A DNA stretch of 46,080 nucleotides from Singulisphaera sp. (GTDB taxonomy: Bacteria; Planctomycetota; Planctomycetia; Isosphaerales; Isosphaeraceae). Below, piece by piece: positions 1-46,080 of the stretch (positions are counted from its first letter, which is position 1; every line of letters starts with the position of its first letter). A model generated the notes under the pieces. The model made no database searches. It was given only the letters and a program-made list of their open reading frames with translations, and was not told the origin of the DNA. The position numbers were made by a program, and so were the translations under genes. The stretch is taken from positions 1 through 46,080 of the forward strand of contig DAIDJG010000039.1 of the NCBI GenBank assembly GCA_027451445.1, in the 5' to 3' direction.

Positions 1-13
1 TTCCGAGGGGTTG

Positions 14-82
14 CGCACTTGTGTCTCGCCCCAAGTGCCCTCAGCCTAAAGTGAAGGGCACTTGGGGCGAGACACAAGTGCG
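14..82. repeat. Perfect 28-bp inverted repeat (long hairpin)
   Basis: Positions 14-41 and 55-82 are exact reverse complements, separated by a 13-nt loop. It lies about 100 nt past the stop of the IS200-type tnpA on the minus strand. The arm core (TCGCCCCAA, then GCCCT) recurs in the hairpin at 664-731 on the other side of the gene, so both probably belong to the same element. Hairpins of this kind can be recognised by HUH transposases or can block read-through transcription; which applies here is inference. Confidence 0.85.
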
Positions 83-90
83 AAATCGGG

Positions 91-140
91 TGGCTCAGTT
101 CTGGCCGCGATAATGGCTCAGTTTCTGGCCGCGATCGACA
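91..140. repeat. Two direct copies of a 21-22-bp motif; possible IS21-family end
   Basis: The motif TGGCTCAGTTCTGGCCGCGAT at 91-111 is repeated at 114-135 with one extra T, and is followed by a terminal CGACA at 136-140. Read on the minus strand this starts TGTCGATCG and contains two internal repeats, which resembles the multiple-repeat, TG...CA ends of IS21-family elements as I recall them. No istA or istB is visible, so if correct it is an isolated remnant or the rest lies left of the window. Confidence 0.4.
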
Positions 141-178
141 CGTGACGTTGGGAAGACCCCGTTCGGGGCCGCTAGTGG

Positions 179-604
179 TTACTCGAGGTCCAACTCCCCT
201 TGACGATTCTCCAACTCCTCCTGGTCGCGGATATACTGCCGCACCCGGGCCTCATCGAGTCCAACGGTGCTCACGCAGTAGCCCGGCGCCCAGAAATGCA
301 AACCGCTCATCCGACGTTCATGCAGCAACTCCCGATGGATGCGCACAGCGCTCTTCCCTTTCAGGAAGCCGAGGACAAACGCCACGCTGTACTTCGGTGG
401 AATGCTCAAACACAAGTGGACGTGGTCGGACATCGCGTGCCCTTCCACCAACTGCACTCCACGCTGACGGCACAGTTCCCGCAGGATAGGCCCAATCTGC
501 CGCCTCAGTCTTCCGTAGAGGACTTTCCGGCGGTACTTCGGGATGATCACGACGTGGTACTTACAGTCCCAACGCACATGGGACAGGCTTTGCCACTCGT
601 GCAT
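179..604 (-). CDS. tnpA: IS200/IS605-family TnpA transposase (HUH, Y1 type)
   Basis: A 141-aa single-strand DNA transposase of the Y1 HUH class. The start chosen is the ATG giving MHEWQSLSH, matching the usual IS200 N-terminus; the open frame extends 30 codons upstream but those codons overlap the palindromic leader. The HUH motif (His61-Val-His63) lies in SDHVHL and the likely catalytic Tyr124 in VRQYIRDQ. Length is normal for an IS200 TnpA, and the gene looks intact. There is no tnpB neighbour, so it is an IS200-like stand-alone element. Long hairpins flank it at 14-82 and 664-731, and its start codon lies within one arm of a larger imperfect palindrome (600-802), which could restrict translation initiation, as in IS200. 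RAYT-type (REP-associated) transposases are the main alternative. Confidence 0.85.
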   Translation of the reverse strand: MHEWQSLSHVRWDCKYHVVIIPKYRRKVLYGRLRRQIGPILRELCRQRGVQLVEGHAMSDHVHLCLSIPPKYSVAFVLGFLKGKSAVRIHRELLHERRMSGLHFWAPGYCVSTVGLDEARVRQYIRDQEELENRQGELDLE

Positions 605-802
605 ATGTCGGTTTCGGTCAGAAAGGATACCACTTTCTCGGTCAGGCCGGACCACCCCCAGAGCGTCACTCCCATCGCCCCAAACGCCCTTCACCCTGTT
701 GCTGAGGGCGTTTGGGGCGACGGGAGTGACGACACACGGGTGTCACGACTGGCTCCCGGAGACCGAAAAAGTGGTACCCTCCTCGACCGTTACTGACATG
801 CA
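600..802. repeat. Nested palindromes upstream of tnpA
   Basis: The inner hairpin has 27-nt arms at 664-690 and 705-731 with a single mismatch. Outside it, 600-643 pairs imperfectly with 761-802: both arms share a TACCACTTT(C/T)TCGGTC stretch and a TGCAT end. The tnpA start codon (602-604) is inside the left outer arm. In RNA made from the minus strand the structure would form the leader of tnpA. Confidence 0.75.
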
Positions 803-1403
803 TAGGCTCCTCCTTCCTGCCCCGCGGGGCCTACCCGGAAGAAAGAACCTATGCCTTTTCACGGCGATTGCACGCCGGATCGCTCGAAGCTCTTCGGGTC
901 GCACGGCCAAAGGCCGTGGTTTAAGCATTTAATTAAAAATCCCCTCCCCCTAGCCCACCTGTTCACTTTGCGGTTCAGCCGTAACGTTAGGCAGCATATC
1001 GCTGTCGATTGGGGTCTCCTCCGCGCGCAAGTGCTGGGCCGTCCGCCATGGGCCGAGCCCGTGCGTGCTCCAACCAGCGATGGCAGGCTTGCTGGGAATG
1101 CCGTCCAGGGTGTTCAACGATCCGGCCAGCGCACCTTTCGCAGACGCCGAATGCAACCATGCGTGATCGTCCGAGCGAGGCACGGCCACGCCCGCATGCC
1201 CCGAGCTGCGCCCACACGCGGGATACGCCCCGTGGTCGCAAAATCGACTTTAGATAATAACACGACTATGAATCATCATGGTTGGCCCCGAACTTGCGGC
1301 TGGGTTGACGTGGTGCGGCTCTGGGGACACTGGCCGCCGGGGTTGCACTTGCACGTGGGCCGGCGGAGACGGCCAGAGAGTCAAGTGGAAACGGTCAGAA
1401 GGG
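803..1403. other. Intergenic, no convincing gene
   Basis: Open frames here overlap one another and lack family features. Visible structure: GCATAGG (801-807) with its complement CCTATGC near 848-855, and a short hairpin ACGGCC-AAA-GGCCGT at about 903-917 next to an AT-rich TTTAATTAAA patch near 927. These may mark the outer end of the IS200-type element, but I could not define its exact boundary. Confidence 0.4.
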
Positions 1404-1415
1404 ATGAGGCAAGAC

Positions 1416-2813
1416 ATGAGACGTCGCACGCAATCAAAACCGGTCCTCGAGTCCTTGGAGGACATGACCCTGCTTTCGACGGTGACGCCGCTGGTTCCTG
1501 TGACTGGCGGGGGAACCGTCATGCACGAGGCGTTCAGTGTGCAGGGGTCAACCACGCACTTTGACCAGACGGTGGTGACAGGAGTGGGTCTGAACGCCGA
1601 GCAGTACACAATGAAGATTGTCCGCGGCGGTGGTCGCCTGGCGCCGCGTACGCCCAAGTTCACGGCGGTGGACGCGCTGAATCAGTTCGTGCGGGCACTC
1701 GATGACGCGGAGGGCATGACGCCGCCGGCTAGCGTGCTGGGGGCTCCTAGCGCAACGGTCCTCCGCCAGTCGCTCACCCCCACGTCGAACGGCATGGTCT
1801 TCAATATGGTGATCGACTCTGGCGACTACCTGTTTTTTGAGTCATACCGGCTATCCAGTCAGCCAGCTACGGGCGCGAATTCGAACGCGGCCACGCCTGC
1901 GGTGGCGATCAGCCAGGGCGAAACCGTTGGCAGTTTCGTGTCGGAGCTGGCCGCACAGATTGCTGCGCACCCACGCCGGCACGCGGTCTCCGGTACAACG
2001 TCCACGGTGTCGTCGCCGGCCGTCACGTCGCCGGCCGCAGATACAGGTGCGACGGCGACACAGGCTGCCGCGAGCACCTCGGTGAACGGGGCAACGGGAA
2101 GCACGGGCTCGACTGGTACGACGACCGTTTCGGCGAGTGGACCGATGAGCTCGGGCACGAGCCTTGCGGGCCAGACTGGTACGACGCTTCCGAGCACGGG
2201 GCCCGTGACGGGACCACAGGGAACCGGACCGACGGGTGCGAATAACGGCGTGAGCGGCACGACCGGCCTGGCCGGGACCGGATCCTCCACCGGTCTGGGC
2301 ACGAGCACGGCGACGGGTGGAACAACCGGTGTGGGCACATCGAGCGCCGGCACTGTCGGCAACACCGGCACCGTGACCCTCGGCACGACGGGTCCTGTGG
2401 GCACATCGACGACCGGTATGACCGGGGGTGCCACGACGGGCAACGGCCTGGCGGGCACGGGCGCCGTGGGTGGCGGCTCGGCCACGATTACGGGCGCGGG
2501 TAACACCGGAATCGCCGCGGGCGGGGCCACCGGCTCGGAACAGACCGTAACGACGACCGGCGGCACCGTAACCGGCGTCACCGGCTCCGGAGTCGCTACT
2601 GGCACGACGACCACGACCGGTCCAACGCCGGTCACCGGCGCGACGCTGGGGAGTGGCCTCAACGGAAACAATACGACCACTGGCAACGGGGCGGGGGCAA
2701 ACACTCTCGCGGGCGACATTGTGCCCACGACCAGCAGCATCGGCACGATGAACCTGTCAGGCACCGGCGCCTCGACCGGCGCGGGCACGGGCCCGACCGG
2801 CGCCGGCGGATAA
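1416..2813 (+). CDS. LEPR-XLL-type secreted Gly/Thr-rich low-complexity protein
   Basis: A 465-aa protein. The ATG at 1416 is preferred because GAGG lies 6 nt upstream; ATG 1404 is an alternative. The N-terminus, MRRRTQSKPVLESLEDMTLL, fits the planctomycete LEPR-XLL signal (arginines, then LExLExxxLLS), found on exported, often very large proteins. Residues of roughly 40-175 form an ordinary-composition domain I do not recognise, including TMKIVRGGGRLAPRTPKF. From about residue 210 to the end the sequence is almost entirely Gly, Thr, Ser, Ala and Val in TGTTG-like runs, with no exact repeat unit. No cysteines, membrane segments or enzyme motifs are visible in that part. Probably a cell-surface or matrix protein; function unknown. 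The antisense frame is open only because of the biased composition. Confidence 0.75.
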   Translation: MRRRTQSKPVLESLEDMTLLSTVTPLVPVTGGGTVMHEAFSVQGSTTHFDQTVVTGVGLNAEQYTMKIVRGGGRLAPRTPKFTAVDALNQFVRALDDAEGMTPPASVLGAPSATVLRQSLTPTSNGMVFNMVIDSGDYLFFESYRLSSQPATGANSNAATPAVAISQGETVGSFVSELAAQIAAHPRRHAVSGTTSTVSSPAVTSPAADTGATATQAAASTSVNGATGSTGSTGTTTVSASGPMSSGTSLAGQTGTTLPSTGPVTGPQGTGPTGANNGVSGTTGLAGTGSSTGLGTSTATGGTTGVGTSSAGTVGNTGTVTLGTTGPVGTSTTGMTGGATTGNGLAGTGAVGGGSATITGAGNTGIAAGGATGSEQTVTTTGGTVTGVTGSGVATGTTTTTGPTPVTGATLGSGLNGNNTTTGNGAGANTLAGDIVPTTSSIGTMNLSGTGASTGAGTGPTGAGG

Positions 2814-2835
2814 GCGTCTCCAATCGGACCAACCA

Positions 2836-2868
2836 GCACGGCCCCGGGGATCTCCTCCGGGACCGTGC
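2836..2868 (+). terminator. Hairpin after the LEPR-XLL gene
   Basis: Arms 2836-2847 and 2857-2868 pair with one mismatch around a 9-nt loop, 23 nt past the stop codon. No T-run follows, so it may be a stabilising hairpin rather than a classical intrinsic terminator. Confidence 0.4.
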
Positions 2869-3106
2869 CGGGCGCCCGTCAGTCGAAACCAAACTACGAT
2901 TCGTATGCGACCTTTGGCGACTCGGTAGTTCCGAGCGAGGCGGTTTGCTGCGCGGTGAAACGAGAAGACGCCACGCACGAACCCTGAAAGTCTCAACAGG
3001 GTTTCGCGAACTCGCGTTGCTCTGGGAGCGTGGGCGGGGTAAGCGGCCCACCCACCGCAGTTCATAAATAATATACGTAATTATATAATTAGATAACTCA
3101 ATTTGA
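2869..3106. other. Intergenic with AT-rich patch
   Basis: No gene is seen. Positions 3062-3117 are strikingly AT-rich (ATAAATAATATACGTAATTA and similar) within a GC-rich region. This patch lies just beyond and overlaps the end of the minus-strand J-domain gene, so it is a likely transcription-end region for it. Confidence 0.4.
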
Positions 3107-3970
3107 TTATTTGATTTTTGGCGGCCATGATCCTCCCACGTCATCGGACTGCGCGAAGTACGCGAGCGCCTCGCGGTAGGCTTGCTCCACGGCGCGGAAT
3201 TCCGCGGGCTCACCGCCTGCGTCCGGATGTGAGCTTTTGGCCAGCCGGCGGTATGCGGTTCTGACAGTGTCCGCGGAACAGGGAAACCGTACACCAAGCG
3301 TCGCGCACCAGACGTGCTTTGCCGTCAGAGCTGCCTCAACATCGCGGATGCCGGCCTCTTCGCTGGCGTAGAAAGCCAGATCACGATGCGCGCGGCGACA
3401 ACGGAATCGCCCTTCCGTCCTGAGCGTGAACCGGTCGACCGACAACGTGCGAGTCTTCGGGACGATTTCCGACGCTTCCTCGCCACGTTCACCTCGACGA
3501 GCCCATTCATCCGCATCGAAGGGCTCGCACTCGACGTGGATCTTCCGAGCGTTCTCCTTCACGATCCGATGTCGGGTTACGGCGACATGGCCGAGCAAAT
3601 CTCGCGGCTCTCGCTCGACAGCGCAATACAGGAATGTGAGGCGGGGCGTGACGTCTCGTCGCCTGGGCCGGCCGAATCGCGACTGGGGCCGCGTCTCACG
3701 ACCGTCCTCGTCCCGTCGCTGGATCTCCGGGGCTTTGCCGCCGCCCCGCTTGCAGCGAGAGGCCCACTTGGCGGGAAGGCGTTTCATCCGGGGACCAATC
3801 CGTTCGGCAGCCTTCGCTTCCGCTCGATCGGCCGACGCCTCGAATCCGGAGGCGAGCGCAGGCGAGAGTGCCTTGGCGTCCGCTTCACTCTCCCAAACGA
3901 CCCAGAACCAACGGCCAATCCCGACCGAGCAGCACGCGAACGCTGGGGCCTCTTTAACTTCCTCGCTCAT
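3107..3970 (-). CDS. Protein with C-terminal J domain (DnaJ-like)
   Basis: A 287-aa protein. The last ~65 residues form a J domain: CATLGVRF, then VRTAYRRLAKSSHPDAGG with the HPD tripeptide that activates DnaK, then FRAVEQAYREAL. The first ~220 residues are Arg/Glu-rich and match no family I recognise. There is no Gly/Phe region, no CxxCxGxG zinc-finger and no signal peptide, so it is not a canonical DnaJ but a J protein that would bring DnaK to a specific client, with the J domain at the unusual C-terminal end. The ribosome site before the ATG is weak (AGAG). The gene ends within an AT-rich patch. The J domain is clear; the exact N-terminus is less so, since an overlapping plus-strand frame covers the same stretch. 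Confidence 0.7.
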   Translation of the reverse strand: MSEEVKEAPAFACCSVGIGRWFWVVWESEADAKALSPALASGFEASADRAEAKAAERIGPRMKRLPAKWASRCKRGGGKAPEIQRRDEDGRETRPQSRFGRPRRRDVTPRLTFLYCAVEREPRDLLGHVAVTRHRIVKENARKIHVECEPFDADEWARRGERGEEASEIVPKTRTLSVDRFTLRTEGRFRCRRAHRDLAFYASEEAGIRDVEAALTAKHVWCATLGVRFPCSADTVRTAYRRLAKSSHPDAGGEPAEFRAVEQAYREALAYFAQSDDVGGSWPPKIK

Positions 3971-4188
3971 CTCTGATCATCTGCGTGGATGGTGTACAGT
4001 AAGCCACACAGAAGAGTCTACCAAACGAGTGGTTGGCTGTCTGCCGCAGAGCATGGCCGACGACTGTCTTCATTCAGTCGGAGATGGAAAAACGCGCCAA
4101 CCCCATTATGCTAGCCCAACGTTTCGACGTTGAGAACGAAGGGGCGCGACGGCCGTAAGCGGTCAAGCGTGTCGGAAGGAGGTCCTCT

Positions 4189-5613
4189 GTGCGGATCGGG
4201 TTCACTCTGGCGTTGCTGCTCGCGTCTCTCCGCACGGCTTCGGCCGCAGACCCGCCCCCCAACGTCCTTCTCGTCGTTGCCGACGACCTCCGTGCCGACG
4301 TATCGTCCGTGTACGGTGGCCCGGTGAAGACACCGAACCTGGAAGCGCTCGCCGCCCGAGGATCGGTATTCGAACGCGCCACCTGCGGCTTCCCGATCTG
4401 CCACGTTAGCCGCGCGGAATTGATCACTGGGCGGTGTCTCGTGACCGAAGCATCACCGGGCCGGATCGTGTCCCTTCGACCGGAGTCGAACCTTTGGCCG
4501 GCGGTGATGCGGAGGGGCGGCTGGCACACGGTCTACTCGGGGAAGTGGGACATCGACGGTACGCCGTGGACCCGCGGCTATGAGACGACGTCACGTCTCT
4601 ACAGCGCCGGAGGGGCGAAGGGACTACCGCTCACCTTGCCGAAGAGTGCGACCGGGCGCGCAGTCACCGGCTACGTGGGCTGGACGTTCAAGACCAACGA
4701 GAACACACCCATTCCCACACTGGGCGTTGGACTCACTCCGGAGACCGACGCCCGCATCGCCGACGGCGCCCTCGAGGTCATCCGGAGCGCGAAGACGGAT
4801 CGTCCGCTGTTTCTGCACGTGAACTTCACCGCTCCCCATGATCCGCTCCATTGGCCGTCCGGACTGGGGGAACGCGACCGAGGCGCTGGGATGAAGCTCC
4901 CGGCAAACTTCCGACCAGGACCTCCATTCGACTACGGCAACATCAGCGGCCGCGACGAGATCATCGTCCCCGCGCCAAGGACCGAGGCCGACGTCCGGGC
5001 GGAGCGCGCGGTGTACTACGCGCTCGTGGAACAGCTTGACGTGCAGGTCGGACGGATCATCAAGGCGCTTTCCGACCGCGGTCAATTGGAACGGACGATC
5101 GTCGTCTTCACAAGCGACCAGGGCCTGGCGCTCGGCAGCCACGGGCTGATGGGAAAACAGAATAACTACGAGCACACAGTCCAGGTTCCTCTCATTCTCG
5201 CCGGGCCGGGAATCCCGGCCAAAAAGCGGTTCGCCGCCCAGTGCGCCCTCCGCGACCTCTGCCCCACGGTGTGTGAGCTGACCGGCCAGCCGGTCCCGGC
5301 GAGTGTGGAGGGGACAAGTCTTGTTCCGGTGCTCAAAGGCCGGCGTGACGAGGTTCACGAGGCCGTGTTCGGCTACTTCACCACCACCCAGCGCATGATC
5401 CGCACGCCGGACGGCTGGAAGCTAATCTGGTATCCCAAGGCGGGACGCATGCAACTCTTCCACGTCGCAAAGGACCCCGATGAGTTGAATGATCTCTCCA
5501 ACGACGCTGCGCACGCCGATCGACTTCACAAGCTGGCGCGGGCGCTCCGCGCGTGGCTCCGCGACCAAGGCGACCCGTTGGAAGCACAGATACCGAAAAG
5601 CATGGATCGGTAA
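4189..5613 (+). CDS. Secreted sulfatase (S1 family, formylglycine type)
   Basis: A 474-aa exported sulfatase. It starts at GTG 4189 with GGAAGGAGG 6 nt upstream. Signal peptide about residues 1-20, cleaved near ASA-ADPP. PNVLLVVADDLRAD holds the paired metal-binding aspartates. The active-site motif is CHVSRAELITG: the Cys converted to formylglycine and the Arg are present, but the Pro of the usual C-x-P-S-R is Val. Later family features include FTSDQGLALGSHGLMGKQ and a C-terminal subdomain (YPKAGRMQLFHVAKDPDELNDL). Iduronate-2-sulfatase-like enzymes acting on sulfated polysaccharides are the nearest group; the substrate cannot be read from sequence. No maturation enzyme gene is next to it. 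It converges with the DUF2314 gene on the other strand. Confidence 0.9.
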   Translation: MRIGFTLALLLASLRTASAADPPPNVLLVVADDLRADVSSVYGGPVKTPNLEALAARGSVFERATCGFPICHVSRAELITGRCLVTEASPGRIVSLRPESNLWPAVMRRGGWHTVYSGKWDIDGTPWTRGYETTSRLYSAGGAKGLPLTLPKSATGRAVTGYVGWTFKTNENTPIPTLGVGLTPETDARIADGALEVIRSAKTDRPLFLHVNFTAPHDPLHWPSGLGERDRGAGMKLPANFRPGPPFDYGNISGRDEIIVPAPRTEADVRAERAVYYALVEQLDVQVGRIIKALSDRGQLERTIVVFTSDQGLALGSHGLMGKQNNYEHTVQVPLILAGPGIPAKKRFAAQCALRDLCPTVCELTGQPVPASVEGTSLVPVLKGRRDEVHEAVFGYFTTTQRMIRTPDGWKLIWYPKAGRMQLFHVAKDPDELNDLSNDAAHADRLHKLARALRAWLRDQGDPLEAQIPKSMDR

Positions 5614-5682
5614 GAAGCGCGATGAGGACAGGCTGTGCTGCGTTCAAATGCAATGGGCGTCCTGGATCGACTCCGATTCGCC

Positions 5683-6666
5683 TCAAGGGGCTCCTGCCGA
5701 TCCCTTTCGTGGTTTCCGTCGCGCTGCCTGGTTGATTGCCTCGAGAGTAAACCCCCCTGCCATGTTCTCCTGGGCGTCGATATAGCACCAGTCATTCAGG
5801 TCGCCCACGGGCACGACCACTTTCGAGCCGAGTTTCAACGGGCCCAGGTTTCCCGGATCGTTGGCGAGCGTGCCGTAGACGCGATCGCCCTCGAGGGCGG
5901 TCACTGAAATCCAGATGAATTCCTTATTGCCGGCATGGCTCACGGGCGCCTTGACGCTAAAATGTTCGCCGGCCCTGGTTTCGAAAGCCGCCACGAACTG
6001 AGGCCAATTCCGTCTCGCCTGCTCCACGGCTTGCTGCATCAGCGGATCGTCGTCGCCGACCTCGATAATGGGCACCGTCGCGGTGGCCTGTAGCGCCCCC
6101 AGGGGATCCTCGGCCCCAAGCGCATCGATCGTCTCCTCGTTGACGGGGTACGCTCGGCCCGAATCCGGGATGAAGATCAGCAGGCAGTTTTCATCGAGCA
6201 ACTCTGCAAATAGCTTTCCCAGTCGCTGATACCAGTCGACAACGTCCTGTTCCGGTGTGTCGCCGTTGATGCCCAGGGCGTCACAGGAAAACCACGCTGA
6301 GTGCTCGCAGAATAGGCCGCGAATCCGCAGGTCGGGAATCCCCTCGGCCGCCTGCTCGACGTCGTCGATGTACGGCCTCGCGAAGCTGTTGACCAGGAAC
6401 ATGCGGCCTTCGTGAGTGATCGTGTTGACCATATCGGCGCCGACGACAAAACCATCGGCACCAGGCGACGTTCCGTCTCCGAGGTCCGCACCCCACACCT
6501 TCCCGGCCGCGTTGGCCAGGATGGCGGGGTCCATCGTCATCGGCTCGCGCAACAACGCGACGAACGAGATCAAGCGATGTTTCCGGCGCCTGAGCAACCG
6601 GCGAATCCACCGATAAAGCAGGGCACACACGGCTGCCGCGATCGCCCCACCAAGGAGCCAGTTCAT
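5683..6666 (-). CDS. Membrane-anchored DUF2314-domain protein
   Basis: A 327-aa protein. The ATG at 6666 is chosen because GCGAGG lies 6 nt upstream; an in-frame ATG exists at 6684. Residues ~2-20 (LLGGAIAAAVCALLY) form one membrane segment followed by a very basic stretch (RWIRRLLRRRKHR), predicting an N-out anchor with a cytosolic body. The middle (~45-210) has a conserved look, including FLVNSFARPYIDD and LLIFIPDSGRAYP, and may be a DUF4261-like domain. Residues ~222-315 match DUF2314: WPQFVAAFETRAGEHFSVK, then EFIWISVTALEGDRVYGTL and DWCYIDAQENMAGGFT. Function is unknown; DUF2314 proteins are often linked with stress or immunity-type contexts, but nothing nearby supports that here. Confidence 0.75.
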   Translation of the reverse strand: MNWLLGGAIAAAVCALLYRWIRRLLRRRKHRLISFVALLREPMTMDPAILANAAGKVWGADLGDGTSPGADGFVVGADMVNTITHEGRMFLVNSFARPYIDDVEQAAEGIPDLRIRGLFCEHSAWFSCDALGINGDTPEQDVVDWYQRLGKLFAELLDENCLLIFIPDSGRAYPVNEETIDALGAEDPLGALQATATVPIIEVGDDDPLMQQAVEQARRNWPQFVAAFETRAGEHFSVKAPVSHAGNKEFIWISVTALEGDRVYGTLANDPGNLGPLKLGSKVVVPVGDLNDWCYIDAQENMAGGFTLEAINQAARRKPRKGSAGAP

Positions 6667-6816
6667 GCATGACCTCGCCAGCATAAGACCACATCGGGCG
6701 GGAATCCCGGAATTCGTCCATGCTACCGCTGGCGGCGGCAGAAGTCACTCGTCCAATCGTGGCAAGCAAGACCGATGCGTTGTAAGGAAATAGGAATTCC
6801 TTGCATCAAATTGTCT

Positions 6817-8781
6817 TCAGGCCGGCTTGGAACCGGCCTCCCCCGCCTCGACCACAAACGAAGCACGGGTGACGACGGGGGCGCCGGGCTTGGTGATTTC
6901 CTCAACCACCTGGTAATCGCTACGCCAGGCCTTCGGTGTCAAGACGCAGCGAACATACCCGCGCTGAGCATTGTAGAACCGAACGCACGGGTTCTCAGCC
7001 TTCTGCTTGTCCTGGTTCGGGGCCGTCGCGCGGCCGTTCCCGCCGCTGGTGATCGACGTACCGACGAACTCGGTCGCCACGATGGGCAGGTCATCACGGC
7101 GGTCGTCGACGCGCAGGTCGTTGACCCAGTTTTCGTGGATATCGCCCGTGAGAACGACCGGGTTCGGGACCCGGCGCTCCTGGAGGAACCGAACGACCCG
7201 CATCCGCTCGTGTGCGTAGCCCGGCCACTGGTCCATCGAGTACACCAGCTCGCTTTCCTTGCCGCGATGGAAGCCCACCATGCCCATCATCACCTGCTGC
7301 GCCAGTACGTTCCACGTCGCCCGCGATTCGAGCAGGCGGGACTGGAGCCATCCCCACTGGCGGTCGCCCAGCAAGGTGTTCCGGGGATCGAGCGCCTCCT
7401 TGTTCAGCGGCGCGCGGCCGTCGCCGTTGGGCTGATCGGACCGGTACTGACGCGTGTCGAGCACCTGGAACGTCGCGAGCCGTCCGAACGAGATCGTCCG
7501 GTACAGCTCCAGATGCGGCCCGCGCGGAAGCGATCGGCGCCGTAGCGGCATCATCTCGTAGTAGGCCTGGTACGCGTTCGCCCGCCGCTCGAGGAACTCG
7601 GCCGGCGCAACGCCCGCTTCCTCCGAGACCGCATCGGCATAATTGTTGTCGACCTCGTGGTCATCCCACGTGACGACCCACGGGCATCGGGCATGCATGT
7701 TCCGCAGATGCGGATCGCTACGATACTGGGAGTACCGGGCACGATAGTCGTCGAGCGAACGGATTTCGGCCCCGTGGTGCTTTCGAACTACGTTTTTGCC
7801 ACCGGCATATTCATAAATATAATCGCCCAGGTGGATCATCAGATCGAGATCGTCCTTGAGCATGTGCTCATAGGACGTGAAGAGACCATGCTCGTAATGC
7901 TGGCATGAAGCGAATGCGAAGTTCAGGGCGGATGGGATCGACGAGGAGACCGGCATGGTGCGTGCCCGGCCAATGGGGCTGGTCGCGTCGCCGGCGCGGA
8001 AGCGGTACCAGTACCAACGATCGGGATCGAGGCCGCCGAGCTCGACGTGGACCGAGTGGCCGAGCTGCGGGGTGGCGGCCGCGGTCCCGGTCCGCACGAT
8101 GTCTTTCATCGCCTCATCGCGCGCGACCTCCCAGCCCACTTCGACCAGTTCGGCCGGCATGCCACCACCTGGCTCGAGCGGTGTCGGCGCGAGGCGAGTC
8201 CAGATCACGAAACCACTGGGATCCGGGTCACCCGAGGCGACCCCGAGCGCGAACGGGTCTGCCGCGAACCGAGGCTGGCTCACGGTCCGGCCTTCCGCCA
8301 TGCGACCCAGGTGGGGCAACGCCGCCAGGGCACTCGCGTGCGCGAGGAACACACGCCGGCTTACCTCACCCCGGCGACGCACAAACTCGTGGATTGAAGC
8401 AAGCTCATTCATCGAAGCGATCGACTCCTGCGTTTCAACGGGGACCGGACGCCGTTTGACCGATCCATCGTAGTATATCCGAACGTCCCGAAAACCGAGC
8501 GTGATCTTCACGGTGCGAATTCGGCGAGCGACCGAGGAGGTGGGTCGGAGCTTCGCGGCATTGTCGAACGACTCGCGCGCCAGCCGGTAGTAGCCGGGTG
8601 CGCGATCGGCGGGCGCGTCTGTTGCGACCTCCTGGGCAAGCTCGCCGAGGAGCACCCAGTCTGCGACGCTGCTCGGGTGTTGGGCGACGTCTCGGCGAAC
8701 CAGCTCGATCGCCTCGTAGCGGTCGATTTGGTTTGTGCCGATGACGCGGGCCGCCGGCTTTTGTCCAGCCTGCTGCGCCAC
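6817..8781 (-). CDS. phoD: PhoD-type alkaline phosphatase/phosphodiesterase with extra N-terminal TPR-like part
   Basis: The listed start is the first canonical codon (GTG). The C-terminal ~520 residues are a PhoD enzyme: FALGVASGDPDPSGFVIWTR (N-terminal PhoD domain), FAFASCQHYEHGLF, MIHLGDYIYEYAGG, WDDHEVDNNYAD and LTGDIHENW supply the metal-binding Asp, His and Asn residues. A Tat-type signal (GEVSRRVFLAHASALAALPH) sits inside the frame at residues ~139-158, directly after an internal ATG at 8412 that would be a normal PhoD start. Before it are ~120 residues with helical TPR-like character (VADWVLLGELAQEV; YRLARESFDNAAKL). The frame stays open above 8781 and encodes a good Sec signal peptide there. 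So this is either a real fusion or two secreted products whose separating stop was lost. Confidence 0.85.
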   Translation of the reverse strand: MAQQAGQKPAARVIGTNQIDRYEAIELVRRDVAQHPSSVADWVLLGELAQEVATDAPADRAPGYYRLARESFDNAAKLRPTSSVARRIRTVKITLGFRDVRIYYDGSVKRRPVPVETQESIASMNELASIHEFVRRRGEVSRRVFLAHASALAALPHLGRMAEGRTVSQPRFAADPFALGVASGDPDPSGFVIWTRLAPTPLEPGGGMPAELVEVGWEVARDEAMKDIVRTGTAAATPQLGHSVHVELGGLDPDRWYWYRFRAGDATSPIGRARTMPVSSSIPSALNFAFASCQHYEHGLFTSYEHMLKDDLDLMIHLGDYIYEYAGGKNVVRKHHGAEIRSLDDYRARYSQYRSDPHLRNMHARCPWVVTWDDHEVDNNYADAVSEEAGVAPAEFLERRANAYQAYYEMMPLRRRSLPRGPHLELYRTISFGRLATFQVLDTRQYRSDQPNGDGRAPLNKEALDPRNTLLGDRQWGWLQSRLLESRATWNVLAQQVMMGMVGFHRGKESELVYSMDQWPGYAHERMRVVRFLQERRVPNPVVLTGDIHENWVNDLRVDDRRDDLPIVATEFVGTSITSGGNGRATAPNQDKQKAENPCVRFYNAQRGYVRCVLTPKAWRSDYQVVEEITKPGAPVVTRASFVVEAGEAGSKPA

Positions 8782-8844
8782 CGCGACCGATAACCCGACG
8801 AGGGTTAAACCCGCCAGTGCGTGCCAGGGTTTGAGGAAGGTGGA

Positions 8845-8861
8845 CGTGGGGTTTTCTCCTC
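8845..8861 (-). promoter_or_regulatory. Ribosome site and apparent ACG start upstream of phoD frame
   Basis: On the minus strand GAGGAG (8856-8861) lies 8 nt before ACG (8847-8845), which is in frame with the phosphatase. Initiating there would give STFLKPWHALAGLTLVGLSV then AVAQQA: a textbook Sec signal peptide with an AxA-type cleavage site. No ATG, GTG or TTG occurs in this frame between it and 8781. An ATG-to-ACG change, a sequencing error, or real ACG initiation are all possible. Confidence 0.5.
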
Positions 8862-9263
8862 GGCTGCGGTGTTTGCTCAGCCGTATCCGATAGACCCCTT
8901 CCGTGAAACTTTCGCGCCAGTGACTGCGATCCCGATCTCAGTCTCGTCGAGTGCGATCATGATCGCGTGAATGGTCCCGTTAACCAATCGTTCGCTGTGA
9001 AACTCGACGTGGTGGCGCTTCATGGTGGGAGCCGCTGCCAGCTTGGCATTCCGATTGCTCCCAATATTCCTGGGGCCTCAGGCTCCGAAGGCGGCGGGCG
9101 CGGCTCCTGGGGGGGAAAGACCGCGGCTCGCCGCCGTTATCTTTCGAACCTCCGAACAGGCGCAGCAACGGCCCGAAGCCGGCTGGGTTCGTAGCTCGCA
9201 TCTGCCCCAAGCGGCGGGGTCGGGCGTTCGGCGACGCGCTTGCCGACGCGCGCGGATCGCACA
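8862..9263. other. Intergenic, no convincing gene
   Basis: Several short frames overlap on both strands, but none shows family motifs, a credible ribosome site or consistent composition. I see no repeats of note. Confidence 0.4.
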
Positions 9264-9605
9264 TCAACTGTTCCGTAAGCCGCGGCCGCGATGCGTTACA
9301 AAGGATTGCTCGAGCATCCCCGACGGTGTTATCGAGAGATCGTCAAACGCTTTAAGGAATTCGGCGCACAGCCTCGAACCAAGCTCGTGTCCGAAGCGAT
9401 CCAGGAGCTTACTTCCCACGGGGCGCAAGATCTGCGCATCAATCTCCTCAAAGCGGAGGCCCAACTCCATGACACCGCCGGCCATGACTTGGGTCTCGGC
9501 GACCATCATGGTGTAGCTTCGAGGATTCTGGCCAGCGTTGTAGTAACGCCCCATAATGTCCAGGCACAGGGCGATCGTTTCGCGAACCTGTCGTTCCGTG
9601 TACAC
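9264..9605 (-). CDS. Small hypothetical protein
   Basis: A 113-aa protein of unknown function. The start chosen is GTG 9605 because AAGGAG precedes it by 9 nt; the frame extends upstream to an ATG at 9653 without a ribosome site. The N-terminal half looks like a compact helical domain: YTERQVRETIALCLDIMGRY, then QNPRSYTMMVAETQVMAGGV. No signal peptide or enzyme motif is visible. The coding character (composition, ordered helices) is clearly better than in overlapping frames. Confidence 0.55.
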   Translation of the reverse strand: MYTERQVRETIALCLDIMGRYYNAGQNPRSYTMMVAETQVMAGGVMELGLRFEEIDAQILRPVGSKLLDRFGHELGSRLCAEFLKAFDDLSITPSGMLEQSFVTHRGRGLRNS

Positions 9606-10139
9606 GCGGGGTTTCTCCTTCGAGGGGCGTCCATAGGCCGGCCCTGTTCCCATCGGCCCGAGATGCGGCGATACTGCCCGCGCAGGTATCCCGTCCTCCG
9701 CCGGAAACCCATGAAAACTGTGAGGCCCGTGGACGGACGGCGAGGCCCGAATGTCGGTCGAGTCGCACGCTCGGCGACAGCCCAAATCAGGCCCGACTCA
9801 ACTTCTCTGTTCCGGCAGAGGAGCATTCAGAGAGGTACCCGATCGCAATCATGATGTCAGGACGGCGTTCGTCGAGTCAAGATTCTTCTCGGCGTCGTGC
9901 GATACTTTGTGGCTTGCGGTGATTCCGCGTCTCGCCGAAAGTGCGGCGGGGGGAGCATTCCTTCGCCGCCTGCTGTTCCACCCCGCAGGCGAACTCGCGA
10001 GCGGCTGACGGGCGTCGGATTTGCGTCTCAATCCTCGCCAATGCGCGCGGTCGGCGGTTGGAGCGAGGCTACTATCGTTTGACTGGAGCCGCCTATGATA
10101 ACATTACACACATCACAAATGCCCATCCTTATGAACGAT
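9606..10139. other. Intergenic, no convincing gene
   Basis: Short frames on both strands here lack family features and credible starts. The region leads into the palindromic repeats at 10,140. Confidence 0.4.
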
Positions 10140-10290
10140 AACCCGAAGCGCGAGCGAGGACATTATGTATTTATCCCTCGCTCGCGCGTCGGGTTAGTGT
10201 AGGCGGTCACCGTTTAATACAAATCCGAAACGCGAGCGATAGATTTCATATAGTTATGCGTGTGGCGAGCTTGGGGTTAGTCTAGGAGTT
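10140..10290. repeat. Two tandem REP-like palindromic units (period ~82 bp)
   Basis: The first unit has 20-nt arms at 10140-10159 and 10176-10195 (AACCCGAAGCGCGAGCGAGG and its complement, one mismatch). A second, diverged unit starts at 10222 (AATCCGAAACGCGAGCG) and closes at about 10265-10279 with GCGAGCTTGGGGTTA. Both units are followed by GTTAGT(G/C)TAGG. The arm sequence resembles dispersed intergenic palindromes I associate with planctomycete genomes. The pair lies directly in front of the cytochrome/molybdopterin gene. Confidence 0.75.
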
Positions 10291-10310
10291 CAGCCGTATC
10301 GGGAGGAAAG

Positions 10311-11963
10311 ATGTCACTGACCCACAACGAAATGGCGTTCCCGGCCGACCGCCGGCTCTGCTTATGGATCCGGCCCTCGGCGTTGGCCCTGCTCGTCGCC
10401 CTGGCGTTGGCGCCGGTAGTCGTGGCGTGGGTCCAGTACGCCGTCGCGGGCCTGCCTCCGGTGAGCGGCCCGCGCGACCCGGCCTCGGCCGAGGGGCCGC
10501 ACGGGTTCCCGCTCTGGCTGCGGGCCGCCCATTACCTGAACCTGTTGTTCATGATCTTCATGATCCGGAGCGGGCTGTCCATCCTGATGGACCACCCACG
10601 GCTTTATGGGACCGTCCACTGCGCGCCCGGTTCGGAATGGCTTCGGCTAACCCCCGTGAAGGTCCCTACGGATCGCGTCTGGACGGCCAAGGACGACGCG
10701 CGTTATGTCTCGCCGTGGCTCGCCCTGCCCGGGGGCCGGCATACCGTTGGGATCGCGCGTCACTGGCACTTCCTGGTGGCCTTGCTCTGGGTCGCCAATG
10801 GACTCGTCTTCGTAACGCTGCTCTGCGCCACGGGCCAATGGCGTCGGATCGTGCCCCACGCCTGGCAGATCGTCCCGGAGGCCTGGGCGGTGCTGGTCCA
10901 CTACGCGACGTTCCACATGCCACCCGAGCCCGACGGCTTCTACCGCTACAACTCACTCCAGCATCTGGCCTACTTCGCCGCGGTGTTCGTCCTGCCACCG
11001 CTGTCAATCCTGACCGGCCTGGCCATGTTGCCGGCCGTTGACAGCCGCTTCCGGTGGTATGCCCGCCTCTTCGGCGGGCGGCAGGGCGCTCGCTCGATCC
11101 ACTTCCTCCTTCTCCTCTCCTACCTCGGCTTCATCGCCGTCCACGTCGCGATGGTGGTGCTCACGGGACTGGTCCGGAACATGGAGCACATCGTCATGGG
11201 CACCGACGAGACCGGCATCCCCGGGCCGATCCTCGGCGCTGTCGGGATCGTGCTGATCGTGCTGGCCTGTGTGGCCGCACAGTGGATCTCGTGGCACCGC
11301 CCCCGAGCCCTACAGTACGCTGCTCGCTGGCTCGTCGAGCGGGTGATGAGCGTGACGCTGGACCCGATGGCCCCGCGCGCCCAGTACAGCCGAGAGCAGA
11401 TCTCCCCGCACCTCTGGCCCAACGGGAAGCTGCCGACGTCCGCCGAGTGGCTGCACCTGGCTGACGAAGGGTTCCGCGAATACCGCTTGAAGGTCCCTGG
11501 ACTGGTCCAGAACCCGGTCGAGTTCTCGATGAATGAGATCCGTTCGCTCGGCAAGCAGGAGCAGACGACGATGCACCACTGCAGCCAGGGCTGGTCGGGG
11601 ATCGCCCAATGGGGCGGCTTACCGCTTTCGACGCTCGTCGAACTGGTCCGGCCGGCGCCCGAGGCCCGGTGCGTCGTCTTCCGTTCCTTCGGCGAAGGCC
11701 TCTGCGGCGGCGAGTACTACGACTGCCACAGCCTGACCGACGTGCTCCATCCGCAGAGCCTGCTTGCCTACGAGCGCAACGGGGCCCCGCTGGAACGGCT
11801 CCACGGCGCACCGCTACGGCTGCGTGTCGAGAACCAGCTGGGCTACAAGATGGTCAAGTGGATCAAGTCGGTCGAATTCGTCGCCAGCATCGAGCCGATC
11901 GGCAAGGGCCACGGCGGGAAGAACGAGGATGACGAGTATTACGACCTCATCGCGAATATCTGA
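10311..11963 (+). CDS. Fused cytochrome b561-like membrane protein and molybdopterin (sulfite-oxidase-fold) domain
   Basis: A 550-aa protein with GGGAGGAAAG just before ATG 10311. Residues ~20-340 are a di-haem cytochrome-b-like membrane part with about six hydrophobic segments and candidate haem histidines (RAAHYLNLLFMIFMIRSG; ARHWHFLVALLWVANG; SIHFLLLLSYLGFIAVHVAM). Residues ~385-535 are an oxidoreductase molybdopterin-binding domain: FREYRLKVPGLVQNP, then MHHCSQGWSGIAQWGG with Cys424 as the likely molybdenum ligand, then VENQLGYKMVKWIKSVEFV. The separate bacterial equivalents are MsrP/YedY (enzyme) and MsrQ/YedZ (haem membrane subunit). Here both are one chain, so electrons could pass directly between quinone pool and Mo centre. 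The substrate is unknown. No Tat signal is seen, so the Mo domain's side of the membrane is uncertain. Confidence 0.88.
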   Translation: MSLTHNEMAFPADRRLCLWIRPSALALLVALALAPVVVAWVQYAVAGLPPVSGPRDPASAEGPHGFPLWLRAAHYLNLLFMIFMIRSGLSILMDHPRLYGTVHCAPGSEWLRLTPVKVPTDRVWTAKDDARYVSPWLALPGGRHTVGIARHWHFLVALLWVANGLVFVTLLCATGQWRRIVPHAWQIVPEAWAVLVHYATFHMPPEPDGFYRYNSLQHLAYFAAVFVLPPLSILTGLAMLPAVDSRFRWYARLFGGRQGARSIHFLLLLSYLGFIAVHVAMVVLTGLVRNMEHIVMGTDETGIPGPILGAVGIVLIVLACVAAQWISWHRPRALQYAARWLVERVMSVTLDPMAPRAQYSREQISPHLWPNGKLPTSAEWLHLADEGFREYRLKVPGLVQNPVEFSMNEIRSLGKQEQTTMHHCSQGWSGIAQWGGLPLSTLVELVRPAPEARCVVFRSFGEGLCGGEYYDCHSLTDVLHPQSLLAYERNGAPLERLHGAPLRLRVENQLGYKMVKWIKSVEFVASIEPIGKGHGGKNEDDEYYDLIANI

Positions 11964-12047
11964 GATTGCCGCTTGGTCGAGCACGTTGACCCGATCGCGC
12001 ATGGGACAAAGACGATGCTTAGCCGCCCCTCAGCACGGCAAGACGGT

Positions 12048-12545
12048 TCACGGCGCCGGGGTGTCGAGTCGCTGCGCTTTGGAGCGGCGTTTCCGCTGAG
12101 TCGCTCGGATTCCTATCGAATACAGCAATAAGTATGTTTCGTCCAGAACTGCGACGCACTCGGTATAGCCGGCCCGCCAGAGTTCGAGGCGGCTCGTGCG
12201 GAGGGCTGTGATCGCGTAAAAGAATTCGTCGCCGAGCTTGGCAGGCGAACGCGGAATCGCGCGCGCCGACGACGTCCATTTCCACTTCGGAATGAGCTTC
12301 TTCAACTCGTGAATCAACCGTTTCAACAACGACCCCGGCACCCGGTCCTCGCGCGGTGGCAAGTATTTTCCGGGCACGACGCGCTGGAGAAACGCAATGA
12401 TTCTTGCACACCGGATAATGAAGACCACCAGCCGTAAATCGTCGATCGAGAGGATCGGCGCAGCTTCAGGCGTCGGCGCGTCGCGGTCGTTGGCATTCAC
12501 TTGGATCTCAGCTCGTCCACTGTTGGGGGTCACCGAACGGGTCAT
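12048..12545 (-). CDS. Hypothetical protein
   Basis: A 165-aa protein I do not recognise. ATG 12545 has GGAGG 9 nt upstream. The central part looks like a real folded domain: SIDDLRLVVFIIRCARIIAF, then LLKRLIHELKKLIPKWKW, then LGDEFFYAITALRTSRLELW. The N-terminal ~25 and C-terminal ~20 residues are polar and basic. There is no signal peptide. It runs opposite to the upstream cytochrome/molybdopterin gene and converges with it. Confidence 0.5.
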   Translation of the reverse strand: MTRSVTPNSGRAEIQVNANDRDAPTPEAAPILSIDDLRLVVFIIRCARIIAFLQRVVPGKYLPPREDRVPGSLLKRLIHELKKLIPKWKWTSSARAIPRSPAKLGDEFFYAITALRTSRLELWRAGYTECVAVLDETYLLLYSIGIRATQRKRRSKAQRLDTPAP

Positions 12546-12660
12546 CAGGGCATGCCTCCATCGGCTTGGCTCTTGGTCGCCGCACGCTTCGCAAGCGTTA
12601 ACGCAGTTCTCAGGCCGTGGCCGCGCTTTCCTACTCGTCGACCTGCGTCTTTAACGCGAT

Positions 12661-12734
12661 TCTGCTCGGTCCGCGAAACGGAATTGAGTCGATGCCATCT
12701 GCTCGGTCCGCGAAACGGAATTGAGTCGATGCCA
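12661..12734. repeat. Perfect 37-bp tandem duplication
   Basis: Positions 12661-12697 and 12698-12734 are identical; the unit begins TCTGCTCGGTCCGCGAAACG and ends GAGTCGATGCCA. There is no spacer, which argues against a CRISPR array. No gene covers it. Confidence 0.9.
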
Positions 12735-12974
12735 ATCGACCTGTCCTCGTTTGATGGACTGCCTGACACGTTGTTTTCGGCCGGATCATTATAGTCCCGC
12801 TTTTGCCCGCGGCCAGACCTCGGTCGTACGACCTGCGTCCGCGGGATCGAGCGAATATCGAGTGACTGATTGTCCATGACGCCGTCTGGGAACACATGGT
12901 ATTTCGTGCATGTCGTTGGTTTTTAGGTTCAGGCCGATTTGAGGCCTGAGAGTCTGTCCCACACGTCCCGGGAG

Positions 12975-13096
12975 CGTGAAAATGGGGACTGGCTCCGGCC
13001 GTCTTCGGACGGTGCCAGTCCCCATTTTCACGCCCACTCCGCCAGAAAAGGGGGACAGGCACCTCGAAGACTCGGAGCCATTCCCCCTTTTCTGGC
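12975..13096. repeat. Two adjacent stem-loops of one palindrome family
   Basis: Stem 1: 19-nt perfect arms 12975-12993 and 13014-13032 (CGTGAAAATGGGGACTGGC), with a small inner hairpin CCGTC-TTCG-GACGG. Stem 2: 15-nt perfect arms 13041-13055 and 13082-13096 (GCCAGAAAAGGGGGA). Both arms share the pattern AA-A/T-GGGGAC-GGC, so they are diverged copies of a REP-like element. They precede the hybrid histidine kinase. Confidence 0.8.
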
Positions 13097-13142
13097 TCCG
13101 CTCCACTTCCGGGAAAGACTCTGAGATCACCTAAAATGTGAA

Positions 13143-13159
13143 CCAACTTAAATAGTTGG
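13143..13159. promoter_or_regulatory. Short palindrome upstream of the histidine kinase
   Basis: CCAACT-TAAAT-AGTTGG lies in a locally AT-rich stretch 70 nt before the kinase start. It could be an operator or a promoter element; there is no direct evidence for either. Confidence 0.25.
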
Positions 13160-13229
13160 CGTTGGAATTGCAGGCCTTTCGAGGTGCGCGTGATGGTGAG
13201 ATGGCAAGGAACGGCCTGGAGCTTAGCCC

Positions 13230-14762
13230 ATGGTAGACGATCGAGCCCAGGCTGATGAGTCGCAACGCGAGCGGGCGGAACTGTTCCGTTTCATTGTCGA
13301 GAGCGCTGAGGATTACGCGATCTTCACGACCGATATCGAGCGACGGGTCACGTCGTGGAACGTGGGCGCGGAGCGGCTGATGGGTTGGTCCGAAGCCGAG
13401 TTCACCGGCCAGTCGGCCGACGTCATCTTCACGCCGGAGGACCGTGAGGCCGGCCAGGCTGACAAAGAAGCGAATAAGGCACTCGCCCAGGGCCGGGCGG
13501 ACAATCTCCGTTGGCACATGAAAAAGGATGGCAGTCGCTTCTGGGGCGACGGAGTCATGCGGCCTCTCAAGGACGACGCCGGGAACACCAGGGGTTTCGT
13601 CAAGATCTTCCGCGACCGAACGGCCGAGTTGCAGGCGGAAGAAGCCCGTAAGGAGGCCGATCGACGCAAGGACGAGTTCCTCGCAATGCTGTCCCACGAG
13701 CTGCGCAACCCGCTTTCCGCGATCGCCAGCGCGTCCCAGCTCTCGCTCCGCGTGGATGCCGACGCGGAGACCATCGCGTGGTCAAAAGAGGTCATCGCCA
13801 GACAGGTCCAGAACCTGTCCCACATGATCGCGGACCTCCTCGACATCTCCCGCATCAATCGCGGCAAGATCCACCTCAAGAAGGAGCCCACCCACGTTGG
13901 GCCCGTCGTTACGCGCGCCGTCGAAGCCTCGGCGCCCCTGATCCAGGAGAAGAACCACGAACTGAACGTCTCCATCTCGACCGGGTTGTCGCGGGTGAAC
14001 GCCGACCCCACACGGCTGGAGCAGATCATCACCAACCTCCTCGTCAACGCGGCAAAGTATTCCGACCCCGGGGGCACGATCATCGTGACGGCCCAGCCCG
14101 AGGACGGCGGCGTCGTCATCAAGGTGAAGGACAACGGCATTGGCCTCTCGCCCGAGATGCTTACGGAGGTCTTTGAGATGTTCTCGCAGGTCGACAAATC
14201 GCTCGACAGGACGCGAGGCGGCCTGGGCATTGGGCTCTCCGTGGTCAAGAAGCTCGTCGAGATGCACGGCGGAACTGTATGGGCATCGAGCGAGGGCCTC
14301 GGCAAGGGGAGCGAATTCGCAGTCCGATTGCCCGCGATCACCGAATCGAAGCCCTCGAAGGGCGAACGGAACCGAAGCACGTTGAACTCCGGGAGTCCGT
14401 CGAGACGTATTCTTGTCGTCGACGACAACGTCGATTCGGCAATCGGGCTTGCGAGGCTGCTCAGGCTGGTGGGTCACGAGGTCGAAATTGCCCATGAGGG
14501 GACCGCGGCCATTGAGATCGCCGATGTATTCCGGCCCGAGATGGTCTTGCTCGATATCGGCCTGCCTGGAATGAGCGGTTACGATTTGGCCTCCGAGCTA
14601 CGGACGCACGAAAGCTCTCGAGAGAGCGTCTTCATCGCGGTCTCGGGATACGGCCAGGAACAGGATCGTGAGCGTTCCCGCATCGCGGGCTTCGATCATC
14701 ATCTCGCAAAACCGGTCGATTTCGATGCTCTGATCGAATTGATCTCCTCAGGACGACATTGA
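13230..14762 (+). CDS. Hybrid sensor histidine kinase (PAS-HisKA-HATPase-REC)
   Basis: A 510-aa cytosolic two-component protein with no membrane segment. Residues ~18-135 form a PAS/PAC sensor (FIVESAEDYAIFTTD; VKIFRDRTAELQAEE). HisKA follows with phosphoacceptor His156 in LSHELRNPL. The ATPase domain has the N box (NLLVNAAKYSDP, ~269-280), the G1 box DNGIGL (~301) and a G2 region RGGLGIGLSV (~329-338). After a Ser-rich linker (~373-391) comes a receiver domain: acidic pair VVDDN (~396-400), phosphoacceptor Asp442 in VLLDIGLPG, and the conserved Lys494 in LAKPVDF. All key residues are present. No output regulator is adjacent, so it is an orphan hybrid kinase that would relay by phosphotransfer. 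The ribosome site (CTGGAG) is modest. Confidence 0.92.
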   Translation: MVDDRAQADESQRERAELFRFIVESAEDYAIFTTDIERRVTSWNVGAERLMGWSEAEFTGQSADVIFTPEDREAGQADKEANKALAQGRADNLRWHMKKDGSRFWGDGVMRPLKDDAGNTRGFVKIFRDRTAELQAEEARKEADRRKDEFLAMLSHELRNPLSAIASASQLSLRVDADAETIAWSKEVIARQVQNLSHMIADLLDISRINRGKIHLKKEPTHVGPVVTRAVEASAPLIQEKNHELNVSISTGLSRVNADPTRLEQIITNLLVNAAKYSDPGGTIIVTAQPEDGGVVIKVKDNGIGLSPEMLTEVFEMFSQVDKSLDRTRGGLGIGLSVVKKLVEMHGGTVWASSEGLGKGSEFAVRLPAITESKPSKGERNRSTLNSGSPSRRILVVDDNVDSAIGLARLLRLVGHEVEIAHEGTAAIEIADVFRPEMVLLDIGLPGMSGYDLASELRTHESSRESVFIAVSGYGQEQDRERSRIAGFDHHLAKPVDFDALIELISSGRH

Positions 14763-14903
14763 CGAAGGCTGTATCGAGAGCTCCGAGGTGCGCGCTCATC
14801 CGTCTTTGTCACTCAGAGGGCGGAGCCCGTCGTCAGGCACGACTCGTCGAATTCGACAACGAGTTCATCGAACCGGCCGAGGAGTTCGATCATCACCCGA
14901 TGC

Positions 14904-15419
14904 TTGGTCGCGGTCTCAACGAGGGTTTGGAAGTCGGACGCGCTGAACTCCGTACCCCTGTCGAAAACCGATTCCGGCGCGACCAGCGTTTCTGTCGACA
15001 TCGAGGGTGGAACCCTCCTCGTGGGCGACAACGTAGGCGCATTGCGGTGTCACGACCTGACCACCAGCGCCTCGAAGTGGGACCAGTGGGCCCACACCGG
15101 TGAGGTGGAAAATGTGAGCTGGAGCCCCGATCATCGGCTCGCGGCTTCGACCAGCGCCGACGGCACGCTTCGGCTCTGGAACGCGAAAACGGGTGACCCC
15201 CTCCGCGTGTTCTTGCCGCTTGATCATGACCGTGCCGTGTTGATCTCCGCGGCAGGCCGGCTGGGCGCCGACTCTCGCGGACTCCAGGACAAGTTCGCCT
15301 ACGTGTTCCAGGTCAGCTCCGATGCACCGATCGAATTCCTTCCGCCGGGTGCATTTCGCCAGCGCTTCGGCAAGAGCTTTCCCGAGTTCCTCGACGAGGA
15401 TCGTCCCCTCTGCCGTTGA
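14904..15419 (+). pseudogene. WD40-repeat protein, C-terminal fragment
   Basis: At most 171 codons. It contains about two WD40 blades: TSVSVDIEGGTLLVGDNVGA, then HTGEVENVSWSPDHRLAAST followed by SADGTLRLWNAKTGDPLRVF. A complete propeller needs about seven blades, and no further blades are found upstream in any frame, so this is the 3' end of a larger gene (in this phylum often a kinase-WD40 protein). No ribosome site precedes the first start codon. It ends 139 bp before the Tn3 insertion, so the transposon did not cause the truncation. An antisense frame at 14813-15031 also looks protein-like over the first part. Confidence 0.55.
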
Positions 15420-15552
15420 GATCCAACGAGGCGGGCAGGCTTTCGGGTCGGTCCTGGAGACTGGCGATTTTCGCTCTTTCCCTCGTCCCCCAGGAACTCC
15501 TTCCGGCCTGCCTTCGATTCGTTGGCGTTATATCGGACTCCGTTGTGCGAGA

Positions 15553-15557
15553 GTGAT
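15553..15557. repeat. Target-site duplication, left copy (GTGAT)
   Basis: The five bases directly outside the left inverted repeat are GTGAT. The same five bases follow the right inverted repeat at 22270-22274. A 5-bp duplication is standard for Tn3-family transposition. Confidence 0.92.
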
Positions 15558-15597
15558 GGGCTTCCGATAGCAACGGAGAAAAAAACAACGCTCTTCA
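15558..15597 (+). repeat. Tn3 left terminal inverted repeat (IRL)
   Basis: Begins GGGCTTCCGATAGCAACGGA at 15558 and matches the complement of 22230-22269 over about 40 bp with three differences (positions 4, 34 and 41 region). It lacks the fourth G of the usual GGGG start. It includes the tnpA stop codon (15595-15597). Confidence 0.93.
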
Positions 15598-18577
15598 TCG
15601 GGACTTTTGTTCAGAAGGCTGGCGGAGCGGCCGCAGGCGGGAGCGGCTCAAGCCATCCTCGACCTCGAAACGGTACTTGCCGTACGGGTTGATGTGCTCG
15701 TAGCGGGCCGGGGAGAGACGAGCGATGTCTTCCTCGTTTACTGTCTTGCCCTCGGCCCGGAGACGGTCGACCACCGCCGCCATATAGACCGTGTTCCAGG
15801 TCACCACCGCGTTGGTCACCAGGTTCAGGCAGCCCGCCTGGTTCATCAACTCCTCCTCCTGCTTCTTCCGGAGCGTCCCCTTGTTCGCGAACAGGAGAAA
15901 CTCCCGCAAGCCGTGGAGGGCCTCGCCCTTGTTGAGCTGGGCTTGAATCCGCCGCCGGAGTTGCTCGCTTTCCAGGTAACGCAGGATGAAGATCGTTTTC
16001 ACCAGGCGGCCGTATTCCTGCATGGCCCGGGTCAGCCGATTCTTGCGAGGGTAGGACTGGAGCATGCCGATCAGCAGCGACGAGGTAACCCAGCCGCGTT
16101 TCAGCGAACCGGCGACCCGCAACAGGTCATCCCATTGCCGCAGGATCCGATCGCGGTTGATCCGCCCTTTGAGCAGAGGCCCCAGGCGAGGGTGTCGCTT
16201 CTCACGCTCCATGCGAAACAGCCGCTGGTCCCCAAGGTCGCGGATGCGTGGGGAAAACTGCAAGCCAAGCAGGTCGAACAGGGCGAAGACAATCTCGGTA
16301 TAGCCGGCCGTGTCGGTCGTGTGCTCCAGGATCGGCAGCTCGGTCTCGTTGTCGAGGATCTCGTCGAGCACGTAGGTTGCGTCCCGGACTGTGGTGGGGA
16401 TGACCTTGGTGCCATACTGCGAGAACTGGTCCGCGGTCCAGGTGTAGAAGGTCACCCCCTTGCCGTAGCCGAAGTAGCGCGGCAGAGCCGTGGCCATCCG
16501 AACCTTTCCGGAGACGGGGAAACGCTGACCGTCGGATGAGGACAGCGTCCCGCTGCCCCAGAACCGGCTCAGCGGCTGGTGGTACTGGAAGTTGACGAGG
16601 TTCGTCGTCGCGGCCTTCAGGGTCTCGTCGCGGACGTACCAGTTCGTCCACCAGGCCAGTTTCTGGTAGGTCAGGTCGGAGATCCGCGCCATGCGGGTCG
16701 AGCCGAGGTTGCAGGCCTGGGCAAGGACCGCCGCATAGAGGTGGCTCCGGAGTTCGCGGCTCCGCGGCTCCGTCCCCCCGGCGTGCTCGAAGTCGTCGCT
16801 GAAGCGCGTCCAGCCGTCGACCTCGATGAGCAACTCGCTCAGTTCGACTAACGGCAACCGCTCATCGATGAGTCGTTCCAACTCCGCTGTGCTCTCCGGC
16901 TTCTGCTCCGCCTCCAAGGGGGAGACCACCAGGTCGTTGCCCTCCATGCGGACGTCCCCGCCCTTGGCGAGCAAGGCCTCGACCCGGTCCAGGAGCCCGC
17001 TCAGCTCCTTCTCACGCTCGCGCAGACGATCCGTTCCGTCTTCCGGGGCCTGGATCTCACGACACACCTCGGCCCGGAGGCCGGGCCAACCCTCCCGGGG
17101 GATCAGATAGGTCTGGGGGTCGGCGTAGCGGCGGCTCCTTTCCAGCCACACATCCCCCGCCCGCAAGGCTCCTCGCAGCTCCCACAGCACGCACAGTTTC
17201 GAAGTAGTGACGGCGTTTCGTCGGGTCGGGGTTGTCATTGACGTAGGGCCGCCACCGCGCGGGGACAAACTCAAGTGGCGTTTCCTCGGGGAGGACACGC
17301 CGTCCTTCGGCGTTGAGCTGACGGAGCAGGTCCACGGCCCCGATCAAGGGCGAATCGCCGCTGGCGTGAAACGCAAGAGCATCGATGAACTCGGGGGTGA
17401 ACTGGCGGAGGTAGCTGTAACGGCTCTCCAGGAAGTCGAAATAGTGGTCGTCGAGGGGCCGGATGATCCGGTCGGACTCCTCGACGGCGTCCCGGAGTTC
17501 ATTCGGGGGGATGCGGCGGTAGATGGTTCGTCGCAGGTCCGCATCCTTGACCTTGGGATCGAGAACCACCCGACCGATCTCGCGGAAGAGCTGGACCTTC
17601 TCGTTCGTCGAGCGGGCGACCGAGAGCCGGAAGTCCTCCAGGTCGCGACTGGCCCGGTGGTAGGCCTCCGCGAGGCAGCGGTCGAACAGGTCGAGCGCCT
17701 CATCGGTCAGGTCGACCAGGGTTTGGAGGAGGAAGGCGACGAGGATCGGGTAACGCCGTTGCTCGGGCATCCGCTGGAGGGCCTGGTTCGTGGACCGACG
17801 AGCGACCTGGGCCAGGAACTTCAGGCGGTTCGGGGTCAGCGACGATACGTCCCAGCGGTCGACACCCCATTGCCGGCAGCAGGCCCGCTTCTCCAGGGTG
17901 GCGAGGATCATCGGCGGCGAGTATGTCGTGGCGGATTGCTGGAGCCAGGCCAGGCTGGAGCGCCCGGTGTCGGCGTCGACAGTCAGCAGGCCGTCGAGCC
18001 GGGACTTGCAGTCCCTGGTCAGGATCGCGCCCAGCCGTCGGTAGGTCTCCTGCTGGGCCCGCTGTCGGGCCGAGGCGATGACGCGTTCCAGGTGGGTGAT
18101 CCCCGGCCGCTCGACCCGGAGGCTCAGGAGATGTTCGCCAGCCAGGCGCAGCAGCAAGGTTGGACGGTCATGCTCGAGGGCGCGGTCCACGAGCCAGCTT
18201 TCGAGCTGGGCCAGGTCTCTGGCCGTGGCCTTGTGGAAGCGGAGGTAACACCGGATCTGCCGGAGGTGTTCCGTCCGCGTCTGGCCGCGTCGGCCATACC
18301 GCCCCAGATCGCCCGGAGCGATGTCGAGTTGCTCCGCCACGAACGTGACGACCGCCTCGGGGACGGTGCTCAGGTCGTCCGGGCAGAAGCCCAGGAAGCG
18401 GAGCGTGCCGAGTTGGAGGGCGAACCCGAGACGGTTGGCGGCCGAAGTGGTGCGTGGGATCTGAGCATGGTCCGCACGGGACAGGGTGAAGTAGGTCTCG
18501 ATGTCGCCGGGGACGATCTGGGCGGGGAAGTTGTCGAGCCGCTCGCGTTCCGCCTCGGTGAGGAACCCGATGGGCAC
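15595..18577 (-). pseudogene. tnpA: Tn3-family transposase TnpA, frameshifted
   Basis: A Tn3 transposase of about 990 codons in two frames. Start is GTG 18577 (MPIGFLTEAERERL) with GGAGGAG 6 nt upstream. The first part (to ~17200) is the DUF4158 N-terminal region. In RRHYFE-TVRAV the frame is lost and the second frame resumes with LCVLWELRGALRAGDVWLE: family members read HYFELCVL or similar, so one extra A within GAAAC (plus-strand T-run 17197-17199) explains it. The second part keeps all catalytic motifs: SSDGQRF (first Asp), HTTDTAGYTE (second Asp) and LNKGEALHG (Glu). Either it is inactive, it needs +1 frameshifting, or the extra base is a sequence error. Everything else in the element looks functional, which makes an error or very recent loss credible. 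Confidence 0.9.
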
Positions 18578-18619
18578 GGCGGTCTCCTCCGGGGAGCGCT
18601 TGCCCCGGTCTTCTCGCAA

Positions 18620-18763
18620 ACGAAGGGTTCCGAGAGGCCCCGACGGCTCAAAGCCGGCGACGGCAAAACCAGGGCATTCCGCTTCTCAGAATCCGTTCTC
18701 GGGATGAATTCTCGGCAGTGTACGGCTACGATGGGTTTCGAGAAAGCTGGCGGGAGGGTTCCC
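18620..18763. promoter_or_regulatory. Probable res/control region between tnpA and tnpR
   Basis: The gap between the divergent tnpA and tnpR genes is where Tn3 elements carry the resolution site and both promoters. It contains repeated CCGAGA/TTCTCGG words (around 18630, 18697 and 18710). I could not define the resolvase subsites with certainty. Confidence 0.45.
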
Positions 18764-19318
18764 ATGCGGATCGGTTACGCCCGGGTCTCCACCGACGAGC
18801 AGTCGCTCGACCTCCAGCTCGACGCCCTGAAGAAGGCCGGGTGCAGGCGGGTCTTTACCGACAAGGCGTCGGCCGTGAACGGGGACCGCCCGGGCCTTGC
18901 GGACGTAGCGTCGCACCTCCGGTCGGGCGACGTGCTTGTAATCTGGAAGCTGGACCGGCTGGGGCGGACGGTGAAGGGACTGGTCGAGTTCGTGTCCGAC
19001 CTGCAGGACCGTGGGGTCCAGTTCCGCAGCCTGACCGACGGCATCGACACCACGACCCCGGCGGGCCGGTTCTTCTTCCACGTGATGGCGTCGCTGGCCC
19101 AGATGGAGCGGGAGCTGATGGCCGAGCGCACCCGGGCCGGACTCGACGCGGCGCGGCGGCGGGGGCGGGTCGGAGGGCGCAAGCGGCGGATGACCCCGGG
19201 GAAGGTCGAGTCGGCCCGCAAGCTCCTCAAGGGCGGGATGGCCCCCCGGGACGTGGCCCAGAGCCTTGGAGTTTCGGTCCCGACGCTCTACCGCTGGGTT
19301 CCCGCCTCGAGTCGGTGA
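18764..19318 (+). CDS. tnpR: Serine resolvase TnpR
   Basis: A 184-aa small serine recombinase; start ATG 18764 with GGGAGGG 5 nt upstream. The catalytic domain begins MRIGYARVSTDEQSLDLQLD, with Ser9 as the nucleophile, followed by VLVIWKLDRLGRTVKGLVEF (the LDRLGR arginines) and SLAQMERELMAERTRAGLDA. The C-terminal ~45 residues are a resolvase helix-turn-helix (MAPRDVAQSLGVSVPTLYRW). All motifs are intact and the length is normal. It would resolve cointegrates at a res site in the 144-bp gap to tnpA and probably represses both genes. The protease gene follows 67 nt downstream on the same strand. Confidence 0.95.
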   Translation: MRIGYARVSTDEQSLDLQLDALKKAGCRRVFTDKASAVNGDRPGLADVASHLRSGDVLVIWKLDRLGRTVKGLVEFVSDLQDRGVQFRSLTDGIDTTTPAGRFFFHVMASLAQMERELMAERTRAGLDAARRRGRVGGRKRRMTPGKVESARKLLKGGMAPRDVAQSLGVSVPTLYRWVPASSR

Positions 19319-19385
19319 GCCGCATGGAGAATGATCACTTCTCCGTCGATGGACCAGGTCGGCCGAATCCTCGTGAGGGTGCGCC

Positions 19386-22154
19386 ATGTTGATCCCGCTC
19401 CTGACTGTGGGGGCCATCATCGCCGGAGCGACGGACCAGGCCGGGGCAACGGGCCGAGAGGTCTTGGTCGACCGGTCCAGGCTCGCGGCGCCGAAACCGT
19501 ACCTGGGCGACCTGGCTGCCGCGTTCGTCGGTGCCGAGGTCGAAGGCCAGCCCGAAGCCTCGTCGTACGTCGTCTCGGGCGTCACCGTCCCTCCCGGCGG
19601 GTGGGAGATCGACGCAATCTCCGTCTACTTCAGGAGCCCGGCCACCGCTCCGGGCGGCAAGCCCCCGTCCATCAAGGGGAGGCTCAACGTCGTTCTCCGC
19701 GAGGGGAGGGCCGAACGACCTCGACCGGCGGACGACCCGCGCAAGGGGAGGATCGTCTCGGTCGTCGTGAAGCCGCGGGACGGCTTCAACGAGATTCGAG
19801 CCGAGGGGCTGGGCATCCGGCTCCGCCCCGGCGAATACTGGCTCGGCCTGACGCCGGTCTGCCGCCCCGATGCCCGCGGCACGCGGCTCGTCATGCGTGC
19901 GGAAGGCCACGCGGCCGATCGGTTCGAGCCGGCCGTCTTCTTCCCCGAGGGCGCGGAGGCCGCCCTGGGGCAGCCCGGTCGATGGAATACACTGACCGAA
20001 GCCCTGCGAACCACGTTCGACGGCGAGGTCGCGATGCGAGTCGAGGGCCGCCGCCTCCCCCGGGGGACGGTCGCCGTCGCCGCCCGCCCTCCGGTCGAAG
20101 CCCATCCCAGGATCTTGCTACGGGGCGTGGAGTTCGAGCCGCTCGAGAAGGTCCCTGATGTCGCGCCCGACCTGACCGCGGCGGCGGCGAGCCGGGTCGT
20201 CGTCGTCCAGCTCCGAGCGGCCCCGGATCAGGCCGTCTGTGCCCGGCTCACCGAGCTGGGCGTCACACGGCTCGACTACATCCCCGAGAACGCCTACCTC
20301 GTTGAGTGCAGCCCGGACGTTCGGGACAGGCTCGCGGCCATGCCCGAGGTCCGCTGGGTCGGGCCCTATCATCCCGCGTACAAGATCGCCCCGGGCTTGC
20401 TCGCTCGCGGCCCGGGGGATGGGGGCGAGCCCGGGCGACCGGTGCCATGCCACATCCGGGTCTTCGACCAGGGGACCGCTTCCAGGAAAGAGGCCGTGTC
20501 GCGCATCGAGCGGAATGGGGGGGTGGCCGATGCGGTACGAATCCCTGATCCGGCCGGTCGTTCCTTCCGCCTGATGCCCGTGCACCCCAGGAAGTACCGG
20601 GTTACCGCAGAGCTCAGCGATCCGATGATCCTCGCGCTGGCCCGGTGCGATTCGGTGTCGTTCATCGAGCCGTACCGCGGTGATGCCGGGGGCGGTCAGG
20701 CGGGGGGTGCGGTCGGCGAAGCCGCCGGCGCCGCGATCATGACGCTGAGTGACGTCCGCTCCCTGTTCGGGGCCGACCACGTCGAGGCGACCGGCGGCTA
20801 CCGGGGCCGAGGGGTGCGGGGGGCAGTAATCGATACCGACGTCCGGGACGATCATGTGGACCTCGACTCGCGGCCGACGTTGTACGCCGTCCCTCGTCTC
20901 GGCGGCAGCCCGTTTCACGGGACCGCCACCGCAGGGATCCTCTTCGGCGACGGCACGGGTAATCCGCGTGCGAGGGGGATTCTGCCCCAGGGGCTGCTCG
21001 TCTTCGCCGCCGCGCCCATGCCGTCGACCGATCACTACGACCTCGACACGCTCGCCCGTTCGATCACGGCGCCGCCGTACTCGGTCGTCTTCGTCTCCGA
21101 CGCCACCGGACATTCCGAGTTCACGCACTACGACTGCCACTCCGTCGAGCTCGACGAGGCGGTCTTCGACCGCGACTTGATCGTGTGCAAGGCGATGGGG
21201 AATTCCGGGCATCGTACCGCGATGGAGGGCGGCTGGTCGAAGAACGCGATCGTGATCGGCGGGGCCGACCACCAGGGCAGCCAATCCCGTGACGAGCACC
21301 GTCCCTGGGGGGCCTCGAGCTTCGGCCCGGCGTCGGATGGCCGGATCAAGCCCGACCTGGTGCACTTCGCGAGCGGCATCATCGCGCCGGATGCCGCCAC
21401 GAGGTCCAGCTACGCTCCCTTCAGCGGCACCAGTTGCGCCACGCCGCTGACGGCCGGCCACGTCGGCCTGATGCTCGAGATGTGGGCCGACAACCGCTTC
21501 GGGACCTGGCCGCGCGGCCGGACCGTCTCCGACCGCCGGCCGCACGCCGCGACCGCCAAGGCGCTGCTCATCAACTCCGCCGCAGCCTACCCGTTCGAGG
21601 GCGAGCAGGCCCCGTTCTCGCGGCCCCACCAGGGTTGGGGGGTGGCCGACCTGCGACGCCTCGACCTCCTCCGCGACCGGCTCTTCGTCGTGGACGAGGA
21701 CACGCCCCTGGCGAGCCGGCAGGCGATCACTTACCGGCTCAGGGTCGTGCCGGGGGAGGCGGCTTTGCGGGCGACGCTCGCCTACACCGACCCCCCCGGA
21801 TCGCCGGCCGCGGGGGCTCACCTCGTCAACGACCTCGACCTGACCGTGACCTCCCCGGACGGCGTCGTCTACCGCGGGAACAACGGCCTGCTCGCCGGGC
21901 TGTGGTCCGGGCCCGGCGGCCGGCCCGATCGGACCAACAACCTCGAGAACGTCTTTGTCAGCCGCCCTTCCGCCGGGACCTGGACGATCGAGGTGGCCGT
22001 CCACCGCTTGGCGTTCGATCAGTACCGGGAAACACCCGACCTCGATTGTGACTTCGCGCTGGTCGTCAGCGGTGTCGGCCGCGATCCCGTCTCGTCCGAT
22101 GCGCCGGATCACCGAGCCGCAGGCGAGGCTCTCCCTGAAAAGTCACCGCGTTGA
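19386..22154 (+). CDS. Secreted subtilisin-like serine protease (S8), transposon passenger
   Basis: A 922-aa protein; ATG 19386 has GAGGG about 6 nt upstream. A signal peptide covers residues ~1-22. Residues ~45-220 form a beta-rich domain (SSYVVSGVTVPPGGWEIDAI), and ~268-430 look like tandem inhibitor/propeptide-type segments (VVVVQLRAAPDQAVCARLTE). The S8 catalytic domain has Asp483 (AVIDTDVRDDHVDL), His511 (FHGTATAGIL), the oxyanion Asn606 (KAMGNSG) and Ser683 (SGTSCATPLTAGH). The C-terminal ~180 residues form a P-domain-like beta region (LVNDLDLTVTSPDGVVYRGN; AGTWTIEV). The full triad suggests activity outside the cytoplasm. It sits between tnpR and the right repeat with nothing else, so it is the element's only cargo. 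The long antisense frame is a GC artefact. Confidence 0.9.
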   Translation: MLIPLLTVGAIIAGATDQAGATGREVLVDRSRLAAPKPYLGDLAAAFVGAEVEGQPEASSYVVSGVTVPPGGWEIDAISVYFRSPATAPGGKPPSIKGRLNVVLREGRAERPRPADDPRKGRIVSVVVKPRDGFNEIRAEGLGIRLRPGEYWLGLTPVCRPDARGTRLVMRAEGHAADRFEPAVFFPEGAEAALGQPGRWNTLTEALRTTFDGEVAMRVEGRRLPRGTVAVAARPPVEAHPRILLRGVEFEPLEKVPDVAPDLTAAAASRVVVVQLRAAPDQAVCARLTELGVTRLDYIPENAYLVECSPDVRDRLAAMPEVRWVGPYHPAYKIAPGLLARGPGDGGEPGRPVPCHIRVFDQGTASRKEAVSRIERNGGVADAVRIPDPAGRSFRLMPVHPRKYRVTAELSDPMILALARCDSVSFIEPYRGDAGGGQAGGAVGEAAGAAIMTLSDVRSLFGADHVEATGGYRGRGVRGAVIDTDVRDDHVDLDSRPTLYAVPRLGGSPFHGTATAGILFGDGTGNPRARGILPQGLLVFAAAPMPSTDHYDLDTLARSITAPPYSVVFVSDATGHSEFTHYDCHSVELDEAVFDRDLIVCKAMGNSGHRTAMEGGWSKNAIVIGGADHQGSQSRDEHRPWGASSFGPASDGRIKPDLVHFASGIIAPDAATRSSYAPFSGTSCATPLTAGHVGLMLEMWADNRFGTWPRGRTVSDRRPHAATAKALLINSAAAYPFEGEQAPFSRPHQGWGVADLRRLDLLRDRLFVVDEDTPLASRQAITYRLRVVPGEAALRATLAYTDPPGSPAAGAHLVNDLDLTVTSPDGVVYRGNNGLLAGLWSGPGGRPDRTNNLENVFVSRPSAGTWTIEVAVHRLAFDQYRETPDLDCDFALVVSGVGRDPVSSDAPDHRAAGEALPEKSPR

Positions 22155-22229
22155 TGAATTGGGCGCGGCGAGTCTCCCGGATGCATCGAGCGGCGGCGGC
22201 TCCACCGGCCGGATAAACACCCGTCAGGG

Positions 22230-22269
22230 TGAAGATCGTTGTTTTTTTCTCCGTTGCTATCGGAACCCC
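22230..22269 (-). repeat. Tn3 right terminal inverted repeat (IRR)
   Basis: Read inward on the minus strand it begins GGGGTTCCGATAGCAACGGA, with the GGGG start typical of Tn3 ends, and mirrors IRL over ~40 bp. Confidence 0.93.
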
Positions 22270-22274
22270 GTGAT
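22270..22274. repeat. Target-site duplication, right copy (GTGAT)
   Basis: GTGAT directly outside IRR, identical to 15553-15557. Confidence 0.92.
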
Positions 22275-22573
22275 ACGCGGTTCGAAACCGGCAGCGAGCT
22301 CCGCGACGTCCGCGCTGGCCGTTCGAGGTTCTCGGCGCGCGGACGAGCGCGCTGATCGACGAGGTTTTGCCGTGGCACAATCCCCGGAATTCGGCCCACT
22401 TTCGCGGTAAGATGCCGGACGCGCCCACTACAGCGGGTCCGGGAGGGATTGGCATCGAAGCGCAAGGCACCGATGACCGGACAGACCGGGATCGGGGCGG
22501 TGCCAGGCCGCATGACTCGGGCGCACCCGACGACGTGGCGTTTGCGGAGGACGCCGTCGGGTCCACGGGGCCG
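22275..22573. other. Intergenic beyond the transposon
   Basis: No gene is supported. Rejoining this flank to the left flank with one GTGAT copy gives one continuous ~165-codon minus-strand frame (22513 down to 22270, then 15552 down to 15299). It has no family features, so the insertion probably hit non-coding DNA. Confidence 0.4.
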
Positions 22574-23443
22574 TCAGCTCTTGATGAGGTTGGCAAAGTG
22601 CGCGGCGATGCGCTTGACGAGCCCGTTGAAGTCCTTGATCTGGGCCTTGACCTGGACCGGCGTGGAGTTATCGGGCAGTGTCCGATAGCTCCCGGCGCTC
22701 TCGCCGTATTGCTTGATCTCGTTGAGCAGTGTCCCGGGGAGGGGGATTTTCTTCGCCTTGAACGTTGAGGCCAGCTCCGGGTTCCCCTTGATCTTCTGGA
22801 TGGCGACCAGCGACATGTAGAGGTCGCGACCGCCCTTGTCGATCTGCGTGTTGTAGGTGTCGACCGTCGGATCGGCCTTGACCTGCTGAACGGCGGCCAA
22901 GGCCTTCTTCAGCGACGCATTGAGGCTGACCTTCATGTCGCGCAGGCTGATCTCGACCGCCCTCTGCTCCGAGGCGGCCTTTCTCTCGGTGGGGTCCTTG
23001 ACCTCCTGCACCTTGTCCCAGGATTTCGTATCCTTGGCGTTGTTGGCCCAGGTCTTCGCGTGCTGCTCCATGCGCGCGACGAACGCCGCAGTCCCGGTGA
23101 TGACGATCTTCAGGTTGCGGTAGAGTTCGGGCTCGGTGTTCTTGGACGTGGCGGCGAGCATCTTCTTGAGCGCCGCGATCATCTTGGCGCTATCGGTCTT
23201 GAACAGCTTGAGATTCTTGCCAAATTTCTCGTTCCGCAATTCCATGTTGTCTTTTTCGGTCGCCTTGCTGGCGCGCGGCGCGGCTTGCGGGTCGCAGGTA
23301 TCCTGACTGGTCGTGGCCTTGAACATCCGGCTCATCGCGGCCACGGCATCTTCGCGGCCCGGCAGTTCCTTGAATTTCCTATCCTGGATAACGGCCATAG
23401 GCTTGTCGGTCAGCGCGTTCCAGTCTTTGTTCCAATCGGCCAT
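22574..23443 (-). CDS. Hypothetical Lys/Ala-rich helical protein
   Basis: A 289-aa protein I do not recognise. ATG 23443 (MADWNKDWNALTDKP) is supported by GGAAGGAGG about 8 nt upstream, the best ribosome site in the region; the frame upstream of it is non-coding. The sequence is lysine- and alanine-rich and mostly helical (LKLFKTDSAKMIAALKKMLA; SLNASLKKALAAVQQVKADP; KDFNGLVKRIAAHFANLIKS), with only one cysteine, and no signal peptide or membrane segment. It looks like a soluble cytosolic coiled or helical-bundle protein. It stands alone, with its lysine-rich composition differing from the Arg-rich neighbours. Confidence 0.8.
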   Translation of the reverse strand: MADWNKDWNALTDKPMAVIQDRKFKELPGREDAVAAMSRMFKATTSQDTCDPQAAPRASKATEKDNMELRNEKFGKNLKLFKTDSAKMIAALKKMLAATSKNTEPELYRNLKIVITGTAAFVARMEQHAKTWANNAKDTKSWDKVQEVKDPTERKAASEQRAVEISLRDMKVSLNASLKKALAAVQQVKADPTVDTYNTQIDKGGRDLYMSLVAIQKIKGNPELASTFKAKKIPLPGTLLNEIKQYGESAGSYRTLPDNSTPVQVKAQIKDFNGLVKRIAAHFANLIKS

Positions 23444-23627
23444 ATCCCGTCCCTCCTTCCGATGGTGAGTCCGCGTCGCGGATCGCGTTCGATCGGACCG
23501 ATGAAAATGGTTGCGCTCCCACTGCGCCGAGGTTACCGCGGAGGTCCCCGGAAAACCAGGGATCGGATTCGGCTGCCGTGATGGATTCCTGGTAACTGCA
23601 TGTGCGACGGGGCGCACTCCATCGTAT

Positions 23628-23934
23628 CGACAATCACTCCGAGGGCACGGTCCACACCATTCTCGCCGGCGAGGTCGCCGACGGCTTCAAGCCGTGAGGC
23701 GACCCAAGCAACTTGCGTGACCCTGCGCGAGGGGTCAACGCAACCGCGACGAGCTACGACAATCCGGCGAAGCCCGGAGCCCTCTTCCTGTTTGGCGACA
23801 ATTCCGTCCGGTTCCTCAGCAAAACGACCGATGCCCAAATCCTCGGCCAGCTCAGCGTGCCCGGGTTTCCTCCGAGCAAAGCGCCCAGGTCCGCAGAGAG
23901 CGAAAACGCCGGAATTCCCACGATCGCGTTATGA
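23628..23934 (+). pseudogene. DUF1559 (pilin-like) protein, 3' remnant with nonsense codon
   Basis: One frame reads DNHSEGTVHTILAGEVADGF-KP-stop-GDPSNLRDPARGVN and then PGALFLFGDNSVRFLSKTTD-AQILGQLS. This is the C-terminal signature of DUF1559 (prepilin-like, planctomycete) proteins, in which KPWGDP is expected: the TGG for Trp is TGA here (23695-23697 region). No N-terminal methylation motif or DUF1559 body is found upstream, so the gene is both truncated and interrupted. Confidence 0.6.
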
Positions 23935-24198
23935 TCAGGAAAAGTCGGCCGCAAAGAGACTGCGGGCTGACGCAGACCTCGCAAATCACCCTGATTTCAT
24001 GCCGGACCAGAACCCGCCATTGAGGTGGCCAAGATCAAATCGCGCGTCGTCTTGACGGCGTACGGGAGCCAATGATTCGCAGACCCAGTACGCCGGGTGG
24101 ACGCTCGAAAAAAGGAAGCTTAAAATCGACAAACCCGCGGTTCAGAATCTTGCCCCGATGATCCTCCGCCAACACCCACCCGGCCAGAGCCCCATCCC
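23935..24198. other. Intergenic upstream of the DUF1592 gene
   Basis: No gene, repeat or clear promoter is seen. Confidence 0.4.
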
Positions 24199-27012
24199 AT
24201 GAATACCTCTGCATCCGATCCGAATCATTCGGGGCAGGTTTTGCGTTCGCGTGTCGCGGGAATTGGAGCCGCGGGAACCTTTCTCGGACTGACGCTCGCG
24301 CTGGTTTTCTGCGGGCGTGGAGCGGCTGCTGAACTCCCGGAGGCAAGTCCCTTTTTGTCCGCTGAGAGCCGGAAGACGTACGAGGAACGGGTCCGGCCGT
24401 TCCTCGAGCGGCACTGCTTCGAATGCCACGACGAGAGCTCGGCGAAGGCCGGGTTCCGGGTCGATGACCTGGACACGGATTTCCTGCTCGGCAAGACGGC
24501 CGACCGGTGGCGCGAGGCGATCGACCAGATCAACCTCGGGAAGATGCCCAAGACGAAATCGAAGCCCGATCCCGGGGACGCGTTTGCGGTGGTGGAATGG
24601 GTCAACCAGGAGCTGCGCAACGCCGAGAAACGGGCGCAGACGACCGCCGGGCGGACGCCGATGCGGCGGCTGAATCGGACCGAGTATGCCAACACCGTGC
24701 GCGATCTGTTCCACCTGGACGACGAATTCGCCCGCAAGATCGAGCAGGAGCTGCCGGCCGACGGCAAGGTCGACGGTTTCGACCGCGGCGGAGCGGCGCT
24801 CTTCTTCGATAAATCGCAGTTGCAAGCCTATCTGGATGTGGCCGAGCTCGTGGTCCGCGAAGCACTGCCCGCTGAACCGGTCAAGGCAAACCAGTTTCGG
24901 ATCAAGGCCCTCGACGACTCCGGGCTGCTGCGCAAGAGCCCGAAGCCCACGACGACGATGGAGGAAGTCCTCGACCGGGGAGACATCAAGTTCTCCGATC
25001 TGATCAAGAACGAGAAGCGGCCGTTGCCCGACGTGGAGCGAGGGCCGGAGCCGTATGACCTGAACGTCCGGCGCGACGGGGGTGTCGAGATCGTCGCCGC
25101 CTGGCCCTATGCCGAGGGGCTGGGAGGCGGCCAGGTCCAACAAGTGCTCCAAAAGGTGGTCAAGCGCGACGGTTGGTATCGGTTCCGTATCCGCGCTGGG
25201 GCGAGCCGGGGAAACGGCAGCTTTGCGGTCGACGCCGTTCGCGTTCAGGTCGATTACTGTCCGCAGTCGCGAGAGCTCCGGCGCAGCTTCGCGTTCACGA
25301 TCGATGCGCCGCTGGATCAGCCCGCAGTCTACGAGCAGACCGTGTTCCTCCGCCGTGGCGGGGAGGGGTTCAATCCGGACTTACGGTTCCGGTGGAACAT
25401 CTATCACCCCTGGCGCGGGTTTCACGATGACGGGAAAGAGCTCATCCGGACCCATCCCGAGATGAGGCGGCTCTACTGGGCCGGACGTAATTCGGCGGGC
25501 GCGTACTCGCAGGCGCTCGAGACCAAGCAACCGCCGGAGAAGGTCGCCGAAGCGCTCAAGAAACGGAACGAGGCGTACGAGAACCTCTACCGCTTCGCCC
25601 TCGAATTCCGGGGACCCGTAAACCACCTGAACCCAGAGATCGATCTGAAGGATGTCCAACACCTCTGGTACGAATACATCGACGTCGAAGGCCCGCTCAC
25701 CGATTGGCCCACGAAAGCGGCCCAGGAGATTCTCTTCATAGGAACGGATTCGGGCGACGCGAAAGACACCCGCGAGATCTTTACCCGCTTCCTCCCTCGG
25801 GCCTATCGCCGGCCGGTGTCGGAGGAGGAAATCCAGACCCAGGTCCGGCGCGTTCAGACGGTGCAGGAACACGAAGGCAAGTCCTTCCCCGATGCCGTGC
25901 GTGCCGTGCTGGCGAGCGTTCTCGTCTCGCCCGCATTTCTGTTCCTGGACGAGCCGGCCGCGCCCGACGGCAAACCACGCCCCTTGAGCGATCATGAGCT
26001 GGCCAACCGCCTGTCGTACTTTCTGTGGAGTACGGTGCCCGATGCGGAACTGACGCAGCTCGCGGCCGAGAAACGGCTCCACGAGCCTGCTGTGGTCCGT
26101 GAGCAGGTCAAGCGGATGATCGCCGACCCGAGGGCGCGGCAGTTCGTTGAGAACTTCGTCGGCCAGTGGATGCGCGTCCGTGATTTCGACTCGGTGATGG
26201 TCGACACAAACCAGTACAGAAACTATGACGACGCCCTCCGGGACGCGAGCCGCCGCGAGCCGTTCGAGTTCTTCCACGAACTGTTGCGGGGCGATCTGTC
26301 AGCCGTTAACGTGATTGATAGTGACTTTGTGGTCGTTAACGAGCGCCTGGCCAGGCACTACGGTATCGACGGGGTCAAGGGCGAGGAATTCCGTCGCGTA
26401 CCGCTCCAGCCCAAGCACCAACGCGGTGGCATTCTCGGCATGGCCGGGTTGCTGACGTATCTGGCGGACGGGACGCGCACGCTGCCAGTTCGTCGCGGCG
26501 CCTATGTTCTCGACGTGCTTTGGAACACTCCCGCGGCACTCCCTCCGCCCAACGCGGGTGACTTACCGGTCATCAAAGGGAAGAACTTGACGGTGCGCCA
26601 ACGGCTCGAACAGCACCGGTCGGTCGCCTTCTGCGCCAGTTGCCATACCAAGATCGACCCGCTCGGTCTGGCGCTGGAAAACTACGATGCCATCGGCTCC
26701 TGGCGCGAGCGCCAGAACGGCGAGGGCCGCAAGGGAGGCAAGGGCGACCCGCCGATTGACCCATCCGGCATCATGCCGGGGGGCCAGTCGTTCCAGACGC
26801 TGAGCGAGTTCAAGCGGATTCTGCTCGAAGAGAAGCCGAAGTTTCTCAAGGGCTTCACCGAAAAGTTGCTTGCCTATGCACTCGGTCGGCCCGTCGGCGC
26901 GGCGGACCAGGAACTGGTCAATGGGATCCTGACGAGCACGAGTGCGGAGGACTATCGTTTGCAGGCAATGCTTCAGGCGATTGTGGCCACACGCGCGTTT
27001 CAAACCCGATAA
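24199..27012 (+). CDS. Exported DUF1587/DUF1595/DUF1592/DUF1588/DUF1585 cytochrome-type protein
   Basis: A 937-aa planctomycete protein. A signal or anchor segment lies at ~20-44 (GIGAAGTFLGLTLALVFCGR). An N-terminal haem motif C73-FE-C76-H77 (RHCFECHDES) marks the PSCyt1 domain. DUF1587 follows (~153-215, MRRLNRTEYANTVRDLFHLD), then a long insert carrying a carbohydrate-binding-like region (~290-400), DUF1595 (~600, FLPRAYRRPVSEEEI), DUF1592 (~640-770, LANRLSYFLWSTVPDAELTQ), DUF1588 (~775-880) with a second haem motif C812-AS-C815-H816, and DUF1585 at the end. Order and length are those of the family. It is followed after 25 nt by its usual partner, a DUF1552 protein. The pair is exported and of unknown chemistry; redox cleavage of polymers is a guess from haem plus binding modules. 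Confidence 0.9.
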   Translation: MNTSASDPNHSGQVLRSRVAGIGAAGTFLGLTLALVFCGRGAAAELPEASPFLSAESRKTYEERVRPFLERHCFECHDESSAKAGFRVDDLDTDFLLGKTADRWREAIDQINLGKMPKTKSKPDPGDAFAVVEWVNQELRNAEKRAQTTAGRTPMRRLNRTEYANTVRDLFHLDDEFARKIEQELPADGKVDGFDRGGAALFFDKSQLQAYLDVAELVVREALPAEPVKANQFRIKALDDSGLLRKSPKPTTTMEEVLDRGDIKFSDLIKNEKRPLPDVERGPEPYDLNVRRDGGVEIVAAWPYAEGLGGGQVQQVLQKVVKRDGWYRFRIRAGASRGNGSFAVDAVRVQVDYCPQSRELRRSFAFTIDAPLDQPAVYEQTVFLRRGGEGFNPDLRFRWNIYHPWRGFHDDGKELIRTHPEMRRLYWAGRNSAGAYSQALETKQPPEKVAEALKKRNEAYENLYRFALEFRGPVNHLNPEIDLKDVQHLWYEYIDVEGPLTDWPTKAAQEILFIGTDSGDAKDTREIFTRFLPRAYRRPVSEEEIQTQVRRVQTVQEHEGKSFPDAVRAVLASVLVSPAFLFLDEPAAPDGKPRPLSDHELANRLSYFLWSTVPDAELTQLAAEKRLHEPAVVREQVKRMIADPRARQFVENFVGQWMRVRDFDSVMVDTNQYRNYDDALRDASRREPFEFFHELLRGDLSAVNVIDSDFVVVNERLARHYGIDGVKGEEFRRVPLQPKHQRGGILGMAGLLTYLADGTRTLPVRRGAYVLDVLWNTPAALPPPNAGDLPVIKGKNLTVRQRLEQHRSVAFCASCHTKIDPLGLALENYDAIGSWRERQNGEGRKGGKGDPPIDPSGIMPGGQSFQTLSEFKRILLEEKPKFLKGFTEKLLAYALGRPVGAADQELVNGILTSTSAEDYRLQAMLQAIVATRAFQTR

Positions 27013-27037
27013 CCTCCAACCCTCGAAGGTCCCTGGC

Positions 27038-28360
27038 ATGAATACCCTCCGCAGAAAGTGGATGATGGATCGGCGCGCGTTCCTGCGAGGGTCGGGGGCC
27101 ATGATCGCCCTGCCCTGGCTGGAGGCGATGGGGGTGAACCGGACGTCCTACAGCAAGGCCGGGGAACTCGCGGCCGGCGAGATCCCGCCTCGAACGGTCT
27201 TCACGTTCTGGGGCATGGGCATGAACCCGTTCACGGCCACGCCCGAACAGACCGGCCTCGACTACACGTTGCCGGAATCGGTCAAGCCGCTGGAGCCGTT
27301 CCGCAAGGAGACAACCCTCTTCACCGGGTTGCACTCGGTGATCGGCGGCCATTCCTCGTCGCACTGTTTCCTCACCGGTGTCGATCCGCACAAGGGGAAA
27401 TACGGCACCTCGGCCGACCAGTTGATCGCGGAGCGCCAGGAGGGGAAGACGCGGTTCCCGGTGCTGGTCCTGAGCTGCACCCGGCAAACGGGCTTCGGTG
27501 GACTGGGCGACGGAACGTTATCCTGGACCCGGAACGGTACCCCCATCACCCCGGAGGATCGGCCGCAAGTGGTGTTCGACCGGCTGTTCCGGCCCGATAG
27601 TCCGGCCGAACAGGCCGCGCGCAAGCGTCATGCGGCGGAGCAAGGCAGCGTGCTCGACGGCGTCCGCGAGGACGCACGCGCACTGGAGGGCCGCCTGGGC
27701 GCGGCCGACCGGGCGAAGCTCGGTGAATACCTGGCCTCGATTCGCGACGTCGAGAATCAGCTCGCGATGGACGCCCGCTGGCTCGCCAAGCCCAAACCGG
27801 AGGTCGCCCCGATCGATTACGCCAAGGCCAAGCTGGGCTGGTTCCGGTCAATGTTCGACGTGATGGCCCTGGCGCTCCAGACGGACAGCACGCGCCTGGT
27901 GACTTACCAGGTGCGCGACTCGCTGAACGGCACGCCGATCAATAACAACACGATTCGCGAGCGCGGCGTGCCCTGGGACCTGCACACGATCACCCACAAC
28001 GGTGGCGAAGAGGAAAAGCTGCGCTGGTGGACCAAGATCGACGCCTGGCAGATGGAGGACTGGGTTTATTTCTTGTCGAAGCTCAAGAACATGCCCGAGG
28101 GGAACGGCACCGTTCTCGATCACACGCTGGCGCTCTGGGGCACGACCAACGGCGGCCCGGCCGCCCACTACAAGAAGGACCTGCCGGCATTGCTGACGGG
28201 CGGGTCTGCGCTCGGTATCAAGCACGCCGGGCACGTCGCCTGCGATAACCAGGTGCCACTGGGCAACCTCATCCGGACGATCACCGCGAAAATGGGCGTC
28301 CCCCTCGACGACCGGTTCTACGGTGGCGCTCACACGGGAGTGATCAAGCAATTGAGCTGA
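27038..28360 (+). CDS. DUF1552 protein, Tat-type signal
   Basis: A 440-aa protein. ATG 27038 has GAAGG 8 nt upstream. The N-terminus MNTLRRKWMMDRRAFLRGSG ends in a twin-arginine signal (DRRAFLRG, then AMIALPWLEAM), so it is exported folded, probably with a cofactor or metal. Family signatures include TVFTFWGMGMNPF, GLHSVIGGHSSSHCFLTG, STRLVTYQVRDSLNG and LDHTLALWGTTNGGPAAHYK. These resemble the DUF1501/alkaline-phosphatase-like fold. It lies 25 nt after the DUF1592 gene, in the standard operon order, and ends with IKQLS. No reaction is established for the family. Confidence 0.9.
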   Translation: MNTLRRKWMMDRRAFLRGSGAMIALPWLEAMGVNRTSYSKAGELAAGEIPPRTVFTFWGMGMNPFTATPEQTGLDYTLPESVKPLEPFRKETTLFTGLHSVIGGHSSSHCFLTGVDPHKGKYGTSADQLIAERQEGKTRFPVLVLSCTRQTGFGGLGDGTLSWTRNGTPITPEDRPQVVFDRLFRPDSPAEQAARKRHAAEQGSVLDGVREDARALEGRLGAADRAKLGEYLASIRDVENQLAMDARWLAKPKPEVAPIDYAKAKLGWFRSMFDVMALALQTDSTRLVTYQVRDSLNGTPINNNTIRERGVPWDLHTITHNGGEEEKLRWWTKIDAWQMEDWVYFLSKLKNMPEGNGTVLDHTLALWGTTNGGPAAHYKKDLPALLTGGSALGIKHAGHVACDNQVPLGNLIRTITAKMGVPLDDRFYGGAHTGVIKQLS

Positions 28361-28412
28361 GTCCCGTGATGATTTGTATTGGCAGATGTGAAGGATTGCG
28401 AGGGAGGCATCG

Positions 28413-29145
28413 ATGGGACTTTTCGACCACGACCGGTACGTCGAGCTCACGATGCACTTCCGGTGCAACCTGCTTTGCGAACACTGCATGATCGAGGGGA
28501 CCATGGACCGGCTCGAACCGGAGTCCATGGATCGCTTTCGCGAGCTGCTCGAGTACAACCGTGTCAACAGGGTGCGGGATGGACTCATCCTTACCGGGTC
28601 AGAGATTACCCTGCGGAGGGATCTCCCCGACCTGGCGCGCGTGGCGCGGCAGAACGGCTTCGAACACGTGCGCATCCAGACCCATGGAATGCGCCTGGCG
28701 GACCCGGAATACTGCCGGGAGCTCGTCGACGCGGGGATCGACGAATACTTCGTCAGCGTCACAGCAGCAGATGCCGAGACGCACGATGCCATACCAAAGT
28801 GCCGGGCTCGTTCGAGAAGACCTTACGAGGTCTCGAGAACCTCGAGGCATTCGAAGGGGTGATCACGTGTACGAACACGGTGATCACGGAGCGCAGCTAC
28901 CGGCAGTTGCCCGCCGTGGTCGAGCGGCTGGCGCATCTCCGCCGGCTGGTCCAGATGGACTTCTGGACCTACTGGCCGATGAGTGAGCACGACGACAAGC
29001 GCCTGATCGCCAACCACCTCGATGTGTTGCCCTTTTTGCGGCAGGCACTGGCGCGAGGGCGAGCTTTGGGGCGGGCGGTCGAAGTGAAGAACTTCCCGGA
29101 ATGCCTGCTAGGAGACGATCGGTTCGCACTGGAGAACCATCGAAC
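28413..29145 (+). pseudogene. Radical SAM protein, frameshifted and 3'-truncated
   Basis: The start ATG 28413 gives MGLFDHDRYVELTMHFRCNL with the iron-sulfur motif C18-NLL-C22-EH-C25, then GLILTGSEITLRRDLPDLAR (GGE-like motif) and IQTHGMRL. At ~28791 the frame breaks: HDAI-PKCRARS should continue as TKVPGSFEKTLRGLENLEAF in the -1 frame, which fits loss of one base (ATCACC to ATACC). The second frame continues VITCTNTVITERSYRQLPAV to GDDRFALENH near 29140, where similarity to a radical SAM C-terminus stops: the expected second cysteine cluster is missing. Peptide-modifying (SPASM-like) members are the likely origin. It is not expressed as a full protein now. Confidence 0.75.
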
Positions 29146-29256
29146 GACTGGGGCCGTGCTCAACTCCACGACCCGCTGTGCGGACGCCTCGTCCAGACAG
29201 CGGGTCAAGGGGTCGAGCATCCGGTCAAGCACGGAGGTATCTTGTGTCCGGCTCAT
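29140..29256 (-). pseudogene. 5' fragment of a conserved planctomycete protein
   Basis: From ATG 29256 the minus strand reads MSRTQDTSVLDRMLDPLTRC, then LDEASAQRVVEL, after which it runs into the truncated radical SAM gene. LDRxLDPxxRCL...A-R-V-L is, from memory, the start of a small conserved planctomycete protein (about 100 aa). Only its first ~33 codons remain, so a deletion seems to have joined two opposite-facing genes near 29,140-29,150. There is no ribosome site worth noting. Confidence 0.4.
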
Positions 29257-29314
29257 AAGGAACAGTTTACTCGGATTCCCAGCGCCTAGCGATACGTCGA
29301 TCTCATCGCATCGA

Positions 29315-30262
29315 TCACGCCGCGACCTGGCCATCGTTTTGCACCGACCCCTCGAGCCGGGAGACCGCCTCGCGCAGCGCCGCCAGGATCTCTTCCTCGC
29401 CGACCGCTCTCTTGAACTCTACGGTGACCTTAGCCATCGACGTCCGAATCACCCGCACCGTGGGCTTCTTCGACTTCACCGCCGTGCGTGACTTCCCGTT
29501 CCCCGATCGCCGAGGGGTCTGGCGCACCGCTTCGATCGTCTCCGTCCGCGTCAGACCATCCTTGACCACGCGATCGGCAAGGGCCTCCTGATCGACACGA
29601 TCGTCAACCTTGGAAATCTCGTACGCAGTCGCAGGCGCGAGGGTCCCCTGCTCCACCTTTTCCTGTATGGTAGGCGGCAAGTCCAGCAGAGCCAGGGCAC
29701 GCACGACGCTCGGCTGCGGAATGCCCAGCGACCTGGCGAGCTGGTTACCGGACCATTCATTGCGATCCATCAGCGCCCGAAACGCGCGGGCCTGCTCGAC
29801 CGGTTTGAGGTCTTCGCGGACGCAGTTCTCGATGAGCTGCAACGCCAGCAACTCACCCGCCTCGACCGGTCCGTCGTGGATCACGCACGACAGGGTCGCC
29901 AGCCCAGCCAGACCCGCCGCGCGCCAGCGGCGCTCGCCGCAGATCAGGACATACACCCCCCTGCCCTCGTCCCAGCGCACGCGCACGGGCTGGAGTTGCC
30001 CGCGCGCCTTGAGCGAGTCGGCGAGCCGCTGAAGGCTTTCCTCGTCAAACTCTTCGCGAGGCTGATCGGGGTCCGGCGCAATGCGGGCGATCGGGATCTC
30101 AGCCGCGTTTTGACTCCGGGTCAGACCCACCAGACGGGCCGGCACCGAGCGTGCCGTGGGGACCAATACACCGGGTATAGCCGCGCTCGGGGCGCGGTTG
30201 GCGCCCATGCTCTCGTCGATGTTGTCGAGCGCCTTGCGGCGGAGTTCGTCGAGCTTTCCCAT
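29315..30262 (-). CDS. parB: ParB-family partition protein
   Basis: A 315-aa ParB. Residues ~52-145 are the N-terminal CTPase/ParB domain (IPIARIAPDPDQPREEFDEE; VLICGERRWRAAGLAG with the GERRWRA motif at 109-115; LLALQLIENCVREDLKPVE). A KorB-like helix-turn-helix follows (~155-190, LARSLGIPQPSVVRALALLD). The C-terminal ~65 residues are basic then dimerisation-like (VTVEFKRAVGEEEILAALRE). Its ATG is one base after the parA stop (TGA-C-ATG on the minus strand), so the two are translationally coupled. With ParA it would segregate a replicon by binding parS and loading as a clamp; no classical parS (TGTTTCACGTGAAACA) was found in the window. Confidence 0.93.
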   Translation of the reverse strand: MGKLDELRRKALDNIDESMGANRAPSAAIPGVLVPTARSVPARLVGLTRSQNAAEIPIARIAPDPDQPREEFDEESLQRLADSLKARGQLQPVRVRWDEGRGVYVLICGERRWRAAGLAGLATLSCVIHDGPVEAGELLALQLIENCVREDLKPVEQARAFRALMDRNEWSGNQLARSLGIPQPSVVRALALLDLPPTIQEKVEQGTLAPATAYEISKVDDRVDQEALADRVVKDGLTRTETIEAVRQTPRRSGNGKSRTAVKSKKPTVRVIRTSMAKVTVEFKRAVGEEEILAALREAVSRLEGSVQNDGQVAA

Positions 30263-30263
30263 G

Positions 30264-31079
30264 TCAGGCGGCCTCCGTCCGGTTCGTGGTCCCTTTCGCC
30301 TTCAGGCGAGACTCCAATTCCTCCGCCAGTGCCCGGATCGCCTTCGCCGCCGCGCTCTTGCCCTTGTACTGGGCGATCGGCTGCCGGCGGGCGATCGCCT
30401 CGACGAAATCGACCGACTCGGGAACCTTCGCCTCGAAGACGTCCGACCCATAGAGAGCGCGGAGCCGTTCCTCGTAAAGTTGGTGGATCGTTTTGCGAGG
30501 GGCCGCCATCGTGATCAGGTAGCCCAGCAACGAGAGCTCCGGATTCGGCCCCCCCTGCACCAGCGCCACCGAGTCCTGCACGTCGACGATCCCCTGCGCG
30601 CCGTAATCCTCGGGCTGAAGCGGCACGATCAAATGATCGCTCGCCACCAGGGCCGCCCAGGAGCACAGGTGCAGGTTCGGCGGGCAGTCGATGAGGACCA
30701 GGTCATAGCGGTCGCTCACCTCCGCGAGGAAGGTCCGCAAGCAGGTCTGCACCTCGTAATCGGCCTCAAACGGCCGAGGGACGTTGAAATCGGTGGCCTG
30801 GCGCGAGCCGGCGACGAGGTCGATGCCGTCGATGCCCGTCGGCTTGATGACCTGTTCGGGGAACGGCCGGTCTCCGGCGTAAAGGGCCGCGATCGTCTCC
30901 GCCGGGTCGATCCTCCGCGCGGCGACGGGGCCCCAGAACCCCTGCGAAAGCGACGCCTGCGGATCGTTGTCGAACAGGAGCACACGACGGCCCATCAAGG
31001 CCAAGGTGCCCGCCAGGTGGTGCGTGCAGCTCGTCTTGCCCACGCCCCCCTTCTGATTCAGCATCGTGATGACCGCCAC
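30264..31079 (-). CDS. parA: ParA-family ATPase
   Basis: A 271-aa Walker-type ATPase. The GTG at 31079 is chosen because a purine-rich GGAAGGGGGG stretch precedes it and the protein then starts MAVITMLNQKGGVGKTS; an in-frame ATG lies 14 codons upstream. Deviant Walker A: residues ~8-16 (QKGGVGKTS) with the signature Lys. Walker A' is VLLFDNDPQAS and Walker B is YDLVLIDCPPNLH. The insert FWGPVAARRIDPAETIAALY and the QPIAQYKGKSAAAKA end are typical of plasmid/secondary-replicon type ParA. It leads a parA-parB operon. The MATE gene and a 25-bp palindrome lie upstream. Confidence 0.93.
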   Translation of the reverse strand: MAVITMLNQKGGVGKTSCTHHLAGTLALMGRRVLLFDNDPQASLSQGFWGPVAARRIDPAETIAALYAGDRPFPEQVIKPTGIDGIDLVAGSRQATDFNVPRPFEADYEVQTCLRTFLAEVSDRYDLVLIDCPPNLHLCSWAALVASDHLIVPLQPEDYGAQGIVDVQDSVALVQGGPNPELSLLGYLITMAAPRKTIHQLYEERLRALYGSDVFEAKVPESVDFVEAIARRQPIAQYKGKSAAAKAIRALAEELESRLKAKGTTNRTEAA

Positions 31080-31202
31080 GGTCGTCCCCCCTTCCCTGTG
31101 GTGTGCGCGGATCCGTTTCATTCAGTATCGGCGCGGGGAATCGCGGGAGTTAACGAACTCTGGCGGACCCGTTCCCGAGTGCGGTAGCGATCGACCCACG
31201 TG

Positions 31203-31215
31203 ATACACCGTGTAT
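31203..31215. promoter_or_regulatory. Possible operator upstream of parA
   Basis: ATACAC-C-GTGTAT is a perfect 13-bp odd-centred palindrome about 124 bp before the parA start. Position and symmetry suit an autoregulation site, but there is no second copy to support this. Confidence 0.3.
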
Positions 31216-31268
31216 AACCGGGCGGCGGACCCGGCGCGTGGCCAGTGCTTTCCCTGCGCGGTTTTGAA

Positions 31269-31323
31269 ATAGTCGACTTTCGCTCCGCGAAAGATTTCCT
31301 TTCGCGGAGCGAAAGTCGACTAT
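31269..31323. repeat. Perfect 25-bp inverted repeat between parA and the MATE gene
   Basis: Arms 31269-31293 and 31299-31323 are exact complements (ATAGTCGACTTTCGCTCCGC and on), loop ATTTC. It sits between the minus-strand MATE stop (31339) and parA. The same AGTCGACTTTCGCTCCGCGA motif recurs at 34371, so it is a dispersed REP-like element; it may end MATE transcription. Confidence 0.85.
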
Positions 31324-31338
31324 CGATCGCATCGCTCT

Positions 31339-32793
31339 CTACAAGAACCTCTCCTCCGACTCCACCGGCGCCGCCTCGATCACCCGCATGCTCTTCCAAA
31401 GCCCCGTGCGGAAGCGGAAGAAAAAGCAGACCGCCATCGACAGGATATACGCCGTGACAAACACCCACGCCCAGAAAATGTTCCCCCCGGCCCGAACGAT
31501 CAGAAACGTCGGGAACACCATGATCGGCCAGGCCAGCGCAAAAGTGAGCAGCGAGACGAACCGCGTGTCGCCGGCGCCTCGCAGCGCAAACGAAAACGTG
31601 ACATTCACCGAGTCCGCCAGCGAATACAGTGCAGCGCACGCGAGCAAGGTCGGCACGACGGCCGCGATCGCGGCAAATCGCGCCGGGTCGCGGTCGTTTT
31701 CGAAGACGCTGACGAGCGTTCCCGGAATGAGCACGTACGCGGCGGCGACCATGCTCATATAGCCGAACACCCACTTCAGCCCGGTGTACACCGAGCGCTC
31801 CGCCAGATCCGGGCGGTCAGACCCAAGTCGCTGACCAACGAGGATCGACACGGCCTGCCCCATGCCCATCATCGGCAGGAACGCCACCATGTTCAGCCGG
31901 ATGGTGAGGGTCGTCGCGCCGACCGCCGCCTCCCCGAGCTGGCCGACCATCTGAATGAAGACGTGAAAGACCAGCACGTCGAGAAACACTTGCACCCCTG
32001 CGGGACCGCCGTACCGCATCAGCCTCGCAAAGAGATCGCGCTGATGTCTCCAGCCGGCGAGCGTGCTAAATTGCTCGCGATATCGGCGCTGCAGAAACAG
32101 GACGAGGGCCAATAGCGCCGACGTCCACGACCCCACCGCCGTGGCAATCCCCGCCCCCGTGATCCCCAGCTCCGGAAACCCCGCTCGGCCAAAGATGAGC
32201 ACCAACGCCAGGGCGACATTCACCGACGTGCCGGCCGCTTCGATCAAGAGCACGGTCCAGGTCTGTCCCCGGCCCGAGAAGAACCCATTGATCGCGGCCA
32301 TGACCAGCATCGGCAACGCCGCAAAGCACATACAGCGCAGGTAGGCCGTCTCCATCGCCTGAAGCGACGCCGTGTGCCCGCCGAGAGCGATCAGGTAAGG
32401 CGCAGCCGGAATGATGACGAGGAACGCCAGTCCGGCCAGCACCGCAAAATGGATCCCCTGCCAGACCGCCGGCCCAACCCGTTCCAGGCGACCGGCGCCG
32501 GAGTACTGGGCGACGAACGTGGAGACGTACCCCGCGGTCACCTGGAGCAGCCCAAACGGCAGCCAGAACCACATCACGGCCGGAAACGATGCGGCCATCT
32601 CGCCGGGGTCGTGCCACGCGAGCAAGACCGTGTCGACGAAGACCTGGACCGTCATGAACCCCTGGCTCACCACCAGCGGAAGCGCGAGCGTCAGCAGCTC
32701 CCGGCTCCCGCCCGGCCGGTTTTCGCGCCTCAGGGCTTTCGTCGGAGGAGCAGCCTCGGCGACAGCGTCCACGTCGTTGGCATGATCCGGCAT
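31339..32793 (-). CDS. MATE-family efflux transporter
   Basis: A 484-aa inner-membrane antiporter. ATG 32793 (MPDHANDVDAVAEAAPP) is preferred since GAAGGA lies ~8 nt upstream; an in-frame ATG at 32844 lacks one. About 12 membrane segments in two similar halves, as usual for MATE: the first half includes LLTLALPLVVSQGFMTVQVF and GFFSGRGQTWTVLLIEAAGT, and the second GVQVFLDVLVFHVFIQMVGQ, MMGMGQAVSILVGQRLG and FSFALRGAGDTRFVSLLTFA. It would exchange cationic drugs or metabolites for H+ or Na+; substrate unknown. It is transcribed towards parA with a palindrome between. Confidence 0.93.
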   Translation of the reverse strand: MPDHANDVDAVAEAAPPTKALRRENRPGGSRELLTLALPLVVSQGFMTVQVFVDTVLLAWHDPGEMAASFPAVMWFWLPFGLLQVTAGYVSTFVAQYSGAGRLERVGPAVWQGIHFAVLAGLAFLVIIPAAPYLIALGGHTASLQAMETAYLRCMCFAALPMLVMAAINGFFSGRGQTWTVLLIEAAGTSVNVALALVLIFGRAGFPELGITGAGIATAVGSWTSALLALVLFLQRRYREQFSTLAGWRHQRDLFARLMRYGGPAGVQVFLDVLVFHVFIQMVGQLGEAAVGATTLTIRLNMVAFLPMMGMGQAVSILVGQRLGSDRPDLAERSVYTGLKWVFGYMSMVAAAYVLIPGTLVSVFENDRDPARFAAIAAVVPTLLACAALYSLADSVNVTFSFALRGAGDTRFVSLLTFALAWPIMVFPTFLIVRAGGNIFWAWVFVTAYILSMAVCFFFRFRTGLWKSMRVIEAAPVESEERFL

Positions 32794-33000
32794 CGTGCAT
32801 CCTTCACCACGGGTTACGTCGAGCTCAGGCTCACCCATTATCAAGAAAAGACACTGCGGGCGAAGACCGGTTCGATCCGCCGCCGGGCTCGATCCCCATC
32901 GTTGTTCGAGCCAACCGGTCGTAATCCTAGCGACGAGATGCTAAATTCGTGCGAAGATCGGCGAACGGTCCCATTTCCTCTCCTGCAATGAGTGCCCATC

Positions 33001-34335
33001 ATGAACCGTCGTGATTTCCTCCAAGCCAGCGCCGCCGGGCTCGCCCTAACGAACGTCCACGCGACTTTCGGAGCGGCGGACACCCCGAAGCGGGTCGGTC
33101 TGATCGGCTGCGGCTGGTATGGCAAGGCGGACCTGCTCCGCTTGATCCAGGTCGCGCCCGTCGAGGTCGTCTCGCTGTGCGACGTCGACAAGAAGATGCT
33201 CGCCGGGGCCGCCGAGATCGTCGCATCCCGCCAGAAGTCCAAGAAAACGCCAGAGACGTTCGCCGATTACCGCGAGATGCTCAAGAAGAACGAGCACGAC
33301 ATCGTCCTGATCGCCACTCCTGACCACTGGCACGCCTTGCCGATGATCGCCGCGTGCGAGGCCGGGGCCGACATCTACGTGCAGAAGCCGATCAGCGTCG
33401 ACGTTACCGAAGGCCAGGCCATGCTCGCCGCCGCGCGGAAGCACAAGCGCGTCGTGCAGGTCGGCACCCAGCGCCGAAGTACCCCACACCTGATCGAGGC
33501 ACGCGACCGCATCGTCAAGGAGGGGAAGCTCGGCAAAATCGGCCTGGTCGACATCTACTGCTACTACCATATGCGCAATCGGAGCAACCCGCCGGACACC
33601 AACCCACCCGAATATCTCGACTGGGAGATGTGGACCGGTCCCGCGCCGTTGCTGCCGTACAACCCCATCGCCCACCCGCGCGGTTGGCGGGCGTTCATGG
33701 AGTACGGCAACGGCATCGTGGGGGACATGTGCATCCACATGCTCGACATGGTGCGCTGGATGCTGGAACTGGGGTGGCCCAAGTCGGTGGCGTCGAGCGG
33801 CGGGATCCTCGTGGACAAGGCCGCGAAGGCGAACATCTCGGACACCCAGACGGCCACGTTCGACTTCCCCGAGTTCCCCGTGGTTTGGGAGCACCGCACC
33901 TATGGTGCTCCCGCCGATCCCAAGTACCCATGGGGCGCAACAATCTACGGCGACAAGGGAACCCTCAAGCTGAGTGTCATGGGCTACGACTACATCCCGA
34001 TGGGTGGTGGCCAGCCGGTCCACGTCGATGTGAAATACGAGTTCGACGAATACCCCGAGGACAAAACCGAGAAAGACCTCGAGACGCACGTCGCACCCGC
34101 GATCCGCGGCCACATGAAGGATCTGCTCGCCAACATCGCCTCGCGCGGCAAGCCGGTGGCGGACATCGAACAGGGCTACATTTCAACCACGAGCTGCATC
34201 CTCGCAAATCTGTCGATGAAGCTCGGACGCTCCCTCACTTGGGATGCCACGGGCCAGCGCGTCGCGGGAGACGACGAGGCGAACCGGTTGCTGACGAGGC
34301 CGTACCGCAATCCGTGGCAACACCCGGGCGTGTAG
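33001..34335 (+). CDS. Tat-exported Gfo/Idh/MocA-family oxidoreductase
   Basis: A 444-aa NAD(P)-dependent oxidoreductase. The chosen ATG gives MNRRDFLQASAAGLALTNVH, a twin-arginine signal; a GTG three codons upstream is possible. The Rossmann motif is VGLIGCGWYGKADLLRL (~36-52). ATPDHWHALPM and the catalytic-lysine motif YVQKPISVDVTEGQ (~125-140) follow. The C-terminal beta-sheet domain holds GDMCIHMLDMVRWML and TYGAPADPKYPWGATIYGDK. This is the large planctomycete branch of secreted Gfo/Idh/MocA proteins, thought to act on sugars or cyclitols outside the cytoplasm; specific substrate unknown. It is divergent from the MATE gene, about 200 bp away. Confidence 0.92.
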   Translation: MNRRDFLQASAAGLALTNVHATFGAADTPKRVGLIGCGWYGKADLLRLIQVAPVEVVSLCDVDKKMLAGAAEIVASRQKSKKTPETFADYREMLKKNEHDIVLIATPDHWHALPMIAACEAGADIYVQKPISVDVTEGQAMLAAARKHKRVVQVGTQRRSTPHLIEARDRIVKEGKLGKIGLVDIYCYYHMRNRSNPPDTNPPEYLDWEMWTGPAPLLPYNPIAHPRGWRAFMEYGNGIVGDMCIHMLDMVRWMLELGWPKSVASSGGILVDKAAKANISDTQTATFDFPEFPVVWEHRTYGAPADPKYPWGATIYGDKGTLKLSVMGYDYIPMGGGQPVHVDVKYEFDEYPEDKTEKDLETHVAPAIRGHMKDLLANIASRGKPVADIEQGYISTTSCILANLSMKLGRSLTWDATGQRVAGDDEANRLLTRPYRNPWQHPGV

Positions 34336-34370
34336 GGGCAGGCCCGGTTGAATCGCGCACGGGGATCGAT

Positions 34371-34399
34371 AGTCGACTTTCGCTCCGCGAAAGTCGACT
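34371..34399. repeat. Short copy of the GTCGACTTTCG palindrome
   Basis: AGTCGACTTTCG (34371-34382), a 5-nt centre, then its complement at 34388-34399. The arms equal part of the 31269-31323 repeat. It lies between the convergent oxidoreductase and beta-lactamase-fold genes, where a bidirectional terminator would be expected. Confidence 0.8.
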
Positions 34400-34407
34400 C
34401 TACCCGT

Positions 34408-35622
34408 TCACGGCACTGGGGCAGGGGGGCTCTTATCCGTGAGCGCCTCCGCTGCGATTGTGGCAATCTCAGCGCGAAGCTTCGTCGGGGCAGGGGCCTT
34501 GCCGTCGGGATGAAGACGGCTGGTCAATACGATGACGAACATCCGCGTGTCGGGGTCGATCCATAGACTCGTGCCCGTGAACCCGGTATGCCCGAAGCTC
34601 CTCGGTCCGAGATGCTTCCCTCGAGGGCCGCTGAAGGGCGTGCTGATGTCCCAGCCCAGCCCCCGGCGCTGACCGTCCGGGGTGTTACTGGGGTCGATCA
34701 TCTGACGAACGGCTTCGGGCTCGAGGATGCGCTGGCCGTTCGGCCCTTGGCCTTCATCGAGGATCATCTGCGCGAACACCGCAAGGTCGTCGGCCGTGCC
34801 GAACAGACCGGCATGCCCCGCAACTCCCCCGATTGCCCGTGCTCGCGGATCGTGAACTTCGCCACGGAGCATCTTCCCGTTCGTCGGCTCCGTGGGCGCC
34901 AAAAGCAATGAAGCCGGTGGCAGGTAGGTCAACCCGACGCCAAGTCGATCGAAAATATTTTGGCATGCAAACTGATCCAGGCTCTCACCCGATATGCGCT
35001 CCACCAGCTTGCCGAGGATCAGGTAATTGACGTCGCTGTACAGGAAACGCTCCCCCGGCGGCGCCAGGAGGCTGAGGTTCGCAAGGCGTTCCCAGGCTCG
35101 CTCCGGACCGTCGGCGTAGTCGCGGATCGGGTTGTCGGCCAGCAGGCCCGAGCGGTGCCGGAGCAAGTGCTCGACCGTGATCGCCCCCTTGCCATGGTTG
35201 TCGAATTCGGGCCACAGGCGCGCGAGTGTATCCTCAAGGCGCAGCTTACCGCGCTCCTTCAGGATCATGATTGACGTTGCGGTGGCCACCGGCTTCGTCA
35301 GCGACGCGAGGTCGAAGATCGTGTCGCGGGTCATCGGTTCGGAGCCCGGCACAACCGCGCGCTCGCCGAAGACGCCGGTGTACGCGATCTTTCCTCGCCG
35401 GCCGATTTGGACGACCACGCCGGGAACTTGCTTCCGTTCGACGGCGTCTTGGGCGGCACGGTCCAACTCAGTGCGAAATGTGGGCGCGAACCCCAGGGTT
35501 TCCGGATCGGCATCAGGCAGGGTCGCGGCCGTGGAAGCTCCTGAACAGATGAGGAACAACGCGACAACGAAGAATCTCAAGGTGCACCTCCAGGAGAAAC
35601 GCCTTATCATGGCAACCATCAT
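34408..35622 (-). CDS. Exported beta-lactamase-fold serine hydrolase
   Basis: A 404-aa class-C beta-lactamase/penicillin-binding-like hydrolase. Signal peptide ~1-33 (FFVVALFLICSGASTAA). The nucleophile motif S107-LT-K110 is in FDLASLTKPVATA, the second motif Y195-S-D in FLYSDVNYLILGKL (usually YxN), and the third HTG in FGHTGFTG (~345). Such proteins are usually esterases or DD-peptidases rather than antibiotic-hydrolysing enzymes, so no resistance should be assumed. It starts 134-143 bp from the divergent DUF1549/DUF1553 gene, sharing an upstream region, and converges with the oxidoreductase. Confidence 0.9.
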   Translation of the reverse strand: MMVAMIRRFSWRCTLRFFVVALFLICSGASTAATLPDADPETLGFAPTFRTELDRAAQDAVERKQVPGVVVQIGRRGKIAYTGVFGERAVVPGSEPMTRDTIFDLASLTKPVATATSIMILKERGKLRLEDTLARLWPEFDNHGKGAITVEHLLRHRSGLLADNPIRDYADGPERAWERLANLSLLAPPGERFLYSDVNYLILGKLVERISGESLDQFACQNIFDRLGVGLTYLPPASLLLAPTEPTNGKMLRGEVHDPRARAIGGVAGHAGLFGTADDLAVFAQMILDEGQGPNGQRILEPEAVRQMIDPSNTPDGQRRGLGWDISTPFSGPRGKHLGPRSFGHTGFTGTSLWIDPDTRMFVIVLTSRLHPDGKAPAPTKLRAEIATIAAEALTDKSPPAPVP

Positions 35623-35764
35623 CGACCTTTGACAGGGGAAACCCGCCGCCTCCGAAAAACAGGACCGGGGTGGTTTAATTCCTGTTCAACAATGGTAAAC
35701 TCGACATAAGTCTCGCGCCCGTCCGGCAGGGTGAGGGCAGGGGGGTCGTTGAAGGATGAGAGAT

Positions 35765-38398
35765 ATGATGCGAAGTAACAGCAAGGCCTTGAATCAGGCT
35801 CCGTTGCGACTCCTGACGGCGGTAGCAACAGCGCTTACACTCGCGGCGACGGCCAGCCGGGGTGCGGACGACCTGCGCTATAATCGAGACGTGCGGCCGA
35901 TCCTCGCCGACACCTGTTTCCGCTGCCACGGCCCCGGCGTCCAGAAAGCCGGCCTACGGCTTGATACACGCGAGATCGCCCTCAAACCGACCAAGAGCGG
36001 CGCAGTGCCGATCATCCCGGGAAAAGCGGACGAGAGCGAGATCGTCCGCCGCATCTTCGCGACGGCTGAAGACGAAATCATGCCGCCACCTAAAGCCCTC
36101 AAGCCCCTGAGCGCAGAGCAGAAGAACATCGTGAAACGCTGGATCGAAGCCGGTGCACCCTACGAACGGCACTGGTCGTTCGAGCCCCCTCGCAAGGAGG
36201 CGCCGCCGAGTGTTGAGGGACCCAACTTCCGCATCAACAACCCCATCGATGCGTTCATCGCCGACCGCCTGAAGCGTGAAGGGCTGACCATGCAGCCCGA
36301 GGCCGACAGGGAGACCCTGATCCGGCGCGTGGCCTTGACCCTCACCGGGTTGCCACCCACGCTCCAGGAGGTGGAACAGTATCTTGGCGACACCTCGTCC
36401 AAGGCGTATGAGAATATGGTCGAGCGCTACCTCTTCTCGCCCCGGTTCGGCGAGGAAATGGCGCGGCACTGGCTCGACGTCGCCCGCTATGCCGACACCC
36501 ACGGGCTCCACCTCGACAACGAGCGGCAGATGTGGCCCTACCGTGATTGGGTCGTCCGGGCGTTCAACGACAACCTGCCGTTCGACAAGTTCACGATCCA
36601 GCAGCTCGCAGGCGACCTGCTGCCGAACGCGAGCCGCGAAGATCTTGTCGCGACAGGCTACAACCGCTGCAACGTGAGCACGTCCGAAGGCGGCTCGATC
36701 GACGCCGAATGGATCTTCCGCAACGCCGTCGATCGCACCAGCACCATGGCCGAGACCTGGATGGGTCTGACCGCCGGTTGTGCGGTGTGCCACGACCACA
36801 AGTTCGACCCACTCCCCGCGAAGGATTTTTACTCCCTTTACGCGTTCTTCTACTCGATCGCCGGCCCCGCGATGGACGGCAACGCACTCTTGCATGAACC
36901 CTCTTTGAAACTCCCCACGGCCGAGCAAGAGGCGAAGCTCGCCGCGCTCGACAAGCAACTGAATGAGACCAACTCCGAGATCGCCCAGAAGTACCAGGCG
37001 CTTGCCTACAACGACCCGGCCGAGGTTGCCGCGAGTGCCCCTGAGAAGCCGGCCGACGACCCGCTGCTGTCGCTTCGCGTTTGGTTGAAGAAGGGCGGGG
37101 GGGACCAGGCGAAGGACGCGCCGGCCGACCTGAAGCCGCTCTTGCAGCAAGCGAAAGACGGCAAGCTCAATGCGGACGGCGAAAAACGGCTGCGTGAACA
37201 TTATCTCAAGACTGTCTGCACCACGACCAAGGCCCAGTTCCAGCCACTGATCGAGAAGGCGGCGAACCTCTCCAAGGAACGCACCGCCCTGGATAGTTCG
37301 ATCCCCGCCACGTTCATCTTCCGCGAGATGCCCCAGCCGCGCGAGGCGTTCGTCATGCTCCGCGGGCAGTACGACAAGCCGGGCGAAAAGGTCGAGCCCA
37401 ACACGCCCGCGGTCTTGCCGCCGCTGCAGAAGGCCGGTGCCCGCGCGAGCCGGCTGGACCTCGCCCGCTGGCTCGTCTCGCCCGAGCACCCGCTCACGGC
37501 GCGCGTGGCCGTGAACCGGCTCTGGCAGCAGGTCTTCGGTACGGGGCTCGTGAAGACGAGCTTCGACTTCGGCACCCAGGGCGAGCTGCCGAGCCACCCC
37601 GAGTTGCTCGACTGGCTGGCGGTTACGTTCCGCGAAGGGGGCTGGGACGTCAAGGGCTTCATGAGGATGCTCGTCACCTCGGCCACCTTCCGGCAATCGT
37701 CACGCGTGTTGCCCGACGTGCTGAAGCGCGATCCCGAAAACCGGCTCTACGCCCGCGGGCCTCGCTTCCGGCTCGACGCGGAGCAGGTGCGCGACAACGC
37801 CCTCTACGTCTCCGGCCTGTTGAGCCTCCGCATGGGAGGCAAGGGCGTGCGGCCCTACCAGCCGCCGAACATCTGGGAGCCGGTCGGGTTCTCGGGTTCC
37901 AACACCGCCACCTATCAGGCCGACAAGGGCGAAGCGCTCTATCGCCGAAGCCTCTACACGTTCCTCAAGCGCACGGCGCCGCCCCCCTACATGGCGAACT
38001 TCGACGCGCCCAACCGCGAGTCGTTCTGCACCCGGCGGGAGCGCAGCAACACGCCGCTCCAAGCCTTGCAGACACTCAACGACGTGCAGCACTTCGAGGC
38101 CGCGCGCGCCCTGGCGGAACGCATCGTCGTCGAGGGGGGCACAACCCCGCAGGACCGGATCACGTACGGCGTTCGCATCGTCCTCGCACGCAAGCCCGAC
38201 GCCGACGAGCTGGCCGTGCTCCAGGAGCAGTGCCTCAAACACCTCGACCGCTTCCAGCGCGACGTGGAGGCCGCACGCAAGGTGATCCAGGCCGGCGAGT
38301 CCAAGCCGAGGCCCGGCTTGCCCGAACACGAGGTCGCGGCGTACACGCTGCTGGCCAACACGTTGCTTAACCTGGATGAGACCGTCACACGCAACTGA
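35765..38398 (+). CDS. Exported PSCyt1/DUF1549/DUF1553 protein
   Basis: An 877-aa planctomycete protein. ATG 35765 is preferred: GAAGG sits 9 nt upstream, while the ATG at 35756 directly abuts it. Signal peptide ~12-33. The PSCyt1 haem domain has [18 protein letters not shown] with the CxxCH motif at about C51/C54/H55. DUF1549 (PSCyt2, ~155-360) includes [34 protein letters not shown] and [13 protein letters not shown], which contains a further CxxCH. A coiled linker (~380-500) follows, then DUF1553 (PSD1, ~570-820: [58 protein letters not shown]). It precedes the DUF1501 gene by 68 nt, the standard pairing. Function unknown; exported haem protein. Confidence 0.92.
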
Positions 38399-38466
38399 TT
38401 CGTGGGGTGGACACTTGCCCCGCAAAACCGGGATCATCGCCTTTCCTCGAGTTGAGGTCTACGTCT

Positions 38467-39930
38467 ATGCATCCGATCTTCGAACATCAGTTGCTCCAGA
38501 CCCGCCGCCAGTTCTTTGGCAACGTCGGCCTGCGCGCGGGCGGGATCGCATTGGGGATGATGGCGGCCGAATCCGGCGCACGCGCGGCGACGACCGAGCG
38601 GGTGCACCCGCCACTGCCGGGCTTCCCGCACTTCACCCCGAAGGCGAAGGCCGTCATCTATCTGCACATGAACGGCGGTCCGTCACAACTCGACCTGTTT
38701 GACTACAAGCCGAGGCTGCACCAATTTTTCGATAAGGATCTCCCCGACAGCGTGCGCAACGGCCAGCGCATCACGACGATGACCAGCGGCCAGTCGCGTT
38801 TCCCCGTGGCGCCTTCGAAGTTCAAGTTCCCTCAGTGCGGCCAGAGCGGAATGCGTGTCAGCGAGTTGCTTCCGTTCACGCAGAAGATCGTCGACGACAT
38901 CGCCTTGATCCGCTCCGTGCACACAAACGCGATCAACCATGACCCGGCCTGCACGTTCGTCATGACAGGTCACGAGATCCCCGGCAAGCCGAGCATCGGT
39001 TCATGGCTGTCCTACGGCCTGGGGAGCGAAAGCAACGACCTGCCGGCGTTCGTCGTGTTCACACCGGCCTGGCCCTCGTCGGGCAACGGCCAGGCGCTCT
39101 TCACTCGCATGTGGAGCAGCGGGTTCCTGCCCTCGCGCTACAACGGCGTGGCCTTGCGGGGCAAGGGCGATCCCGTCCTCTACATCGAAAACCCGCCGGG
39201 TGTGACGTCGACGGACCGCCGCTTGATGCTCGACTCCTTGCGCCGGCTCAATCAGCGCGAGTTCGACCGCCTCGGCGATCCCGAGACCCAGACCAGAATC
39301 TCGCAGTACGAGATGGCCTTCCGCATGCAGTCGAGCGTTCCCGAGTTGGTCGACCTGTCCAACGAGCCCAAGCACATCCTCGACCTCTACGGGCCCAAGG
39401 CGACCACGCCGGGCTCGTTCTCTCACAGTGCTTTGCTTGCGCGACGACTCGTGGAGCGCGGGGTCCGGGTGGTTCAGCTCCTCCACCGCGGCTGGGACCA
39501 GCACGGCGCTCTCCCCACCGCGCTCAAGAACCAGTGCGAAGACACCGATCAAGGCACCGCCGCTCTGGTGATGGATCTCAAGCAGCGTGGTTTGCTCGAC
39601 AGCACGCTTGTCGTGTGGGGCGGCGAATTCGGCCGCACGGTCTACTCACAGGGGACGCTCACGCCCGATAACTACGGCCGCGATCACCACCCGCGCAACT
39701 TCTGCATGTGGATGGCCGGCGGCGGCATCAAGGGCGGGGTCGTCCACGGCGAGACCGACGACTTCAGCTACAACATCATCGACAAGCCGGTCCACGTGAA
39801 CGACCTCAACGCGACGATCCTCCACTGCCTGGGGATCGACCACGAGAAGTTCACGTTCAAGTTCCAGGGGCTCGACCAGAAGTTGACGGGGGTCGAGCAC
39901 GCGAAGCCGGTGATGGAGATCGTGGCGTGA
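38467..39930 (+). CDS. DUF1501 protein, Tat-type signal
   Basis: A 487-aa protein. ATG 38467 ([20 protein letters not shown]) has TTGAGG upstream; the longer frame from 38407 overlaps the preceding spacer. [20 protein letters not shown] is a twin-arginine signal. Family motifs: [71 protein letters not shown] and [23 protein letters not shown]1501 has the alkaline-phosphatase/sulfatase-like fold, and the Asp/His residues in these motifs suggest metal binding. It is the expected partner of the upstream DUF1549/DUF1553 gene. Confidence 0.92.
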
Positions 39931-39955
39931 GATCATTTACCGGCGACCGGACCGG

Positions 39956-40267
39956 TCAAGGCTCGATCTGGCCGCGAGCTGCGTGGTAAATGCGGATGAT
40001 ATAAACAACATCGCCTCGAATCTCGAAGATGATTCGGTACCGGTTCCGCCTGGGCCCGTAGGTCAACTCGCGGATTTCGTTTGGAAACCTGTCGCTCTCA
40101 GGCGCCAACGGACAACGAAGGGGTTGCTTGGATAGGCTCTCGATGTGACGGAAAAGTCCGACGTACCAGCGATCAGCCCGTGCCCTGGACACATTCTCTG
40201 TGATCCACGCATGGGCCGTTCGGGCTTCGATGCGAGCCCTCGCGGTGATTTCGATCCGATACGTCAA
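39956..40267 (-). CDS. parE: RelE/ParE-family toxin
   Basis: A 103-aa toxin of type II toxin-antitoxin systems. MTYRIEITARARIEARTAHA (N-terminal strand and helix), ALFRHIE-like helix (GLFRHIESLSKQP), then RELTYGPRRNRYRIIFEIRG with the basic C-terminal sheet and VVYIIRIYHAARG. Length and layout fit ParE. ParE members poison DNA gyrase and RelE members cut mRNA; the sequence alone does not settle which. It overlaps the antitoxin gene by 4 nt (ATGA), so expression is coupled. Confidence 0.85.
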   Translation of the reverse strand: MTYRIEITARARIEARTAHAWITENVSRARADRWYVGLFRHIESLSKQPLRCPLAPESDRFPNEIRELTYGPRRNRYRIIFEIRGDVVYIIRIYHAARGQIEP

Positions 40268-40503
40268 AGCTTGATTCCCAGCGTACGGCGGACTTCGTCC
40301 TTGAATTCCTCCAGGGGGACCGTGCGGCCGGCATCAATGTCTGCAATGCCTTGGCGGATGGCCTCGATCGATTCGGCCTCGTTGATTCTAGCCTGGAGAG
40401 CGCGGAGCGCCTCGGCCATGACGTCCTGCTCGGACGCGAAGCGTCCATTACGGACCTGCTCCTTCACGAAGGCGTCGAGTTTCTCGGGGAGTTGGACGTT
40501 CAT
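40264..40503 (-). CDS. parD: ParD-like antitoxin
   Basis: A 79-aa protein; ATG 40503 has GCGGAGA about 9 nt upstream, so the upstream part of the open frame is not coding. MNVQLPEKLDAFVKEQVRNG with FASEQDVMAEALRALQ is the ribbon-helix-helix DNA-binding part of ParD-type antitoxins. The C-terminal ~35 residues (INEAESIEAIRQGIADIDAG) form the acidic toxin-binding tail. Antitoxin first with a 4-nt overlap is the standard order. The dimer should repress its own promoter. Confidence 0.85.
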   Translation of the reverse strand: MNVQLPEKLDAFVKEQVRNGRFASEQDVMAEALRALQARINEAESIEAIRQGIADIDAGRTVPLEEFKDEVRRTLGIKL

Positions 40504-40655
40504 GCAAAAGTCTCCGCGTTGGTAACCACTTTCTGCAATGGTAGCACGGATAATCGCGTTCACCAAGCTGCCATCGTTCGTCGTGACTGAGTACGACGTC
40601 CCTTGAACGCGAATTGCCCGCACTTGCAAGATGGACCCAAGGCGGCGCCATTCAA

Positions 40656-40667
40656 TCATTGCAATGA
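40656..40667. promoter_or_regulatory. Palindrome upstream of the toxin-antitoxin operon
   Basis: TCATTGCAATGA is a perfect 12-bp palindrome 153 bp before the antitoxin start, just past the end of the cytochrome gene. It may be an operator, but it is rather distant. Confidence 0.25.
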
Positions 40668-40682
40668 ATCTCGACGGTCTTA

Positions 40683-41504
40683 TCATTCCAAACTCATCAA
40701 ATATGCAAATAAATCGTGCAACTCCTTCACCGTCAACACCTCGCTAAAGTTCTCCGGCATCAGCGACTTCTTCAGCACCTTCACCTCCTCCAGATCTCGC
40801 TTCAAGAATGAGTGAAACCGCCCGTTCTCCTCATGAAGCTGGATACTGAAGTTCGTCTCATTCACGCGCAACCCGGTGATGATTTTCCCATCCTTCGTCG
40901 CGACGGCTACCGCCTCGAACGCTGGATCGATATCCTTGGACGGGAGGAGGATCGACTCCATGATGAACTCCGGAGCGCGGCGGCTGGCGATGCGGTCCAG
41001 ACTCGGGCCGATGCGGCCGCCTTCGCCGTCCACGGTGTGACACTTGGCGCACGGGGCCTTGCCCTTGACGTCGAAAAAGAGGGCCTTGCCGGCCTTGGGG
41101 TCGCCCGGAATGTAGGGCTTCCACGTGCTCTCGCCGGGTGAGCGGTGGAGGCTGCGGATGTACCCGATCACTCGCTGAATCTGCTCTTCCTTGAGCGATT
41201 CGCCCAGCTTCTTCATCGTGGTCTTGGGGACGCCGTTGCGGATGACGTTGGCAATGTCGTTGTCGGTGCTGCCGTGGATCCAGCGGTCGTCGGTGAGGTC
41301 GGGGCCTTTGCCACCTCGGCCGTTGCCGCCGTGGCAGCCGGTGCAGAGGCCCCGGAAGAGCGCCTGGCCTTCCGCCAACGCAGCCGGGTCCGGGGCAGGG
41401 GGCTTCGTCGCAGCGTTCGGCGACTGACTGCGGCCGGGCGTCACCAGCATCAAGCCGGCGCAACCAAGGAAGAACGCGCCCACCACGGCTCGTTTCAAAG
41501 GCAT
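40683..41504 (-). CDS. Exported dihaem cytochrome c, XoxG-like position
   Basis: A 273-aa protein from ATG 41504. Signal peptide ~1-26 (RAVVGAFFLGCAGLMLVTPG). Two haem-c motifs: C54-TG-C57-H58 (LFRGLCTGCHGGNGRGGKGP) and C152-AK-C155-H156 (KAPCAKCHTVDGEGGRIGP). The first domain has a later Met (KTTMKKLGESLKEEQI) as candidate sixth ligand. The C-terminal part (IASRRAPEFIMESILLPSKD; GRFHSFLKRDLEEVKVLKKS) resembles the haem-binding domain of planctomycete/verrucomicrobial proteins. Its start is 10 nt past the stop of the binding-protein gene, so they share a transcript. In methanol-oxidising gene sets this position holds the electron acceptor of the PQQ dehydrogenase; that role is inferred. Confidence 0.88.
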   Translation of the reverse strand: MPLKRAVVGAFFLGCAGLMLVTPGRSQSPNAATKPPAPDPAALAEGQALFRGLCTGCHGGNGRGGKGPDLTDDRWIHGSTDNDIANVIRNGVPKTTMKKLGESLKEEQIQRVIGYIRSLHRSPGESTWKPYIPGDPKAGKALFFDVKGKAPCAKCHTVDGEGGRIGPSLDRIASRRAPEFIMESILLPSKDIDPAFEAVAVATKDGKIITGLRVNETNFSIQLHEENGRFHSFLKRDLEEVKVLKKSLMPENFSEVLTVKELHDLFAYLMSLE

Positions 41505-41514
41505 GAATCGAATC

Positions 41515-43854
41515 TCACTTCGAGGAACTCTGAGGGGACTCGTAGGGAATGTGCCAGCGCGCGAAGACCTCCGCCAGCCGGCCCGACCGATCGAGCTCGG
41601 TCCACGCACGGTCGATCGCGTCCTTCAGGTCGCGGTCCGTCTTGCGCACCGCGGCGCTGATGGGGAAGCGGTCGTCGGAGGACGCTACGGGCAGAAACGT
41701 CAGCTTGCCGGAAAACTCCTGGTGTGCGAGCCAAGGGCCCCGGGTCGAGATCACGTAACCGGCCTTGATCCGGCCCGCGGCGACCGCTTCGAGGATCGCC
41801 TCCGTGCTCGGGTACGACCGAAGCTCCCGACCCTTCAATCCACGTACGGCCACGCCTTCCTCCACGGCAATCGGATCACGTTCGCCCGGAGCCACGTCAC
41901 CGGAGCGGACCACCCACTGGTAGCTCGCCACGTAATAGGGCTGCGAGTAAAGCACGCGCTGCGCAAAGCGGTCGTCGGGGATCACGCCGAGAATGACGTC
42001 ACACAGTTGTTTGCTCGCGAGCTTCGACGGATACGAATCGTGCGAGGAATAAGCCCAGTAGACGCGGAGCGTGACGCCAAGCTGTTCGGCCAGCAACGCG
42101 GCGATCTCATAGTCGAGGCCGGAGGGTTTGGGCTGAGAGGCGACGGAGAAGGGGAGGTTGTTCTGATCCAGGCCCACCACGAGCTCGCCGGCCGAGCGGA
42201 TCCGCGCCAGGCCGTCGTAGCGGGTCTTGGAGGTCTGAACTCGCTGCATTTGCGGCTCGGGACCGCGGTCAGCGCGGGGATGCTTAAGCGGTTCGTCCTC
42301 GCCCAGTTCGGGGAAGGGGGGGAACGCGGGGACGTGATAACGTGCGAGAGCGCGGGCGACGGTGCCGTCTTCGGCCAGAACGGCGAGCACCTTGTCGACC
42401 TGTTGCTTGAGCTCGTCGTCACCGGGCCGGAGGGCGACGGCGATGTTCCAGCGGTCTTCGGGCACGTAGTTGGGAACAAGTTCCAGCGGGAAGTCGGGCG
42501 AGTTGTGGAGGGTCCAGCCGGTGTTGGCCCAAAGGTAGGCGTAGTCGAGGTCGCCGTCGCTCAGAGCCTTGAGGGTCGCGAGCTGGTTGCGGTAGAGGCG
42601 CCGGAAGTAGCCCCGCTGGCGCAGGCTGTAATCGGCGACCGAGCCGGCCTCGGTCCCGAGGCGTTGCGACTTGGTTCCTTTGAGGTCCGCCAGGGCCCGG
42701 ACGGCCGCTGTCCCCTTGCGCTGGACGAGGACGTAACCGGTGCCGTAATAGGGGCGTGAGTAGAGGATCTTGCCGGCGAGCTCCTCGTCGTCCTCGACGG
42801 CGTTGGGCGCGATGGCCGTCCCTAACACGAGGTCGCATTCCTGCTGGAGCAGCTTGCCGAGCGCGGTCTCGCGCTGGATGTCGATCCAATCGATCCGCAG
42901 CTTGACGCCGAGTCGCTCGGCCAGTGTGCGCGCGAGCTCCACGTCGAAACCGGGGCGGTCGTCCTTGGCGCTGGAGTAGGGGAGGTTAGCGGGGTCGAAG
43001 CTCACGACCATCTCGCCACGGTCACGGATGTGCCGCCAGGTGTTAGGGGCGGTCTTCGGCCGGGGGCGCTCGGTGAAGGGTGGACGGAAGGGTACGCCGT
43101 GATCCGCATAGATCCGCCGCAGGTCGCCCGACTCGGCAAGCTGGGCCAGTGCGCGGTTGACGTCGACGAGGAGCCCTGCGTCGTTACCCCGGACCGCCAG
43201 GGCCATATCCCAGTGCTCTCTCGGGACGTAGCCCGCTACGAGCCGGAGCGGCAGTTCGGGGTGCTCGTGCAGGTACCAGGCGGCGAAGTCGGCATCCATG
43301 AACGCGGCGTCGAGCTTGGCGGAAGAGAAGCCGTCCAGCAGCTCCTCGCGAGTCTTGAAGCGCGCGACGGTATGGTCCTTCTCAGCAAGAACGACCGTTC
43401 CGGTCACGATGCCGACGCGCTTGCCGTGGAGGTCGGCGAGCGATTGGACGCCCTTGGTGTCGCGCGGGATGACGAGGCCGAACTGAGCTCCCGCGTAGGG
43501 CACGCTCCAGGCGATTCCCTGACGCGGGCCGGACTCGCGCGGCTGGCCGATGACGAGGTCACAACGGCCCGCGGGCAGACAGTGCCAGGCGCAGTCCGGG
43601 TTGGCACACCAGTGGAACTCGATCGTCCGGTTCAGGAGACGCCCGAGCTGCTGCGCCAGGGCGACGTCGAGCCCTCGAGGCGTGCCGTCGGATGTTTTGT
43701 CCATCCGCGGCATGGTCGCGGGGATGGCGCAGACGGTGAGGGGCTTGAGCTTTGGCTCTTCAGCCTGGGTGTTCGCGAGTGACAGCAATCCCGCAAAGAG
43801 TCCGAGCACACAGCCGAGCCGGGACGTTGGAATACGCACGGTATCATTACGCAC
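41515..43854 (-). CDS. Three tandem SBP_bac_3 domains, quinoprotein-dehydrogenase-associated (XoxJ/MxaJ-like)
   Basis: A 779-aa periplasmic protein. GTG 43854 is chosen; GTG 43839 is an alternative, and codons upstream only translate the palindrome. Signal peptide ~6-31 (SRLGCVLGLFAGLLSLANTQ). It has three copies of the periplasmic solute-binding fold: residues ~38-265 (LTVCAIPATMPRMDKTSDGT), ~280-515 (EMVVSFDPANLPYSSAKDDR) and ~565-770 (ELVVGLDQNNLPFSVASQPK). All three repeat the pattern NLPxS...GxDxELAxxLAExLGVxLR, then CDLxLG and YSxPYY. XoxJ/MxaJ proteins next to PQQ methanol dehydrogenases have one such domain (~260-290 aa). Their role is thought to be enzyme maturation or activation rather than transport. 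No ABC permease is nearby, which supports that role here. Confidence 0.85.
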   Translation of the reverse strand: MRNDTVRIPTSRLGCVLGLFAGLLSLANTQAEEPKLKPLTVCAIPATMPRMDKTSDGTPRGLDVALAQQLGRLLNRTIEFHWCANPDCAWHCLPAGRCDLVIGQPRESGPRQGIAWSVPYAGAQFGLVIPRDTKGVQSLADLHGKRVGIVTGTVVLAEKDHTVARFKTREELLDGFSSAKLDAAFMDADFAAWYLHEHPELPLRLVAGYVPREHWDMALAVRGNDAGLLVDVNRALAQLAESGDLRRIYADHGVPFRPPFTERPRPKTAPNTWRHIRDRGEMVVSFDPANLPYSSAKDDRPGFDVELARTLAERLGVKLRIDWIDIQRETALGKLLQQECDLVLGTAIAPNAVEDDEELAGKILYSRPYYGTGYVLVQRKGTAAVRALADLKGTKSQRLGTEAGSVADYSLRQRGYFRRLYRNQLATLKALSDGDLDYAYLWANTGWTLHNSPDFPLELVPNYVPEDRWNIAVALRPGDDELKQQVDKVLAVLAEDGTVARALARYHVPAFPPFPELGEDEPLKHPRADRGPEPQMQRVQTSKTRYDGLARIRSAGELVVGLDQNNLPFSVASQPKPSGLDYEIAALLAEQLGVTLRVYWAYSSHDSYPSKLASKQLCDVILGVIPDDRFAQRVLYSQPYYVASYQWVVRSGDVAPGERDPIAVEEGVAVRGLKGRELRSYPSTEAILEAVAAGRIKAGYVISTRGPWLAHQEFSGKLTFLPVASSDDRFPISAAVRKTDRDLKDAIDRAWTELDRSGRLAEVFARWHIPYESPQSSSK

Positions 43855-43855
43855 C

Positions 43856-44078
43856 GCCCCCTTCGCGGGGCGGGGAACCTCATAACTCCCCCCCTTGGGA
43901 AGGGGGGGTTGGGGGGGTGGGAATAGGCCGTTCGATGTCTGCATCTGAGCCACAAGCCGCTCTCCTGCGTATCACGGTTGAAGGAATCGGCCGTTTGCGG
44001 GCGCTTATTACCCACCCCCCCTACCCCCCCCTTCCCAAGGGGGGGAGGTATATGTTCTTGCGCTGCGAAAGGGGGGGG
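43856..44078. repeat. Long imperfect C/G-rich palindrome between dehydrogenase and binding-protein genes
   Basis: Left arm ~43856-43925 and right arm ~44008-44078 are complementary over ~70 nt with scattered mismatches. Each arm also contains its own small hairpin, CCCCCTTGGGAAGGGGG or similar, and a CTGCGAAAGGGGG/CCCCCTTCGCG outer part. The ~80-nt centre has ...GGCCG...CGGCC.... It looks like a MITE/REP-type element inserted in the operon. It fills most of the 304-bp gap, with a smaller inverted repeat (TAGGGCG/CGCCCTA) near 44101-44144. Confidence 0.8.
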
Positions 44079-44158
44079 CTGGCCGTCCGATGTGCGCATA
44101 GGGCGGCCGCCCCACACCGGTGGGCCTCGCGCCCTACCGGTGAAGTCCCGAGCGCACC

Positions 44159-45997
44159 CTACTTGCTCTCTTCCGGCAGCGCAAACACAAACAGCGTATT
44201 CCCCCGCCGCGCGTTGCGAAGCCAAGGGGCCCCGTCCCCCGCGAACCCGGCCGTCCAGCCGCCCCAGCCCGCCGCAACCGCGACGTACTGGCGGCCGTCG
44301 AGGCTGTAGGTGATCGGCCCGGAATGGTGTCCGGAGCCGCACTGGAAGGTCCAAAGGACCTTGCCGGTCTTCGATTCGTAGGCGGTGAAGAATCCTTCGG
44401 CGTCGCCGGTGAACACGAGCCCTCCGGCAGTGGTGAGTGCCCCGGCGACCATCGGCGAGCGTGTGGCGACCTCCCACTTGATCTGACCCGTTGCGGTGTC
44501 GATCGCCTTGAAGGCCCCAGACGCTTGATTATCAATGAGTGTGAGCGAGCTTCCCCAGTAGGGCTGCCCCTTGATGAAGAAGGCCTTGCCCGAGGTGAAC
44601 TTCGCGCAGTTGTTGATCACCGGGACGAAGGCGAAGCCCGTCCCCGGATCGAACGCCATCGGGTTCCACTCCTTGCCCCCCGCGGCACCCGGGCAAACGC
44701 GGACGCCGCTCTCTGTGGGCAATGCGGCCGGGTTCACGAAGGGTCGACCCGTCTTGGGGTCAAGGCCCTCGACGCCCTTCGAACGATCGGTCCAGGTGAC
44801 CTCGCAGAACGGCTTGCCATACAGGAACTCACCGTTTTCGCGGTTCAGGCAATAAAAGTAGCCGTTGCGATGGGCCTGCACGAGCGCCTTGACGGGCTTG
44901 CCCTTGTAGGTAATATCCACCAGCAAGGGCTCGTTTACACCATCATAGTCCCACACGTCGTGGGGGCTGTTCTGAAAGTGCCACTTGTAGGTGCCGTCGT
45001 CGGGGTTGAGAGCGAGGATCGAACAGGTATAGAGATTATCCCCTTTGCGCACCTCGCCGTTGAAGTCGGGCGAGGGATTGCCGATGCCCCAGTAGAGGGT
45101 GTTGAGGGCAGGATCGTACGTGCCCGTGACCCAGCACGAGCCGCCCCCGGTGAGCCAGGAGTTGCCTTCCCAGGAGGCGAGGGCCTTGCGGGCGTGCTCC
45201 GATTTATCGTCGGCGCTGGGGACGGTGTAGAACCGCCAGAGGCGCTTGCCGTTCTTGGCGTCATAGGCGTCGAGGAACCCGCGGATGCCATACTCGGCAC
45301 CGCTGATGCCCATGATCACCTTGCCCTTGATCACGAGGGGGGCGACGGTGGCGCTGTAGGCCATTTTGTAGATGTCGCCGACTTCCTTGCCATCTTCACC
45401 GGGGATGGTGATGGGGATGTCCCAGACTTCTTCGCCGGTGTTGCGGTCGAGGCAGACGAGGTGGGCGTCGAGGGTGGTCATGTAGAGGCGGTCGCCCCAG
45501 GCGCCGAAGCCTCGGTTCACGGCGTCGCAGCAGAGGGCGAGGTTGTCGGGGAGCGACTTCTGGTAGTGCCAGAGTTGAGAGCCGGTCTTGCAGTCGATGG
45601 CGTAGGCGTGGTTCCAGGGGGTGGTGACGTACATCACGCCGTCGATCACCAGCGGCGAGCATTCGAAGCCGTCGAGTACGCCGGTCTGGAAGGTCCAGAC
45701 GGGGATGAGCTTGTTGACGTTCTCGGTGTTGATCTGATCGAGCGGACTGTGGCGCTGGGCGTTGTAGGTGCGGCCGTACATGAGCCAGTTGGCGTTGTTG
45801 CTACTGGCTTTGAGCAGGTCGTCGTCATCGACGGCGCCCACGGGTTCGGCCGAATCGTCCTTGGCGCCGGGGGCCAGGCCGCGGGACTCGTGGCCGATCA
45901 GGCCGAGACAGGCCATCAGGCCCAGACATGTCAGCAGGCGACGACCACGCCCTCGGAAACGTCCGAAACCATGAAGAGAAAGGTGCAGTGCGCTCAC
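44159..45997 (-). CDS. xoxF: PQQ-dependent methanol/alcohol dehydrogenase, XoxF-like (lanthanide type)
   Basis: A 612-aa exported quinoprotein. GTG 45997 has GAGG 9 nt upstream; signal ~18-40 (RRLLTCLGLMACLGLIG). The eight-bladed propeller is complete. Adjacent cysteines C156-C157 (NLALCCDAVNRG) form the PQQ-site disulfide. Metal and active-site residues: Glu235 (ISGAEYGIRG), Asn307 (WGIGNPSPD), catalytic Asp350 and Asp352 in VWDYDGVNEP. The extra Asp two residues after the catalytic Asp is the established mark of lanthanide-dependent XoxF-type enzymes; calcium MxaF enzymes have Ala there. PQQ tryptophan-docking repeats are seen (AIDTATGQIKWEV; AYESKTGKVLWTF). It oxidises methanol or related primary alcohols in the periplasm, passing electrons to a cytochrome. 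No PQQ synthesis genes are in the window. Confidence 0.9.
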   Translation of the reverse strand: MSALHLSLHGFGRFRGRGRRLLTCLGLMACLGLIGHESRGLAPGAKDDSAEPVGAVDDDDLLKASSNNANWLMYGRTYNAQRHSPLDQINTENVNKLIPVWTFQTGVLDGFECSPLVIDGVMYVTTPWNHAYAIDCKTGSQLWHYQKSLPDNLALCCDAVNRGFGAWGDRLYMTTLDAHLVCLDRNTGEEVWDIPITIPGEDGKEVGDIYKMAYSATVAPLVIKGKVIMGISGAEYGIRGFLDAYDAKNGKRLWRFYTVPSADDKSEHARKALASWEGNSWLTGGGSCWVTGTYDPALNTLYWGIGNPSPDFNGEVRKGDNLYTCSILALNPDDGTYKWHFQNSPHDVWDYDGVNEPLLVDITYKGKPVKALVQAHRNGYFYCLNRENGEFLYGKPFCEVTWTDRSKGVEGLDPKTGRPFVNPAALPTESGVRVCPGAAGGKEWNPMAFDPGTGFAFVPVINNCAKFTSGKAFFIKGQPYWGSSLTLIDNQASGAFKAIDTATGQIKWEVATRSPMVAGALTTAGGLVFTGDAEGFFTAYESKTGKVLWTFQCGSGHHSGPITYSLDGRQYVAVAAGWGGWTAGFAGDGAPWLRNARRGNTLFVFALPEESK

Positions 45998-46080
45998 GGC
46001 GGCGACCTCACTTCTCTCCGGAAGCGCCTGCGGCGGAGACGCGTCTCAGAACCTGGAGTCCCGGTCGCGCGATCGGGAAC

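Follow-up and report, generated by a model that had tools for sequence, protein, structure and literature searches.

Transposons of the Tn3 family share a well-established mechanism, in which the transposase TnpA makes a cointegrate with a 5-bp duplication and the resolvase TnpR resolves it at res. Their known passengers are mostly resistance, catabolic, virulence, and toxin-antitoxin genes. Tn3 itself has 38-bp terminal repeats and divergent tnpA and tnpR genes with res between them, and its passenger, a beta-lactamase, lies beyond tnpR, before the right end. The related Tn3-family elements of the Tn5501 group differ mainly in their passengers (PMC7157771) and have a toxin-antitoxin pair next to res. 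TnXax1, also of the Tn3 family, uses tnpS/tnpT instead of a serine resolvase and carries cell-wall enzymes, including murein lytic transglycosylases (PMC6304161), as well as type III effectors. In the literature we searched, which covered few subscription journals, neither a protease nor a kinase turned up as passenger of a Tn3-family element.

The element described here combines a standard mobile-element architecture with such an unusual passenger. The window we analysed is one whole 46-kb contig of a host genome of 10.9 Mb in 622 contigs. Its flanking genes (DUF1592/1588/1585/1587, DUF1552, and DUF1553/1549 with 'planctomycete cytochrome C' domains) fit a planctomycete host. A fragment of a WD40 gene (171 aa, 14904-15419) lies just left of the insertion and seems to be left over from a larger gene. 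Read inward from the left end, the element has tnpA on the minus strand, a res-like gap, tnpR on the plus strand, and the protease gene:

15553-15557, no strand: left target-site duplication GTGAT, directly outside the left repeat
15558-15595, plus strand: left terminal inverted repeat, 38 bp, 36/38 identical to the right repeat
15595-17298, minus strand: C-terminal part of tnpA with the Tn3 DDE domain (PF01526, E 4.5e-146; NF033527)
17057-18619, minus strand: N-terminal part of tnpA (DUF4158) in another frame, start codon uncertain (PF13700, E 1.4e-49; alignment to the G028 transposase)
18709-18744, no strand: res-like palindromic subsite between tnpA and tnpR, a motif also found in sister and miniature elements
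18764-19318, plus strand: tnpR, serine resolvase, 184 aa (PF00239, E 7e-46, and PF02796)
19386-22154, plus strand: passenger, KP-43-like S8 subtilase, 922 aa, with the S8 domain at aa 475-752
22232-22269, minus strand: right terminal inverted repeat, 38 bp, 36/38 identical to the left repeat
22270-22274, no strand: right target-site duplication GTGAT, directly outside the right repeat

The favoured reading, to which we give a probability of about 0.82, is that a Tn3-family replicative transposon inserted at GTGAT and carried in a subtilase gene, probably acquired horizontally, in an exchangeable slot. The layout is that of Tn3, with repeats of the same length, a 5-bp duplication, divergent tnpA and tnpR genes separated by res-like DNA, and a passenger between tnpR and the right end. 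The differences from Tn3 are a subtilase in place of the beta-lactamase, a TnpA of another lineage, a frameshift in tnpA, and a right end with extra left-end-like sequence. The lineage resembles the Tn5501 group in joining a constant transposition module to exchangeable passengers, but it lacks the toxin-antitoxin pair, and its passengers are a protease or kinases. With TnXax1, the element would share a passenger enzyme acting outside the cytoplasm, if the plausible export of the protease takes place; the passengers of TnXax1 include no subtilase.

Both ends are fixed precisely. An earlier note on this DNA had given terminal inverted repeats of about 40 bp with a perfect GTGAT duplication outside each, and we recovered both: the repeats, with outer edges at 15558 and 22269, are 38 bp long and differ at two positions, and the duplication is perfect and abuts the two ends. 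No other site in the window matches the terminal repeats at 24/38 or better, and this is the sole such pair there. Judged from its sequence, the element at 15553-22274 is a Tn3-family transposon by every feature of the family that we examined. Its 38-bp terminal repeats fit the family pattern (about 38 bp, starting with GGGG or similar), and the sister elements described below are bounded alike. It has a 5-bp target-site duplication (GTGAT here, AGGCC around the G028 element), a serine resolvase with a conserved res-like subsite, and a homologue, broken in its reading frame, of the Tn3-type DDE transposase, which in this family is about 950-1000 aa long.

This break means that the description of the transposon as complete stands for its structure but not for tnpA, the break in which had escaped the earlier note. 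Parts of the gene lie in two different frames, and an alignment with the transposase of the sister element in genome G028 switches frame near 17,200, a point that the G028 transposase passes in a single frame. The two halves together cover NF033527 end to end. The frameshift could be an assembly error rather than a true mutation, given a host assembly of 622 contigs with 4.8% estimated contamination. Since tnpA is frameshifted, the element is probably not autonomous, and this copy is probably fixed in place by now, although an intact TnpA provided in trans could still mobilise it. The frame of tnpR is intact. By analogy with the established Tn3-family mechanism, TnpA would have made the cointegrate that left the 5-bp duplication, and TnpR would have resolved it at res.

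The nature of the passenger is clearest from related elements. We searched 397 genomes of the class, including the window's own, for related transposases (E≤1e-50), and found them in only eight, again counting the window's own; the close ones (89-91% at the amino-acid level) are all from the same family. A phylum-wide sample of 265 genomes contributed only one further match, a distant one (38%), and the best plasmid matches to the window TnpA are at 48-57% (amino acids). From 15558 to about 19318, the window aligns at 87% DNA identity with elements of two other genomes, G028 (L062) and G040 (L061). The alignment begins at the left repeat, breaks off at the tnpR stop, and is found again only at the right end. 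In G028 (L062:8674-16400, G028:C2), the intervening slot holds a lone 1,262-aa Ser/Thr kinase as the only passenger, and the ends are flanked by AGGCC on both sides. In G040 (L061:7987-19355, G040:C4), it holds an ECF sigma factor (PF07638), a 948-aa Ser/Thr kinase, and more DNA with an IS-like gene; no matching target duplication was found at the ends of this element. A further slot, in G018 (L065, G018:C489), has an ECF sigma factor and a Ser/Thr kinase and is truncated by the contig end. Its sigma factor and kinase are, respectively, 55% and 52% identical in protein sequence to those of G040.

Because the homology to sister elements stops at tnpR and other cargo occupies the same position, the protease is, on the evidence of these alignments, a true passenger, and the slot it occupies behind tnpR is exchangeable. 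The protease is also the sole passenger, as the earlier note had claimed: the DNA from the tnpR stop to the right repeat contains no other gene, and the protease stop lies 77 nt short of the right core repeat. In the four elements seen so far, the slot after tnpR varies and the tnp block stays constant. The conserved block comprises the left repeat, tnpA, res, and tnpR and is followed by one slot in the direction of tnpR transcription. The protease gene is in line with tnpR and starts 67 nt past its stop, so we infer that its transcript probably arises by read-through from the tnpR promoter.

Other features of the sister elements deserve mention. In G028, tnpR lies in two frames. In both G040 and G018, the sigma factor and then the kinase follow directly behind tnpR, and the tnpA genes are 81-86% alike in DNA, against 52-55% for the cargo proteins. 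The sister kinases have many matches to the PD-T4-6 defence model, which we rejected as a sign of defence because they reflect the common kinase domain. In G018:C202 (L111:7895-8526), a lone terminal repeat lies beside the 3' end of a repeat-rich gene resembling those of beta-helix surface proteins; it may mark the right end of a further element, one whose passenger is exported.

The presence of other genes in the same slot also bears on whether the protease could be an old host gene, enclosed by chance or with the element inserted around part of it. The perfect GTGAT at both outer ends argues against this, as does the lack of a protease ortholog in all 44 further genomes of the family; the case that would have spoken for it, relatives that have the protease at this locus but no element, was not encountered. 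A genome of the same genus (G001) has neither protease nor element. We also compared the joined flanks with 45 family genomes, and obtained short partial matches and no orthologous locus; no empty site with a single GTGAT, of the kind the earlier note had proposed to look for, was thus available to exclude the old-gene reading directly. We nevertheless give it almost no credence. The other support anticipated by the note, the same protease within related ends at unrelated loci, did not materialize either. We found no second copy of such an arrangement; in the host genome the protease is single-copy, and no second copy of the element was detected there. The protease-bearing element is therefore known as one copy, which, like the missing empty site, weighs against the favoured reading, since the protease may never have moved with the element after its capture.

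A terminal-repeat pattern search, covering the genomes of the family, revealed gene-less miniature elements of 255-256 bp, with both Tn3-type repeats and the palindromic res subsite, in G040 and G004:

L117:1513-1767: miniature element, G040
L118:1479-1733: miniature element, G040
L119:1504-1758: miniature element, G040
L120:2658-2912: miniature element, G040
L116:1300-1555: miniature element, G004

Those at L117 and L118 have the 5-bp duplication GTATA and share flanks. They resemble TIMEs, short non-autonomous elements known to build mosaic transposons (PMC4133298), in having the same repeats and a res subsite, and could supply solo ends; the window element differs from TIMEs in having its own tnpA and tnpR.

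Such solo ends are relevant because the right end of the window element, after the slot, resembles the left end beyond the core repeats. A weaker likeness extends to 77 nt (81% overall). It reaches inward to 22193 on the right and, on the left, to 15634, so that it shares bases with the 3' end of tnpA. It is conceivable, at somewhat less than even odds, that the cargo was gained via a second, solo end, a scenario compatible with the favoured reading. A protease gene close to a tnpA-tnpR unit would have had, downstream of it, a left-end-like repeat with a remnant of the tnpA 3' end, and the two outer ends would then have served for transposition. The source of this end may, with similar reserve, have been another copy of the element or a Tn3-derived miniature element, such as the 255-bp ones above. 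At bases 41-80, right ends are similar to left ends: that of the window matches the left end of G012 at 28/40 and the window's own left end at 25/40, and further inward the match drops to about 13-16/40. In the left end, these bases encode the TnpA C-terminus, and in the right end of the G028 element a TnpA tail can be read in frame. Yet transposase binding could by itself select for longer terminal repeats, and beyond the repeat the miniature elements of G040 are unlike the window right end. Right ends were available from three elements only, a number too small for a tree, and intermediates were not found.

The product of the passenger gene matches Peptidase_S8 (PF00082) at aa 475-752 with an E-value of 3e-18. 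The earlier note had identified it as a 922-aa S8 protease with Asp483, His511, Asn606, and Ser683, and none of the four residues varies when the protein is aligned with nine relatives. Among solved structures, the closest are those of the alkaline proteases SubHal (5fax) and KP-43 (1wmd), which match aa 458-875 (418 residues, E about 1e-32), that is, the catalytic domain and the C-terminal region that follows. By sequence alignment only, the latter corresponds to the region of KP-43 where its C-terminal beta-barrel domain sits; the structure predicted from ten sequences (mean pLDDT 38.6) was too poor for use. Unlike these two proteases, the window protease is encoded on a transposon and is longer by about 455 residues at its N-terminus, of which the first 240 (19386-20105) have no relative in the homologous proteases, 12 related genomes, plasmids, or NCBIfam. 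The protease had been called secreted, which we regard as plausible rather than established, since residues 1-13 are hydrophobic but include no basic residue and an in-frame stop just upstream excludes an upstream start. By likeness to KP-43, the product is probably exported and would degrade extracellular protein for nutrition. Predation and matrix digestion, the host-fitness roles raised in the earlier note, are speculative.

The state of the gene is informative about whether the protease is a neutral hitch-hiker in a decayed relic, caught by chance, with no selected function, and now fixed through the frameshift in tnpA. That frameshift, the frame breaks also seen in tnpA or tnpR of sister elements, and the single known copy are all consistent with such decay. 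However, the 922-aa frame is open, with its catalytic residues intact. The intact tnpR implies that any decay is recent, or that the break in tnpA is an assembly error. We consider the relic reading unlikely.

Subtilases occur in some defence systems, and the earlier note had raised the possibility that the element spreads a trait used in defence or competition. The protease does match the PADLOC 'subtilase' model, poorly (38.7 bits) and over the generic catalytic domain only; it scores 16.8 bits against IetS, and the element contains no partner gene. Its nearest characterised relatives are secreted alkaline proteases. These results weakly contradict a defence role, which we judge very improbable.

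The distribution of the protease points to a probable foreign origin. Its subfamily is absent from the 396 other genomes of the class, and the best match outside the window among the 397 is of 79 bits. By contrast, matches with E<1e-60 occur in about 50 of 392 phylum-wide genomes, all of other classes. In the tree of the catalytic part, the window protease joins a clade from other classes with 100/100 support, leaving the relatives from its own class outside, although its branch is long and its composition unusual. Because the subfamily is missing in the host's class and common in others, the gene was probably gained horizontally. The alternative is vertical descent with loss across the class. 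On its long branch, the protease is 33-44% identical to relatives. At ten loci of the relatives from other classes, 10-20 kb each, we found no related tnpA or tnpR, and the protease gene looks resident there. Plasmids yielded distant protease matches only, and viral contigs none. The GC content of the protease and tnpR genes is 70.8%, against 63-64% in the flanks; the GC3 of the protease gene (86.6%) is inside the range of host genes, and we therefore left composition out of the argument for transfer.

These results widen the range of Tn3-family passengers by a subtilase and, through the sister elements, by kinases and ECF sigma factors. More interesting than the protease alone is the passenger slot, which is common to a planctomycete lineage of elements. 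We propose, speculatively and with considerable doubt, that a planctomycete-specific Tn3 lineage uses a general slot behind tnpR to collect and spread host-type signalling genes (ECF sigma factor with Ser/Thr kinase, or lone kinases) and exported enzymes, this protease among them. If so, the slot would be a route by which large planctomycete genomes gained many kinases, ECF factors, and secreted enzymes, and, if the pattern holds, it would provide a testable route for gene-family expansion in these genomes.
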